Positions 1 to 64,000 of a DNA stretch of 64,000 nucleotides are shown here, one piece after another. This stretch comes from Ferroplasma acidarmanus Fer1 (GTDB taxonomy: Archaea > Thermoplasmatota > Thermoplasmata > Thermoplasmatales > Thermoplasmataceae): NCBI RefSeq assembly GCF_000152265.2, contig NC_021592.1:1116001-1180000 (forward strand). The letters are read 5' to 3'. How positions within the stretch are numbered: the first letter of the stretch is position 1; each line of letters begins with the position of its first letter. Position numbers and translations under genes: made by a program. The notes under the pieces are model-generated. The model made no database searches, was not told the origin of the DNA, and worked only from the letters and a program-made list of their open reading frames with translations.

Positions 1-2
1 TT

Positions 3-1679
3 TCTCATTATACAGGACTAAAGCTGTTCATACTGGGCTTGTTATCATCCCCATTATTTATTATTGCATACCTGTTATTGAGTTATAAAGGACCGAAGAA
101 GAGCAGGCTATATGGGCTGGAAAATCTTACCGCAAAGTTGCCTGCAATTAAGAAGGCTAAGGGACACGTACCGTTTAAATATAAATTGATGTGGACTGCT
201 GTAGTAGTGCTGATATATTTTGCACTAACGAATATCTACATATATGGATTAAACACATCGAAAACAGTGGATGTTTTTGCTTCATTCAGGGCAATATTCG
301 CCGGTGCATCAGGTTCATTAATGGATCTTGGCATAGGCCCAATAGTCACAGCCAGTATAGTAATGCAGCTTTTCGCCGGAGCAAAAATATTTAACCTGGA
401 TCTGAGTGATTCCAGTGATAAGGCTATTTATCAGGGTTTCCAGAAACTTCTGGTAATAATAATGATATTTGTTGAAGCTATACCCCAGGCCTTTGGATTT
501 CTGGTACCTGATGCAGGGCTTGTCTCAAACATAGCCCATGTTGTTCCTGGATACGGTGAGTTTCTGGCACAATCAATAATTATATTGCAGCTATTCTTTG
601 GATCATACCTTGTATTTCTGATGGATGAAGTAGTATCAAAATACGGTATAGGTTCTGGAATTTCGCTCTTTATAGCAGCAGGTGTGTCACAGCAGTTGTT
701 TACCGGCACATTTAACTGGATTCCATCAACTATAACTTCTCCATTATCATTATCTAATCCTCCTGCCGGAGCAATACCAAAGGCACTTTACCTGTTTATC
801 AATGCTCCCGGTTCATATCTAACAAATACAGGAATGGAGCAGATTCTTTTCGCACAGCCAAATCCTATGATTGCACTGGTTGGAACCCTGCTTATATTCT
901 TTGTGGTTGCATTCTTCCAGAGTAGCAAGATAGAATTGCCTATAGCGCATGAACGGGTGCGGGGAGCACGGGGACGGTATCCTTTGCAGCTTTTATATGC
1001 ATCTAACATACCGGTAATACTTGCGACTGCCCTGCTGGCAAATATCTCAATGTGGACACTTCTGTTCTGGGATAGTCCGGTCTTGAGTAAAATTCCTATA
1101 CTGGGGCATAGCCATCTCTTAGGTTCGTATGCAAGTGCTGCGCAGATCTCTGCGTTGGGAATATCCAGCACAACTCCCACCGGAGGTCTCGCGTATTATC
1201 TGTATACGCCTAACGGCTTATCGGACTGGTTGTTCCCCATATTGCAACCATCTGTATCTCAAAGCGTGTTATTGGGTCACACGCCTGTGGAGGAATTAAT
1301 ACATATTGTGGTATTTATGGTGTTCCTGGTCGGATTCAGTATACTCTTCGCAAAATTCTGGATTGAAACAACCAACATGGGTCCAGATGCAGTTGCGAAA
1401 CAGATACGGTCCAGTGGCATGCAGATACCGGGTTTCAGAAGAGACCCCCGTATAATGGCAAAGGTGCTTAGCAAATATATACCAGCCATAACCATATTCA
1501 GTGGTGCTATAGTTGGTATCCTTGCGGGGGCTGCAGACCTTATCGGGACGGTAGGTGATACCAGTGGAACCGGCTTGCTTCTGGCCGTGGGAATAGTAAT
1601 CCAGTTCTATGAAGCAATGGGAAGGGAACAGCTTATGGAAATGCATCCTCTGATAAGACAGTTCTTCAATGGTGGATAA
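3..1679 (+). CDS. secY: Protein translocase subunit SecY (5' end outside window)
   Basis: Central channel subunit of the Sec translocon in the cytoplasmic membrane. The protein is a string of about ten hydrophobic helices, and the stretch starting 'SRLYGLENLTAKLPAIKK' followed by 'GHVPFKYKLMWTA' is the usual start of archaeal SecY. The frame stays open to the left edge, so the true start may lie outside; the first possible start inside is a TTG at 39. Unusually, a hydrophobic segment (GLKLFILGLLSSPLFIIAY) precedes the canonical N-terminus. The next gene, adkA, begins 2 bases after the stop, and the order secY-adk-DUF106-cmk-truB is the normal archaeal ribosomal-operon tail. Identity is secure; the start is not. 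Confidence 0.95.
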   Translation, partial: SHYTGLKLFILGLLSSPLFIIAYLLLSYKGPKKSRLYGLENLTAKLPAIKKAKGHVPFKYKLMWTAVVVLIYFALTNIYIYGLNTSKTVDVFASFRAIFAGASGSLMDLGIGPIVTASIVMQLFAGAKIFNLDLSDSSDKAIYQGFQKLLVIIMIFVEAIPQAFGFLVPDAGLVSNIAHVVPGYGEFLAQSIIILQLFFGSYLVFLMDEVVSKYGIGSGISLFIAAGVSQQLFTGTFNWIPSTITSPLSLSNPPAGAIPKALYLFINAPGSYLTNTGMEQILFAQPNPMIALVGTLLIFFVVAFFQSSKIELPIAHERVRGARGRYPLQLLYASNIPVILATALLANISMWTLLFWDSPVLSKIPILGHSHLLGSYASAAQISALGISSTTPTGGLAYYLYTPNGLSDWLFPILQPSVSQSVLLGHTPVEELIHIVVFMVFLVGFSILFAKFWIETTNMGPDAVAKQIRSSGMQIPGFRRDPRIMAKVLSKYIPAITIFSGAIVGILAGAADLIGTVGDTSGTGLLLAVGIVIQFYEAMGREQLMEMHPLIRQFFNGG

Positions 1680-1681
1680 AA

Positions 1682-2224
1682 ATGAGAGTAGTTATTTCAG
1701 GAATACCGGGTGTAGGAAAATCTACAATACTTGATATGGTTTCAAAGAAGTCTATGTACGAAATTATCAATTTCGGGTCACTTATGTTTGACATGGCCAG
1801 AGACCTTGATCTGGTCAAATCCAGAGATGATATAAGAAGGCTCGATGTGGATACTCAGAGAAATCTTCAGAAAAAAACATCCAACCAGCTGGGAAAGATG
1901 GATAATATCATTATCGACACACACATGTCAATAAAATCTCCTGCAGGTTACCTTCCGGGGTTGCCAGCATGGGTTCTTAATGAACTGATGGTGTCGTCAT
2001 ACTTTCTCATTGAATCAACTCCTGCAGAAATTAAGCGGCGCCGTGACAATGATTCCACAAGAAGCAGGGATGAAGATACTATCAATGACATAGAAGAACA
2101 CCAGCAGGTTAACAGGTATTATGCCGCAGCATATTCTGTATACTCTGGGGCCACAATAAAGTATATATACAATCCAGACAATCATCCAGAGATAGCAGCA
2201 GAGGCTATTTTGAGAGGTTTATAA
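1682..2224 (+). CDS. adkA: Archaeal-type adenylate kinase
   Basis: Converts AMP and ATP to two ADP. The 180 residues begin with a P-loop (GIPGVGKST, residues 7-15) typical of the archaeal AdkA family, which is distinct from bacterial Adk; the length is close to the usual 190 or so. The ATG is 2 bases after the secY stop and the next gene starts 1 base after its own stop, so it is translated within one operon. It lies in its conserved archaeal position between secY and the DUF106 membrane protein. Confidence 0.93.
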   Translation: MRVVISGIPGVGKSTILDMVSKKSMYEIINFGSLMFDMARDLDLVKSRDDIRRLDVDTQRNLQKKTSNQLGKMDNIIIDTHMSIKSPAGYLPGLPAWVLNELMVSSYFLIESTPAEIKRRRDNDSTRSRDEDTINDIEEHQQVNRYYAAAYSVYSGATIKYIYNPDNHPEIAAEAILRGL

Positions 2225-2225
2225 T

Positions 2226-2912
2226 ATGCAACAGGGAAATAATAGGCCAGCACAGAATCCGCAGATGACTAAGTTCATGATGATAGAGTTTGTTTTCATG
2301 TTCGCAGGTCTCGGGTTAATATTCATTATCAGTGATCCATCAATAAGAAATCCTCTGGGGCACTACCTTAATTATGTTTTTATGCCATTATTAGGTTTTA
2401 ATTACGAACTGCCGATTTTGACTTTAATGCTTACCGGAATAGTTCTGGGTCTTATATCTTCAATACCAAGGTATTTCTTCACTGATTGGCTGAAAATGGG
2501 AAAAACACAGATGATTAGTAAGGCATACCAGAAAGCTATGAGGGAAGCGTACAGGTCTGGAGATCGTGCAAGGCAGCAGAAATTACAGAAATTGTCAATG
2601 CAGAGGCAGATGGACCAGGCTGCACTTTCAATGAATACAATGAAACCACTTATGGTCACAGAAATATTCTTTTTCCTGATATTTATATGGCTATACGTCT
2701 TTATGCTTACAATACACTACCAGTATGTTTCAATGCCCTGGGATTTAAATCTTAACATAGTTACATCAAAAATATATATTATGCCACTGTGGATGGCACT
2801 ATACACACTTGGAAACCTTGCTGTAGGATACTTCGTTACCAGTATTATGAAATTTGTGGACTTTACATACAAACTAAGAAAATTGGATGATGACTCAGCG
2901 CGTTCACTATGA
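2226..2912 (+). CDS. DUF106/EMC3-type membrane insertase (Oxa1/YidC superfamily)
   Basis: Integral membrane protein of 228 residues with hydrophobic segments near residues 14-35, 57-80, 138-165 and 180-205. Between the second and third lies a long basic, Gln-rich cytosolic segment (KAYQKAMREAYRSGDRARQQ) characteristic of archaeal DUF106 proteins. The family is related to EMC3, TMCO1 and YidC and is thought to help insert membrane proteins. Its place between adkA and cmk next to secY is the conserved archaeal arrangement. Its last 4 bases overlap the cmk start. Family assignment is firm; the insertase role is inferred from the family. Confidence 0.88.
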   Translation: MQQGNNRPAQNPQMTKFMMIEFVFMFAGLGLIFIISDPSIRNPLGHYLNYVFMPLLGFNYELPILTLMLTGIVLGLISSIPRYFFTDWLKMGKTQMISKAYQKAMREAYRSGDRARQQKLQKLSMQRQMDQAALSMNTMKPLMVTEIFFFLIFIWLYVFMLTIHYQYVSMPWDLNLNIVTSKIYIMPLWMALYTLGNLAVGYFVTSIMKFVDFTYKLRKLDDDSARSL

Positions 2913-3451
2913 TAATAACAATCAGCGGAGAATCAGGATCAGGCAAAACTACAGTTGGCAAATTGCTGGCTTCCAGTTTAAATTATAAATTTTTTTCTGG
3001 CGGTTATTTTTTCAGGAAGAAAGCTGAAGAATATAACATGGATCTAATTGACTTTAGCAATTATGCGGAGCATCATCCTGAAATTGATAAAGAAGAAGAT
3101 AGGATGATTGTTGAATTCATGCAGCATAATGACGATATTATACTTGAATCAAGATTATCGGGATATATGGCATATAAGAATAATATAAATGCTATTAAAA
3201 TTTATTTGAACACAGATATTGCCACCAGAGTTGATCGATTAGCCAGCAGAGACAAAGGAGTAGATAGGGCTGGAATAATGACGCGGGCAAGGTCAGAGTT
3301 TTTAAGATATATGATTTTCTATGGAATAGATTACCGGGTTTTTACAAACTATGACTATATAATAGACACAGACCATATATCTCCTGAGAATATTGTTAAC
3401 GATATAGTAGACTTTTACAATAAATTCGAACCTGATAAAAACAAAGGTTAA
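2909..3451 (+). CDS. cmk: Cytidylate kinase
   Basis: Phosphorylates CMP/dCMP with ATP. It has an N-terminal P-loop (GESGSGKTTVG, residues 7-17) and the archaeal Cmk pattern SGGYFFRKKAEEYNMDLIDF that follows; 180 residues is the usual size. The start codon overlaps the stop of the DUF106 gene by 4 bases, which suggests translational coupling. In archaea cmk normally sits just before the truB/cbf5 gene, as here. Confidence 0.93.
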   Translation: MIITISGESGSGKTTVGKLLASSLNYKFFSGGYFFRKKAEEYNMDLIDFSNYAEHHPEIDKEEDRMIVEFMQHNDDIILESRLSGYMAYKNNINAIKIYLNTDIATRVDRLASRDKGVDRAGIMTRARSEFLRYMIFYGIDYRVFTNYDYIIDTDHISPENIVNDIVDFYNKFEPDKNKG

Positions 3452-3478
3452 AATCAGGTTTATAATAAACTATAATCT

Positions 3479-4534
3479 ATGTATGCTTCAAATTCAACCC
3501 CGGAAGAAATAAACGGTTTTATCGTGATAGACAAGCCGAAGGGCCCGACCAGCCACCAGATCGATGCATGGGTCAGGGAAATCACAGGTGAAAAAAGAGT
3601 GGGCCATATAGGTACACTGGACCCGAATGTATCCGGTGTCCTTGTAATGGCACTTGGAAAGGCCACAAAACTGATAGATATAGTACACGAAAGGCCAAAA
3701 GAATATATATCTGTTATGAGGCTTTACTCCACTGCTGATACAGATAATATAATGAAGGTGTTTAAAGAATTCACCGGGAAGATTTACCAGTTGCCCCCTG
3801 TGAGGTCAGCAGTTTCAAGGCAAGTCAGGGAAAGGACAATATATAATATGGATGTACTGGAAATTCAGGAAAAATTAATACTTTTCAGGGTTAAATGTGA
3901 GTCAGGGACATATATACGGACATTATGTACGGATATGGGCTATGTAATTGGTACAGGGGCCCAGATGGCGGATTTGAGAAGGCTTTCAACAGGGCAGTTT
4001 AATGAATCGCATATACACACCCTGCAGGAACTCAGCGATTCAGTAGTTTTAAAAAAACAGGGAGACACATCATTGTTTGACAATATGGTAATCCCTATGG
4101 ATTTCGTTTTCGCCGATTCTCCAAAGGTTGTCGTGAAAAATACGGCAATAAAAAATATTATGCACGGTTCGGATATATACCCTTCCGGAATAAAAGCCCT
4201 GATAGGGGATATACACAAGGGAAGCCGTGTTGCTATATACTCTGGTGATAATGAGCTGCTTGCCTTTGGCACAATGCTCGTGGACAGTTTAAATGACCTT
4301 AAGGCAGTGGACCTTGATGGAATATTGAGTGATAAATATGGAGAAAATAATGTGGTACGGAAAAATAATAGACAAAAAAATATACCTGTACAGAAACCTG
4401 CAAAAAGATTACATGAACATATTAGAAAGCCTGAGGCAAGGGATAATCCCGGAAACGGAAGAGACATGTTCAGAAAAAATCCCGGATTTAAGGGAAATCC
4501 TTCTAAAATTCGAAAAAGAAAGAATAAATTCTGA
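3479..4534 (+). CDS. truB: TruB/Cbf5-family pseudouridine synthase with basic tail
   Basis: Catalytic subunit of archaeal H/ACA ribonucleoproteins, also able to form tRNA Psi55. The TruB motif GHIGTLDPNVSG holds the catalytic aspartate (D48); other family blocks are 'GFIVIDKPKGPTSHQ', 'QLPPVRSAVSRQVRERTIY' and 'ESGTYIRTL', and a PUA domain follows to about residue 280. The last 65 or so residues are an unusually basic, Asn/Lys/Arg-rich tail. That tail is encoded by the DNA that also encodes, in another frame, the start of nop5, giving an overlap of about 185 bases. Whether the tail is used is unknown; the catalytic part is certain. Confidence 0.93.
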   Translation: MYASNSTPEEINGFIVIDKPKGPTSHQIDAWVREITGEKRVGHIGTLDPNVSGVLVMALGKATKLIDIVHERPKEYISVMRLYSTADTDNIMKVFKEFTGKIYQLPPVRSAVSRQVRERTIYNMDVLEIQEKLILFRVKCESGTYIRTLCTDMGYVIGTGAQMADLRRLSTGQFNESHIHTLQELSDSVVLKKQGDTSLFDNMVIPMDFVFADSPKVVVKNTAIKNIMHGSDIYPSGIKALIGDIHKGSRVAIYSGDNELLAFGTMLVDSLNDLKAVDLDGILSDKYGENNVVRKNNRQKNIPVQKPAKRLHEHIRKPEARDNPGNGRDMFRKNPGFKGNPSKIRKRKNKF

Positions 4535-5141
4535 ATTTTCCCACGATCAGTACATCATAAAAGTTTATTCTGTTAAAAAGGAATTAGAGGAAATAATTAA
4601 CCTGTATCTGGAGAAGCTTGTTTCAATATACACTTTGCTTGATATAAAATATAACAATGATCCCTGCCTTTATTTCTCAAAATTAAAAAATGCAGGATTG
4701 CAGGATGTGGATAATGCGGCCGCTGAGATGGGAATCAATATGTGTAGCTTCAGGTCTTATCTGGACAATTATCTGGGCAATGAAATAGAAAAATACATGC
4801 CACATACAGTATCATTGATAGGGAAAACACTTGCACTTGACTTTCTTCTTAAATCTGGCAGCCTGGAAAATCTTGTGAAATACCCGGCTGGAACCCTACA
4901 AATACTTGGTGCAGAAAAAGCTTTTTTTAACCATATGAGGAAGGGCACACCACCACCTAAACATGGAATTATTTTTAACTATCCCGGGCTTTCTGCATTG
5001 CCACCAAACCAGCGTGGAAAGGTTGCCAGGGCAATAGCAAATAAGATGGCAATAACATTGAAAATGGATTTTTTTAAAACAGATGGAGATACTGAAGGAA
5101 TGGTAAATGAAATTAAAAAGAAAATGAATATTCAGGTGTAA
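4350..5141 (+). CDS. nop5: Nop5 (C/D box RNP core protein), compact form
   Basis: Scaffold of C/D guide RNPs that direct 2'-O-methylation, linking L7Ae-bound RNA with fibrillarin. The NOP domain is clear from about residue 145: 'PHTVSLIGKTLALDFL', 'GTLQILGAEKAFF' and 'PPPKHGIIFNYP'. The chosen ATG gives 'MWYGKIIDKKIYLYRN', about 263 residues; GTG 4329 and ATG 4338 are alternatives. Archaeal Nop5 usually has 370 or more residues, so the N-terminal fibrillarin-binding domain looks much reduced. No fibrillarin gene lies next to it. The first 185 bases overlap the cbf5 3' end in another frame. Confidence 0.85.
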   Translation: MWYGKIIDKKIYLYRNLQKDYMNILESLRQGIIPETEETCSEKIPDLREILLKFEKERINSEFSHDQYIIKVYSVKKELEEIINLYLEKLVSIYTLLDIKYNNDPCLYFSKLKNAGLQDVDNAAAEMGINMCSFRSYLDNYLGNEIEKYMPHTVSLIGKTLALDFLLKSGSLENLVKYPAGTLQILGAEKAFFNHMRKGTPPPKHGIIFNYPGLSALPPNQRGKVARAIANKMAITLKMDFFKTDGDTEGMVNEIKKKMNIQV

Positions 5142-6556
5142 TTTGGCTTTGCTCCTTCCGGTATGTCATCAGGGTATATTCCGGTAAGGCATCCCAGGCA
5201 TAACTCATTCATCCCTATGCTCTCTTTTAACCCTTCTATTGATATGTAGGCGAGGGAGTCAGCACCTATTTCCTTTCTAATATCTTCTATTGAATTGTTG
5301 TTTGCAATGAAATCATCCTTGGTTTTCATATCAACACCAAAATAACATGGGGCTATTATCGGTGGTGAACCCACACGGACATGGACTTCGGTAGCTCCGT
5401 CTTTTCTCAGAATTCCTATGATATGCCTCATTGTGTTGCCCCGCACAATGCTGTCATCTACCAGAACAACCCTTTTTCCGTTTATCACGGATTTAATGGT
5501 ATTAAGTTTGATTTTAATTGCATTATACCTTGATTCCTGGTCAGGAAGTATAAAAGTCCTGTCAGAGTATCTATTCTTGATTAACCCTTCACTGTAAGGT
5601 ATTTTAGAATATACAGAATACCCAAGTGCCTGTGACCTTCCGGAGTCAGGCACCGGAACAACCACATCGGCGTTTACAGGGTTTTCAGTTGCAAGCCTTA
5701 CGCCTATGTTATACCTGACATCAAAAACTTCCTTTCCGTCAATTATGCTATCCGGCCTGGCAAAATATACATATTCAAACATACAGTGTGATTTCTCATG
5801 TTCTATGGTAAATATGCTCCTGTAGCCTGTTTCCCTGATCTCTATTAATTCTCCCGGTTTCACATCCCGGATAACCTTCCCGGAAACCGTGTCAATTGCT
5901 GCACTCTCAGAAGCCACTATATATCCATCATTATTCTTTCCAAGTATGAGTGGCCTGAATCCGAAAGGGTCTCTCAGAGCATATAATGTATCATTGATAA
6001 GAATAGCCAGCGCATAGGCACCCTTAATTTTCAGCATGGCTTTTTTAATCCCATCCCTGATGCCGTATTTATTGATCTCACTCACAATTTCTGTGAGCAT
6101 AACCTCTGTATCGCTGGAGCTATAAAATATGTAACCCTTTTCTTTTAGTTTTTCCCGCAGGTCATGTGCATTGGTAACCTCACCATTATGGGATATGCCT
6201 ATATATCCCATGGAGGAAGATATTACAAATGGCCCTGCATTCTCAACACCCTTGGATCCTGCAGTTGAATACCTGTTATGGCCTATTCCTATTCTCCCCT
6301 CTAAAAATTCATCCCTGAACACTTCGGATACAAAACCCATACCCTTTTTTATATGTATTTTTCCATCAAAAGTAGCTATGCCTGAACTCTCCTGCCCCCT
6401 ATGCTGCAGTGCCCTCAGTGCAAAAATTATATTGGTATATGCATTGTTGCCTATATATCCGACAACAGCACATTCTTCACTTGGCTTTTGCCCAGTTGTA
6501 ATGTCTAATTCTGGGGGATGGAAATCCACAGTAAGAACACCTTTTTTCCCTGACAT
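5132..6556 (-). CDS. purF: Amidophosphoribosyltransferase
   Basis: First step of purine synthesis: glutamine plus PRPP gives phosphoribosylamine. The Ntn-hydrolase domain has its nucleophile Cys28 in 'EECAVVGYIG' after a leader that must be removed; 'GHNRYSTAG' and 'SHNGEVTN' follow, and the PRPP loop is 'VVLVDDSIVRGNT' near residue 364. Cysteines in 'CLGCLTGIYP' near the end suit the iron-sulfur type. No start codon lies close to the Cys in this frame, so translation must begin at ATG 6556 or GTG 6529, inside the rpl37e coding region. It ends overlapping nop5 tail-to-tail by 10 bases. Confidence 0.95.
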   Translation of the reverse strand: MSGKKGVLTVDFHPPELDITTGQKPSEECAVVGYIGNNAYTNIIFALRALQHRGQESSGIATFDGKIHIKKGMGFVSEVFRDEFLEGRIGIGHNRYSTAGSKGVENAGPFVISSSMGYIGISHNGEVTNAHDLREKLKEKGYIFYSSSDTEVMLTEIVSEINKYGIRDGIKKAMLKIKGAYALAILINDTLYALRDPFGFRPLILGKNNDGYIVASESAAIDTVSGKVIRDVKPGELIEIRETGYRSIFTIEHEKSHCMFEYVYFARPDSIIDGKEVFDVRYNIGVRLATENPVNADVVVPVPDSGRSQALGYSVYSKIPYSEGLIKNRYSDRTFILPDQESRYNAIKIKLNTIKSVINGKRVVLVDDSIVRGNTMRHIIGILRKDGATEVHVRVGSPPIIAPCYFGVDMKTKDDFIANNNSIEDIRKEIGADSLAYISIEGLKESIGMNELCLGCLTGIYPDDIPEGAKPNYT

Positions 6557-6641
6557 TGTAGCTGTTATGGCCGCATCTCCTGCATCTTATGTGAATCTTT
6601 TTAGTATTAGCCTTCCCCATTGATGCTGTTCCATTGCTCAT
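6477..6641 (-). CDS. rpl37e: 50S ribosomal protein L37e
   Basis: A 54-residue ribosomal zinc protein starting 'MSNGTASMGKANTKKIHIRC'. Two CxxC pairs (C20RRC23 and C38SYC41) form the L37e zinc ribbon, and the basic end 'RIRHYNWAKAK' is typical of the family. It is below common ORF length cut-offs and overlaps purF by 80 bases in another frame. The ATG lies 1 base after the lsm stop, with a strong GGAGGTGA ribosome-binding site inside the end of lsm. The order lsm-rpl37e-purF is widespread in archaea, which supports both the call and co-transcription. Confidence 0.95.
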   Translation of the reverse strand: MSNGTASMGKANTKKIHIRCRRCGHNSYNVREKRCSYCGFPSPRIRHYNWAKAK

Positions 6642-6642
6642 T

Positions 6643-6897
6643 TTATTCACCTCCCGGTGGAGACACGAAAATTATATTGTCTCCGCGCAATAGCATCATG
6701 CTGAAAGTTCCCTTGTTTTCATTGTTTATAGTCTCTGTAGCATTTTTCAGCACAAGATTCATGTATATATCGTATCCTTCCAGTATACCCGAGTACATTC
6801 TGTTGCCCTTAACATCTATCATGATGTTCTTTTCAAGTGAGTTTTTCAATGTTTCCATTGGTTTGGGAACATATCCTGACCTATTATTGTTAACCAT
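6643..6897 (-). CDS. LSm (Sm-like archaeal) RNA-binding protein
   Basis: Small Sm-fold protein of 84 residues that forms a ring binding U-rich RNA. Sm1 is seen as 'NIMIDVKGNRMYSGILEGYDIYMNLVL' in outline (G-x-L-x-G-x-D and N residues), Sm2 as 'MLLRGDNIIFVSP'. It heads the lsm-rpl37e-purF operon and its last codons carry the ribosome-binding site for rpl37e. The window has a second LSm gene at 33634-33849, so this organism has at least two paralogues. Confidence 0.93.
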   Translation of the reverse strand: MVNNNRSGYVPKPMETLKNSLEKNIMIDVKGNRMYSGILEGYDIYMNLVLKNATETINNENKGTFSMMLLRGDNIIFVSPPGGE

Positions 6898-6988
6898 TTA
6901 TTATCACCAATTTAATGGATGTATCATTATCCTAAATGGTGATTAGAAAATAATATAATAACTTTTATGATTTATAACCCTGAATATT

Positions 6989-7438
6989 TCATAATTCATT
7001 TTTCCCTGCTCCGGAGATTACAAGCAGATACCTGGAGGCTACCAGTGCAAATATAAGTATTGAAAATCCTATGATTTCGTAGACATTTACAATCCTAAAA
7101 ATATGTACGGTAAAGACAGTCACTATTATTTCCCTGGCAGTGAACGATATGGCACCATTTATAATGTAAAGGATAGTATCACCTTCACCATGGAAAAATT
7201 CCACAACACTTTCATATATTTCAAATATTACAACTGCAAGAAGGGAGTCCTCTACTATAATATCAATAAAAGAATATATGTAGGTTTCAATGGAAGATGG
7301 TGAATTTACTGCCCCCACCACTGAATAATAAATTCCTATAAACATATGGAGAATAACTGCAACGAATGCTATCAACAGCAAAGACCTTAATAATAGTGAA
7401 ACAATGTTTATGAATTTTTTATCGAAATGCTTTTCCAT
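6989..7438 (-). CDS. Small four-helix membrane protein, PsiE-like
   Basis: 149 residues with four hydrophobic segments (about 10-32, 48-75, 80-98 and 115-143). The pattern of two helices, a 'FHGEGDTILYIINGAI' loop, then 'FTAREIIVTVF' resembles the phosphate-starvation-inducible PsiE family, whose molecular role is unknown. It is transcribed alone; the 90 bases before the lsm gene and the 35 bases after the methyltransferase gene are non-coding. The membrane topology is directly visible; the PsiE relationship is a pattern-based judgement. Confidence 0.55.
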   Translation of the reverse strand: MEKHFDKKFINIVSLLLRSLLLIAFVAVILHMFIGIYYSVVGAVNSPSSIETYIYSFIDIIVEDSLLAVVIFEIYESVVEFFHGEGDTILYIINGAISFTAREIIVTVFTVHIFRIVNVYEIIGFSILIFALVASRYLLVISGAGKNEL

Positions 7439-7473
7439 TTATTTGTATAAGATATATGCATATTAATGTTTAT

Positions 7474-8451
7474 TTATAGTATCCGGGTCACATTAAATAT
7501 AGTATTCATGTGTTGATAATGTGGCCCTACAGATTTCACCTTTGTATTTTCAATGCATTCAATAACATAACCCAATTTCCTTGCAATATCTATAATGACA
7601 TCCTGAGTGCTATTCATACTCTCAGTTGGGGTGAGGTAATGCATTGAAATCTGCGTTCCAATCCTTGAACGCAGAAGTGCAGCTACCATAAAATTAATAG
7701 AATTAAAATTGCCCATAATTATGTAATCTGCCTGCATGGCTGGCAATACTGCCCGTGAATCTCCTGTGTATATATCTACCTTTGATTTAATCCTGTTCAC
7801 CTGTAAATTCTTTTTTAGATAATGTATGGAATCTGGGTTAATATCGCACATTACCATTCTGGCAGGCCTGCTATTTTTTAAAATTTGCAGTGAGAAGTAC
7901 CCTATCCCACAGAACATATCAAGGATAATCATGCCTGTAAAATCTATAAATTTCATTTTGCTTCTGGTATTTATATTTCCTGGCGAAAACATGACTTTTT
8001 GCAAATCCATAATATAGGAAACTTCAGACTCCCTTACCACTGTTTCCCCACCATTCCCGTAAATTAATTTGAGCGATGGTTCCCTCTTAATTCCCTGAAT
8101 TTTGCCGGTCTCCACATATACATTGTCAACTTTTAACCGTGATGCATATTCATGTGCAACCTTCTGGCTTATGCTGGATTTGAATATGATTGAATTGCCA
8201 AGCCTGATATATGAAGCTCCTGTATTTTTCAATCCCTTACGTCCAGGTTTTTTTCCTATTACTGTAAATGCATCTTCACGCGGCTTGAAGTCATGCGTGA
8301 TAGATCCGTCAATATGCCTGATAAGAGGAATGTATACATAATTTTCATCCTGTTCAATATGGTAAGTAGTGTCAAGCAATCCCAGTGCCCTATACTTTTT
8401 TATGGCATCATCTGCAGAAATTTTGCTGAACCTGATGCAACTTCTTTCCAT
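7474..8451 (-). CDS. Trm5/TYW2-family tRNA-Phe methyl- or aminocarboxypropyltransferase (Taw2-like)
   Basis: Class I SAM-dependent enzyme of 325 residues. A degenerate N-terminal domain precedes the family signature 'KVMFSPGNINTRSKM', then SAM motif I 'ILDMFCGIGYFSLQI' and 'MVMCDINPDSIHYLKKNL'. The GIGYFSL form and the 'MGNFNS' motif IV resemble Taw2/TYW2, which transfers an aminocarboxypropyl group to 4-demethylwyosine-37 of tRNA-Phe, more than Trm5, which has an NLP motif there. The start ATG at 8451 fits the family N-terminus. The Trm5/TYW2 family is sure; the sub-family is probable. Confidence 0.75.
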   Translation of the reverse strand: MERSCIRFSKISADDAIKKYRALGLLDTTYHIEQDENYVYIPLIRHIDGSITHDFKPREDAFTVIGKKPGRKGLKNTGASYIRLGNSIIFKSSISQKVAHEYASRLKVDNVYVETGKIQGIKREPSLKLIYGNGGETVVRESEVSYIMDLQKVMFSPGNINTRSKMKFIDFTGMIILDMFCGIGYFSLQILKNSRPARMVMCDINPDSIHYLKKNLQVNRIKSKVDIYTGDSRAVLPAMQADYIIMGNFNSINFMVAALLRSRIGTQISMHYLTPTESMNSTQDVIIDIARKLGYVIECIENTKVKSVGPHYQHMNTIFNVTRIL

Positions 8452-8538
8452 TGCAGGTAGATTAAATCATACAATTTAAGATTTATAAATTGCGGCAAGA
8501 TTTAATTAAAAATAAATATTTTTCAGTAATACCTATAT

Positions 8539-9483
8539 ATGCCTTTACAGTCAGAACTCGTTGATATTAAAAGCAAAGTTTTGAGAAACAATGCACTTGG
8601 AGACCCTGATGAACGGAAAATCCTTGTCTTCCATCCAGAAGAGCTTGTTCCCGGAGCACCATTGCTAATAGAGCTTGCCGGGCTGAACGGAACGCCAAAG
8701 TTGAATAACCGTTTTTCACAGGTACTGAATAAGTTATACAAAAAAAATATGCTGGGCAATGCAGTGATAATTAACCCGGATTTTTCTACAAAATATCATG
8801 TTAACCAGTATACGAACTCTCCAGCCGCAGGCAACTATGAGGATTTTATAATTAAAGAGATTATTCCTTTTATTTCAGAAAGGTATAAAACCGGGAAAAC
8901 TGCCCTTTTTGGAAAATCTTCCGGGGGATTCGGGGCTTATACACTGGCTGCAAGAAATCCAGAAATTATCAATGGATTTGCAGACCATTTCGGTGATAGC
9001 GGATTCGAATATGTGTATATTCCGGATATCCCGGTTACATACAGGGAACTTGGAGATAAAGATATAAATGAATACGTTAACGAAAAATCCCTTAAAGAAG
9101 ACCTCAACGACAATGAAATAAGGACACTTAATATAATTGGCATGTCGGCCTTTTATTCATATAATAATTCTGAATCTGGATTCGACCTCCCATTCGATAG
9201 AAAAACCGGCATGTTCCGTGACGATATATGGGGCCGCTGGTCCAGCTTTGACCCTGCCAGAAATGTAGATAATAATATTGAGAACCTGAAAAAACTCGAC
9301 GCAATTTATCTTGATGTCGGGATTAAGGATGAATATAACCTGTATATGGGGATGAGGTCTCTGCATAGAAAGATGGAAAATTTCAATATAAGCCACAGGT
9401 ATAATGAGTTTGATGGCGGCCATTTTTACAACACGCCAAGGTATGAGGAATCACTTCCGTTTCTTGTTGAAAAATTGAGTTAA
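8539..9483 (+). CDS. Alpha/beta-hydrolase, putative esterase (esterase D/PF00756 type)
   Basis: 314 residues with the nucleophile elbow 'FGKSSGGFGAY' (G-x-S-x-G, about residues 125-135), and a late 'EFDGGHFY' providing the likely catalytic His; an Asp in 'IYLDVGIKDEYNL' may complete the triad. The order fits the putative esterase family that includes S-formylglutathione hydrolases and enterochelin esterases. There is no signal peptide, so the enzyme is predicted to be cytosolic. Substrate unknown. It stands alone, followed by the convergent PadR gene. Confidence 0.75.
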   Translation: MPLQSELVDIKSKVLRNNALGDPDERKILVFHPEELVPGAPLLIELAGLNGTPKLNNRFSQVLNKLYKKNMLGNAVIINPDFSTKYHVNQYTNSPAAGNYEDFIIKEIIPFISERYKTGKTALFGKSSGGFGAYTLAARNPEIINGFADHFGDSGFEYVYIPDIPVTYRELGDKDINEYVNEKSLKEDLNDNEIRTLNIIGMSAFYSYNNSESGFDLPFDRKTGMFRDDIWGRWSSFDPARNVDNNIENLKKLDAIYLDVGIKDEYNLYMGMRSLHRKMENFNISHRYNEFDGGHFYNTPRYEESLPFLVEKLS

Positions 9484-9584
9484 AATTAATAATATTTTTA
9501 ATATCCCTTGCAAAGGGTGCCGTAACACTTCAAGCGTTTAAGCAGAAATAAAATTAAAATAAATTAATAAATTTTAAAATAATA

Positions 9585-10112
9585 TTATTTGAACGTACCA
9601 AGCTGGCTGTTTATTTTTTTAATCCTGTCCTTTTCCGTGTCATTCAATTTGCTGGAGTTGTCAATAATGAACTGTGCATAATCTTCCATTCTTTCCAGAA
9701 TGGTATCTATGCTGTTTATTTCCTCCTTGCGCTGGTTCCACGGAAATATTGTATCTTTTACTACCTCTTTTCCCTTCTCTGTTGCCTTGTAGTATTTTTT
9801 ATTGTTGTCTTCCCTCATTTCAAGATAGCCTTCTTCATACAATTTTCTCAGTGCAGGATATATGACTCCGGGTGATGGCACCCATCTTCCTTCTGTTCTC
9901 CGGTCTACTCTGTCTATTACATCCACACCTGTTATCTCCTCACTGGAAGCCATATTAAGTATGAGATATTTCAATCCAAATCCATGCATTCCACGCCTGT
10001 TTTCTCCTGAACCCATTCTGTGGTGTCCCATATTTCCCATACGATGCCCCATCTCACCATTCATTCCATTGCAATCCTTTTCATCTTTTTCACTGTATCT
10101 TTTTCCATACAT
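9585..10112 (-). CDS. PadR-family transcriptional regulator with Met/His-rich N-terminus
   Basis: Winged-helix regulator; the PadR core starts near residue 47 with 'LKYLILNMASSEEITGVDVI' and includes 'PSPGVIYPALRKLYEEGYL' and a C-terminal helical dimerisation arm. The ATG at 10112 is preferred over upstream starts because a GGTGAT ribosome site lies just before it. Residues 14-43 are packed with Met, His, Gly and one Cys (NGEMGHRMGNMGHHRMG), which could bind metal. Repeated GATATC palindromes lie across its own promoter, so autoregulation is likely. It is divergent from hemL by about 120 bases. Confidence 0.88.
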   Translation of the reverse strand: MYGKRYSEKDEKDCNGMNGEMGHRMGNMGHHRMGSGENRRGMHGFGLKYLILNMASSEEITGVDVIDRVDRRTEGRWVPSPGVIYPALRKLYEEGYLEMREDNNKKYYKATEKGKEVVKDTIFPWNQRKEEINSIDTILERMEDYAQFIIDNSSKLNDTEKDRIKKINSQLGTFK

Positions 10113-10120
10113 ATATATCA

Positions 10121-10170
10121 CCAGATATCTTTTATAGATATCTAAATTAGATATCGATAATAGATATTTA
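10121..10170. promoter_or_regulatory. Repeated GATATC operator upstream of padR
   Basis: Four copies of a TAGATATCTA-like element lie in 50 bases: 10123-10130 (AGATATCT), 10135-10144 (TAGATATCTA, perfect palindrome), 10148-10157 (TAGATATCGA) and 10161-10170 (TAGATATTTA), spaced about 13 bases apart. They cover the likely TATA region and the start of padR and lie on the padR side of the padR-hemL gap. Autorepression by PadR is inferred; an effect on hemL is possible. Confidence 0.7.
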
Positions 10171-10232
10171 AACATTGTGGTTTTTCAGCCAGGCTGCGTA
10201 AAAAAATAAATCCTTAATAAGAATGTAGATAC

Positions 10233-11495
10233 ATGAGATCATCGGAATTATTTAAGGAAGCGCTGGAACTGTTCCCTCTGGGCGTAAATTCACCTGTTAG
10301 ATATTATTCACCTGAACCTGTAATGTTTGCCCAGGGGCATGGTTCGAAAATTTTAGATGTAAATGGAAAAGAATACATAGACTATTCCCTGGGATTCGGC
10401 CCTATGATACTTGGGCATGCAAACCCTGATGTTTCCAATCACATAAAATCACAGGTTGATAAAGGAATCTTATTTGGCTCTATAAGTGAGAATGAAATAA
10501 AACTTGGCAAAACCATAAAGAATGCTGTGGGTTCCATTGAAAGGCTAAGATTTACAAATTCCGGGACTGAAGCCACAATGCATGCCATAAGGCTGGCAAG
10601 AGGATTCACGGGGAAAAAGTACATTGTAAAAATGGAAGGCGGATACCACGGTGCACATGACTATGCCCTGATAAAATCCGGCAGTGGCACCATGACATTC
10701 GGAGTTCCATCTTCTGCAGGTGTACCGGAGGAAGTTTCCAGAACAGTGCTTGTTGGGAGATACAATGACGCTGAAAGCATTGAAAAGCTGTTCAAAGAAC
10801 ACAGGAATGAAATTGCTGCGGTAATTACAGAACCGGTTCTTGGAAATATCGGTGTTATAAATCCGGAGAATGATTTTTTGAACTCTCTACGGGAAATAAC
10901 TGAGAAATATTCATCCCTGCTCATATTTGATGAAGTAATAACCGGCTTTAGATTCGGATTTAAGGGATATCAGGACATTGCAGGAATAAAACCTGATCTT
11001 ACCACTATGGGAAAAATTATCGGGGGAGGCGCTCCTGTAGGCATGTTTGGCGGGCGTGAAGATATTATGGCGCATGTAGCCCCTCAGGGTGATGTATACG
11101 AAGCGGGAACGTTTTCGGGGAATCCTTTGACCATGGCTGCAGGAATTGCAACTCTTGACCAGTTAAAGAGCAAGGATTATTCAGCCATAACTAACTATGC
11201 AGCCAGGCTTGAAGAAAAACTTAACTCATTGATATCTGAGTACAATATTGATGCGACTATCAATAGATGCCACTCCATGTTCCAGATATTTTTCAATAAG
11301 AATAAGGTGACCGATTACAAGGGAGCAACAGCATCAGATACAGAAAAATTCAATAAAATGTTCCATACGTTACTGGAGAAGGGCATATTTTTCCCTCCAA
11401 GCCAGTTTGAAACCGAGTTTGTAAGTTTTGCCCACTCAGAAACTGATCTGGAATCTACCGTGGATGCCTTTTCATCGGTGTTGAAATGCCTGTAA
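10233..11495 (+). CDS. hemL: Glutamate-1-semialdehyde 2,1-aminomutase
   Basis: PLP enzyme of the C5 tetrapyrrole pathway that makes 5-aminolevulinate. 420 residues, matching the family. Blocks include '[20 protein letters not shown]' at the N-terminus, '[19 protein letters not shown]', '[13 protein letters not shown]' and '[16 protein letters not shown]', where the PLP lysine is about residue 261. The stop overlaps the hemC start by 10 bases, so hemL-hemC-hemD form an operon. The hemA and hemB genes that would complete the early steps are not in the window. Divergent from padR. Confidence 0.96.
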
Positions 11496-12343
11496 CAATT
11501 GGCACAAGAAATAGCAAACTTGCACTGATACAGGCAAACAGTGTGAAAGATGCCCTGGAATCCAGAGGTTATGAAGTTAACATAAAGAGCTACACATCTG
11601 CAGGTGACTCAAATAAAAATATTCCATTGTATCGCATGAGTTCTACCGGTGTTTTTGTGGATGAATTGAATGAACGGGTACTGAAAGGTGAGATTGACCT
11701 TGCAGTGCACAGCGCAAAAGACATTCCATCAAATATACAGAAAGGGCTTGAAATCACAGCAGTAACGGGAAGAGATGATTTCAGGGACGTTTTAATCTCA
11801 CGGACACCATTGGAAGAAATGACAGCAGGTTCGGTAATAGGCACATCCAGCATGCGGCGGATCAGGCAAGCCATGACAGTGAATCCAGAAATAACTGTAT
11901 CAGATATCAGGGGAAATATTGATACCAGGATATCAAAGTATACGGAAAAAAAATACACTGGCATCATCATTGCCATGGCTGCTTATAAACGGATGAAACT
12001 GGATATTGAACATTTTATCCTCTCTGAAGAACAATTCCTGCCAGCGCCGAACCAGGGTATAATTGCTATAGTTGGAAAAAGCAATTCCCCCGCCTCCATT
12101 ATATCTGGAGAAATCAATGACAGAGAAACATATAGAGACATGAAGAACGAACGGTTTATCGCTACATCATTAAATCTAGGGTGTTCCATGCCCGTTGGAA
12201 TACTTTCAAAAGATGGAAAAATAAAAACAAGGTTCTATTCACTGGATTCTGATGAACACAGGGATATGGTGTTCAGTGCGGAAAACCTGGATTCTGTTGT
12301 AGAACATATAAAAGAGGGGATAAGTGACTATGGATACTTCTAA
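11486..12343 (+). CDS. hemC: Hydroxymethylbilane synthase (porphobilinogen deaminase)
   Basis: Polymerises four porphobilinogens to hydroxymethylbilane. 285 residues, close to the bacterial and archaeal norm of 290-310. N-terminal '[20 protein letters not shown]', 'HSAKDIPS', 'GTSSMRR', 'IRGNIDTR' and '[11 protein letters not shown]' are the usual blocks; Cys233 in 'NLGCSMPVG' would hold the dipyrromethane cofactor. The gene overlaps hemL by 10 bases and hemD by 14 bases, so the three are translationally linked. Confidence 0.96.
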
Positions 12344-13049
12344 ATACATAATTACTACACGGCCTGGAATTAAATTCAAGCCTGTAAAAACTCAATGCAT
12401 AGATATATTGAATATACCTCTCACTTCCATCCAGGCACGCAATTTTGATGAAAATATAGGTAAGGAATTAATTCAGGCAAAGCCAGGGGTAATAGTGCTT
12501 ACAAGTTCATTTGGAGCCATGGAATTTTTTAAAAATTATTATAAATTTACAGTAAATCCGGATTTTGTAGCAATAGGGGAAAAAACTGCGGGCATAATAA
12601 GAAAATATGCCGGAAATGTAAAGGTTCCAACAGTAAAAGATTCATACGGGGTACTGGACCTGCTTTCAGGGTATGAAAATACAGATATTGCCTTATTCAG
12701 AAGCAATGAATCCAATAATATTATCAGGGAATCTTTAACCAGAAGGGGTGTAAAATACCATGAATATCATGTATACGATGTAATACAGCTGGAAAATACA
12801 GGATTAAAGGACTCATTTCTTTCATCCAGTTGCAATGGAATATTAGTTACATCATCTATGGAGGCGAGGATATTTAGAGAAACTATTGGAACCTATACCG
12901 GTGGCAAAAAAATTTATTCAATTGGGAAAATAACTACTTCCACACTGGAATCACTTGGATATAAGGTATCATTAACAGGAAATTCTGATTTCGAAGCCAT
13001 GATAGAAAAAATAGACAAGGAAAACTGCAATAGCGGGGAATGGATTTGA
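12330..13049 (+). CDS. hemD: Uroporphyrinogen-III synthase
   Basis: Cyclises hydroxymethylbilane to uroporphyrinogen III. The family is poorly conserved; recognisable here are 'YIITTRPG' at the start, 'VLTSSFGAMEFFKNY', 'VAIGEKTAGIIRKYAG', 'GILVTSSMEARIF' and 'KIYSIGKITTSTLESLGY', plus its place after hemC. The ATG at 12330 lies inside the hemC end; GTG 12324 is an alternative. Its last six codons run antisense into the 3' end of the tRNA-Met gene at 13031, so the C-terminal residues may be non-critical. Confidence 0.88.
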   Translation: MDTSKYIITTRPGIKFKPVKTQCIDILNIPLTSIQARNFDENIGKELIQAKPGVIVLTSSFGAMEFFKNYYKFTVNPDFVAIGEKTAGIIRKYAGNVKVPTVKDSYGVLDLLSGYENTDIALFRSNESNNIIRESLTRRGVKYHEYHVYDVIQLENTGLKDSFLSSSCNGILVTSSMEARIFRETIGTYTGGKKIYSIGKITTSTLESLGYKVSLTGNSDFEAMIEKIDKENCNSGEWI

Positions 13050-13105
13050 ACCATTGATCTACGGGTTATGAGCCCGTCGGGATCTCCTGACTACCCTACC
13101 CCGCT
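13031..13105 (-). tRNA. tRNA-Met (CAT), initiator type
   Basis: A 75-base cloverleaf on the minus strand. The acceptor stem AGCGGGG/CCCCGCT has a first A-U pair, and the anticodon stem CGGG-loop-CCCG has three consecutive G-C pairs; both are hallmarks of archaeal initiator tRNA. The anticodon CAT is at 13068-13070 within loop CTCATAA, and the T-arm has GGTTCAAATCC. The discriminator is A and CCA is not encoded. The 3' end lies under the last codons of hemD on the other strand. Confidence 0.95.
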
Positions 13106-13146
13106 GTAATTATGTATTGCAAGAAAGAATATAAACTTTAACGATT

Positions 13147-13704
13147 TCAACTCCCGCCGAAGCTTTCTTCCATCTTCCTGAACTTTAATTCTCCGACATT
13201 TTTTTCAAGATAAGAGTATACGGTTTTGTGCTTTCTTCCCTGCAAAATCATGTTTACCGCTTCCCTTGCATATTGAATTGATATAAAATCACCCAGTATT
13301 GAAACAGTATTTCCACTTATAGAAATATATGTTCCTGTTAATTCTTCAATTATCTCCCTCGTATGCCCCTCTTTTCCTATTAACCTCCCACGTATTTCTT
13401 TTATCCTTTTGGCATCTTTGTTTACAAATTCCTTAATGGATATTACTATGAGTTGAACACTGTCATCAAATAAGAGCATGGCTTTTTCCGGATTGAAACC
13501 CCTTGCTATAGCCTGAACAACGTTTAATGCCATCAGGGCCTTCAATGGATCATTTTTCTGGTATACGGTAACTATTGCATTTTCTGAATCAATATCCAGT
13601 TTGGCTTTGCCTTCTTCTTCTATTTTAGCTTTTACTGTCCCTTCCTTTCCTATAAGCACCCCTATTCTGGCAAAGGGGACTTTAATATTTCCTATTTCAA
13701 GCAT
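13147..13704 (-). CDS. KH-domain ribosome biogenesis protein Dim2/Pno1
   Basis: Binds the 3' end of pre-16S rRNA near Nob1 during small-subunit assembly. Two KH units are visible: a first with 'ARIGVLIGKEGTVKAKIEEE' and a second with 'RGRLIGKEGHTREIIEELTG' (GxxG loops). The ATG at 13704, preceded by AAAGGTGAT, is chosen over an upstream ATG at 13722, giving 185 residues. It overlaps the rio1 stop by 8 bases; the order aIF1A-rio1-dim2 is conserved in archaea. Confidence 0.9.
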   Translation of the reverse strand: MLEIGNIKVPFARIGVLIGKEGTVKAKIEEEGKAKLDIDSENAIVTVYQKNDPLKALMALNVVQAIARGFNPEKAMLLFDDSVQLIVISIKEFVNKDAKRIKEIRGRLIGKEGHTREIIEELTGTYISISGNTVSILGDFISIQYAREAVNMILQGRKHKTVYSYLEKNVGELKFRKMEESFGGS

Positions 13705-14470
13705 GTGTATCACCTTTAACATAACTATAGAGTTCTATAGGGTCACATTTAACCCCTTTTTTAATAAAAAATGTTGATATATTTTTTATATCCCTTTTCA
13801 GGAACTCCAGTGCCATAGGATGTTTTGTGGACACCGATTGCCCAACATCTATGATATATGGGTTATTTCTGTAATATAATATATTATATTCGCTGAGATC
13901 AGCATGGACTATGCCGGCTTTATTATACATCTTCCATATAGCCTCCCTCAATTTAACATAAATTTCATCAAAACCTCCATTGAGATCTTTAATTTGCAAT
14001 GCTGGCCCTTTAGAACTCCCAAGATAGGACATTAGAAGTATATTTTTATAGAATCCATAGGGCTTAGGTGCATGGACTCCAGAATCCCTGAGGCTTTGAA
14101 GATTTGTAAACTCCTTTTGTGCCCACACAAATACAAGATTTGACCGGTTAATTTTTTCCTTATCAAACCGGTAATCACCTTTTATATATTCCATGGTATT
14201 GGAAAATTTTAATGTAGACATTTTATAAATTTTAAGCGCCCTGGTAATCCCATTTCTTAACTTAACATTGAAGATCAGTGATTCCTTGCCGCTGGAAATT
14301 GGAAAATCAATGTAATCTATATCATATTTTTTAATAACTTCATAAATAGCATTTAACGTTCTCCTGTCAAATACAAGGCCGTATGTTTTCCTATCAAGAT
14401 TGAGCCTGTTGGAAAATTCATCCGATTCAATTAATTGCTTCAGTGCACTTTTATCGTTCATTGAATACAT
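13697..14470 (-). CDS. rio1: RIO1-type serine kinase
   Basis: Atypical kinase/ATPase acting in late small-subunit maturation. 257 residues with the RIO core: a glycine-loop substitute 'ISSGKESLIFNVKLRNG', the lysine block 'RALKIYKM', the catalytic loop 'GIVHADLSEYNILYY' and the metal loop 'YIIDVGQSVS'. The start overlaps the end of aIF1A by 20 bases; ATG 14461 is another possible start. Downstream it overlaps dim2, so the three genes act as one ribosome-biogenesis operon. Confidence 0.94.
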   Translation of the reverse strand: MYSMNDKSALKQLIESDEFSNRLNLDRKTYGLVFDRRTLNAIYEVIKKYDIDYIDFPISSGKESLIFNVKLRNGITRALKIYKMSTLKFSNTMEYIKGDYRFDKEKINRSNLVFVWAQKEFTNLQSLRDSGVHAPKPYGFYKNILLMSYLGSSKGPALQIKDLNGGFDEIYVKLREAIWKMYNKAGIVHADLSEYNILYYRNNPYIIDVGQSVSTKHPMALEFLKRDIKNISTFFIKKGVKCDPIELYSYVKGDTHA

Positions 14471-14783
14471 CTATAATCTCTGGCAACATCCTGTTACGGC
14501 TAAGGTATAATGCCTGGGTCCTTGTGTACCTGTAAATTATATCTCCCTTTTCATCCTGGAAATCCCATGGTTTCACAATAACAAGGTCGCCTTCCCTTAT
14601 CCACATCCTTTTTTTCATTTTGCCAGGTATTCTGCAATTTCTTGTTGAGCCATCCTCACACATAACGGTAAGGCGTGATGCACCGGATAATTTTTCAACT
14701 ATTCCGTATATTTCTCCCTTTCTTTTATTGGGTGTAATAACCCTCGTAATATTTTCTCCATTATCTTCTATTTTATGATCCAT
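14451..14783 (-). CDS. Translation initiation factor aIF1A
   Basis: OB-fold factor of 110 residues that works with aIF1 in start codon selection. Core blocks are 'KRKGEIYGIVEKLSGASRLT', 'CEDGSTRNCRIPGKMKKRMW' and 'GDLVIVKPWDFQDEKGDIIY', with the C-terminal 'RYTRTQALYLSRNRMLPE'. The TATA-like stretch at about 14810-14822 lies roughly 30 bases upstream of the ATG, consistent with a short leader. First gene of the aIF1A-rio1-dim2 operon. Confidence 0.95.
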   Translation of the reverse strand: MDHKIEDNGENITRVITPNKRKGEIYGIVEKLSGASRLTVMCEDGSTRNCRIPGKMKKRMWIREGDLVIVKPWDFQDEKGDIIYRYTRTQALYLSRNRMLPEIIDVFNER

Positions 14784-15122
14784 ATATATAATACATAATC
14801 ATATGCAGGGATATAAATATAATCCAATTGCATGCACTTTATCTTACCGGAGTATAGGCAAATAGGCCGCACATGCCGTGGGATTAATTTTGGCAATATC
14901 CTCTATTACATTGAAATTCTGGTATTTTAAAGCACATAATAATTTCTAAGCTTTTATATTAGCATTCTCTAGATTAAATATAAAATTACCGGTGGATATG
15001 CAAGAAACAATGTATTCTTCCATGAATATTTCGGAAATTTGCTTGCTAAATTCCGTGTCATCCTATGTATATGTTCGAAATTTATTAAGAAATATTTATA
15101 TATAACTGCTAAATATTCTCAC
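14784..15122. other. Divergent intergenic region, promoters only
   Basis: About 340 bases between aIF1A (minus) and the APC permease (plus). The ends hold a TATA-like stretch for each gene. The middle (about 14830-15060) has no supported ORF, no tRNA shape and no clear repeat; an in-frame extension of the permease back to TTG 15039 was judged spurious. Confidence 0.6.
15088..15104 (+). promoter_or_regulatory. BRE/TATA promoter of the APC permease
   Basis: The stretch AAGAAATATTTATATATAA has a purine-rich BRE followed by a strong TATA box centred about 25 bases before the ATG at 15123. This implies a leaderless transcript starting at or next to the start codon, and supports ATG 15123 over the upstream TTG. 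Confidence 0.75.
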
Positions 15123-16871
15123 ATGGCTGATTCAATATCAGAAAAAACTGTTATCGCCAATAGTAAACTGCAGGATAAGAGGTTAAAGAAGGCATTAAAC
15201 ACATGGGACCTTTACTTCCTAAGCCTTGGTGGCATAATTGGCTCAGGATGGCTTTTCGCTGCTGCAGCATCTGCAGGAACTACTGGACCTGCCGCTATTC
15301 TATCATGGATTATTGGCGGTGTCATAGTATTGTTTATCGCTCTTGTTTATGCTGAGCTTGGAAGCATGATACCCAGGACCGGAGCAATTAGCAGGTATGG
15401 TCACTATTCGCACGGTGGAGTAGCTGGATTGTTTTTCGGGTGGACCTATTTCCTCTCGGCTGTATCAGTGCCAGCTATAGAAGCTGAGGCTGTAATTACA
15501 TATGCGAGTTCATATATTAAAGGGCTATCATATAGCGCTCCGAATCCCATAAATCCATCAGCGACTGTGGCCCTTTTAACCGGACTTGGAATATTGCTTG
15601 CCGCTATACTCATAGTTGCTTTCTTTGCATTAAACTACGCTGGTGTAAGGATAATGGGGAAAACAAATACAGGTATGACATGGTGGAAATTAATAATACC
15701 TTCAATAACTATAGTAATGCTTGCATTCCTTGTTTTTCACACCTCAAACTTCACCTCACCAGCACTCGGTGGATTCCTTCCAGGAAACAACAGCGCAACA
15801 ATATTTGAAGCTGTTTCAACGGATGGGATAGTATTTTCGTTCCTGGGATTCAGGCAGGCGCTTGATTATGGCGGAGAGGCAAAAACGCCGCAGAAATCCA
15901 TTCCGCGGGCAACAATTTTCTCTGTGCTGACAGGTATTGTTGTATATGTCCTGCTGCAGGTTGTTTTTATAGGGGCTATAGACCCAACTAAACTTGCAGC
16001 AGCCGGAGGATGGTTCGGGCTTGTATCATCAACCCCCACCACATATGCAGCCAGTGTTGTAGCAGCGCCATTTGCATTCCTTGCAAAAAGCTCTGGAATA
16101 TTTGCACTTGTTGTCCTGACTTATGTATTATACGCAGACGCATACGTATCTCCAGCCGGTACACTTAATGTATACGCCGGAACTTCAACAAGAACCCTGT
16201 TCGGGTTAGCTGAAATCGGATATTTCCCGAAACAGCTTTCAGTTGTAAGCAAAAAGACCCATGTTCCTGTTCTGCCGATAATACTATCTGTGATCATCGG
16301 TATTATATTCCTTGCTCCATTCCCGAGCTGGTATGCCCTTGTAGGATTAATAACCGGAGCCACGGCATTCACATACATAGTGGGAGGATCAGCATTGATG
16401 GTGTTGAGAAGGGAAGCGGATGCACTGAAAAGGCCATTTAAACTCCCATTTGCCAAAATACTTGCCCCTATAGCTTTCATCGGTGCCACACTTATAGTAT
16501 ACTGGTCAGGATGGCCTACAATACCGTACCTAGCAATAGGAATATTCCTGGGCATTGTGGTTTACCTGATCATACTGGCAACACACAAAGTGGAGAACGT
16601 ATTCACGAAAGAAAATATCAAAGCTGGATGGTGGGTACCTGGATTTATACTGGTCTTAACGCTTTTATCATACCTTGGAGAAGGAGACTATGGGGGAACA
16701 AATACTCTTCCATACCCATATGACTTTGTTGTGGTAATAATAGTAGCCATTATATTCTATCTGATATCCATAAGGTCTGGCTACAGGACAGAGGAAATAA
16801 GCGATATAATAGAATCAGGAACACAGTATATCCAGGAAGAGGATGTTACCACTACCGCAGGGCAAAAATAA
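15123..16871 (+). CDS. Amino acid permease (APC superfamily)
   Basis: Membrane carrier of about 582 residues with 12-14 hydrophobic helices. Helix 1 has the APC signature 'FLSLGGIIGSGWLFAAAASA', and helix 2 ends in 'ELGSMIPRTGAISRYGHYSHG'; 'GFRQALDYGGEAKTPQKSIPRA' is the conserved cytosolic block. The ATG at 15123 is preferred because a TATA box sits 25 bases upstream. Substrate cannot be told from sequence, but the protein resembles amino-acid:proton symporters of thermoacidophiles. It is monocistronic, followed by a T-rich tract. Confidence 0.9.
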   Translation: MADSISEKTVIANSKLQDKRLKKALNTWDLYFLSLGGIIGSGWLFAAAASAGTTGPAAILSWIIGGVIVLFIALVYAELGSMIPRTGAISRYGHYSHGGVAGLFFGWTYFLSAVSVPAIEAEAVITYASSYIKGLSYSAPNPINPSATVALLTGLGILLAAILIVAFFALNYAGVRIMGKTNTGMTWWKLIIPSITIVMLAFLVFHTSNFTSPALGGFLPGNNSATIFEAVSTDGIVFSFLGFRQALDYGGEAKTPQKSIPRATIFSVLTGIVVYVLLQVVFIGAIDPTKLAAAGGWFGLVSSTPTTYAASVVAAPFAFLAKSSGIFALVVLTYVLYADAYVSPAGTLNVYAGTSTRTLFGLAEIGYFPKQLSVVSKKTHVPVLPIILSVIIGIIFLAPFPSWYALVGLITGATAFTYIVGGSALMVLRREADALKRPFKLPFAKILAPIAFIGATLIVYWSGWPTIPYLAIGIFLGIVVYLIILATHKVENVFTKENIKAGWWVPGFILVLTLLSYLGEGDYGGTNTLPYPYDFVVVIIVAIIFYLISIRSGYRTEEISDIIESGTQYIQEEDVTTTAGQK

Positions 16872-17023
16872 TTTTTTTTTAATAATTACAATTTAATATA
16901 TTTTACTTTTTTTACGTTTAAATTTCTATGATATTTTATACTGGCATTGAACGGCACTCAAAATTTATATAAATTAATTAAGAAACTTATTTCAGGATAT
17001 TATAAATTAAAACTTTAAAAAAT

Positions 17024-17455
17024 TTATCTCTGCTTTATTATTACATTTTTTATTTTAAAGTACCTGGAAATAGCATCCCTCATTAATTTTATGTTTCTGC
17101 TATCTTTGCCGATAGCTTTCCCTATATTTTCCGGCGCTATTCCTACAAAAATGTTTGTTATATTGTCCTTCCATATGAGATTAATCTCATTTACCCCATA
17201 CCTGTAAAATAAATTCTTTGTAAATGTTAGAAGGTCAGGGGAAAACTCTGCCATGACTATCCTTTTGTTGATCTTTGCTTTTAAATCTGCAATTATATTT
17301 TCATGTTTTTTAAAAATATCTGCCAGTTTGTGCTCACCTACAACAAAGAGGACCATCTCTTCGTTTTCAAGGCATTCAAATACGTTAGTTCTAGTATAGC
17401 TTTCAAATAATTTTATAAATCCTATTGTCTGATTATCCAGTGTTATTTCATTCAT
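17024..17455 (-). CDS. nusA: NusA-like KH-domain transcription factor
   Basis: 143 residues corresponding to the two KH domains of NusA, without the bacterial N-terminal and S1 parts, as normal in archaea. Recognisable blocks are 'YTRTNVFECLENEEMVLFVV', the 'VEFS-D'-like 'MAEFSPDLLTFTKNLF' and 'APENIGKAIGKDSRNIKLM' (GxxG loop). It follows rpoA2 by 9 bases, its conserved place. Many archaea have rpl30e between rpoA2 and nusA; here the gap is too small for it. Confidence 0.88.
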   Translation of the reverse strand: MNEITLDNQTIGFIKLFESYTRTNVFECLENEEMVLFVVGEHKLADIFKKHENIIADLKAKINKRIVMAEFSPDLLTFTKNLFYRYGVNEINLIWKDNITNIFVGIAPENIGKAIGKDSRNIKLMRDAISRYFKIKNVIIKQR

Positions 17456-17464
17456 GGTATCCCT

Positions 17465-21638
<4,174 letters not shown>

Positions 21639-21642
<4 letters not shown>

Positions 21643-24600
21643 TTCATATCACCCAGCTCCAATCTCATTACAATTCCCATTGAACTTAATTCATCCCTCA
21701 TCAATTTAAATGCATAACTTGTTTCTATGGGATAAATATTGCCTGTATTGCCACATGCAGGACACCGCAATGTCCCTTTCCTGAAATCATAAATAGCTAT
21801 ATGCCCGCAGGTAGGGTTTCCACAAACATAGAGTATTGTACCATCACTCTGATCCAGCAAACGGTCTTTTATAACCATAGACGCACCATGGGCTATCAGA
21901 GTATCCCTTTCCATTTCACCAAATCTCAGACCTCCCTGCCTTGATCTGCCTTCTGTTGGCTGCCTGGTAAGTATCTGTACAGGGCCTCTAGACCTTGCAT
22001 GGAACTTGCTGGCTACCATATGGTGGAGTTTCTGGTAATAAATTACGCCCATAAATATATCCACTTCAAATTTCTTTCCGGTAATTCCATCATACATGAC
22101 TTCGTTTCCGGATTCACGGAACCCATATTTCTTTAACTGTTCCCTAAGGCTTCTCTCAGGTTCCCCATCAAATATTGTGGAATCTATATTCTCACCGCTC
22201 ATTGTAGAAACCTTTGCACCCATCATTTCAAGCACATGTCCCAGAGTCATCCTCGAAGGAACTGAATGTGGATTGAAAAGCAGGTCTGGTATAATTCCAT
22301 CCTCTGTGAATGGCATGTCTTCCTGGGCGGCTACATAACCTATAACTCCTTTCTGCCCATGCCTTGAAGCAAATTTGTCTCCTGGCTGGGGTATCCTATC
22401 ACTTCTTACCTTAACCTTAATTATCCTGCTGTTGCTTTCAGAAACTGTAAGGAAAACATTGTCAACATATCCGGATTCAGTAGGCCTTACTGTAACAGAA
22501 GATTCCCTCCTTCTCAGTGGGCCAAGTTTGTCGGCATTTTCTTCCTCCAGAAATCTCGGTGGTGATGTTTTTCCAACAAGCACATCTGAACCTTCTACTT
22601 TGGATTCAGGGAATATTATTCCATTTTCATCAAGATTTTTATAATATTCTTCAGCTCTGGCCCCAAGCACATCGTGGCTTGGAATTTCAAATTTATCTTC
22701 CTGCCCTCCTGGATATCTTCTTTCCTCTGCTGTATATGTCCTGAAGAATGAACTCCTGCCCAGCCCTCTTTCTATAGATGCTTTGTTCATTATAATTGCA
22801 TCCTGCATGTTGTACCCATGGTAGGATACTATTGCTACAACAAAATTCTGGCCTGCAGGCTTCCTCCTGTATTTAATGAAATCCATAACCTTGGTTGTAA
22901 CAAGTGGAATCTGCGGGTAGTGCAATAAATGCCCCCTGGTATCTGTCCTTATCCTGTAATTTGCCTGTGGCAACCCTATGGACTGCTTAATCATTGCAGA
23001 AGCTATTGTTATTCTTGGTGAGGAGTTATGTTCCGGATATGGAATAAGGGAAGCAACAACTCCAAGGATCATTGAAGCATCTATTTCACAGTGTGTGTGA
23101 TCCATGGATAGGTTATTTGTACCCTTAAAGTGTGCATGGCATTCATCGCACTCAAGAGTAACATCACTATTTCCTGGATTTATCCATGTGACATTATCCC
23201 TGTAAAGAACTTTGCCACAATCTGGGCAATTATCGGGAAATTCGAATGGAAATACTGATATATATGCGTTTTCCTCTTCTTCAGCATCAAGCCATTCTAT
23301 GGCTCCACTGGAAATAAGGTCATTTACTGTATATTCGCCCATTCTCAATTTCTCGAGCATTTCCTCATTCATTACTGTTTTTCCTTCATTTACGACAAAT
23401 AATGGCCTTCTTAGCCTTCCGCGGTCGCAGTTAATAATAACCTCATTTGTGTTGGAATCGTATTTAACATTTACCTCGTTTGATAATTTTCCCGACCTTC
23501 TTAAATTTCTTATTGTGTCGGTGAGTATTGCCGGGTCATTATGGTACCCTATGAAATCCCCATTCAGGTAAATACGCCCGGAAGCTTCTTCCTTTGTTAC
23601 TTCGTGTATGTCCATGTTTTGCAATTCTTCCATTACAATATCAGGATCTATTCCCTGGGTTACATTAATTATAAGTGATGCATTTTTAACCAGGCCACAG
23701 TTCTGACCTTCCGGGGTCTCGTTAGGGCAAATTCTCCCCCACTGTGTCGGGTGGAGATCTCTGGCCTCAAAATGCGGCTGCGATCTTGTCAGTGGAGAAA
23801 TAATCCTTCTCAGATGGCTCAATGTGGACATATTGGATGTCCTGTCCAGCAGCTGGGACACGCCTGTCCTTCCACCTATCCAGTTTCCTGTTGCCATGGA
23901 ATGCAGTACTTTCTGTGTGAGCAGATCCTGCCTGACTGCAGGCCTCAGCCTGATACCTCTTTTTTTATTGTAAGTTTTTTCCAGCTGGTATTTCAGATCT
24001 TTCATAACTGACTGGAATGCATTTCTGAAAAGTTCATCCAGAAGGTCGCCGGAAAGTTTGATTCTCTTATTTGCATAATGGTCTTTATCGTCAACATGAC
24101 GCATTCCTAAATTAAGCTCAAGAAGTGATCTTGCCATTCTTCCAAGGTAAATAGCCTTCTTTAACCTGTCTGAAACATCATCTCCAAGGTGTGGAAGCAA
24201 AGCACGATCCAGCATCTGTGTGATCTTCTTATCCCTGAACTCTTTGGCCTGCCCTGCAGCAAACCTCTTTTCCAGGTAAGACAGTGCATCTTCATTATTG
24301 TTAATTCCATTGGGTGGCAGAATTTTAAGATTTCTTGAATCCTCTATATTGGCATAGATTAATGGATCCATTCTCGGATCGGTATAAATTGCTTCATGGA
24401 TATCAACATCCTTGTCGATTCCCAGCGCCTTCATCAGTATTACAAGAGGTATTGTTCCAGCTACAGTGGGTATAGAAACGTTAATTATACCATCGCTTCC
24501 TTTTTCCATAGATATCAATGCCCTGAATCCGCTCTTCTGGGAGAAAATCTTTGCAACTTCTACCCTTGAATCATATTTTTCTTCATACTCAACAAGTATC

Positions 24601-25226
24601 TTATTTGGCGCAAGGTCTTCCAGTGAAACTATTACCCTCTCTGATCCGCCAATGATAAAATATCCTCCAGGGTCTGTGGGATCCTCGTCTACATATCTCA
24701 GTTTGTTCTCCCTTGTTTCATCTATAGGGCCATTGTTTTTTTCAATGTAAAGGTCCAGATTCTGTTCTGACAATGTACATATTTTTGATCTTACCATTAC
24801 CGGTATTTCCCCTATTTTAATGGTATTTGCATCTCTTTCTATCCCATCTTCCACTATACGCAGCCGCAACATTATGGGTGCCATATAGTTAAGGTCCCTG
24901 AGCCTGGCTTCCTGTGGTGTTATCTGGTTTGTAGCACCGGAAGCTTCCTTGATTTCAGGTTTGTCTACCCATATCGTTGGATCTCCCGTAGCCTTGCCAT
25001 TCTGCCTTTCCCTGCCAAAATAAATTTTTATGTCCTTGCCCTTTGTTTTTGAAGGGTCAAGATCTATTACTCCAGGTGTTGCATCATCGGATATCTTGGT
25101 TTCGTCCACTATCTGTTGCATTATATTATCCGGATTGTTCTTTGAAGCATAAAAATAATTCATGGAATCAATCTGATAATTAACTACACTCTCTGATTTG
25201 AAAAACGCATCTAAAATAGGATTCAT
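21639..25226 (-). CDS. rpoB: RNA polymerase subunit B (unsplit)
   Basis: 1195 residues, the complete B subunit in one chain, as in Thermoplasmata and Crenarchaeota rather than the split B'/B'' of methanogens. Landmarks include '[20 protein letters not shown]', '[17 protein letters not shown]', '[20 protein letters not shown]', '[20 protein letters not shown]', '[13 protein letters not shown]' and a C-terminal zinc ribbon with cysteines in '[10 protein letters not shown]' and 'RCPACGNTG'. The ATG is 1 base after the rpoH stop. Confidence 0.98.
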
Positions 25227-25227
25227 C

Positions 25228-25488
25228 TTATATCACACTCTTAACAATAACTCTATAATACTCATAATAACCTGCAGTGGGGCTTTTGCGAATAATTTTA
25301 ACTACCCTGCCCGGTACAAGTTTTCCGTGAATTTCCTCCAGCGCCTTAATAGTGGGATCATTAATACCAATTTTGGGCAGGTCATCCTTTGTCACATTAA
25401 GCTTGGTTAAAACGCTTTCCTCTTCTTCCACAGGAACCAGATGGTGTTCTGGCACTATTTCGTGCTCAAGCACATTGAATTTACTCAT
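25228..25488 (-). CDS. rpoH: RNA polymerase subunit H
   Basis: 86 residues, homologous to the C-terminal domain of eukaryotic Rpb5: '[16 protein letters not shown]', '[15 protein letters not shown]' and '[20 protein letters not shown]'. First protein gene of the polymerase operon. A strong AGGTGA ribosome site lies 5 bases before the ATG, which implies a leadered message; the tRNA-Lys gene ends only 13 bases upstream on the same strand, so the leader probably comes from read-through of the tRNA transcript. Confidence 0.96.
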
Positions 25489-25501
25489 ATTTTCACCTAA
25501 A

Positions 25502-25575
25502 CGGGTCCGAGGGGGTTTGAACCCCTGACCGCCTGGTTAAAAGCCAGACGCTCTACCTAGCTGAGCTACGGACCC
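25502..25575 (-). tRNA. tRNA-Lys (TTT)
   Basis: 74-base cloverleaf on the minus strand: acceptor stem GGGTCCG/CGGACCC, D-arm with TAGCTCAGCTAGGTAGAGC, anticodon stem CTGG/CCAG with loop CTTTTAA (anticodon TTT) and T-arm GGGGTTCAAACCCC. The discriminator is G; CCA is not encoded. A TATA-like AAAGTTATATG lies about 30 bases upstream (near 25608). It is directly followed by rpoH. Confidence 0.95.
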
Positions 25576-25725
25576 ACAATATGTAGTCAGCCATATACAT
25601 TTGAAACATATAACTTTTTTTGTATTATGACATTACTAAATAGTATTTTAACGTTTTACTTTTTCTGGATTTGTGTAGGCTTAATTACATGAAAAATTTA
25701 ATATCTATTTCTCTCATATTCCATA

Positions 25726-26742
25726 ATGAAAGTTAACATAAACGGCGAATCAAAGGCAATTCTGGCAGTGTGGTTTGAAGAAAACCAGGTTAAGCTTATA
25801 GACCAGAGAAAAATTCCTGAAACAATTGAAATATACTCTGCAAAAAACAGTGATGATATTTATTATGCAATTAAGAATATGGTTGTTCGTGGCGCACCGG
25901 CAATAGGGGTTACTGCTGCATATGGGCTTGCCATGGCATCAAAAAATATGGAGGACATGGAAAAAGCAGTGAAAACAATATCATCGTCCAGGCCCACTGC
26001 ATACGATCTTTTCAAAGCCATTGATTTCATGAAAGCAAATAATTTTTCTGAATCTGCAGCGAGGAGGTATGCACTGGAAATTACTGAAAGGTCAAGGAAG
26101 ATAGGCGAATACGGGAACACGCTTATACAGGCCAATGACCATATTTTGACCCATTGCAATGCAGGTGCCCTTGCAGTTGTCGACTGGGGAACAGCCCTTG
26201 CTCCCATGAGAATAGCACATGATTCAGGCAAGAAAATATTTGTATATGTTGACGAGACAAGACCCCGGCTGCAGGGTGCAAAGCTTACTGCCTGGGAACT
26301 CCAGCAGGAGGGAATAGATTATTCCATAATAGCAGACAATGCAGCGGGATATTTCATGAAAAACGGGGACATTAACCTTGCAATTGTGGGAGCCGACAGA
26401 ATAGCTGCTAATGGAGATTTTGCAAACAAGATAGGGACATATGAAAAAGCCGTGCTGGCAAAGGTGAACAATATACCTTTTTATGTTGCGGCTCCGGGAA
26501 GCACCTTTGATTTTTCACTTAAAACCGGAGAAGGAATACCAATAGAGGAGAGGGATGAAAATGAGGTACTAATGGTCAATAATTCAAGGCTGGGACCGGC
26601 TGAAGGACACGCCAAAAATCCGGCATTTGATGTCACACCCCATGAATATGTAACCGCATTCATAACGGAATATGGCATATTCAGGCCGGAGGAGCTTAGA
26701 AAACTGCATAGTTTAATTCATGAAGACCTCTTTATGAGGTAA
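25726..26742 (+). CDS. mtnA: S-methyl-5-thioribose-1-phosphate isomerase
   Basis: Isomerises methylthioribose-1-P to methylthioribulose-1-P in methionine salvage; the fold is that of eIF2B alpha. 338 residues. Key blocks are 'VVRGAPAIGVTAAYGLA', 'THCNAGALA' with the catalytic Cys144, 'VDETRPRLQGAKLTAWEL' and 'VGADRIAANGDFANKIGTY' with the catalytic Asp224. The related ribose-1,5-bisphosphate isomerases (e2b2) are similar, but these blocks fit MtnA better. The 3' end overlaps trpS tail-to-tail by 25 bases. It may connect to the MTA/SAH deaminase at 45913. Confidence 0.88.
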   Translation: MKVNINGESKAILAVWFEENQVKLIDQRKIPETIEIYSAKNSDDIYYAIKNMVVRGAPAIGVTAAYGLAMASKNMEDMEKAVKTISSSRPTAYDLFKAIDFMKANNFSESAARRYALEITERSRKIGEYGNTLIQANDHILTHCNAGALAVVDWGTALAPMRIAHDSGKKIFVYVDETRPRLQGAKLTAWELQQEGIDYSIIADNAAGYFMKNGDINLAIVGADRIAANGDFANKIGTYEKAVLAKVNNIPFYVAAPGSTFDFSLKTGEGIPIEERDENEVLMVNNSRLGPAEGHAKNPAFDVTPHEYVTAFITEYGIFRPEELRKLHSLIHEDLFMR

Positions 26743-28019
26743 TTATCCAATTTTTTAAGTGATTCATCCTTTTTCTCAGCCAGTATTTTTAACATGCCTG
26801 ATATATTTTCTGCTGCCTCTGATTTGCATGCTCCGCACATTCTAACACCTCCTTTGCATTCATCATAAACTCTAGTGACATACTTATCATCCGTGCTATG
26901 GTATTTATACAGTTCAAAAACAGGGCATATATCCGGGTTGCCACCATATTTTTTCTGTTCTTCTATGGTCTGTTTGCCGCCAGTAACTGCATGTTTTATC
27001 TTTCTAGTAGCTTCTTCTCCACTATCATTAAGGCTAATCAGGGAGTCAGGAATCGATGATGACATTTTACCCCCTTTCAATCCCGTTTCCAGTTTCTGGA
27101 ATGTTGCGGATGGTTCTATGAAGGCGAAATCATTTATGGCACTTTCCTCCAGTACAAGAATCATATCTATTTTTATTCTATCCTCAACCGATGAGTTTTT
27201 TATGTATAGGGCACGGTATTCATAATTTGCATTGCTTTCATATCCATTTTCCGCCAGAATTTCCATGGCACGATCTATTTTATCTTTTGGATCCTCATTT
27301 CCCTTTATATAAACGGAAATTTTGCTGTTTTCCACTTTCACATTATAAACCCTGAGTCTTTTAGCTATATCGCGCATGAGCCTTATATGCGGGTCCTGGT
27401 CAACTCCCACAGGGACAATTGTGGCTCTTGGTCCTCCCAGGTGTTTCAACTGTGTGTGCAACACATCAGCAGCCTGTATGATAGGGGAATTTACATGCAA
27501 AATTGAGGATGAATCCGTAAGCCCATATATTGCCTTCAATTCATTCATGTTTGTCTCATTTGAAAGTACAAAGGATAAACTTTGGGTATCATAATTCTCA
27601 GACTGGAAATATATCTTGCATGGTTTCAGTCCCATTGAAATATAATTGGCTATATATTCATTTATAGCGATTTCACGGGCTTTTTTGAACCCTACACCTC
27701 TTGTTGCATAGGATTCAAGATCGGCAACAGCAATGTATACATCCGCCCCCAGTGACTGGAAGTATATTATCTGGTCAATAGAAAGCTTATTTCCAAGATG
27801 CATCTGGCCAGAGGGCATTAAACCGGTCATGGCATTGAATTTAATCCTATTCTTAATGGAATATTCAAGATAATCCAATCCTCTCTGGCCGAATATCAGA
27901 TGTCTTCTGAACATAAAATAGTCAAAGTAGTTGTCCGGCCTTTGAATGCCAAATTCCTTAATCAATTTCTCATAATCGAAATACTGTGAGGAACTCCATG
28001 GATTAATCATAATACCCAA
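26718..28019 (-). CDS. trpS: Tryptophanyl-tRNA synthetase
   Basis: Class I synthetase of archaeal/eukaryotic type, 433 residues. The HIGH-type motif is 'LMPSGQMHLGNKLS', and the KMSKS-type motif is 'GGKMSSSIPDSLISL'. 'VGVDQDPHIRLMRDIAKR' is typical of TrpRS. A cysteine-rich 'CKGGVRMCGACKSE' near the C-terminus occurs in archaeal TrpRS. The first ATG is at 28019; ATG 28010 is possible. Convergent with mtnA; the 5S rRNA gene lies 55 bases upstream on the same strand. Confidence 0.95.
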   Translation of the reverse strand: MGIMINPWSSSQYFDYEKLIKEFGIQRPDNYFDYFMFRRHLIFGQRGLDYLEYSIKNRIKFNAMTGLMPSGQMHLGNKLSIDQIIYFQSLGADVYIAVADLESYATRGVGFKKAREIAINEYIANYISMGLKPCKIYFQSENYDTQSLSFVLSNETNMNELKAIYGLTDSSSILHVNSPIIQAADVLHTQLKHLGGPRATIVPVGVDQDPHIRLMRDIAKRLRVYNVKVENSKISVYIKGNEDPKDKIDRAMEILAENGYESNANYEYRALYIKNSSVEDRIKIDMILVLEESAINDFAFIEPSATFQKLETGLKGGKMSSSIPDSLISLNDSGEEATRKIKHAVTGGKQTIEEQKKYGGNPDICPVFELYKYHSTDDKYVTRVYDECKGGVRMCGACKSEAAENISGMLKILAEKKDESLKKLDNYLIKRSS

Positions 28020-28074
28020 TGGAAATTATATTAATTAATTTTCCTTAAAAACCAATAAAAAATGGACATTGAAA

Positions 28075-28195
28075 AACGACAGCGAAACATAGTTCCCGTC
28101 CCCTCGCGGAAGATAGTACAGTATGCAACACATCGGACTTAACCGTCGGGTTCGGAATGAGACCTGGTATTTCCCCGATGTTATGACCGTCGTCA
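28075..28195 (-). rRNA. rrf: 5S ribosomal RNA
   Basis: About 121 bases on the minus strand with the strongly conserved archaeal 5S core: GGTCATAACATCGGGG, CATTCCGAACCCGACGG and AAGTCCGATGTG. The ends pair as helix I (ACGACGG near 28193 with CTGTCGT near 28076). It is not next to 16S or 23S, in keeping with the unlinked rRNA genes of Thermoplasmatales. Ends are judged from pairing and may be off by a few bases. Confidence 0.95.
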
Positions 28196-28210
28196 ACACT
28201 TAATCAATAA

Positions 28211-28229
28211 CAGATATATAAATATTTTT
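28211..28229 (-). promoter_or_regulatory. TATA promoter of 5S rRNA
   Basis: On the minus strand the stretch reads AAAAAATATTTATATATCTG, a strong archaeal TATA box centred about 24 bases before the predicted 5S start, right for an independently transcribed rRNA. Confidence 0.75.
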
Positions 28230-28316
28230 TTTAACAGGGGCCATATAATATTACCTATATACTTAATTTTAAGTAAATACTAATTATTTATATATTACAT
28301 TGCTATAATCCATGGA

Positions 28317-29645
28317 ATGAACAGCTATAAGACAATATCAGATGCACCCTCTTCGCCATTTCTAAGGAAAATTACTGTACTTTCTTCCATGGGGGTTATG
28401 ATGGATGGTTACACGCTCACAGTTTTTTCCTATGCATTGCTCTATCTGATAAACGTAATGTCACTGAAAAGCTATGAAATCTCAATTATGGGGATATCAT
28501 CAATAGGTGGAGTTCTTATAGGCAGTTTTATTTCCGGATACATTGCCGACATCTACGGAAGGAGGTTCATATATATTTACGACCTTTTTCTTGTTTCAAT
28601 ATTTATCTTTCTTACAGGCCTTGCAACAAATTATATCAATTTTTCAATTCTTGAGTTGATAGTTGGTATTGGAATAGGTGCAGATTATCCTGTAAGTTCA
28701 TCAATCCAGGCAGAATTCTCGCCAACAAAGTCCAGGGGAAAGTTTATGTTTTTTAACATATTTTCATTTTCCATTGGTTCTCTTATATTTCTGGGGTTTG
28801 CCGTGCCGCTTGTTCTGTTTACAGGAGTCAATGCATGGCGTTATATGTACATGATAGGAGCTGTTTTTCCTATTCTTGTTCTATATTCAAGGAAAAAAAT
28901 ACCAGAAAGCCCATACTGGGTACAGCATAAATATGGTAAAGTGGCCGGTGAAGAGGCAAAGGACAAATTCGAAGCATCAACAGGGTATTCAATCGAAAAC
29001 CTTCCGGAAATAAGCCCGGGAAAGACAAGGCTGAGGGATGTTTTTAAGGGAAAATATGCAGCATACATCATATTCATTTCCATAGCATGGTTCTCCTATG
29101 ATATTGTGAGTTATGGCATATGGACATATTCACCACTTATATTCTCTACTGAAATAACATCATATTATGCCGACCTCTATGTGGTCTTTACCGGAATGGC
29201 AGAATCAATACCAGTAGTAATAGGATTTCTAATTGCCATATACTATGTTGACCGTATTGGCCGCCGGTTCCTCCTGATTATTGGATTCCTGGGGTCATTT
29301 GCCGTACTGATATTATTCTTTTTTGTTAACCAGTACATGGTTGTAGGGCTACTGATGACTTTCAGTGCTTTCGGTTTTGTCCACTTTTTCCATAACGTTG
29401 GGCCAAGCCCGATTACATATACATATCCTGTGGAAATATTTCCAACAAGAATACGGGGAACTGCTATGGGCTTCGCTACATCTGTATCCCGTATTGGGTC
29501 TATAGTTGCTGTTTTCTCATTTCCAATAATAGATGCATTATACGGATTAAAGGCAATAATTATATTCTTTGCCATATTCGAATTCATTGGACTGGCCCTT
29601 ACTCTGAAATATGCCCCAGAAACAAAAGGAAAGGCATTAACCTGA
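28317..29645 (+). CDS. MFS transporter (sugar/metabolite:H+ symporter type)
   Basis: 442 residues with 12 predicted helices. MFS motif A occurs in both halves as 'IADIYGRRFIY' and 'YVDRIGRRF', and 'KKIPESPYW' at the end of the first half is typical of sugar porters and aromatic acid:H+ symporters. 'YPVEIFPTRIRGTAMGFA' is the matching second-half block. A TATA-like TTATTTATATAT lies near 28284-28295, about 25 bases before the ATG, so the transcript is probably near-leaderless. Substrate unknown; similar carriers in Thermoplasmatales are annotated as sugar or organic-acid transporters. Confidence 0.88.
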   Translation: MNSYKTISDAPSSPFLRKITVLSSMGVMMDGYTLTVFSYALLYLINVMSLKSYEISIMGISSIGGVLIGSFISGYIADIYGRRFIYIYDLFLVSIFIFLTGLATNYINFSILELIVGIGIGADYPVSSSIQAEFSPTKSRGKFMFFNIFSFSIGSLIFLGFAVPLVLFTGVNAWRYMYMIGAVFPILVLYSRKKIPESPYWVQHKYGKVAGEEAKDKFEASTGYSIENLPEISPGKTRLRDVFKGKYAAYIIFISIAWFSYDIVSYGIWTYSPLIFSTEITSYYADLYVVFTGMAESIPVVIGFLIAIYYVDRIGRRFLLIIGFLGSFAVLILFFFVNQYMVVGLLMTFSAFGFVHFFHNVGPSPITYTYPVEIFPTRIRGTAMGFATSVSRIGSIVAVFSFPIIDALYGLKAIIIFFAIFEFIGLALTLKYAPETKGKALT

Positions 29646-29674
29646 ATTTATAAAACTAATAAATGGATAAAAGT

Positions 29675-30613
29675 TTAAAGAAACGGTGCAACCATAATGG
29701 GAAGAATGGCCGTTGCATCCCCATAAATATTTACAAATTTTGCATCCTTTCTTACTTTCTTCCACGTGATGGCTTCCTCAAGCTTTGCACCAGACAATGA
29801 CCCATCGTATTCCTGCGCTGTGGTTATGTAAACTGCCTCGTTAAGGCCATCCCTGAACTGATTCCACCATATTGTATGGTGCTTAGAAATGCCACCGCCT
29901 ATCATCAGTGCACCTGTTTTCTTTGCATCAAAAACTATGTCCGAAAGCCTGTGTTCATCTTCCAGCAAATTTATCCTGAAATCATGGTGCATCTCATAGA
30001 AAGACCATAACTGTGATCCAAAAGAGCCATCGGTTATGCCGGGCACAAATACCGGTATCCCATTCTTTGCGGCATTATATAGAATTGAGTTCTCATTGTT
30101 CAGCTTTAACCCAACCTCCCTAATCAGGTCTACAGGTGCCCATTCTTTCTTTTTGCTGTATAGCTCCTCTATCATGGGCATCAGTTTTTCCTCTATTATG
30201 ACACCATAGCTTTCATCAGGGACAAATACATTCCCCAACCTGTTTATATTCATGTCCTTAAGTTTTTCATCGCCAAAATTGAATGTACCTGCATAATAAT
30301 CGGTATACACACGTGCAATATCATGGTCCAGTGTTCCGTTGGTGGTGATAATAACATCGACAAGTTTGTTTTTTACAAGCTGGTTTATTATACCTCTTGT
30401 GCCAGTGGATATTATATCTGCTGGGAATGAAAGAAATGTGGTTTCATCTGATGTAAATTCCTCCTTTAAAATCTGATAACCCTCGTATATCTTTTTTGAT
30501 GTGAAACCGCCGCTGGTGCCAAACATTTCCATTAATTGCATTAAAGTAGTGTTTTTATTTATCTTCATGTCCTTTACAGGATTCTTTAACAAATCCTCTC
30601 TTTTTATTTCCAT
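29675..30613 (-). CDS. dys: Deoxyhypusine synthase
   Basis: Transfers the aminobutyl group of spermidine to a lysine of eIF5A. 312 residues. Family blocks are 'TTFLSFPADIISTGTRGII', 'VIITTNGTLDHDIAR', 'PVFVPGITDGSFGSQLW' and 'GGGISKHHTIWWNQFRDG', which contains the catalytic lysine K244. The protein target eIF5A is encoded at 48134 and agmatinase at 48523. It stands alone, with tRNA-His about 130 bases upstream on the same strand. Confidence 0.95.
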   Translation of the reverse strand: MEIKREDLLKNPVKDMKINKNTTLMQLMEMFGTSGGFTSKKIYEGYQILKEEFTSDETTFLSFPADIISTGTRGIINQLVKNKLVDVIITTNGTLDHDIARVYTDYYAGTFNFGDEKLKDMNINRLGNVFVPDESYGVIIEEKLMPMIEELYSKKKEWAPVDLIREVGLKLNNENSILYNAAKNGIPVFVPGITDGSFGSQLWSFYEMHHDFRINLLEDEHRLSDIVFDAKKTGALMIGGGISKHHTIWWNQFRDGLNEAVYITTAQEYDGSLSGAKLEEAITWKKVRKDAKFVNIYGDATAILPIMVAPFL

Positions 30614-30744
30614 GGGACATGATAGTAATTTTATAATTCAATCTATCGGTTTCATTCCCTATGCGGTCTTTAAACATGTTATTTAGTGGCAAAAGGAATA
30701 ACAATTGATCATAGTATTCCTATAGCTACAGAAAAAGAAACAAG

Positions 30745-30817
30745 GGCCGGGACCGGGAATCGAACCCGGGTCCGGGGATCCACAGTCCCCAAGGATGTCC
30801 ATTACCCCACCCCGGCC
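30745..30817 (-). tRNA. tRNA-His (GTG)
   Basis: Minus-strand cloverleaf with an encoded extra G at -1 facing discriminator C73, the identity pair of tRNA-His. The acceptor stem is GCCGGGG/TCCCGGC, the anticodon arm GGGGA-CTGTGGA-TCCCC has anticodon GTG, and the T-arm is CCCGGGTTCGATTCCCGG. CCA is not encoded. Confidence 0.95.
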
Positions 30818-30858
30818 ATTTGAACCAATGGATATTATAACTATGTATAATTATTTTT

Positions 30859-31473
30859 TTAATTCTTAATGCCATATACAAGCAGTGATTCTATTTCATG
30901 GTATGCCTCAGTGTGGTGTGGATATATCCTGGGGACCTTTATAAAAATCCTTTCCTGCCTTATTAACCGCATTCTTTCTGAATAAAATTCTTTTATATAT
31001 CCATAACTCTTTATATTGTGTATGCTGTATATGTGTGTCCCTATTTCCAGGGCTTTTATTATGAATGGCATGTCGTCATGCTTTATAACAGATCCAAATG
31101 GCGGATTCATTATGACCGTATCATAATTGCCATGAACCTCTGAAATACTAGAATTTATGAATTCAGCACATGGAAACGGTTCTGCATTCCTTCTGGATAT
31201 CTCAATCATAGCAGGGTCTATGTCTATTCCCGTAGCATGGCTCGCCCCAAGGTAGCACGACCCTATGGCGAATATTCCAGTGCCCGTTCCAAGATCTATT
31301 ACTGTTTTTCCTAAAATATTTCCGTCCATGTATGCTTCAGTCAAAAGGGTTGACGCAGAGTTTGCATCAGTGGGATACTGTTCCAGATCAATATTATAGG
31401 AAGCTGGTTTTTCAAGCATGGACAAAAAAATTTCCAGCGATTTCTTATTTATCTTATTCCTGTGCGGTTCCAA
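30859..31473 (-). CDS. METTL5-like N6-adenine methyltransferase
   Basis: SAM-dependent enzyme of 204 residues. 'LEQYPTDANSASTLLTEAY' and motif I 'VIDLGTGTGIFAIGSCYLGA' with 'GIDIDPAMIEISRRNAE' match the METTL5 family, whose human member makes m6A in small-subunit rRNA. Motif IV 'IMNPPFGS' is the NPPF form used for N6-adenine methylation. An rRNA target is inferred from the family. The gene overlaps its upstream neighbour by 20 bases, so the two are co-translated. Confidence 0.85.
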   Translation of the reverse strand: MEPHRNKINKKSLEIFLSMLEKPASYNIDLEQYPTDANSASTLLTEAYMDGNILGKTVIDLGTGTGIFAIGSCYLGASHATGIDIDPAMIEISRRNAEPFPCAEFINSSISEVHGNYDTVIMNPPFGSVIKHDDMPFIIKALEIGTHIYSIHNIKSYGYIKEFYSERMRLIRQERIFIKVPRIYPHHTEAYHEIESLLVYGIKN

Positions 31474-31759
31474 CTGCCATCTCCAATATGTTTTTTGCGA
31501 GTTTTTTGGCTACCGGCATTTCATTGCCTCTCTCTATGAGTATTTTTTCAATTTTTCTTACAGCCCTCTGCTTTTTCCATGTACCATTTTCATGAACCGC
31601 AAGAACAATATATTCTGCTATTTCCCTGTCAACATTAATGCCAAATCTTTCACGTATTTTTATTTGCCAAACTGGGACGAGAACTCCAGGGATATCCCTT
31701 AAGCTATTATCGTTTCTTGTCCTTTCCATTATTTTGTTGATGTTGTTTCCGTCTGACAT
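31454..31759 (-). CDS. Conserved-looking small basic protein of unknown function
   Basis: 101 residues, helical and charged, with many Lys, Arg and Glu ('KIRERFGINVDREIAEYIVL', 'WKKQRAVRKIEKILIERG'). There are no membrane segments, cysteines or known motifs that I recognise. It is directly upstream of and overlaps the METTL5-like gene by 20 bases. A partner role in nucleic-acid modification is a guess from this linkage only. It might bind RNA or act as a METTL5 cofactor, analogous to TRMT112 in eukaryotes, but no TRMT112-like zinc motif is visible. Confidence 0.65.
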   Translation of the reverse strand: MSDGNNINKIMERTRNDNSLRDIPGVLVPVWQIKIRERFGINVDREIAEYIVLAVHENGTWKKQRAVRKIEKILIERGNEMPVAKKLAKNILEMAVGTAQE

Positions 31760-31895
31760 TAGTCTTTCATTGATAACAACCTTATAAACATTTCATTTTT
31801 ATTGTCTTGATCATTAATCCTGTAAGTTTAATAGCTATAAATTTCATGGATTAGCCAATATATTTATTTAAGATTAACATAAAGATTAAGATTTA

Positions 31896-32789
31896 ATGCC
31901 AAGTAAAATAGCTATATATATAGAATACTCAAAACCAAAGGTCTGGTGGCTTCTAGTTTTTATTGCTTTTGGTGGGGCTATACTGGCTGTTAATAATTTT
32001 TCTTTTAATAACATAATAATGATACTTGTGGCTATTGCAGCTGTTACAATGGGGTCAATGGGCGCTGAGGGTTTGACAAATTACATTGACCTTGAAATGG
32101 ACTCTACAATGGAAAGAACCAAAAATAGGCCATTGCCAACTGGCGAGATAACCAAAAAACAGGCTCTTATGTTCGGCTACTCCCTTGCAGTACTGTCTGT
32201 GATAATACTGCTGGCATTCAGAAGATTCATAGCATCTATATTCATGTCAATCGGGATATTTGACAATGTATTCATCTACAGTTATCTTCTTAAAAAGGTT
32301 TCACCCTACAGTATTATTTATGGTGGCTTTTCCGGCGCTTTTCCCGTCCTTATAGGATGGTATACTATAACATCAGACTTTTCATGGCTTCCATGGATAT
32401 TATTTTTCCTTGTCATGTTCTGGATTCCCGTTCATGTATGGAGCCTTGCATACAGATACAGGGAAGATTATAAAAAGGCAAATGTACCAATGTTTCCAGT
32501 CACTCATTCCGACAGGTCTACAGCAATTGCCATATCATTTTCATCAGTATTACTGATAGTATTCTCTTTAATACCCTATTTTATGGGGTTTTACAATCTT
32601 GTTTATCTTATACCAGTAGCAATTTTATCAATTCCTGTAATAATATTCTCATACAATTTCATAAAAAATCCAGGGAGAAAAACCTCTTTCCGGCTGTTTG
32701 TGTATACTGCGCCGTATCTCACATTTGTATTCACCCTTATTATAATATTGAACGTGTTGCGGCTATTAAATTTACTTCATTCTGCCTGA
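31896..32789 (+). CDS. ctaB: Heme O synthase (protoheme IX farnesyltransferase)
   Basis: Membrane prenyltransferase of the UbiA family that adds farnesyl to heme B for a terminal oxidase. 297 residues with about eight to nine helices. The first Asp-rich motif is 'NYIDLEMDSTMERTKNRPLP', close to the CtaB/CyoE form; the second region 'YRYREDYKKANVPMFPV' is specific to this enzyme among UbiA proteins. ATG at 31896 gives a normal short N-terminus. Functionally connected with hemLCD at 10-13 kb, but transcribed alone. Confidence 0.92.
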   Translation: MPSKIAIYIEYSKPKVWWLLVFIAFGGAILAVNNFSFNNIIMILVAIAAVTMGSMGAEGLTNYIDLEMDSTMERTKNRPLPTGEITKKQALMFGYSLAVLSVIILLAFRRFIASIFMSIGIFDNVFIYSYLLKKVSPYSIIYGGFSGAFPVLIGWYTITSDFSWLPWILFFLVMFWIPVHVWSLAYRYREDYKKANVPMFPVTHSDRSTAIAISFSSVLLIVFSLIPYFMGFYNLVYLIPVAILSIPVIIFSYNFIKNPGRKTSFRLFVYTAPYLTFVFTLIIILNVLRLLNLLHSA

Positions 32790-32903
32790 GGGTACCAATC
32801 AAAAAATTAATAATAAATGAATTACTTAATATAAAAGCATGTTATGCACATATGTTGAATCAACCAGTAATTGATAATTGCATAGCGTGATAGAGGTAAT
32901 TGA

Positions 32904-33479
32904 ATGGAACAAGTTAAAGATATAGTATTCCCAGGTGACATAATAGCCAAGGAGGAAGAATACCTTTCAGGAAAGAATACACAGGACATTGATGGTGATG
33001 TCATATCTACTGCTTTCGGAAGAGTCAGCAGGGATGACAAATCTCTTACCATATCGGTTGATACATCCAGGCAGCCAGTAATAGTAAAGAGATATGACAT
33101 TGTATATGGCAAAATAATAAAAATATTAAACAAGGAGGCAGTAATATTGATTTCAGGGGTTGTAAAAGGAAATGCCCTTGTACCGGCCAACACAGAGGCC
33201 AGGCTTAAGTTGCCAATTCCCAACAAAACTATGTATTCTCATATTATTACTCTTGGAGACCTTGTAAGGGCAAAAATTATAAGTACACGACCACTTTATG
33301 CCACAATATTTGACCCCAATCTTGGTATACTGAAGAGCAAATGTACAATATGCAGGAGCGACCTAGTTGCAGAGAATGGAAAACTATACTGCAGGAACTG
33401 TGGGAGAGTCGAACAGAGAAAAATTGCCTCAGATTATGGCAATATAAATATATCAGGTGTTAATTATGAAAGAAGCTGA
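32904..33479 (+). CDS. csl4: Exosome RNA-binding subunit Csl4
   Basis: Cap protein of the archaeal exosome. 191 residues in the usual order: an N-terminal barrel starting 'DIVFPGDIIAKEEEYLSGKN', an S1 domain ('YDIVYGKIIKILNKEAVILI', 'GDLVRAKIISTRPLYATIFD'), and a C-terminal zinc ribbon with cysteines in 'CTICRSDL' and 'CRNCGR'. It overlaps the next small ORF by 14 bases. The run csl4-small protein-lsm-arcS suggests an RNA-metabolism operon. Confidence 0.95.
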   Translation: MEQVKDIVFPGDIIAKEEEYLSGKNTQDIDGDVISTAFGRVSRDDKSLTISVDTSRQPVIVKRYDIVYGKIIKILNKEAVILISGVVKGNALVPANTEARLKLPIPNKTMYSHIITLGDLVRAKIISTRPLYATIFDPNLGILKSKCTICRSDLVAENGKLYCRNCGRVEQRKIASDYGNINISGVNYERS

Positions 33480-33624
33480 TAAAATAAAGGACGTCCAGGA
33501 GCTTTCCAGAGAAGTTAGGGATATGAGAAAGGAAATAGATAGTATGAAGGAGCTTTTAGGTGGCCTGATAAAAGTCATGATGGACCATGACAATCAGTTT
33601 AACGACGAGGATGAATATAATTAG
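33466..33624 (+). CDS. 52-residue coiled-coil protein between csl4 and lsm
   Basis: A short ORF starting with an ATG inside the csl4 end and stopping 9 bases before the lsm ATG. The product begins MKEADKIKDVQELSREVRDM and continues with a heptad-like run (M/L at spaced positions around 'RDMRKEIDSMKELLGGLIKV') and an acidic tail 'NQFNDEDEYN'. The perfect fit between the two genes, overlap with csl4 and absence of any other use for the sequence argue that it is translated. I do not recognise the family; it may be a small partner of the exosome or LSm ring. Confidence 0.7.
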   Translation: MKEADKIKDVQELSREVRDMRKEIDSMKELLGGLIKVMMDHDNQFNDEDEYN

Positions 33625-33633
33625 GTGAATAAA

Positions 33634-33849
33634 ATGGCAACATTACCAATGAAAATGCTTGAGGAAAATTTAAACAAAAAAGTTACGTTATTATTAAAGG
33701 ACAACAGGTCGCTTGTAGGTACACTGGTTGGGTATGATGAGTATATGAACATGACCCTGGACGATGCAGAGGAGAACGGAGAGGTTCAGAGAAAAATCGG
33801 CAAAGTCATCATACGTGGAAGCAATGTGGTAAGGATCACCACAAAATAA
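33634..33849 (+). CDS. LSm (Sm-like archaeal) protein, second paralogue
   Basis: 71-residue Sm-fold protein: Sm1 'KVTLLLKDNRSLVGTLVGYD' then 'YMNMTLDDAEE', and Sm2 'GKVIIRGSNVVRITTK'. The ATG at 33634 is favoured over GTG 33625 because an AGGTGA ribosome site lies 5 bases before it. Compared with the copy at 6643, this one has a shorter N-terminus and matches the common archaeal SmAP1 form. It is embedded in the csl4-arcS cluster. Confidence 0.94.
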   Translation: MATLPMKMLEENLNKKVTLLLKDNRSLVGTLVGYDEYMNMTLDDAEENGEVQRKIGKVIIRGSNVVRITTK

Positions 33850-33887
33850 TTTTTAAAAGTATATATAATCTGTTTTAATAGCATCCT

Positions 33888-35462
33888 ATGCCTGAAAAGA
33901 TAAAAGACAAACAATACGTGATGGGATTCACATGGGCAGGATACAGAAATGGAAAAAGATTCCCAATTTTATTAAACACATTTTCAGATGACTATAAAAA
34001 TGAGAAGGATAGTATAGAAATATTGGGAGAAAAATTTCAAAAAAAAATATACTATCCATCCTTCCTTAGCGGCGAAAAAATTATTGAAGGGAATGATATA
34101 ATCATAATATACAATGGCCTTGAATTAATACAGAGGCCAGTGCACCTCGTTTCGTTTCTTATGGAATTACGGAAAAAATACGGTTTCACAAAAATGTTTT
34201 ATCTCCAGGGAATTTCAGATCCATATCTTATGCCGGTACTGTCCTATCTTGGGGTCAATATTTTTGACGATCTGTATATAAGAAAGGAAAGCAGGGAACA
34301 TATAAAATACAACGTTGCCGGGAAATCAAGAGTTGATTATGAACCCTTTGAAGAGAACATACAATTTGCAGAATCTATACTGGAATCAATTTTTGTCTCA
34401 ACCCGGGATAACACATTACGGGAAATAGTAGAAAAAATTGCCATATCTGGAAAGGCAATGGAAATATTGAGAATAGCAGACACAAGATATTATGAAGATT
34501 TTTCCAGTGTATTTCCATCAAGGACACCCTATATCCAGGCCAACTCCCTGGAGTCACTCAACAGGCCTGATATTGTTGCTTACAGAAATAAAATATCATC
34601 CTATGTAAAACCAGACCGCAGGAATATTGCACTTCTGCTTCCATGTTCCGCCAAAAAACCCTATTCTGATTCAAAAACCCATAAGAAAATACTTTCAGGA
34701 ATATGGCAGTACAGAAGATATCTCCACGAATTGATTGTTACATCCCCCGTTGGGCTAGTTCCCCGGGAGCTGGAAAAGGGATACCCCGCCCGTTTTTATG
34801 ATATACCTGTCATAGGCACATGGTATGAGGATGAAAAACTCATGATGAAAAATCTCATTTCTGCATATTTTAACAAAAATAGATATGAAGATGTAATAGC
34901 ATATATACCGGAGGACCTTGATTTTGTTCGTGATGCCATACCAGACAATGCAAAAATAATAGAGGGAAAAGTTACAGATGATAATAATATAGCAAGGCTT
35001 GCAACTGTTTTGAAGGACACCGTGACAGCAGAAAGTCAATATGCCAAGAAACTGGATGATTACCGTGCTTTATTGAGGTTTCAATTTGGTGACTGGATAA
35101 TTCCATACATTTCCAATGTAAAGTTAATAAACAGTTTCCATCAGGACATGATTGTGGAGGGCAGCAGAATACTTTTCGTGTACAATGAATCCATAGGGCG
35201 TTTTTCCATTACTCCGGAATCGGGAAAATTTTTCCTTGAAAATGATAAATTCAATGTTTCAATAGATGATTTCAGGCCCACATCTACTGTATATGCCATG
35301 GGCATTCAGAATGCCACACCGGATATAAAAGCCTTTGATGAGGTCATAATGACATACAACAATGAATTAAGGGGGACCGGTACAGCATTAATGCCATCAA
35401 GGGCCATGGTAGACCTGAATAACGGTGCGGCTGTAAAGGTAAGATCGGGAATTAGGAATTAA
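33888..35462 (+). CDS. arcS: Archaeosine synthase ArcS (TGT-like with PUA domain)
   Basis: Completes archaeosine (G+) at position 15 of tRNA by converting preQ0. 524 residues. The hallmark 'LLPCSAKKPYSDSKTHKK' is near residue 250 of the core, 'LIVTSPVGLVPRELEKGYPA' follows, and a C-terminal PUA domain is seen in 'FNVSIDDFRPTSTVYAMGIQ' and 'NNGAAVKVRSGI'. The N-terminal part is a TGT-like barrel that lacks the catalytic aspartates, as in other ArcS proteins. A TATA-like AAGTATATATAAT at 33857-33870 precedes the ATG by about 25 bases, so it may have its own promoter. Confidence 0.9.
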   Translation: MPEKIKDKQYVMGFTWAGYRNGKRFPILLNTFSDDYKNEKDSIEILGEKFQKKIYYPSFLSGEKIIEGNDIIIIYNGLELIQRPVHLVSFLMELRKKYGFTKMFYLQGISDPYLMPVLSYLGVNIFDDLYIRKESREHIKYNVAGKSRVDYEPFEENIQFAESILESIFVSTRDNTLREIVEKIAISGKAMEILRIADTRYYEDFSSVFPSRTPYIQANSLESLNRPDIVAYRNKISSYVKPDRRNIALLLPCSAKKPYSDSKTHKKILSGIWQYRRYLHELIVTSPVGLVPRELEKGYPARFYDIPVIGTWYEDEKLMMKNLISAYFNKNRYEDVIAYIPEDLDFVRDAIPDNAKIIEGKVTDDNNIARLATVLKDTVTAESQYAKKLDDYRALLRFQFGDWIIPYISNVKLINSFHQDMIVEGSRILFVYNESIGRFSITPESGKFFLENDKFNVSIDDFRPTSTVYAMGIQNATPDIKAFDEVIMTYNNELRGTGTALMPSRAMVDLNNGAAVKVRSGIRN

Positions 35463-35590
35463 TATCCACTACACTCAAACCTTATGTATTGTTATAGTGC
35501 CTCCGTTTCATTCGCCTGGTAGTCACATCTTAATATTTTCCACATCCTGTTCTTTACTTATTCACTGCATAATTACATTCGCATTCCTGT

Positions 35591-36718
35591 CTAAACTCGC
35601 TCTACAAATTTATTATCATGCCTGTTTATTGTTTCATATACGTCTTTTCTAAAGAGATAAGTTTCTGGAGATAATCCGTTTTTCAAAGTATCCCTCACCA
35701 TTGTTCCACTGAAATGAACTCTATCTCCATCCACATGGGAACAATCCCGCGAAGTTGCCAGCTGTTCGCACTTCTTGCAGTAAAAGACCTCATCCATATT
35801 CATGATTTCTATGCCAAGTTCAAAGGCCTGGAGATTTTTCTGGGCGTCATATGGTCCATAAAAGTTTCCGATACCAGCGTGATCCCTTCCCACTACAAAG
35901 TGGGTGCACCCGAAATTCTTTCTCATGATTGCATGTATCATGGCCTCTCTGGGCCCTCCATATGACATTTCATAGTGAAGGGGTGAAAAGAGGACTCTGT
36001 TTGAAGGGTAATAATTATTTATGAGGGTATCGTATGATTTCATAATAATCTCGTCCCTGTAATCACCCGGTTTCTTTTTACCAATTACAGGATTTATGAA
36101 AATGCCGTCCGTAACACGCAGTGCAGTTCTCTGCATCTCTTCATGCCCTCTGTGTGGAACATTTCTTGTCTGGAATCCAGTAACGGTTTTCCACCCTCTT
36201 TCCAGAAATATCTGCCTTGTGTCCACCGGAAAAAGTGTTTCTTTCAGGAATGGAATTTCTGGAAGGTTAGCTGACTTGATTTCCCCGGCCATACATATAC
36301 CCGTACTTTCCCTGATGTTTCTGACACCCGGATGGTCGGTTGAGGTAGTTCCAAATACTTTCCGGCAGTATTCAATCCTGTCATATCTGTAAATATCTGT
36401 TACATCCATTATGGCAATTACCCCTGAGTTCTGGCTTAACCTGACAGTATCACCTGCTCTTACACATCTGAATTCTTTCTCTCCTATGTCCAGTGTGTAT
36501 GGAATGCTCCATGGAAGACCATTTTCCAGACGTTGGTTCTCAACCACAGAATGGAAATCACTTTCTCCCATGAATCCCTTCAAAGGACTCAGGATTCCCA
36601 TCTTCATATTCATTATCCTGATGGCAGTACCGTAGCTAACTTCAATTGTATGGTGTGCTTCCCTATCACTGACATCAGGGATATTAACAAGTTTTCCACC
36701 ATGCGCTGAGAGATTCAT
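35591..36718 (-). CDS. sat: Sulfate adenylyltransferase (ATP sulfurylase)
   Basis: Activates sulfate to APS. About 375 residues from ATG 36718, which yields the normal start 'MNLSAHGGKLVNIPD'; an upstream TTG at 36748 in the same frame lies inside cysH and is less likely. Nucleotide-binding motifs are 'GFQTRNVPHRGHEEMQR' and 'FVVGRDHAGIGNFYG'. A zinc site typical of archaeal/bacterial Sat is 'CKKCEQLATSRDC'. The order is cysH then sat, with the sat ATG 14 bases past the cysH stop. Confidence 0.95.
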   Translation of the reverse strand: MNLSAHGGKLVNIPDVSDREAHHTIEVSYGTAIRIMNMKMGILSPLKGFMGESDFHSVVENQRLENGLPWSIPYTLDIGEKEFRCVRAGDTVRLSQNSGVIAIMDVTDIYRYDRIEYCRKVFGTTSTDHPGVRNIRESTGICMAGEIKSANLPEIPFLKETLFPVDTRQIFLERGWKTVTGFQTRNVPHRGHEEMQRTALRVTDGIFINPVIGKKKPGDYRDEIIMKSYDTLINNYYPSNRVLFSPLHYEMSYGGPREAMIHAIMRKNFGCTHFVVGRDHAGIGNFYGPYDAQKNLQAFELGIEIMNMDEVFYCKKCEQLATSRDCSHVDGDRVHFSGTMVRDTLKNGLSPETYLFRKDVYETINRHDNKFVERV

Positions 36719-36731
36719 ATTTGCCGGAGAG

Positions 36732-37469
36732 TTAATCAACAATATCACCAGAATTCTTTCCCAAATTAAGATCTGTATTGACGCCTCCTGTCAAATGAAG
36801 GCCGCATTCCTTTACGCCGTTCTCCCACCACCACCTTCCAGATCTTTCGTCATCATCCTTTCCCACTGCCTTTGTACATGGCTGGCAACCTATGCTCTTA
36901 TAGTTCTGGTCAAACAGAATGTTGTATGGAACTTTGTGAATACTCACATATGACCATATTTCATCCCTGCTCCAGTCCAGAAGTGGATTGACTTTCCAGA
37001 CATTGTGATCCCTTACATATTCAACTTTTCTGGCATTTTTTCTTGCAACAGTCTGTTCTGCCCTTATTCCTGTGATCCAAACCGACCTTTTGCGAAGTAT
37101 ATTTTTAAGTGGTTTTACCTTTCTCACATTACAGCAAAAATGGCGGTTATCTAACGAATGGTAGAAAAGATTGATTCCTCTGGAATTGATCATGTCCTCA
37201 ACATCTTCTCTTTCAGGGAAATATATTTTTAAATCAATACCCATCTCCGACCTTACCGTTTCCATAAGCTGGTATGTTTCATCAGGGAGTCTTCCTGTAT
37301 CTATAGTCGCAATTTCAACATTAATATTATTTCTGGCAATCATATCTGTGATGACCATGTCTTCCAGCCCCAGGCTTGAAGTGAACACAGCACCTTTTCC
37401 ATAATATTTCCCAATTTTTCCCAGCATTTCAACCGGATTCAGATCCTGTAAATCCAAATATTCTTCCAT
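36732..37469 (-). CDS. cysH: Adenylylsulfate/phosphoadenylylsulfate reductase (CysH, iron-sulfur type)
   Basis: Reduces activated sulfate to sulfite with thiol donors. 245 residues. 'AVFTSSLGLEDMVITDMI' is the P-loop-like start; 'HFCCNVRKVKPL' and 'SIGCQPCTKAV' give the two cysteine pairs of the [4Fe-4S] cluster that marks APS-type reductases; 'KECGLHL' carries the catalytic cysteine. Since no APS kinase lies nearby, direct APS reduction is likely. Divergent from the ComA-type gene by 47 bases and followed by sat. Confidence 0.93.
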   Translation of the reverse strand: MEEYLDLQDLNPVEMLGKIGKYYGKGAVFTSSLGLEDMVITDMIARNNINVEIATIDTGRLPDETYQLMETVRSEMGIDLKIYFPEREDVEDMINSRGINLFYHSLDNRHFCCNVRKVKPLKNILRKRSVWITGIRAEQTVARKNARKVEYVRDHNVWKVNPLLDWSRDEIWSYVSIHKVPYNILFDQNYKSIGCQPCTKAVGKDDDERSGRWWWENGVKECGLHLTGGVNTDLNLGKNSGDIVD

Positions 37470-37516
37470 CTTCTATAATTTTCAATTTATTGAAATAATT
37501 ATCAGAATGGGAAGTT

Positions 37517-38572
37517 TTGAACCGTTATGGGCAATATAGGGACAATGCGAAAACCATATACCAAACATCTCCTTTATGTACTGTGAATATTAACAGACTT
37601 TCTGAAAATATTATCAATGACAAAACCTGGAACAGTTCAATGGGGAAAAATATGCTTCTGGACAAACTTTCTTCAGTGGATATGGATGTTATTTCCAGCC
37701 TTAGGGAAAGAATTTATGTTATGAAGATAGGTTGGACGACTTCAATGTTACTGGATGAAAAAACACTGATCAACAGGATAAAAAGATACAGAGATCTAGG
37801 AATTGATGTAAGCCCAGGAGGTACAACACTTGAGATAGCCTATGCGAAAGGCCATCTGGAACGAACTCTTTCAAGTCTTCTCCAATATGGATTTTCTCAC
37901 CTGGAAATCAGTGAAGGAGTTATAGACCTCCCAGACTCCCAAAAGAAAAAAATTGTTGATTTTGCAAAATCAAATAACATCCCTTTCACCATGGAAGTTG
38001 GAAAAAAGAGTGAAAAAAACCAGCTCAGCCTGGATGAAACCATTGAAGGGGTAAATCGCGATCTGGAATACGAACCTGATGTTGTCATAGTAGAGGGAAG
38101 GGAAACTGGAAAAGGTGTGGGAGTATTCGACATTGAAGGATTAATAAAATGGGACTGGGTAACCCGGCTTGCTGAGAACTTCCCGATTGAGAAACTCATG
38201 TTTGAAGCGCCTGTAGAAAGACAGCAGGTAGAGCTTGTGATCAGGATGGGTAACACGGTGAATCTTGGAAACATCGCTCCTGCAAGTCTCGCAGCGCTTG
38301 AGACCCAGAGACTCGGGCTAAGGGGGGACACCTTCGGGATTCCCTCTTCCTCCACTTCTGTTGAGGGCCCGCCATCAAATAAATTTATATATTATGTTAT
38401 TTCGGACCATGGCCCACTGGATCAGGCGGGAATAATGGATCTTACAGGCTTGAACAGAAAAACCGTTCAGAACGCTTTGAAGGAACTTGTCTCAAGTGGC
38501 ATTGTGAGGGAATCATTCTACAGAAATGACTTGAGAAAACGTATTTACAGTGCTTCATCCAATCTCCGGTGA
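37517..38572 (+). CDS. Phosphosulfolactate synthase (ComA-like) fused to a winged-helix domain
   Basis: Residues about 60-275 match ComA, which adds sulfite to phosphoenolpyruvate: 'MKIGWTTSMLL', 'IDVSPGGTTLEIAYAKG', 'HLEISEGVIDLP', 'VIVEGRETGKGVGVFD', 'LMFEAPVERQQVELVI' and 'VNLGNIAPASLAALE..RLGLRGDTF'. Residues about 285-351 are an added winged helix ('GPLDQAGIMDLTGLNRKTVQ', 'LKELVSSGIVRESF'). The only usable start is TTG 37517, because the frame closes at TAA 37496. The neighbours sat and cysH supply sulfite. No other coenzyme M genes are visible. The fusion and the sulfite link suggest a sulfonate role or a regulator; this is inference. Confidence 0.85.
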   Translation: MNRYGQYRDNAKTIYQTSPLCTVNINRLSENIINDKTWNSSMGKNMLLDKLSSVDMDVISSLRERIYVMKIGWTTSMLLDEKTLINRIKRYRDLGIDVSPGGTTLEIAYAKGHLERTLSSLLQYGFSHLEISEGVIDLPDSQKKKIVDFAKSNNIPFTMEVGKKSEKNQLSLDETIEGVNRDLEYEPDVVIVEGRETGKGVGVFDIEGLIKWDWVTRLAENFPIEKLMFEAPVERQQVELVIRMGNTVNLGNIAPASLAALETQRLGLRGDTFGIPSSSTSVEGPPSNKFIYYVISDHGPLDQAGIMDLTGLNRKTVQNALKELVSSGIVRESFYRNDLRKRIYSASSNLR

Positions 38573-38626
38573 CAGATTCCACGTTCACCCCTATCTGGAG
38601 GAACTCTGATTTCCATGAGCCTGAAT

Positions 38627-39044
38627 CTATAGATTCTCCTGATTAACCTCCTGTGAATCCACATACCATTTCAGGATATCTAATGTGACCTGATCGGATG
38701 TTACAAGAAAGTAGTAAGGAGACCAGAACTTTCCCTTTGACAGTTTTTTCTTTATTTCATGGAATTTGCGCTGTATCTCCCTTGATGTTATTGTTTGACC
38801 GCATTGATGAATTGTGGTATGTTAAGGAGGAGTGTAACCTTGAAAGGCATGTGAAAGTGATCCTTACCTCATTCTACATACAGTATATACACATCAAAGG
38901 TTTCAGAAATCTCTCTGGTTTTAATCTTAAGGAAATCCACAACGGCATCATTTGTAAATACTTTCTTCCGGTATTTCACCGGCTAGATAAAGTGATATTA
39001 CAACGAATAACGGAGCGCGAACCTTTATCCAGGTAATATGCCAT
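38627..39044 (-). pseudogene. tnpA: Degraded IS200/IS605-type tnpA (Y1 transposase)
   Basis: Minus-strand remains of an HUH single-strand transposase. Reading across defects gives the N-terminal 'MAYYLDKGSRSVIRCN', then 'PVKYRKKVFTNDAVVDFLK', the HUH motif 'DHFHMPFKV', and near the end 'KFWSPYYFLVTSD' with 'LKWYVDSQ' holding the catalytic Tyr. At least two in-frame stops replace Trp codons (before PVKYRKK and after ILYVE), one frameshift lies near 38993 and another near 38800. No tnpB is next to it. Non-functional. Confidence 0.85.
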
Positions 39045-39656
39045 AGATAACTTTTTTCTGTCGCTTTTATCATATCACTGGTGGGAAGACTTCTCGCTCA
39101 CTGTGTTAAATGTGGTGTTCGTTTAATGACTTAATGCAAAATTATGGGATTAACAGTCAGCCAGAATAAGAATACCGAAATTTTCTTTATTGTAATTTAC
39201 ACAAAAATCCATTAGAATGAAACCCTCTGAGTTTATTATGTAGATGAATTTCTGGAAAGAACATTTAAACACTATTCTTATGTAATGAATAAGAGGAATA
39301 ACAGAAGTACCTGAATAAGGCTTCAACTCCTATAGAAAAGTACCAGTGGAGTACAGAGAATTCAAGCCTCATGGGGATAATATAAGTCTATGTTTAAACA
39401 AGTTCTGTCAGTTAAACAGGAAACCTCTGTGCTTTAGGAAGAGACACATCACATTGTTATCCTTCGTCAGATCCGTCATATTATCATGGTATATGGATGA
39501 CTGTGCCAGCATGTGTGTATGCTACACCAAATCTATTTTCCTAAAATATTTTTCACACGAATCTTTTCCTGTTTTTCATACATTATCAATTACATTACCG
39601 GATAAAGGTGAAATGGTAAGACAAACATTTATATATAGTCAGACGTTTACATTATT
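39045..39656. other. Gene-poor stretch, probably decayed mobile DNA
   Basis: About 610 bases between the dead transposase and the first surface-protein gene. I find no protein with recognisable motifs on either strand; a 117-codon frame at 39346 has a cysteine-rich, random composition. The last 30 bases hold the TATA box of the surface-protein gene. Boundaries of an element could not be drawn. Confidence 0.45.
39626..39638 (+). promoter_or_regulatory. TATA box of the surface-protein gene
   Basis: CATTTATATATAG is centred about 24 bases before the ATG at 39657, which matches a leaderless archaeal transcript and indicates that the gene cluster is actively promoted. Confidence 0.7.
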
Positions 39657-41240
39657 ATGCACCGTAGATATATTACATTTATATCCCTGCTGGTTGTAGC
39701 AATGTTCTCAATAATGCCCTTATCACAACTATCTTCTCCCTCTATTGCAATTGATTCAAATTCTCCAAATAAAATAAATCCATCTCTATCAAATGGGCTC
39801 TTAGGTGAAGTTGTAAATTCATGGCATGTATCAGGCAAAACATGTGCACCATCATCAGCAAGCATAGAGAGTGCAATTACACTTAAGATAGATGTAACAT
39901 CATTCTCAGAATCAAGTGGTGCAGGTGATACAGCACTGTACTTTATTGTATCAGGAGTAAATGTACATACAGTCTATATTGGCGGTACCGGTGTATATAC
40001 ATATACATGGGATGTAAACTCTATGCCTGGCAATATTAATTTCCATGCAGAATACCTTTCAGGATCAGAATTCTATTCGATGCATTCTATGGCACCAGAA
40101 CCATCAGTATTCTTCCACAATTCATATTCCACATTCGGCAATTCAAACATACATGTTGAGAAGTACATGAATGAGATGGGCTATGACGGGAATAATACCA
40201 TATACCTGTCGTCTCCAGACTCAGGAAGCTATTCAGTATACGGATATACAAATTTAGGAATTGCAAAAAACAGCATAAATGATTGTGGCAGCACTTCAAA
40301 TTACCAGAATGATAGCGTTATCCTAAAATCCATTTATGATATTACTAACAATAGTGGAAATCTTTCCATAACAATACCGTTAATATCAAGCGGAATATCG
40401 AATGATATTATTTTTCCAACATCAAATCCTAATAATCCCGATACATTTTATACTGCGTTCTACCAGAGAATAGGGTTGACAATGATAAATGCTCCGCCAG
40501 GTGCAAATACTAATATACAAAAATCTTACAATCAAGGATTAAACGTAACTGGTCCAAGCTGTAAGGGAATAACTCCAAAACAGGCCTACAGAAACATAGG
40601 CATTCAACTAATTTCCCAGCTGCCATGGGCTGGATATGTTACTGGCCAGTATTCCATATACAAAGATCTCTATGCACTGTCCGGGATTGGGGAACATATC
40701 CCTGACGCAATTGGCAGCGGATCAGTATTTGAGGCATATACCATTAATGGTGGCAATCCATGTACTGATGGCCATGGAAAAAATGTATTTGGAGGCATAG
40801 AGCTTGTAAAAATAGATATTCCACTTAACGAATTAAAACATTCATTCAGAATAAATATGTTTTCTACAAATTATTATGAGTGCGTTGGTCCTACAGGGAT
40901 AATCAAGAGCGCAAATGCGTCAGAAACCATAAATGCAGTTACTTCCTCGGCAATATACGGCACAGTGGGATTAAAACCGGGATGTTCAGATGGAAATCAT
41001 AATTATGACACATCACTTAACTCTAATGTTTATATAAAAAGCGTAAATAGTGGTAATTTTTACAAAGTTCCTATAAAAAATGGAAATTATTTATTCTTCG
41101 CTAAACCCAATACTAAATATGAATTATTTTACAGGAGCGGATCTAATTTTGAAAAATTTAAAGATAATTCGAATTCAATTATTTCATATATAGACTCTAA
41201 AAATCCTGGACAATCCACTTCAATAAATTTATATGAGTGA
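39657..41240 (+). CDS. Secreted cysteine-containing surface protein, function unknown
   Basis: 527 residues with an N-terminal signal peptide (MHRRYITFISLLVVAMFSIM). The body is rich in Ser, Asn, Thr, Tyr and Gly with several N-x-S/T sequons and isolated Cys (GKTCAPS, NDCGST, PSCKGIT, NPCTDG, YECVGP, PGCSDG) that may form disulfides. The last 100 or so residues form a domain starting 'SAIYGTVGLKPGCSDGNHNY', shared with the next gene. No membrane anchor at the C-terminus and no thermopsin active-site motif were seen. It overlaps the following gene by 8 bases (ATGAGTGA). Confidence 0.75.
   Translation: MHRRYITFISLLVVAMFSIMPLSQLSSPSIAIDSNSPNKINPSLSNGLLGEVVNSWHVSGKTCAPSSASIESAITLKIDVTSFSESSGAGDTALYFIVSGVNVHTVYIGGTGVYTYTWDVNSMPGNINFHAEYLSGSEFYSMHSMAPEPSVFFHNSYSTFGNSNIHVEKYMNEMGYDGNNTIYLSSPDSGSYSVYGYTNLGIAKNSINDCGSTSNYQNDSVILKSIYDITNNSGNLSITIPLISSGISNDIIFPTSNPNNPDTFYTAFYQRIGLTMINAPPGANTNIQKSYNQGLNVTGPSCKGITPKQAYRNIGIQLISQLPWAGYVTGQYSIYKDLYALSGIGEHIPDAIGSGSVFEAYTINGGNPCTDGHGKNVFGGIELVKIDIPLNELKHSFRINMFSTNYYECVGPTGIIKSANASETINAVTSSAIYGTVGLKPGCSDGNHNYDTSLNSNVYIKSVNSGNFYKVPIKNGNYLFFAKPNTKYELFYRSGSNFEKFKDNSNSIISYIDSKNPGQSTSINLYE
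40950..41006 (+). repeat. 57-bp identical block, copy A
   Basis: Begins GCAATATACGGCACAGTGGG and is identical to 41818-41874. It encodes the start of the shared C-terminal domain of the two adjacent surface proteins. Identity at synonymous positions points to recent duplication or gene conversion. Confidence 0.9.
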
Positions 41241-42108
41241 TACCATGAACCTAAAATCCCATTATAAAATAATAATTTCGATTATAATTGTGATAATACT
41301 ATTCCTGCCACTGATTATCTACTATTACCCATATAATAATACAGAATACAACAACAATGGTGAAAGTATCAATGTAAAATATTTCCATAATGAATATTCA
41401 ATATATGCCTGCATGTTTAACTCTAATTATTCTGCAAGCTCCTATTCCCTGGGCAATAGTGAATCATACCTGAATACAACATTAACAAACCCGGCATACT
41501 ATCAACTTGAAGGATGTTTAATATCCCATATAAATATAAGCATGAAAAACATCGATGCAAGGTATGTCTATATAGCAACTACAGGCGACAATAATAATCA
41601 ATATGTTCAGATAACAGGCACACATCTCCCAATTAACTGTAAACAAGAAGGGAATAAATGGATTAACAAATATAGTTCATTTGATAATCTCCACAGCATG
41701 GGTATAAACTTTGTTATCCCTAATTTCTACCTGCATAATGGTAATTATAATTTTACCCTTACTGTATCAGCTGGCAAACTGCATAACACATTCAATATCC
41801 ACACTGAGAAGGAGAGTGCAATATACGGCACAGTGGGATTAAAACCGGGATGTTCAGATGGAAATCATAATTATAATGTTTCATACAATTCAACAATGTT
41901 TGTTTACAATATTAACACAAGTTCATTCAAAATTGTAAATATACAAAACGGTCAATTTTATTTCTTTACAAATCCAGGGGATTGGTATAAGATATATTAT
42001 TTAAACGGCGAAAATCTGAGTATGTTCAAGGACAATAGTGCTAATAATATTACTATAATAAAAATGCCATCAAGAATGATTTCTGAGGAATATTATATTT
42101 ATGAGTGA
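41233..42108 (+). CDS. Membrane-anchored surface protein sharing the C-terminal domain
   Basis: 291 residues. A single N-terminal anchor (IIISIIIVIILFLPLIIYYY) with a short positive start places the bulk outside the cell. The external part is Asn/Tyr-rich with sequons, then from about residue 195 the same 'SAIYGTVGLKPGCSDGNHNY' domain as in the upstream gene, identical over 57 bases of DNA. It starts at ATG 41233 (MSDTMNLKSHYK), overlapping the previous stop; ATG 41245 is an alternative. A third, broken copy follows directly. Confidence 0.72.
   Translation: MSDTMNLKSHYKIIISIIIVIILFLPLIIYYYPYNNTEYNNNGESINVKYFHNEYSIYACMFNSNYSASSYSLGNSESYLNTTLTNPAYYQLEGCLISHINISMKNIDARYVYIATTGDNNNQYVQITGTHLPINCKQEGNKWINKYSSFDNLHSMGINFVIPNFYLHNGNYNFTLTVSAGKLHNTFNIHTEKESAIYGTVGLKPGCSDGNHNYNVSYNSTMFVYNINTSSFKIVNIQNGQFYFFTNPGDWYKIYYLNGENLSMFKDNSANNITIIKMPSRMISEEYYIYE
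41818..41874 (+). repeat. 57-bp identical block, copy B
   Basis: Second copy of the block at 40950-41006, in the second surface-protein gene, in the same reading frame of the shared domain. Sequence on both sides diverges at once, so the identical part is sharply bounded. Confidence 0.9.
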
Positions 42109-42757
42109 TACCATGACCCTAAAATCCCATTATAAAATAATAATTTCGATTATAATTGTGATAATACTATTCCTGCCACTGATCATCTACTATTACCCAT
42201 ATAATAATACAGAATACAACAACAATGGTGAAAGTATTAATGTAAAATATTTCCATAATGAATATTCAAGTCTCTCTTAAACATTGGATGGGTATATAAG
42301 CAATCCAATTTCTTCACTCCCATAGAAATGTTGGTATGGTGAATTCCCAGGCAAGAGAGAATTTCATTGTCTCTTAATTATTCTGGATTCTTGAAATCCT
42401 GGGATTACCAGAACACCGCCTTGGGCCGGTTATTTGCCCATTCTGCAAGTGCCTTGTTCAGATCAGGAACTATTGTTGTGTTGATTAAATCGATGAAATG
42501 TCTCTTCATTCCAAGATCTTTTCTATATATATACCAACTCTTTCACGTATAGATCAACTTTCACCTCTAGTACATACAATATTTCTCACGAGACGGTGTT
42601 TTAGGCAATAATTCACTGCCTAGCATAATAAGTATGAATCACCCATTTATATACCCATTAAGGGTTGATTAGATCCATATTCAATATATGCCTGCATGTT
42701 CAACTCTAATTATTCTGCAAGCTCCTATTCCCTAGGCAATAGTGAATTATACCGTTA
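42101..42757 (+). pseudogene. Truncated third copy of the surface-protein gene, split by an insertion
   Basis: 42101-42269 repeats 41233-41401 with only about three substitutions (MSDTMTLKSHYK start, same anchor), and 42677-42757 continues the match to about 41468 before it ends abruptly. A 407-bp element separates the two parts. The reading frame now stops at TAA 42280 after 59 codons. The rest of the gene, including its C-terminal domain, has been lost, so a second event removed the 3' part. Confidence 0.9.
42270..42676. mobile_element. 407-bp MITE-like insertion with 8-bp target duplication
   Basis: The interrupted gene copy defines both ends exactly. The target octamer ATATTCAA occurs at 42262-42269 and again at 42677-42684. 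ATGGGTATATAA begins exactly 19 bases in from each end (42288-42299 forward and 42647-42658 inverted), so the ends are imperfect terminal inverted repeats of about 30 bases. The inside has no intact transposase; a 34-codon minus-strand frame (MKRHFIDLINTTIVPDLNKA) could be a fragment of one. An 8-bp duplication suits a DDE-type element moved in trans. Confidence 0.85.
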
Positions 42758-43181
42758 AAATGTTTTCTGTGGATTAATAGTATGCATGCCCCTGTAACTA
42801 TTTCGGGCATACTCGGGTATAATGGTTTTAACCATATACAATTGTGGTTACAATACTTAATTTTGACATATAAATTTACATCTAGATTAACAGGATTTTT
42901 CAGTTCGGGCAGATTATGCGTCATCAGGTATGAATGCACGAATTCATAAAATAGCTCAATAAAGACCTGGTAAGTCCTTCTTGTATTCAAGCTGGATATC
43001 TGAGGCTCGCTTATACATCATCTCGTATAATAATTTTAATCACAACACCATTATGTAAGTTTAAGTTCTATCGGTGAAACAGGATTACTCACTGCTTTAG
43101 CATGAGACAGCTCACCGTGGCAAATATTGTCTAACTTTACATATAAGGGTATCTGTTAATTTAGAGATTGATTATAATTAT
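42758..43181. other. Unassigned fragment after the broken copy
   Basis: About 420 bases without an intact gene. On the minus strand two adjoining frames, one starting MMYKRASDIQLEYKKDL and one with 'YEFVHSYLMTHNLPELKNPV', could be joined by a single frameshift near 42957, which looks like a decayed protein, perhaps from an insertion sequence; I do not recognise the family. The right end holds the AT-rich promoter region of iorA. Confidence 0.4.
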
Positions 43182-45071
43182 ATGATATATATGGCAGACC
43201 TTGTCCAGTTCATTGATAGTAAAATTGAAAAGAACCCAGTTTTTCTTCTCGGCAACGAAGCGATTGCACGTGGAGCAGTCGAGGCTGGAATCGAATTTGC
43301 ATCCAGTTATCCGGGTACCCCTTCAAGTGAAGTAGGAGAGACGCTTTCTCATGTTGCAGACAAACTGGGGATCAAATTTCTCTATTCAGTAAACGAAAAA
43401 GTGGCACTTGAAAGTGCCTTTGCCGCCTCCATTTCAGGAATGAGATCACTGGTTTTCATGAAGCATGTGGGTTTGAATGTTGCGTCCGATCCCTTCGTCA
43501 GTATTGTCTATACAGGGACAAGGGGTGGGCTGGTAATCATGACAGCCGATGATCCTTCAATGTTCTCTTCACAGAATGAACAGGATAACAGGCATTACGC
43601 TGATCTTGCACACATTCCAATGATTGAACCTTCAAATCCCCAGGAGGCCAAAGACTTCGTGAAAGCAGCCTTTGAACTTTCCGAAAAGTACCATATTCCA
43701 GTCCTGTTCAGGACAACAACAAGAGTTAGCCATATGAGAGGTCCGGTCAATGTTGGAGAAATACCCAAAATAAAGGGAACCAGAAGAGTTTTTGAAAGAG
43801 ATCCAGAAAGATTTGTAAGCCTGCCAGTCAACGCAATTGGATTGAAAAAAATGCTCATGGAAAAACTTGGTGAAATTGCAGTGGAATCTGACATGTCATT
43901 CATGAATAAGGCGCAATCTAACATGGTCAGTGAAATTGGTGCAATAACATCAGGTTCAGGATACAATTCCCTTATGGATGCAGTAGCTTCTCATTCTATT
44001 GAAATAGACGTCCTGAAGATCGGCTTCACCAACCCTTTACCCCGAGGAATGATTGCCGAATTTCTGAGAAAACATGATAAAGTGGTGATAGTTGAAGAAC
44101 TGGACCCCTACATGGAAGAAAAGATCAGGGCAATTGCGCAGATAAATGGAATCAGAACCAGGATCTATGGAAAACTTGATGGTTATTTTCCCCTAGTTTA
44201 TGAACTGAATCCGGATGCTGTGCTTCAATCCCTGGCCAGAATTTTAAATATGCCAGGATATATTCAGGGCAAATCACCAAAAACAGGAGTGGATCTCCCA
44301 CCCAGGCCACCTGTTCTATGCCCAGGATGTCCCCACAGGGGTACTTATTACGTGGTTAAAAGATCAGTCAGAATGTCAAACATCAAAAATCCAATATATG
44401 CATCAGATATAGGTTGTTATTCACTTGGTACTTATGACCCATTTGATGAGGCAGACACCTTAATATCCATGGGGTCGTCTATTGGTGTAGCAAATGGTTT
44501 TTCCATGGTTACCGATCAGAAGGTCATAGCATTCATAGGAGATTCAACCTTTTACCATTCTGGCATTCCGCCATTAATAAACGCCGTGCACAACAACCTG
44601 AACATGCTTGTTATTATAATGGATAATGGCACAACAGCAATGACAGGTCAGCAACCAAATCCAGGGAATGAATTGGATTATAATGGAAAGCCCGTTACTG
44701 GAATTCCAATAGAGGATGTTGTGAGGGGAATTGGTGTAAGTAATGTATCTTTGCTGGATCCCTATAATCTCAAGGAGTCTTTTGCAACTATAAACAGGTC
44801 GTTGCACCAGACCGGAGTTTCAGTTATCATCTCAAGAAGGGAATGTGCCATAATTCGTGATAGAAAACTCCGTAAGAATGGTGAAATTGAGATTTATACG
44901 GTAAACCAGGATAAGTGCGGCAAATGTATGAATTGCGTGGAGAATTTCTCGTGTCCAGCACTGTTTATAGAAAAGGGTGAGATACAGATTAACCCCTCGA
45001 TTTGCGATGGTTGTGGGGTATGTGCTGAACCACTTGTCTGCCCATTCAATGCAATAGAGGTGAAGAAATGA
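43182..45071 (+). CDS. iorA: Indolepyruvate:ferredoxin oxidoreductase, alpha subunit
   Basis: TPP-dependent subunit that oxidatively decarboxylates aryl pyruvates from aromatic amino acids. 629 residues. 'ALESAFAASISGMRSLVFMKHVGLNVASDP' in outline is the usual N-terminal block, the TPP region is 'FIGDSTFYHSG...MDNGTTAMTGQQPNPG', and the C-terminus is a 2[4Fe-4S] ferredoxin domain with 'CGKCMNC' and 'CDGCGVC'. ATG 43182 or 43191 could start it. It overlaps iorB by 4 bases. Confidence 0.95.
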   Translation: MIYMADLVQFIDSKIEKNPVFLLGNEAIARGAVEAGIEFASSYPGTPSSEVGETLSHVADKLGIKFLYSVNEKVALESAFAASISGMRSLVFMKHVGLNVASDPFVSIVYTGTRGGLVIMTADDPSMFSSQNEQDNRHYADLAHIPMIEPSNPQEAKDFVKAAFELSEKYHIPVLFRTTTRVSHMRGPVNVGEIPKIKGTRRVFERDPERFVSLPVNAIGLKKMLMEKLGEIAVESDMSFMNKAQSNMVSEIGAITSGSGYNSLMDAVASHSIEIDVLKIGFTNPLPRGMIAEFLRKHDKVVIVEELDPYMEEKIRAIAQINGIRTRIYGKLDGYFPLVYELNPDAVLQSLARILNMPGYIQGKSPKTGVDLPPRPPVLCPGCPHRGTYYVVKRSVRMSNIKNPIYASDIGCYSLGTYDPFDEADTLISMGSSIGVANGFSMVTDQKVIAFIGDSTFYHSGIPPLINAVHNNLNMLVIIMDNGTTAMTGQQPNPGNELDYNGKPVTGIPIEDVVRGIGVSNVSLLDPYNLKESFATINRSLHQTGVSVIISRRECAIIRDRKLRKNGEIEIYTVNQDKCGKCMNCVENFSCPALFIEKGEIQINPSICDGCGVCAEPLVCPFNAIEVKK

Positions 45072-45700
45072 CTTATAATATTAGACTTGCTGGGGTTGGT
45101 GGGCAGGGGATAATAACCGCAGGAAATATAATCTCAGAAGCTGCAATGAGGTCAGGGCAAAAAGTTATCATGTCAGAGATTCATGGGCTCTCGCAAAGAG
45201 GCGGTTCTGTCACAGTCGACGTGAGGATTGGAGACTGTTATGGGCCCATTATTTCACAGAGTTCCTGCGATCTTGTCATTGGGCTTGAATTAATAGAAAC
45301 ATTTCGTGCGATCGAATCCTTTGAAAACGTTGGAACAGCACTTATGAGCACAGAGAAAATCAATCCAATATCCCTGAGCATGCATAAGAAGGAATATCCA
45401 TGCTTGGAGGACCTGATGGAAAAATACGGCATGGGAACAAGGATATACCCTGTTGAGGCAGGAGAGATAGCAATGGAAGCAGGATCATCAAAAGCGGTTA
45501 ACATAGTAATGATCGGTGTAGCACTTGGTTTAAATCTATTTCCCATGACTGCCGATGAAGTTGTTTATGTTTTAAAAGACACATTTCCCGAGAAAAAACT
45601 CGGCATTAACATGAAAGCACTTGAACTTGGAATTGCACTGTCTGGGCGTATGAAAACCAATATTCGGGAAAATTCAACAATACAGAACAGAAGTTCTTAA
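45068..45700 (+). CDS. iorB: Indolepyruvate:ferredoxin oxidoreductase, beta subunit
   Basis: 210 residues, the gamma-domain partner of IorA. 'YNIRLAGVGGQGIITAGNII', 'SEIHGLSQRGGSVTVDVRIG' and 'VIGLELIETFRAI' are typical. The ATG overlaps the iorA stop (ATGA), so the two subunits are made together. Downstream 210 bases have no gene. Confidence 0.94.
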   Translation: MTYNIRLAGVGGQGIITAGNIISEAAMRSGQKVIMSEIHGLSQRGGSVTVDVRIGDCYGPIISQSSCDLVIGLELIETFRAIESFENVGTALMSTEKINPISLSMHKKEYPCLEDLMEKYGMGTRIYPVEAGEIAMEAGSSKAVNIVMIGVALGLNLFPMTADEVVYVLKDTFPEKKLGINMKALELGIALSGRMKTNIRENSTIQNRSS

Positions 45701-45757
45701 CTACAGGAAGCAGAATGCCGTTTCAAATGTGCACGTTTCAAATCCCAGCAGAGTACT

Positions 45758-45795
45758 GAGATGCCTAAAAGGTGTCCTTAACTCACAGGCATCTC
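45758..45795. repeat. Perfect 9-bp inverted repeat after iorB
   Basis: GAGATGCCT at 45758-45766 pairs with AGGCATCTC at 45787-45795 around a 20-base loop. A direct repeat CGTTTCAAAT lies just upstream (near 45719 and 45735). It may be a transcript-end hairpin or the end of a lost element. No function can be assigned. Confidence 0.6.
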
Positions 45796-45912
45796 TTAAG
45801 GTGTGAAACTTCTCCATAAATCCTATAAAAACATAATATCAGAATATGTAGTATTGTCCATTAACAGTCAGAATCCCATAAAGAATTATTAATAATATTG
45901 GGATTACCTCCC

Positions 45913-47163
45913 ATGAGTATTCTGATCAAGGATGGAACAGTAATCACAGAAAATGATACCAGGGATATAATACATGGCAACATTCTGGTAGAGGGAAATA
46001 AAATAGCATATGTGGGAAAAGAGAAACCAGACCATGATGAGGAAATAAATGCTAAAAACAGGGTTATCATTCCAGGATTCATTAATACACATACACATGT
46101 TGGCATGAGTGGATTCAAGGGGTTACTCGATGACATTGTACTTTCAGAATTTCTGGACAAAACGTCAAAACTTGATTCACAGCGGACAGATGAAGGCATT
46201 TATAATTCCAGCCTTCTTGGCATGAACGAGATGATAAACTCAGGAACCACATCCTTTGTTGACCTTTATTATTCAGAAGATATTGTAGAGAAAGCTGTGG
46301 AGAAAATCGGCATGAGAGGCTTCCTTGCATGGGCCACCCTTGATCAGGAATTTACTACACAGAGAGGCGACCCTGTAAAAAATGCAGAGGCCTTTATCAG
46401 AAAGGAACACCCGGGCACTGTAATTCCTATGGCCGGCATTCAGGGCATATACGTATCATCTGATGAGAACTATTACCGCGTAAAAGAACTGGCTGAAAAA
46501 TACAACGTTATGGTGCACACACATCTTTCTGAGACCAGAAAAGAGGTATATGATTTTGTAAAAACACATAACGAACGGCCTGTGGAACATCTTGGCGCAA
46601 TAGGTTTCCTGTCAGATAGAATTATTGCTGCCCACTGCGTCTGGATTACGTTGAATGAAATCAAGATTCTTTCAAAATATAAGACTTCAGTTTCATGGAA
46701 TGCAATAAGCAATGCCAAGCTTTCATCCGGTGGCATAGCACCTGTACCAGAACTGTTATCCAATAATGTGAACGTCTCTCTAGGAACCGACAGCTCAGGA
46801 AGCAACAACTCTCTGAACATGTTTGAGGAGATGAAATATTCCGCAATATCAATAAACAACGACCGCTGGTCAGCCGACACTGTAAAATCACAGCAGATCA
46901 TGGATATGGCCACCAGAAATGCGGGAATTGCATTAAAATCCCCCATAGGAATAATTCGTGAGGGATACCTTGCCGATCTGGTTATACTTGACATGAACAA
47001 ATACAATACAATGCCATATAATGATTCTAATATAGTCAATAATATAGTGTTTTCAGCCAACCCTGAGAATGTAGAATCGGTTATGGTAAATGGAAAAATT
47101 ATCCGCTCAAAGAATTTTAACACCACGGAAGAGTCAAAATTTGCGGAAGTAAATTATTTATAA
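45913..47163 (+). CDS. mtaD: 5-methylthioadenosine/S-adenosylhomocysteine deaminase
   Basis: Amidohydrolase of about 416 residues that deaminates the adenine of MTA or SAH. Metal ligands are seen in 'NTHTHVGM', 'VHTHLSET', 'AAHCVW' and 'GTDSSGSNN', and the family composite barrel ends 'GYLADLVILDMNKYN'. ATG 45913 is chosen; an in-frame TTG at 45898 is less likely. With MtnA at 25726 it suggests methylthio-group salvage by an inosine-type route in archaea. Related chlorohydrolases and guanine deaminases are less good fits. It is 19 bases before the DUF6159 gene. Confidence 0.87.
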   Translation: MSILIKDGTVITENDTRDIIHGNILVEGNKIAYVGKEKPDHDEEINAKNRVIIPGFINTHTHVGMSGFKGLLDDIVLSEFLDKTSKLDSQRTDEGIYNSSLLGMNEMINSGTTSFVDLYYSEDIVEKAVEKIGMRGFLAWATLDQEFTTQRGDPVKNAEAFIRKEHPGTVIPMAGIQGIYVSSDENYYRVKELAEKYNVMVHTHLSETRKEVYDFVKTHNERPVEHLGAIGFLSDRIIAAHCVWITLNEIKILSKYKTSVSWNAISNAKLSSGGIAPVPELLSNNVNVSLGTDSSGSNNSLNMFEEMKYSAISINNDRWSADTVKSQQIMDMATRNAGIALKSPIGIIREGYLADLVILDMNKYNTMPYNDSNIVNNIVFSANPENVESVMVNGKIIRSKNFNTTEESKFAEVNYL

Positions 47164-47182
47164 CCCATAATAATACACTTCT

Positions 47183-48049
47183 ATGTTTGAAAGCCTAAAA
47201 AGCGGCTGGAAACTCGCGAAACAGGTTAGAAAGAGTATTTCAGGCAATAAAAAATTATATTTATATCCCGTAATAACTGGCCTGATCAGCGGTATCATAT
47301 TCATTGCCACCTTTGTTCTGCTCATTCTTGAGGTACCTGTTACACCCTATTCTGATTATTATTATATTCTGGGTATTTTTCTGGCATATGTATTCACGTA
47401 CTTCGTTGCAACCTTGCTGATAATAGCCATGATGATATCTTACCGTGGTTACAGGTCTGGAAATCCGGTTTCCATGGGACAAGCCCTATCCATTTCAAGG
47501 CAGTACTCAGGCAAGGCATTTGAATGGGCAATACTCTATAGCGTGCTTTTGATGATACTGAGAGCAATAGAATCACGGGTCAGGGGAATAGGCGGCATAA
47601 TTATTGCTTCAATGGGATCATTTGCAATAACTGTGGCTACTTTTTTTGTAGTTCCATCTATACTTGATTATAAACTTGGGCCCATAAGAGCAATAGAGAA
47701 AAGTGTGGAAACAATAAAATCCCATTTTGGAAACACATTCGGCGGTGTCATATACATAGATATTTATACACTTATTTTCACAGGTTCCGGTTTCATATTA
47801 CTGTTACTCTCAGTAGTTCTTGCAGGGGCAGGAATATCCTTTGCTGTCATCCTTCCCATTATAATAATTGCCGTGCTTTTGATAATTCTTGGATTGATAC
47901 TCAACTTTACATATACTAATATTTTCAAATTAATTCTGTTTGATTATATCAACGGCAAAGGACTGCCGGATGGACTGGATGAAAACCTGATAAATTCATC
48001 AATCAGGCGTAAGGGTGGAACTGGTGGTTTTGGGAATATGCCATTTTGA
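47183..48049 (+). CDS. DUF6159-like membrane protein
   Basis: 288 residues with about six helices. It begins 'MFESLKSGWKLAKQVRKSIS', a short amphipathic start typical of DUF6159 proteins, and has 'IEKSVETIKSHFGNTFGGVI' between helices and a Gly-rich cytosolic tail 'RRKGGTGGFGNMPF'. Function unknown. The start lies 19 bases after mtaD, so the two may be co-transcribed. Confidence 0.7.
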   Translation: MFESLKSGWKLAKQVRKSISGNKKLYLYPVITGLISGIIFIATFVLLILEVPVTPYSDYYYILGIFLAYVFTYFVATLLIIAMMISYRGYRSGNPVSMGQALSISRQYSGKAFEWAILYSVLLMILRAIESRVRGIGGIIIASMGSFAITVATFFVVPSILDYKLGPIRAIEKSVETIKSHFGNTFGGVIYIDIYTLIFTGSGFILLLLSVVLAGAGISFAVILPIIIIAVLLIILGLILNFTYTNIFKLILFDYINGKGLPDGLDENLINSSIRRKGGTGGFGNMPF

Positions 48050-48133
48050 ATTACGCATTCAATAAAAAGTACTAAATAGCCATATAGATATAAAAATATA
48101 TAAAGGCTTAAAATATTAACCAAAGGATAAGAT

Positions 48134-48523
48134 ATGAGCTGGACAGAAGCTGAAGTTAGGGAATTAAAAGTAGGAAGATACATGTTAATAGATGATTCAC
48201 CCTGTAAAATAGTTGATATTACAATGTCAAAACCAGGTAAACACGGTGAAGCAAAAGGGCGAATTGTCGCCATAGGAGTATTTGATGGGCAGAAGCACAG
48301 TGTTGTTTACCCAGTGAAACATAAAATCAAGGTTCCTATAATCGTTAAAAAGAATGCACAGATACTTTCTATTGCAAATAATGAAGCACAGATGATGGAT
48401 TCTGAAAGTTTTGAAACATTTATTTTGCCAATAGAGCCAGAAGATCAGGATAAATTAAAACCGGGAATGGAGGTGCCATATTGGGAAGCTATGGGAAAAA
48501 GGAAAATAATGCTGCAGAATTAA
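48134..48523 (+). CDS. Translation factor eIF5A (hypusine-containing)
   Basis: 129 residues with an SH3-like and an OB-fold domain. The hypusine loop '[15 protein letters not shown]' carries Lys36, the site modified by deoxyhypusine synthase (gene at 29675). The factor relieves ribosome stalling. A TATA box AAAATATATAAAGG at 48093-48106 and a purine-rich AAAGGATAA before the ATG give a short leader. Its TAA overlaps the agmatinase ATG (TAATG), suggesting that polyamine supply and the factor are made together. Confidence 0.96.
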
Positions 48524-49386
48524 TGTCGCAGTTTTCCAATCTAAAAATTGCTGACGCGCTGGCCAGCTATGAAGATGCAGATTATGTGATATTCGGGGCC
48601 CCATTCGATAATACGTCCAGTTACAGGAGAGGTTCCAGGCTGGCACCCAATTCCATACGGGCTGCCTATGATAATCTTGAATCATATGAGGTAAATTATG
48701 GTATAAACCTTCTCGATGCAAAAATATGTGACCTTGGGGACCTCCCGGTTTATGAGGATGTTGATTATATACTCAGTGAGATTGAAACGGCCACTGCTAC
48801 AATATTCCACGACAAGAAAATACCGGTAATGCTTGGTGGTGAGCACTCCCTTACAGTAGGTGCACTGCGCAACCTTAAAGATATTACAATGGTAATTATT
48901 GACGCCCATTCTGATTTCAGGGATTCATATATGGGCAATAAGAATAACCATGCATGTGTTACAAGAAGGGCTCTTGAACTCCTGGGTAAAAACAAAATAA
49001 TCTCAATAGGGACAAGGTCAACATCATACGAGGAAATAGCTTCAGGAGAATATGAAAATGTTAGATTCATCTCAGCAAATGAGGTCCGTGCATCAGGCAT
49101 AGATGAAGTTATAAGCGAAGTTATGGAAAAAACATCGGATAGGGTTTATTTCTCCATTGATATGGATGGTTTCGACCCGGCATATGCACCTGGCGTTGGA
49201 ACTCCAGAGCCATACGGGCTTACATCATATGATGTTCGCAGCATATTAACATCAATATCAGATAGAATAATTGGTTTTGATATAAATGAAATGACGCCAC
49301 TATACGATAATGGCAATACATCAATGCTTGCTGCAAAATTAATTCAGGATTTTATAGCGAGCCGTGAAAAGGCCCTAAAAAAATAA
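48523..49386 (+). CDS. speB: Agmatinase (ureohydrolase family)
   Basis: Hydrolyses agmatine, or an aminopropyl derivative, to put the polyamine pathway in motion. Binuclear manganese ligands are in 'GGEHSLT', 'DAHSDFRDS' and 'SIDMDGFDPAYAPGVGTPEP'. The ATG at 48523 sits in the stop of eIF5A (TAATG) and gives 287 residues starting '[15 protein letters not shown]'; the frame continues upstream to TTG 48481, which is unlikely. The product spermidine feeds hypusine formation on the neighbouring eIF5A. Confidence 0.92.
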   Translation: MSQFSNLKIADALASYEDADYVIFGAPFDNTSSYRRGSRLAPNSIRAAYDNLESYEVNYGINLLDAKICDLGDLPVYEDVDYILSEIETATATIFHDKKIPVMLGGEHSLTVGALRNLKDITMVIIDAHSDFRDSYMGNKNNHACVTRRALELLGKNKIISIGTRSTSYEEIASGEYENVRFISANEVRASGIDEVISEVMEKTSDRVYFSIDMDGFDPAYAPGVGTPEPYGLTSYDVRSILTSISDRIIGFDINEMTPLYDNGNTSMLAAKLIQDFIASREKALKK

Positions 49387-49388
49387 AT

Positions 49389-49919
49389 TTATAATCCCAT
49401 TTTTGAAGTTATTTCTTTTCCCTTTGTTATTATTACCTTGCATGGTGTAGGCAATTTTATGGAAGCTTTCTTTAAAGCATCTTTCATGGTTTTAGCGCTG
49501 GCTCTGTCTACCTTCCCAACCATAATAATTTCTCCAATATGGACTCTTGCGGCTGTTCCTACCGGTTTTCCAAAAGCCATTCTCATACCACTGGATATCC
49601 TATCAGCACCTGCTCCGGTAGCCATTTTATGTTCACGGATTACCTGGTGCGGGTACACGCGTATATGAAGGAAATAATTTCCAGCTCCCACGTTTTCAAG
49701 TAATTTCCTGTTAATAGAAATTCTTGCAGCTTCCAGGGCTGTATGCCTTATCTGGCACGCTTCTTCTGCTACTAATTGCATTTCAATTTCAAATTCCCTT
49801 TTCTGGTTACCCTGTACGAATGTGGTAATCTTGGGGTAAGGAACCCCGCCCATAAACTCCTTTCTCGTATATGCTGGGCCTGAAATCTTTGAATACATTC
49901 TTGCTGGTTTAGTTACCAT
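49389..49919 (-). CDS. rpl10e: 50S ribosomal protein L10e (uL16)
   Basis: 176 residues, full length. 'ARMYSKISGPAYTRKEFMGG', 'ISINRKLLENVGAGNYFLHI', 'PHQVIREHKMATGAGADRIS' and 'FGKPVGTAARVHIGEIIMVG' are diagnostic. A TATA box TTTTTATACGCG lies about 25 bases upstream at 49943-49954, so it is probably leaderless and monocistronic. It is convergent with agmatinase, with stop codons 2 bases apart. Confidence 0.97.
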   Translation of the reverse strand: MVTKPARMYSKISGPAYTRKEFMGGVPYPKITTFVQGNQKREFEIEMQLVAEEACQIRHTALEAARISINRKLLENVGAGNYFLHIRVYPHQVIREHKMATGAGADRISSGMRMAFGKPVGTAARVHIGEIIMVGKVDRASAKTMKDALKKASIKLPTPCKVIITKGKEITSKMGL

Positions 49920-49942
49920 AATAATCTATTCATGAATTCATG

Positions 49943-49955
49943 CGCGTATAAAAAC
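49943..49955 (-). promoter_or_regulatory. TATA box of rpl10e
   Basis: On the minus strand TTTTTATACGCG precedes the rpl10e ATG (49919) by about 25-30 bases, the spacing of leaderless archaeal genes. Confidence 0.6.
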
Positions 49956-50059
49956 ATTTACGAAAATATCCGGTAAAAAATTTTATAGCTCCATCCAGGA
50001 ATTCAAAAAAATATTGCTATTTGATTATTAAACTAAAGTAATTTATCCAGTGGCAGTTA

Positions 50060-51478
50060 TTAATCCACTGCATCTGCGGGCGTTTCTTCTACTGTTGTGG
50101 AACCTGCATTTTTGACAGTGTCAGGTCTCTTTATCCATGTAATTAATGTAATTGCAAGTACAACTACTATTATTACGATTCCCAGCACTGATGCAAAGTT
50201 ATATGGATATGCAGGAAGGGGGAAGAAATTTGATGCCAGTACAGCTATAAGGGCAACTATTGAAATTACAGGTGCAATCAAATATCCGGTGAGGGTTTTT
50301 TTGTTAATTTTCCCTGCCTTAAATGTTGAAATTATAAGACTTGAAGAAGATATGGATCTGATCAGGAATGAGAAAAATGCATCGGCAAACAAAAGCACGT
50401 AGCCTCCATCTATGGGGCCAAAATATATCCCGAATACCATGCACAGGAATACGGATATAGCCAGAATGAAAATTGTTGTATAAACAGGAGTTCCATTTTT
50501 GTCAGTGCGGGAAAATATTCCGGGGAAAATTATATTATCCCTGGAAAATGCGTAAAATATCCGTGTCATGGAAGTTCCCATAGATATATTGTTTCCCATG
50601 AAACTATTGACAGTAAATATGAAGAGAAGCCCGAACATTATTGGGCTCACTTCTCTGAAAAGAACTAACCCATTATCCACAGAATTTCCAAAGGATAGCA
50701 TTCTCGATGGCCCCCATGCAACTGTCATAGCATATGATAGGAATACTATAGTAACGCCTATTATAATTGAGGAAATTAATAATGATTTTGGAACCGTTTT
50801 TTTGGGTATATGTGCTTCTTCAGAAATTGCAGTTAATGCTATAGATAACCCTATAAATGTTACCACGGACAGGGTAAGGGAATGTGCGAATCCTATGATC
50901 CCGCCACTGGCAATAAACGGCGAAAAAACCGCAAGCGTATTATTCTTCCCTGCAAGTATAACAAGGCCTATTCCCCCGGCTATAAGAATGATGAATTCTG
51001 CGATCCCGGTTATTATCTGGTAATTTGTGGAAAACCGGATTCCCTTATAGAGTATTATAAAGGTTATAACATTCAATGCAAGTACTATGGGAATCCATAA
51101 TCCGCCGGTCAAGATTTTACTATCAAATATGCCAAAAAATCCAGCAAGTCCAAGCATGCCAAACCCCGCATAAGCAAATATTGTTCCGAAAAGCAAATTC
51201 CACCCTTCGAATGTTGCCATGAATCCCCCTATACTCTTTCCCACATAGGTAAAATCACTCCCTGCGGAAACATACTTGCTGGAAAACCTGTAGGAAGTAT
51301 TCAATATAGTTAAATATATAAGAAAACCCACCAGTATTGATAGTGGAGTTGCGCCCAGAGCTACCAGTGCTATACCTCCAAGGAGATACGCTATATCAGC
51401 GGCGGGAGCAGTCATTCCCCAGCCCTGCCATACAAGCCTGTTTGTTCCAAGAATATTTCTTTTTAAATTATCTGCCAC
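50060..51478 (-). CDS. APC-family amino acid/polyamine permease
   Basis: 472 residues, about 12 helices. It has an APC-like start ('LGTNRLVWQGWGMTAPAADI') and a conserved cytosolic block 'ISEEAHIPKKTVPKSLLIS' after helix 6. Weakly like the eukaryotic/archaeal amino-acid and polyamine permeases. The C-terminus 'TTVEETPADAVD' is acidic. Substrate unknown. Transcribed alone on the minus strand, downstream of the zinc-ribbon membrane protein. Confidence 0.85.
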   Translation of the reverse strand: MADNLKRNILGTNRLVWQGWGMTAPAADIAYLLGGIALVALGATPLSILVGFLIYLTILNTSYRFSSKYVSAGSDFTYVGKSIGGFMATFEGWNLLFGTIFAYAGFGMLGLAGFFGIFDSKILTGGLWIPIVLALNVITFIILYKGIRFSTNYQIITGIAEFIILIAGGIGLVILAGKNNTLAVFSPFIASGGIIGFAHSLTLSVVTFIGLSIALTAISEEAHIPKKTVPKSLLISSIIIGVTIVFLSYAMTVAWGPSRMLSFGNSVDNGLVLFREVSPIMFGLLFIFTVNSFMGNNISMGTSMTRIFYAFSRDNIIFPGIFSRTDKNGTPVYTTIFILAISVFLCMVFGIYFGPIDGGYVLLFADAFFSFLIRSISSSSLIISTFKAGKINKKTLTGYLIAPVISIVALIAVLASNFFPLPAYPYNFASVLGIVIIVVVLAITLITWIKRPDTVKNAGSTTVEETPADAVD

Positions 51479-51564
51479 GGAAAACGATAAAAATGTTATC
51501 TATAAATATATTGTAGCACAGAAATATAACAATATTGTGATATAAAATAATACCTGTTTCCTAT

Positions 51565-52659
51565 TTATGGTTGCCTCCTTCCTATAATATTGTTAATAAT
51601 TATATTATATGGCCCTGTGTAATCTTTATCCAGTTTCTGGCCACATTTTGTGCATTCAAGGGACATATCTGGCCCTATCCTGTATTCCACGTTTCCACAA
51701 TTGGGGCATGCACTTCTTATCCAGAGCTCATCAGGTGGTGTTTTGATCCTTGGCTGAATTTTCGCTGCCGTATTGGGTTCTCCAGATTGTGCCGGTTCAT
51801 CCGTGCCTCTTTCCCGGGAGGCTTTTCTATTTCTATCTACAATATAAAAAGTCACAGTGTAAAGCCCGAGAAATGCCCATATAAATATGAAAACTGAAGT
51901 GATCGATGATACTATAACATTGCCGGCAAAGGCAGTAAGTGCAAATTCAATGAACGAGGAAACGAAACTGGCAAAGACTGATCTTAATAATCCATATCTT
52001 ATATAAATAAAGCTGAGTGCCAGTGTTGAAAGGTAAATTAGAATGGAATCATAAATATTATAATTTGTAATTAGGACAGCTACTGCTGCGGGCAATATCA
52101 TAAAAACTATCAGATACTCTTTAACATGACCGTAGGGATTCAGGAACGAAGAAAATTTGAACTTTTTTGTAGCCAGCAGAATTATGGCAATTAATATTGT
52201 AATAGGTATAAACTCAAATATGAGAACCTGAAAAACAGAACTCATGAGATAGATAAAATTCTGTTCCCCTAATGGCATTTTTGATACCGGGCTAACTGCT
52301 ATTGACGGATCAAAAACTTCTATAATTACAGAGGAAAATACGAGCAAAGCCATGTAAACAGCAAGTGCAGAGAAATAATACTCATTATTTTTTATATCAA
52401 AACTTGCAAATTTAGTGCTGTTATAAATGAATGGTGTGAAAGATGCCAGAACTATAATAATGCCTGATATTAGAAATATATATGCCAGATTGCTGGTAAC
52501 GGTAATATGAAGGTAAAAATAGGAACCTGAAACACCTATTATTGAGTTTATGTCTTTGATAAGAAAAGGGATTGTAAAAAAGAATCCAAGAACAGCTATA
52601 GCAATTCCAATATACGAAATGCCCCTGTTCAGTCTATTTATTAAATTCAGTTCATCCAT
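51565..52659 (-). CDS. Polytopic membrane protein with C-terminal zinc ribbon
   Basis: 364 residues: about seven to eight helices (starting with 'ISYIGIAIAVLGFFFTIPFL'), then a basic and Pro-rich linker from about residue 280 and a zinc ribbon 'CPNCGNVEYR...CTKCGQKL' near residues 320-342. I do not recognise the family. Such ribbons on membrane proteins often mediate contacts with nucleic acids or partners on the cytosolic side. The ribbon appears to be cytosolic, but the topology was only judged by eye. No operon partner. Confidence 0.65.
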   Translation of the reverse strand: MDELNLINRLNRGISYIGIAIAVLGFFFTIPFLIKDINSIIGVSGSYFYLHITVTSNLAYIFLISGIIIVLASFTPFIYNSTKFASFDIKNNEYYFSALAVYMALLVFSSVIIEVFDPSIAVSPVSKMPLGEQNFIYLMSSVFQVLIFEFIPITILIAIILLATKKFKFSSFLNPYGHVKEYLIVFMILPAAVAVLITNYNIYDSILIYLSTLALSFIYIRYGLLRSVFASFVSSFIEFALTAFAGNVIVSSITSVFIFIWAFLGLYTVTFYIVDRNRKASRERGTDEPAQSGEPNTAAKIQPRIKTPPDELWIRSACPNCGNVEYRIGPDMSLECTKCGQKLDKDYTGPYNIIINNIIGRRQP

Positions 52660-52761
52660 TTAAAATCATATAAAATAATCATAATTCAACCTATCGGTTT
52701 TACAGACTTAATTAAAAATTCTCGCCGGGAATTTATAAAAATAAATTATGCAGGCATAAAT

Positions 52762-53472
52762 TTATTTCAAAGTTATTGTAAGCCGTTTATCTATTTTCCC
52801 TTTAACGGTTGAACTGGCCACTTCTATTTCGCCTACTTCGGATGTAGTTGCCGTATAGAGGCCATAATCAGACTGCAATGGAAGCCCCGCAATGTTTATG
52901 ACCCTCAGTTCTTCATCATCTGGCAATGTCCCCGTGGAATAGCTCATTCTCTGTTTTTCCCGTGGAAAATCATTATTGTTCATGTATTCTATCTTTATGG
53001 GAATGTTCTGCTTCACTATTTTGTTTGCTTCCTCAGTGATATTTTTTACTATGTCTTCTGTAATGTTGTCTATATAAAGATCAACCCATGCTTTGTCATC
53101 ATATGTCTGGCTTATTCTTGATTTGGCGTTGTAAAACTTATAAGCCAATCCAGATATTATAAACATGGCCGTCCTGAATCTCATATGGATACTCCTGACA
53201 TCCCAGTCCAGTTTCTGCTGAATTGTTTTTCCAACCACATTCTCCGGATATGTATCCAGAGAAATAAGGTGAATATAGTCCCCGTCTGTCCACACGTCCA
53301 CTATTCCATAAGTTTTTCCGTCAATAACTATTTCACCCTTATCATTCTGCTGCCCATCCATAGTAGGGAAAAAAATAGTTTTGTCCACAGTCAAATCTGT
53401 AAATTCACACATAAGGACTTTCCCCTCGCATTCCTTTAAGTATGAGTCCTTTAAGAATATCTGTTCTGTTAT
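52762..53472 (-). CDS. AlaX-like alanyl-tRNA editing domain protein lacking zinc ligands
   Basis: 236 residues from ATG 53472 ('MITEQIFLKDSYLKECEGKV' is the standard AlaX start). Fold blocks such as 'TMDGQQNDKGEI' (usually GGQP.D.G), 'IHMRFRTAMFIISG' and 'GLYTATTSEVGEI' keep their places, but the four zinc ligands of AlaX (His-x3-His in HTAxH; Cys and His in CGGTH) are replaced by Arg100, Phe104, Tyr203 and Thr207. It may therefore be catalytically dead or use another chemistry. Family assignment is good; activity is doubtful. Alternative start 53484. Confidence 0.82.
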   Translation of the reverse strand: MTEQIFLKDSYLKECEGKVLMCEFTDLTVDKTIFFPTMDGQQNDKGEIVIDGKTYGIVDVWTDGDYIHLISLDTYPENVVGKTIQQKLDWDVRSIHMRFRTAMFIISGLAYKFYNAKSRISQTYDDKAWVDLYIDNITEDIVKNITEEANKIVKQNIPIKIEYMNNNDFPREKQRMSYSTGTLPDDEELRVINIAGLPLQSDYGLYTATTSEVGEIEVASSTVKGKIDKRLTITLK

Positions 53473-53538
53473 CATTAAGCACATAAGAACTTATTTCTAT
53501 ATAATTTTATTTTTATTTTTTCATGAATAATATGCATA

Positions 53539-54291
53539 TTATTCCTGTTTGTCCCGATTATTCCCAAAAATATCATAAAGCATATACCCCGTCCTGGTAA
53601 TTTTTTCTTTTTCCATGAAATAATGATTATGGCGTTTAAAATCGAAGTTTTTGAAAGTTACATTATCATATGATATATCCATTAATACCAGGGGCTCCGG
53701 GCTTGCCAGATACGTAAATTTGTTTTCCAGTGAGAAAGGGTGTTTTTTCCCCATAAGTGCAAAAGCCATCATGCTCCGTATCTGATGCCATACAAAACTA
53801 CGCCCCTGGATATTAATTATGTAAAATCCATTGCGGGTTGAATAATTTATTGATTTTATAGTTCTTACAGTATTCCTACTGTCCAGTTTACAAAAATTTA
53901 CAAAATCATGCTGCCCCACAAATTCTCCAAGCGTTTCCATTACCCTGGATATATCAATATTCTCAGTTATAATATATGAATATTGCTTCATGGAGTTGTG
54001 CCTGGGGTTTAAATATCTATCAAGTGCCGAATAGGAATAAAAGAACATTCCTGGAATTCTGGCGTTCAGGATTCCCATGACATTTCCTATATTTGTATCT
54101 GTGTCAACCAGCATAACATTTCCCCTTGCCGATACATACCTATCAGTTCTTGCTGCACTTTCAATGTTATTTCCAATACCGTATTTTTTCAGTATTTTTA
54201 TAATTGAATCCTCAACACTGTTTTCACCATTCCCCCTTTGAAAACCCGTAAATGATGTTCCATCATATCCATATTTTATAAGATAATACAT
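53539..54291 (-). CDS. truA: tRNA pseudouridine(38-40) synthase
   Basis: 250 residues. Catalytic Asp50 lies in 'SAARTDRYVSARGNV', and 'YDGTSFTGFQRG' is the N-terminal family block; 'RNTVRTIKSI' and 'GRSFVWHQIRSMM' follow. Sequence modifies positions 38-40 of the tRNA anticodon stem. The ATG at 54291 starts right after the predicted structured RNA described at 54315-54476, so the RNA may overlap the 5' leader. Confidence 0.94.
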   Translation of the reverse strand: MYYLIKYGYDGTSFTGFQRGNGENSVEDSIIKILKKYGIGNNIESAARTDRYVSARGNVMLVDTDTNIGNVMGILNARIPGMFFYSYSALDRYLNPRHNSMKQYSYIITENIDISRVMETLGEFVGQHDFVNFCKLDSRNTVRTIKSINYSTRNGFYIINIQGRSFVWHQIRSMMAFALMGKKHPFSLENKFTYLASPEPLVLMDISYDNVTFKNFDFKRHNHYFMEKEKITRTGYMLYDIFGNNRDKQE

Positions 54292-54314
54292 TGTTTATCT
54301 CTAATTTTTGATAA

Positions 54315-54476
54315 GGCTTTGCTATCAGGCAATGCTTCCCATGCACATTACCCTCTCTGGGAGTTATATTATTTTTGTGCCTGTTCCCTGAAGGTCTCCA
54401 GCTTTCTACACTTTACCCTTACATGCAAATAAGGTTTTATCATGTTAATTGTTCTTGCGGCTACGCCACAAAGCCC
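54315..54476 (-). ncRNA. Candidate structured RNA upstream of truA
   Basis: About 160 bases on the minus strand have no coding capacity but a coherent fold. GGCTTTG near 54475-54469 pairs with CAAAGCC at 54315-54321; inside are a GTGGC/GCCGC hairpin, CCTTA/TAAGG, CTGGA/TTCAG and CAGGCA/TGCCTG enclosing CCC/GGG. TTTATTAATATG at about 54492-54503 is a TATA box 24-26 bases before the start. It could be a small RNA or the structured leader of truA. No motif of RNase P RNA or SRP RNA is visible. Confidence 0.45.
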
Positions 54477-54624
54477 ACAATTTGAATATAATGCATATTA
54501 ATAAATCTTTGTGTGTTGAGTTGTATAATTTTAATGTTTTATTGTCCTACTGAACCATATACTTTTTATTAATACCGGTTACATAGGAAAATGTACATTA
54601 TGGTGTTTCTAAAAGTAGTATGGC

Positions 54625-54637
54625 AAAACTTTATATC
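54625..54637 (+). promoter_or_regulatory. TATA box of the RHH regulator
   Basis: AAAACTTTATATC is centred about 28 bases before ATG 54661, consistent with a leaderless or near-leaderless transcript. Confidence 0.6.
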
Positions 54638-54660
54638 GGGTTTTAATTTAATCCATTAAA

Positions 54661-54951
54661 ATGTCGGTCCCTTACAGAATTACCATCAGAGTTTCTGAAG
54701 ATTTAATTAATCAACTTCAGGAAATAGTGGAAAAAAATCAATATAGCAGTATTTCAGAGGCAATACGTTTAGCCATCAGTGAATTTATAACAAAAAACAG
54801 GGAAAATGCTACCAGCAAGGTAGACCTGAAACTTCCAAGAAATATATACACAGAACTTGAAGAGGAAGTAAACAATGGAAATGCCATATCTGTGAACGAC
54901 CTTATACGATTCATATTGAGGGAATATGCAAAGGGAAAAACAAAAAACTAA
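54661..54951 (+). CDS. Tandem ribbon-helix-helix (CopG-type) protein
   Basis: 96 residues with two RHH units in one chain: 'RITIRVSEDLINQLQEIVEK' with 'SISEAIRLAISEFI', and 'KVDLKLPRNIYTELEEEV' with 'SVNDLIRFILREYAKG'. RHH repressors normally need two chains for one DNA-binding unit; here one chain could do so. It is likely a regulator but no operator was identified. It ends 30 bases before pheT, whose own TATA box begins at the stop codon. Confidence 0.85.
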   Translation: MSVPYRITIRVSEDLINQLQEIVEKNQYSSISEAIRLAISEFITKNRENATSKVDLKLPRNIYTELEEEVNNGNAISVNDLIRFILREYAKGKTKN

Positions 54952-54962
54952 ATTTATATAAA
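54951..54962 (+). promoter_or_regulatory. TATA box of pheT
   Basis: AATTTATATAAA starts at the last base of the RHH gene and is centred about 26 bases before the pheT ATG (54982). pheT is therefore probably transcribed from its own leaderless promoter. Confidence 0.7.
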
Positions 54963-54981
54963 TTGTTAGTATCAGTTTACA

Positions 54982-56583
54982 ATGGTTGTAATAAAGGAAA
55001 ACAAGGATGACCTTATCCATGAAATCGGTATAAATTATTACTCAAAATTAAGTGATTTTGCGGGGATTATAGGATATTCCATAGAAGAAGAAAATAATGA
55101 AGTAAAGCTGGAATTTAATCCTGACAGGCCAGATCTTTTCTCATTTTATGCATTAAAATCCAATATGAAAATATTTTATGACGGCAATTATAGAATAAAG
55201 CCGCTCTTCGAAAAATCAGATAAACTAATCCGTGTAGATAATATTGTAGAATCCGAAAGGCCTTATGTGATGTCCTTTGTCGCCCGTGGAAAGCCACTTG
55301 GAAATTATTATAGCCATATAATAGATTATCAGGAAAAACTACACGAAACTATTGGAAAATCAAGAAAAAAGATGGCTATAGGCATACACGACCTGGATAA
55401 TATCTCACCTCCATTCCTGTTTACCATGCGGGATAAAAAAACTTTAGAATTCACAACATACGACAATTTCCATGGAACAGCCGGGGAAATACTGGAGAAG
55501 CATGATAAGGGAAAACAATACCATCAACTAATCTCGTCTGACGAAATGGTGCCTGTAATACTGGACAGCAAGGAAGATGTAATGTCAATGCCACCCATAA
55601 TAAACGGGCTGAAATCTAAAATTGGAAATAATACATCAAAGCTTTTCTTTGATATAACCGGAACAGACTATAATGCAGTGCTTTCTGCGTTTTACCTCTT
55701 TGCCTATGAAATGGCGTATATTGGCTATGAAGTACTGATACCTGATGCAGATAGGAATACCATCAACTATGACTGGAGAAAGATAGAGATTACACATAAA
55801 GAAGTTACAAAACTTATGGGATTGGAACCTGAAAATACTGTAATTTTGTTGAGGAAGATGGGATACAGATGTGAAGTAACATCGGGTGGTTACAGGGTAA
55901 ACGTTCCCGGAAACCGCATAGATGTTATGGGGCCTGTAGACATTATAGAGGATATAGCAAAGGCATACGGCTACTGGCGCATTCCAGCCAAGCCGCTGAA
56001 AACTTCCGGTACAGGTGTTCCATATACGCCGAACGAAGATGAGAATATAATTAAAGGAATATTAACATCTATAAATTACCAGGAAGTCAGAAGCTTTATC
56101 CTGAATTCAGAAGATTTTTACAGGAAAACAGGATATTCAGGAGATGTAATAATCACCAACCCTAAAAGTTTAGAATACTCAGTAATTAGAGATAAATTAT
56201 ATCCAGGCATAATAAGCCTTCTTGCAATTAATAAGCGGAGAAAACTGCCTTTAAAAATTTTTGAAATAGGGCAGGTTGTTGTTTCCGGAAATCAGGAAAG
56301 CCATCTCTGTGTATTGTACAACAATTCGAAGGCAGCTTATTCAGACATTTATGCTGTGCTTGAATATTTGCTGGCAAGAACAATAAATGCCGGTGCAAAG
56401 GTGTTGCAGGGCAATTATAATGAAATTATATCAGGTAGAGGAGGAGATATTGTTTATGAAAACACAACACTGGGAATAATAGGAGAAATGGACCCCTCAA
56501 TTCTGGTTGATTTCGGGATTCAAAATCCGGTAGCCTTTATGGAAATAAATCTTGACAAACTAAGAAACATTATAGAAAAATAA
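54982..56583 (+). CDS. pheT: Phenylalanyl-tRNA synthetase, beta subunit
   Basis: 533 residues, the short archaeal type without the N-terminal tRNA-binding and anticodon-like domains of bacteria. Blocks include 'LEFNPDRPDLFSFYALKS', the B3/4 editing-type domain, 'DITGTDYNAVLSAFYLFAYE', and 'VDIIEDIAKAYGYWRIPAKP' in the B5 and core region. The alpha subunit (pheS) is not in the window. TATA box directly upstream, so leaderless. Confidence 0.95.
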   Translation: MVVIKENKDDLIHEIGINYYSKLSDFAGIIGYSIEEENNEVKLEFNPDRPDLFSFYALKSNMKIFYDGNYRIKPLFEKSDKLIRVDNIVESERPYVMSFVARGKPLGNYYSHIIDYQEKLHETIGKSRKKMAIGIHDLDNISPPFLFTMRDKKTLEFTTYDNFHGTAGEILEKHDKGKQYHQLISSDEMVPVILDSKEDVMSMPPIINGLKSKIGNNTSKLFFDITGTDYNAVLSAFYLFAYEMAYIGYEVLIPDADRNTINYDWRKIEITHKEVTKLMGLEPENTVILLRKMGYRCEVTSGGYRVNVPGNRIDVMGPVDIIEDIAKAYGYWRIPAKPLKTSGTGVPYTPNEDENIIKGILTSINYQEVRSFILNSEDFYRKTGYSGDVIITNPKSLEYSVIRDKLYPGIISLLAINKRRKLPLKIFEIGQVVVSGNQESHLCVLYNNSKAAYSDIYAVLEYLLARTINAGAKVLQGNYNEIISGRGGDIVYENTTLGIIGEMDPSILVDFGIQNPVAFMEINLDKLRNIIEK

Positions 56584-56676
56584 CTTTCGTGGGTTAAGGC
56601 AAAATCCACATACTTATTATACAGTATAAATTAAGATGAATAAATAAGAATTTTAACCATATTGCAATTCCGTACC

Positions 56677-58014
56677 ATGAAATCAGTTAATCTCCGCGGT
56701 GCAGTGATGCAATCATTTACATCCATCGGACCTATGCTGGATTTCATCGCGTTGTTTTCAATTATCTCTGCATATTCTGGTTCAATGCTTCCATTCGTCG
56801 TTATTTTTTCATTTCTGCTTTCCTATTTCACATTATATACAATATATTCCCTTTCCAGGATATATGTTACAAATGGCGGTTACTATTCATATGTGGGCAA
56901 TGCACTTGGCAGGGGGGCAGGGTTTTTTGTTCTCCTGCTATATATTATATATTCTGTACTCACCGTTCCCAATATATCACTGTTCATTTCAGGATTTTCA
57001 TATTCAATTCTGGAGCTGGCTGGCTTCACTGCTCCGGTTTTAAAGTATGTGCTCCTTCTTATATTTATAGGGACGGTTTACTATGTTGTATCAAGGGGGT
57101 TAAAAGTATCGATAACCTATACTCTAATTGCCGGTTTTCTTGAAATTGCCTTTATTATTTTAATGAGTATAATATTCATAATCTACCGCTCTCCAGGTTT
57201 TTCATTTTCCGGGATAAATTTTTCCTTTAATCCATTCTTCTTCGGCGTCATATTTGGCATACTGGCATTCTCAGGCGGTGGATCGAGTATATTTATTTCA
57301 GAACAGACTGCGAGTTCACATATAAACACTCCAAAGTCTTTATTTCTATCCTTTACAATATCCGGGATAATAATGGCAGTTTCGGCATTTGCATTGCTAA
57401 TGTTCGCTGGATTTGCAGGCCTCCGTGCATATGAAAGCAACTCATTTTATATCACCGAGCTGGTACAGGCAAGGCTTGGAACGCCATTCCTGATATTATT
57501 CTCATTTTTTGGCATCATGAGTGCATTCAATTTAAGTGTGTCATACCTTAATGCATTTGTCCACATGGTGCCAAAGTTTTATCATGATTTTAATTTGAAA
57601 GGTGAATTTAACCGGAATAAGTTGATAGCAATTTTATCTGTGACTTCTGCTGGCATTGCTATATTCAGTGGATATTATGGGGGATTTTTCAATTCCTTTG
57701 TCATCATAGCCGGAATAATCAGTTTCGTTTATATTATAATACATATAATTTCCAACATATCATTGATAAAAATATTCAGGAGAAAAAAATTTTTTATGCC
57801 TGTCCTGTCATCTATAATTCTTACCATAGCTTTTATCCTTTCATTTTCAGGAAATACCGGTTATTATGCTGTGATTAATTACTTTTTAATAGGATTCATA
57901 ATGATTTCTGCATTTATCGTAATACTGGTAAGAAAAATTATACCACGGTTTTATATGGCTATCAGGTTTGAATATTACGCCAGGATTAACGAACTTCCAG
58001 AACATGATAAATAA
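56677..58014 (+). CDS. APC-family permease, third copy in window
   Basis: 446 residues, about 12 helices. Helix 1 region 'SFTSIGPMLDFIALFSIISA' and helix 2 with 'YVTNGGYYSYVGNALGRGAG' are APC-like; helix 6 carries the glycine-rich unwound 'FSGGGSSIFISEQTASSHI'. ATG 56677 (MKSVNLRGAV) is preferred to TTG 56662. The C-terminus is short and positive. Substrate unknown; the sequence differs from the permeases at 15123 and 50060, so these are not recent duplicates. Confidence 0.83.
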   Translation: MKSVNLRGAVMQSFTSIGPMLDFIALFSIISAYSGSMLPFVVIFSFLLSYFTLYTIYSLSRIYVTNGGYYSYVGNALGRGAGFFVLLLYIIYSVLTVPNISLFISGFSYSILELAGFTAPVLKYVLLLIFIGTVYYVVSRGLKVSITYTLIAGFLEIAFIILMSIIFIIYRSPGFSFSGINFSFNPFFFGVIFGILAFSGGGSSIFISEQTASSHINTPKSLFLSFTISGIIMAVSAFALLMFAGFAGLRAYESNSFYITELVQARLGTPFLILFSFFGIMSAFNLSVSYLNAFVHMVPKFYHDFNLKGEFNRNKLIAILSVTSAGIAIFSGYYGGFFNSFVIIAGIISFVYIIIHIISNISLIKIFRRKKFFMPVLSSIILTIAFILSFSGNTGYYAVINYFLIGFIMISAFIVILVRKIIPRFYMAIRFEYYARINELPEHDK

Positions 58015-58333
58015 ATGTTGCAGTATTATAAACAAAAGGCTAAGGCGTAAAATCGATGAAATGTATAAGTTTGTCAATGAATAGTTACCAAATAAATACA
58101 AACAGTAATGCAGGCAGGCCAATAGCGACATACAGGAAAGTATAAGAGGACTTATGATCACAGAAAGATGCAAAATATTTTACAGTGTTCTGCGGTGTAC
58201 CTGATTCATATATAAAGGGAAAATTAAAGCTATGCTATTGAATCTATACTAAATTCTGGCATATTAAAAATACTGAATTCTTAAATAAATAAGGTAAATT
58301 TTTATATTAAGATTTCATTATCGAAATTAATCT
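58015..58333. other. Intergenic region before the oligosaccharyltransferase
   Basis: 320 bases without a supported gene. AAATTTTTATATTAAG at about 58295-58310 is a plausible TATA box 25-30 bases before the ATG at 58334. Antisense frames here lack motifs. Confidence 0.55.
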
Positions 58334-61300
58334 ATGGAAATTACAGATCGATTTAAACAAAATATAGCCAGGCATCCAGAGGTACCAGTCCTGATTGCCC
58401 TGCTTGCCCTTTACATGTTCCTGTCCAATTTTTTTGTATGGTCACTGGCATTTCAGGACAATTACCTGAATGTATCGGGGGGAAGTGATCCCTACTTCAA
58501 TTATTATATTGTTCAGTATATACTGAGTACCCATACGCAATTAACACACACCATTTTACTAAATTACCCTGTTGGCACATTTAATGCAAGGCCGCCTTTC
58601 TATCAGTGGAGCATTGTGTTTGCAGGATATATTCTATCTCCATTTGTTGGGGTCAAAATGGGCGCTTATTACGCTTTTATGGAATCTGATGCGTTTTACG
58701 GAGCGCTTTTAATCATACCTGTATATCTTATCACAAAACAGATATTCGGCAAGAAAGCAGGTTTATTCGCTGCTGTACTGTTTACCATAATGCCAGGAAA
58801 CCTTACATCCGGAATACTTACAGATGGGAGGGCACATACACCTGAGCTTATATTCGCATTTTTATCCATATACTTCTTTGAAATGGCGGTTATTACTGCA
58901 AAGAAGAGGGTAATAATAAATAAACTTACAGACACAAGGTCATATTTCAGTTCAATTAAGAACTACTATGAAGAGAACAAGATAGCAACAATATATGCAC
59001 TTATGTCTGCAGTTTCCCTTGGGGGGCTTATAGTATTCTGGCAGGGATTCCCGTATATAGAAGTTATACTGCTCATATACGTTGCTGTCCAGCTTCTTTA
59101 TAATCTATTCACAAAGAAGCCAACAGGCTACCTCACATATATATCTACAATATATGTGGCTGCATCTTTTCCAATAGGCTTTTACTATTACGACGTGACT
59201 TTCATGATCCATGCATGGTTTTTGCCTCCCCTTGCAATGGGGTTGATGATTATTGGATTTGGCATATTAATTAATATAGTGGCAAGGCGTCCATGGATCA
59301 TAACCATACCAGCACTTGTTCTTGTTACTATAGCGGGATTATTCGTTATAAGCAAAACCAATCCAGCAATACTCAAGGAACTGATAACGGGTGATGGGTA
59401 CTTCGTAAAATCGAGGGTATATTCAACCATAGCTGAAGCAGCAGCCCCTGCACTTGGCCAGTATATATCAGATTTTGGCCCTGGACTTTTCCTTCTGGGA
59501 ATAGCAGGTGTGCCATTCATAATTTATCGCTTCCTGAAAGAAAAGAAAGAAGCTACCTTACTGGTTATAATATTTGCTATATTCTCAATATTCATGAGCT
59601 TTGAGGCCGCAAGATTCAATATAACTGCAGCTCCAGCATATGCAATACTTGGCGGAGGCCTTATAATGTACTTTGTTGACAAAATAAGGCATAACGAATC
59701 AACAAAAAAGTCCAGGCATGTTTCAGGAAGAAAATCCCTGCGCAAGAATATAAGCGGAGTGACAATTGGATTTGCTGTTATAGTGGTTTTAATATTGATT
59801 ATTCCTTCAGGCATGGGTGCATTTTCTGCAGCAGTACCTGAAAACAACGCTGCATCATACAATCATATACTAAATTCAACAGTTCCAAAGGGCATAAGGC
59901 CGAACAATCCATTCGGAAACTATGGACTGGCAATAGACAATAAAACACAGCCTATAGCAGCTTCTTTTAACTGGCTTGCAACGCAGAATACAAATCAATC
60001 AATAGAAAATCGCCCTGCATATGTTTCATGGTGGGATTATGGGTTCCAGGAGTTACAGCAAGGGCAACACCCCACAGTTGCTGATGATTTCCAGCAGGGT
60101 ATAGCAAGTGCTGGGCAAATGCTACTGGCACAGAATCAAACACAGGAAATCTCTCTGTTCATTTCAAGGGTATTGCAGACTCCCGGCGGGTATTCCAACG
60201 GGCATTTCAATGCAAGCATAACTGCTACAATGCATAAATATTTTGGCGTCAATGAGACAAATACCATAGCAAATATGTACGGCAATCCATTGAATTCTTC
60301 TTACACACCGCTTCTATCAGAGACAGCATACGGAGGCCACCAGATAAATGTTACATCATCATATAATGCCAGACATGCACTTATAATGGGCCAACTTTCA
60401 ACCAAATACAATTTATCAACACTGGTAAATGCCTATAGCGCATTGGAGAAAGTCACAGGATCTTCAATATCGTATATACAGGTAGACCATTCACTGTATC
60501 CATTTTCAGGTTCCAACCCTGGAATATTCTATGCACCTGCATATCTTACCGACACACCGTCTTATACCGCTGATGGTGAAGTTGTTCCTACAAATTACTA
60601 TAATGTAGTAGCTGTTACAAACACAGGAGCTCAGTATACATTAAATAATCTGCCTACCGGTGTCACCGTAAGTAATTATCTTCTTAACTACACATCCGCA
60701 TTTTACAATACCACCATATACAAAACAATATACGGATTCCCGGAATCCAACATAAACAATGTAACACATGTATACCCTGCATTCAATATGAGCAATTTTG
60801 AACTGGTATACTATGCATCAGAATATAATCCAGCTAAGGATGCAAATAATTCAACTCCTGGCTGGACCCTGATACCACTTCAGACTGCGTATAAATACCA
60901 GCAGGAGGGAAAGGGGACAGAGGTACTTCTTCCAGCCAGTTTGATAGGAAATGAAGATCCTATTATAAATTACTATCCCGGTGCAGTAATACACGGGCAG
61001 ATAACGAATGCGAACGGTATCGGAATAGCCGGAGTTCATGTTACAATAGAAGACCAGTATGGAATTCCACATGAAGTTGTTACCACAAACAGCACAGGAT
61101 ATTACTCGATAACAGGATTGCCTGGAAATGATACACTTGTATATTCCACTGGTTCAGTGAATTCAGATACTCTTAACGGTACAAACGTAATAGGCACACA
61201 ATCTGTTGCAGTTTCACAGAATCAGGGAAACAGAATAGGAAATTACAATATTACACAGAATATGCATATGGCAAGGAACTCAGTATATGGCTATGTAACA

Positions 61301-64000
61301 GTTGATAATGGGACGTCGCACGCTTCAATAAATTCCGGAACCATAACATTAACGAATTCTACATATGGAATAAATGTAACAGCGCCTATAACAAATGGCA
61401 TGTACTCCTTGAGCAATGTTATACCATATGGATACAATGCAACAATAACCTCTAATGGAAAAACATACACAAACTTTACAACTTTACAGGTCACAGGCAA
61501 ATCACAGCAATTAAGCAATCTTACAGTTAAAATGGATAGCATTAAGGTAACCGCATCTGTTAGCGGTTCAGGTCTCTCCGGGTATACCGCGTACTTAAAC
61601 AGTACTTCGGGTAACTATCAGCTCACCGGGGTCACTTCATCCTCCGGAACATACACATTTGGGGTGTATCCCGGGACTTATAATATTACCATCAAAGCAA
61701 ACGGAACAGAGGACAAATCAGTTGCAACAGTTTCTGGATGGGGCAAATCGAAGTCTGTATCGCTCACACCTGAGTTAACCGCAAAGGTTTCAGGTAATGC
61801 TACACCGTATGCTAAGATATCCTTCTACTTTGATGGTCAGATATCAGATTACAAGAATGTAACTGCAAATGCTAGCGGTGCCTATAATATATCGATGCCC
61901 TATGGCATTTATACTATATATTCCACCAATACATCAGGCGGCGTATTTGCTAAAACCATAAATGTAACAGGAAATGCTGTCCAGAATATTTCATATTCTC
62001 CAGCAGTAAAATATAAAATTAGTTCGACTATGAATACGACAAAGTACTACAGCGGTACATATGAAATATTAGCGGCAAATTCTACAGGCCAGCACTATAC
62101 ATTGCTGGATTACAACTATGCAAATTCGAGTATACCATATACAATATACCTGCCAAGCGCTAAATATTCATTTGCCGGAACAGGTACATACAATGGCAAA
62201 ACAATGGCCGGTTTCAATATATCCACGACGGCAACTAGTGTAAACATCAACCTAACAGATTCAGACAGCCATTCAATATTGACTTCAACTAACAATACTA
62301 TAGGATATGTAAGCCAGGGGATCATGCTGGTTTACAATAATTCAACACCGTACTACTATACAGAAATCTCGGGTGGAACTGGAAAAGTATATGGATATAA
62401 TACCAGCACGGTTGGGATACAATCACCTTACTACTATAACAGTACTATTCCGATAAATAGCTCCATATATTATGCGAAGCAGAATATGGTTTCTGTATCA
62501 ATGTCAGTGTATAATGATTCAAAACTCACAAACTATACCGGCACTATTACACTAACTGGTCTTTATAACACATACACTTTGAATATGACTAAGGGTGTTG
62601 CCAGCAAGGAAATTGCTATGGGTGTGTACTACACACAGGTATCAAATAACAGCGCATACATAGTTCCGGATCTCACAGGAACAGTTGTTAATAGTTCAGC
62701 TTCCCAGTCCTTTGTGAAGAATTCGAACCTGTATTTCACATTTAAGAATTCAAATACAACAATAACAGGCTCCGGAACGACACTGTTCAATTCAACGGGT
62801 GTTAATGTAGGCCTTAACCATCTGCCTGCAGGGACATACACACTGTATTCCGTAAACGCAACCCTTGTGAATATGACTACAATTACCCTTGACAAGAACA
62901 CGAGTCTATCACCGGTATACCATACAGGGTATAATCTGAGCATAACAAACAACCTGAGTATATCGGCCGCATATCATATCAAAAATGGCTCAATGGAAAT
63001 TACAACCAGTTCAAGCAAAAACCTGACAATTATGCTTCCAGATATTAATTTCACTATAACTTCAAGCGGGAACTTCACTAACTCTACCGGCGCATATACA
63101 TATGTTAATACCAGTACACCTGCAAATAACGTTACACCTGGAGCAGCAGTCCATAACTTCAAAGTCAATCTAACTCCTAAAGAGGTATACGACAAAATAT
63201 CAGGTAATGTCTATTTAAAAGGAACTAATGTATCGGGTGTTAACGTAATACTGACGAAAAACGGTAAGCAGATTGATAACACTACATCATCTTCTACTGG
63301 ATTCAATTTAACAAAGTTGGTTCCCGGTACCTACGGACTATACGCTAACTACACTACTGCTGGAGGAAATGAATATGCCTATTTCCAGAATGTTACACTG
63401 CAGCCATTCAAAAATCTTACCTATAATATATCTCTGATGCCTGCATATAAAGTAACTCTGGGAGGTTTAAATAATACTAATTCCAGTGTTCCAACGCAGC
63501 TCACAGTTACCGGCGGATCTCCAATATCCCCATCTATGTATATAACATCCACAGGTGAATCAAACTCGATCATATTGCCGGGAAATGAGACCTATAACTT
63601 CACAATTACAAACACAACAGTTCAGAGTGGCATTACTGTTAATTACTCGGCTTCGCAGACAATATTCCTTAATAATACAGACAATAAACAATTAACGCTG
63701 CATAAAGACTATGTTTCAAGATATATACTTATGGACCCTTCAGTTACAGGATATATAGGCGAGAACGTTACAACAACAGTAAAGGTATACAATAAGGGAA
63801 CTACAAATGACACACTGCATCTTTATTCAGGCAATTCAACATGGGCATTATCTTTCAGCCCGTATAATCTTACTGTACCTATGGGTGCAAACAAAACTGT
63901 GGTAGTTAATATTACTATCCCTATAGCTAAGGCAGGCAACAACACAGTAGATGTTATGGCATTAATAAACGGCACATCACACTATATAGGTAATATAACT
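58334..64000 (+). CDS. aglB: STT3/AglB oligosaccharyltransferase fused to a giant sequon-rich extracellular tail (3' end outside window)
   Basis: Transfers the lipid-linked glycan to Asn in N-x-S/T sequons on the outer membrane face. 1889 codons are visible with no stop. Residues 1-540 are multi-pass: the first catalytic motif is 'GGSDPYFNY' (Asp52), a second acidic loop reads 'TDGRAHTPEL', the TIXE-like motif is 'TIAEAAAP' near residue 366, and 'ARFNITAAPAY' holds the conserved Arg. WWDYG (residue 566) is in the globular domain. From about residue 885 to the edge there is a Ser/Thr/Asn-rich tail with carboxypeptidase-regulatory-like and NEW3/CARDB-like modules and dozens of sequons. Such a length is far above the usual 800-1000 residues. 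Confidence 0.88.
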   Translation, partial: MEITDRFKQNIARHPEVPVLIALLALYMFLSNFFVWSLAFQDNYLNVSGGSDPYFNYYIVQYILSTHTQLTHTILLNYPVGTFNARPPFYQWSIVFAGYILSPFVGVKMGAYYAFMESDAFYGALLIIPVYLITKQIFGKKAGLFAAVLFTIMPGNLTSGILTDGRAHTPELIFAFLSIYFFEMAVITAKKRVIINKLTDTRSYFSSIKNYYEENKIATIYALMSAVSLGGLIVFWQGFPYIEVILLIYVAVQLLYNLFTKKPTGYLTYISTIYVAASFPIGFYYYDVTFMIHAWFLPPLAMGLMIIGFGILINIVARRPWIITIPALVLVTIAGLFVISKTNPAILKELITGDGYFVKSRVYSTIAEAAAPALGQYISDFGPGLFLLGIAGVPFIIYRFLKEKKEATLLVIIFAIFSIFMSFEAARFNITAAPAYAILGGGLIMYFVDKIRHNESTKKSRHVSGRKSLRKNISGVTIGFAVIVVLILIIPSGMGAFSAAVPENNAASYNHILNSTVPKGIRPNNPFGNYGLAIDNKTQPIAASFNWLATQNTNQSIENRPAYVSWWDYGFQELQQGQHPTVADDFQQGIASAGQMLLAQNQTQEISLFISRVLQTPGGYSNGHFNASITATMHKYFGVNETNTIANMYGNPLNSSYTPLLSETAYGGHQINVTSSYNARHALIMGQLSTKYNLSTLVNAYSALEKVTGSSISYIQVDHSLYPFSGSNPGIFYAPAYLTDTPSYTADGEVVPTNYYNVVAVTNTGAQYTLNNLPTGVTVSNYLLNYTSAFYNTTIYKTIYGFPESNINNVTHVYPAFNMSNFELVYYASEYNPAKDANNSTPGWTLIPLQTAYKYQQEGKGTEVLLPASLIGNEDPIINYYPGAVIHGQITNANGIGIAGVHVTIEDQYGIPHEVVTTNSTGYYSITGLPGNDTLVYSTGSVNSDTLNGTNVIGTQSVAVSQNQGNRIGNYNITQNMHMARNSVYGYVTVDNGTSHASINSGTITLTNSTYGINVTAPITNGMYSLSNVIPYGYNATITSNGKTYTNFTTLQVTGKSQQLSNLTVKMDSIKVTASVSGSGLSGYTAYLNSTSGNYQLTGVTSSSGTYTFGVYPGTYNITIKANGTEDKSVATVSGWGKSKSVSLTPELTAKVSGNATPYAKISFYFDGQISDYKNVTANASGAYNISMPYGIYTIYSTNTSGGVFAKTINVTGNAVQNISYSPAVKYKISSTMNTTKYYSGTYEILAANSTGQHYTLLDYNYANSSIPYTIYLPSAKYSFAGTGTYNGKTMAGFNISTTATSVNINLTDSDSHSILTSTNNTIGYVSQGIMLVYNNSTPYYYTEISGGTGKVYGYNTSTVGIQSPYYYNSTIPINSSIYYAKQNMVSVSMSVYNDSKLTNYTGTITLTGLYNTYTLNMTKGVASKEIAMGVYYTQVSNNSAYIVPDLTGTVVNSSASQSFVKNSNLYFTFKNSNTTITGSGTTLFNSTGVNVGLNHLPAGTYTLYSVNATLVNMTTITLDKNTSLSPVYHTGYNLSITNNLSISAAYHIKNGSMEITTSSSKNLTIMLPDINFTITSSGNFTNSTGAYTYVNTSTPANNVTPGAAVHNFKVNLTPKEVYDKISGNVYLKGTNVSGVNVILTKNGKQIDNTTSSSTGFNLTKLVPGTYGLYANYTTAGGNEYAYFQNVTLQPFKNLTYNISLMPAYKVTLGGLNNTNSSVPTQLTVTGGSPISPSMYITSTGESNSIILPGNETYNFTITNTTVQSGITVNYSASQTIFLNNTDNKQLTLHKDYVSRYILMDPSVTGYIGENVTTTVKVYNKGTTNDTLHLYSGNSTWALSFSPYNLTVPMGANKTVVVNITIPIAKAGNNTVDVMALINGTSHYIGNIT

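Follow-up and report, generated by a model that had tools for sequence, protein, structure and literature searches.

The analysed window, a stretch of 64,000 nucleotides from Ferroplasma acidarmanus Fer1, encodes a protein in which a phosphosulfolactate synthase (ComA) barrel is joined to a C-terminal MarR-type winged helix and whose gene diverges from a sat-cysH pair. We propose that this fusion is probably a bifunctional enzyme-regulator: the ComA barrel would sense or consume sulfite, together with phosphoenolpyruvate (PEP), and the winged helix would control sat-cysH. The predicted chain of enzyme domain and winged helix is conserved, as in RbkR-like archaeal bifunctional regulators, and so is its linkage to the presumed regulated pathway.

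The open reading frame on the forward strand (37517-38572) is open throughout and contains no stop between the ComA and winged-helix domains. Together with the domain models, the open frame bears out the preliminary description of the two domains as parts of one continuous protein. The TTG at 37517, taken there as the start of a 351-residue product, had to be given up, as a relative from another genus (locus L002 in genome G345, 93% identical) has two in-frame stops among the first 22 codons, and its open frame begins at the codon that corresponds to the GTG at 37583 of the window. Alignments with other homologues begin only from about residue 15-46 (351-residue numbering). Because of the upstream stops in L002 and its frame opening at the equivalent codon, GTG 37583 is most likely the true start, which would give a protein of 329 residues. 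With this start, the divergent gap to cysH would measure 113 bp and not the 47 bases reported previously. The features of the locus are collected in Table 1.

Table 1. Coordinates of the fusion gene, its domains and its surroundings (window positions).
Feature	Position	Strand	Remarks
Island: sat-cysH-fusion module, two ORFs without Pfam match, iorAB-like genes	35466..45877		About 10.4 kb; missing in same-species genome G034
sat, ATP sulfurylase (sulfate to APS)	35591..36748	-	17-bp overlap with cysH
cysH, thioredoxin-type APS/PAPS reductase, sulfite-making	36732..37469	-	CCxxRK and GCxxCT...ECGLH cysteine motifs present
Divergent intergenic region between cysH and fusion gene	37470..37582		113 bp; presumed regulatory in both directions
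ComA-winged-helix fusion gene	37583..38572	+	Most likely start GTG, 329 aa, from comparison with L002
ComA (phosphosulfolactate synthase) TIM-barrel domain	37640..38329	+	Pfam match, conserved residues
MarR-type winged helix-turn-helix	38369..38569	+	Weak single models, profile match to MarR structures

The Pfam ComA model (PF02679) matched residues 42-271 of the protein with an E-value of 7e-61 and 206 bits, against a curated cut-off of 25.2. ComA of M. jannaschii (PDB 1qwg; a further solved homologue is PDB 1u83), which shares the PF02679 barrel and the conserved residues with the fusion, could be aligned over residues 59-274 (E 7e-49). The phosphosulfolactate synthase equivalog model TIGR03849 gave 219.6 bits, under its 280-bit cut-off. 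Residues assigned to the ComA site by conservation, without coordinates, were largely retained: K43, G45, W46, GGT74-76, E79, E103, S105, E133, K137, E168, R170, E171, E205, Q211, Q212, N227, R240 and R244 (M. jannaschii numbering) are kept in 57-59 of the 59 fusions compared, and G135 likewise in nearly all 59. The exception is Lys209 of M. jannaschii, a lysine in all five canonical ComA proteins compared (M. jannaschii and four others), which is Glu in 59/59 fusions (Glu234 in 351-residue numbering, codon 38216-38218 in the window); W212 and W214 are fusion-specific tryptophans. Because Lys209 is replaced by Glu in every fusion, catalysis may differ from that of canonical ComA. Structure prediction from the window protein and two relatives reached a pLDDT of 35. 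Most of the conserved site residues are lost in L039 (genome G008), a plain ComA-family protein.

Models of MarR and winged helix-turn-helix (wHTH) domains fell at about residues 291-346, each singly under its cut-off. A profile of 27 wHTH sequences retrieved MarR-family structures in the PDB first, namely PcaV, HosA, SlyA and AdcR (E 5e-4 to 9e-3). Invariant positions in the winged helix are Q303, R314, T316, Q318, D338, R340 and Y344 (351-residue numbering). The fusion resembles these MarR regulators in its wHTH and in a wing motif D..D.RR..Y; it differs from them in having a ComA barrel as the partner domain and no recognised MarR dimerisation helices. Comparison of the window with L002 gave dN 0.027 and dS 0.518 for the ComA part (dN/dS ~0.05), and dN 0.006 and dS 0.80 for the linker plus wHTH (dN/dS ~0.007). 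The wHTH is under strong purifying selection and is the most constrained part of the protein.

Matches to the fusion protein were obtained in 103 of 400 genomes of the same class. About 90 loci, mostly with 38-54% identity and belonging to families f1 (that of the window), f14 and f15, cover most of the ComA domain, and some of the remaining hits are short alignments to the wHTH or weak ones to ComA. A single further fusion, in family f53, has lost several site residues. The arrangement, for which no described counterpart had been known in the preliminary description, is not unique, since full-length homologues occur across three Thermoplasmata families; both the two-domain architecture and its linkage to cysH were found again in other genomes. 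Two outcomes had been named as fatal to the earlier interpretation, namely loss of the active-site residues without homologous fusions elsewhere, or a frameshift; instead, the residues are kept and fusions are widespread, and a frameshift joining two genes is ruled out by the full-length homologues across families. In a phylogenetic tree, canonical ComA stands apart from the fusions, which form two large clades whose deep order is unsure owing to rooting and long rows. The search for fusions beyond Thermoplasmatota consisted of one close-relative scan of genome contigs.

For the comparison of gene neighbourhoods, 60 stretches, each at most 20 kb long, were taken at the best matches; 59 fusion loci were counted, the window among them, and these are mostly the best-scoring ones and not a random sample. 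The proposed tie of the fusion to cysH-sat was substantiated: cysH lies directly divergent from the fusion gene in 39/59 loci and is followed by sat in 28 of these, and the flanking genes differ. By family, the divergent cysH is present in 29/32 loci of f1 and 4/4 of f14 (33/36 together) and in 6/23 of f15. Within a second clade, three f15 loci have a distant CysH (33% identity, PF01507 E 1e-46) in the divergent place, and two others have an APS kinase there; the majority of f15 fusions have no cysH beside them, and a close CysH is missing from several genomes of this family. In the f15 relatives L110 (10423-12447) and L113, the fusion diverges from a type I phosphodiesterase gene and/or an APS kinase gene. 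Within family f1, CysH was detected in 29/30 genomes with the fusion and in 0/20 without it (Fisher p 4e-13). A contig of the congeneric genome G333 (L063) bears an interrupted cysH that lacks about 76 bp corresponding to window positions 37012-37087, which may be an assembly error.

The divergent region contains TTTCAA-TTTA-TTGAAA at 37480-37495; on its own, this sequence lacks significance. Inverted repeats in 29 intergenic regions, searched for a palindromic operator, did not exceed those in dinucleotide shuffles (combined p 0.48). A ATTCATATA box is conserved about 20-30 nt upstream of the fusion gene in one subclade and may simply be a TATA box.

The module resides on an island flanked by a tRNA-guanine transglycosylase-like gene and an amidohydrolase-like gene. 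In G034, a gap of 10 bp separates the matches to window positions 31857-35465 and 45878-47163. The flanks are only ~80% identical to G034, yet its SQD1 protein (see below) is 100% identical, and window positions 33429-40199 are 98-100% identical to G333 where aligned; these values suggest that the region surrounding the island was imported from a G333-like congener. L002 keeps the order sat-cysH-ComA and then iorAB-like genes, with 87% DNA identity, although the SQD1 of its genome is 58% identical to that of F. acidarmanus. At 39657-42108 (G+C 0.336), two large ORFs without a Pfam match both contain the motif AIYGTVGLKPGCSDGNHNY; the island as present in L002 lacks these two ORFs.

ATP sulfurylase and CysH have been noted in a Thermoplasmatales genome as being of unclear function (PMC10354927). 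Sulfite reductase (PF01077) was found neither in the complete genome of the window nor in the majority of genomes that carry the module, in a search whose controls matched in 11/14 cases; it is missing from 27/29 CysH-bearing f1 genomes, the exceptions being G258 and G309. The frequency in CysH-bearing f1 genomes (2/29) does not differ significantly from that in CysH-less ones (5/21; p 0.12); the argument rests on the absence of PF01077 and not on an association with CysH. The F. acidarmanus genome encodes a homologue of UDP-sulfoquinovose synthase, SQD1 (G000:C1:474603-475739; E 9e-91 to Arabidopsis SQD1, 1qrr), as do 68/80 genomes overall, among them relatives without the module. The SQD1-type enzyme Agl3 of Sulfolobus converts UDP-glucose and sulfite into UDP-sulfoquinovose (PMC4388408). 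An N-glycan of Thermoplasma carries sulfofucose (PMC12448462, PMC12421959), a sulfosugar of unknown biosynthesis (PMC12421959).

The enzymes downstream of ComA were also surveyed. ComB (PF04029) is encoded in the genome of the window and in all f1/f14 fusion genomes tested, where it is unlinked to the fusion; each of the 20 fusion-less f1 genomes that were tested has it too, and the f15 fusion genomes tested lack it. The alpha subunit of sulfopyruvate decarboxylase (TIGR03845) had no match over the cut-off in 30 genomes, with 25 bits against a cut-off of 148 in F. acidarmanus itself. Because the decarboxylase is missing over the cut-off and ComB occurs in fusion-less genomes as well, that is, does not track the fusion, a role of the fusion in the coenzyme M pathway appears unlikely, and this candidate was rejected. 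In L122 (genome G402), by contrast with the fusions, ComB follows a plain ComA gene at a distance of about 130 bp.

The mechanism we favour, by analogy with RbkR, is as follows. Sat and CysH, transcribed divergently from the fusion gene, would make sulfite; the ComA barrel would bind this sulfite and PEP, possibly still forming phosphosulfolactate, and the C-terminal winged helix would bind the divergent promoter region, tuning transcription of sat-cysH and of the fusion gene itself to the sulfite level. The direction of this control may be repression under plentiful sulfite, which is our guess. With sulfite reductase missing from most of these archaea, Sat-CysH would supply sulfite for sulfonation, most plausibly in the form of UDP-sulfoquinovose destined for sulfosugar glycans, and the fusion protein would hold the toxic sulfite in check. 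The earlier suggestion, in which the protein would sense or use sulfite and control the neighbouring operon, gains strength because sulfite reductase is mostly absent and an SQD1 homologue is present. A bolder version, in which an active phosphosulfolactate synthase is its own transcription factor for sulfite production and sulfate is reduced only to sulfite, all of it for sulfonation and never to sulfide, we put forward tentatively, at slightly short of an even chance.

The protein could instead be solely a regulator, in which the ComA barrel senses a ligand (sulfite, PEP or phosphosulfolactate) and retains no useful synthase activity. The change of Lys209 to Glu in all fusions and the fusion-specific W212 and W214 agree with such a loss, as do the degenerate site of the f53 fusion, the lack of linkage to ComB and coenzyme M genes, and the missing ComB of the f15 fusion genomes tested. 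The other ComA residues, however, have been kept near-completely over deep divergence, which exceeds the usual need of a ligand pocket, and we think a purely regulatory protein is possible but rather doubtful. It is unlikely that the fusion is primarily an enzyme, with sat-cysH-ComA forming a sulfate-to-sulfonate route (PEP and sulfite to phosphosulfolactate, then ComB to sulfolactate) and a winged helix serving assembly or minor autoregulation. Such a route would fit the conserved ComA site residues, the missing sulfite reductase and the ComB genes of all f1/f14 fusion genomes tested, but not the occurrence of ComB in all the fusion-less f1 genomes tested or its absence from the f15 fusion genomes tested, nor the wHTH being the most constrained part of the protein and a divergent placement typical of regulators. 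An accidental arrangement, either of two unrelated genes joined by frameshift or of hitch-hiking neighbours on a mobile island, is hardly credible: the island is missing from a same-species genome and the module is highly identical between genera, but the domains are not separated by a stop, the same fusion with the same divergent neighbour recurs across families with differing flanks, and chance is excluded by the ~90 loci, the clade structure and both dN/dS values.

The bifunctional enzyme-regulator proposed here has parallels in characterized proteins. Relative to ComA, the fusion carries the additional C-terminal MarR-type winged helix, has Glu in place of Lys209, scores below the TIGR03849 cut-off and occurs in a genome without a coenzyme M decarboxylase over the cut-off. 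RbkR, represented by Thermoplasma TA1064, is a riboflavin kinase and a regulator whose M. jannaschii counterpart is an enzyme only (PMC8305020). The fusion is similar to RbkR in that an archaeal enzyme domain is fused to a winged helix and an enzyme-only counterpart exists in M. jannaschii; it differs in the enzyme and pathway concerned, in the position of the wHTH (N-terminal in RbkR, C-terminal in the fusion) and in that regulation by the fusion is inferred. To judge from titles, abstracts and passages, none of the papers retrieved on phosphosulfolactate and Thermoplasma appears to describe this fusion protein, and a sulfite-sensing trigger enzyme is a kind of protein that we did not find described in the literature searched.

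Our analysis suggests what the orphan ATP sulfurylase and CysH of Thermoplasmatales may do, namely provide a route from sulfate to sulfite that ends in sulfonates. SQD1 is a candidate sink on this route, leading to the sulfosugar seen in Thermoplasma glycans. If the proposal is true, sulfite would become one of the few metabolites known to be sensed by an archaeal enzyme that doubles as a transcription factor.
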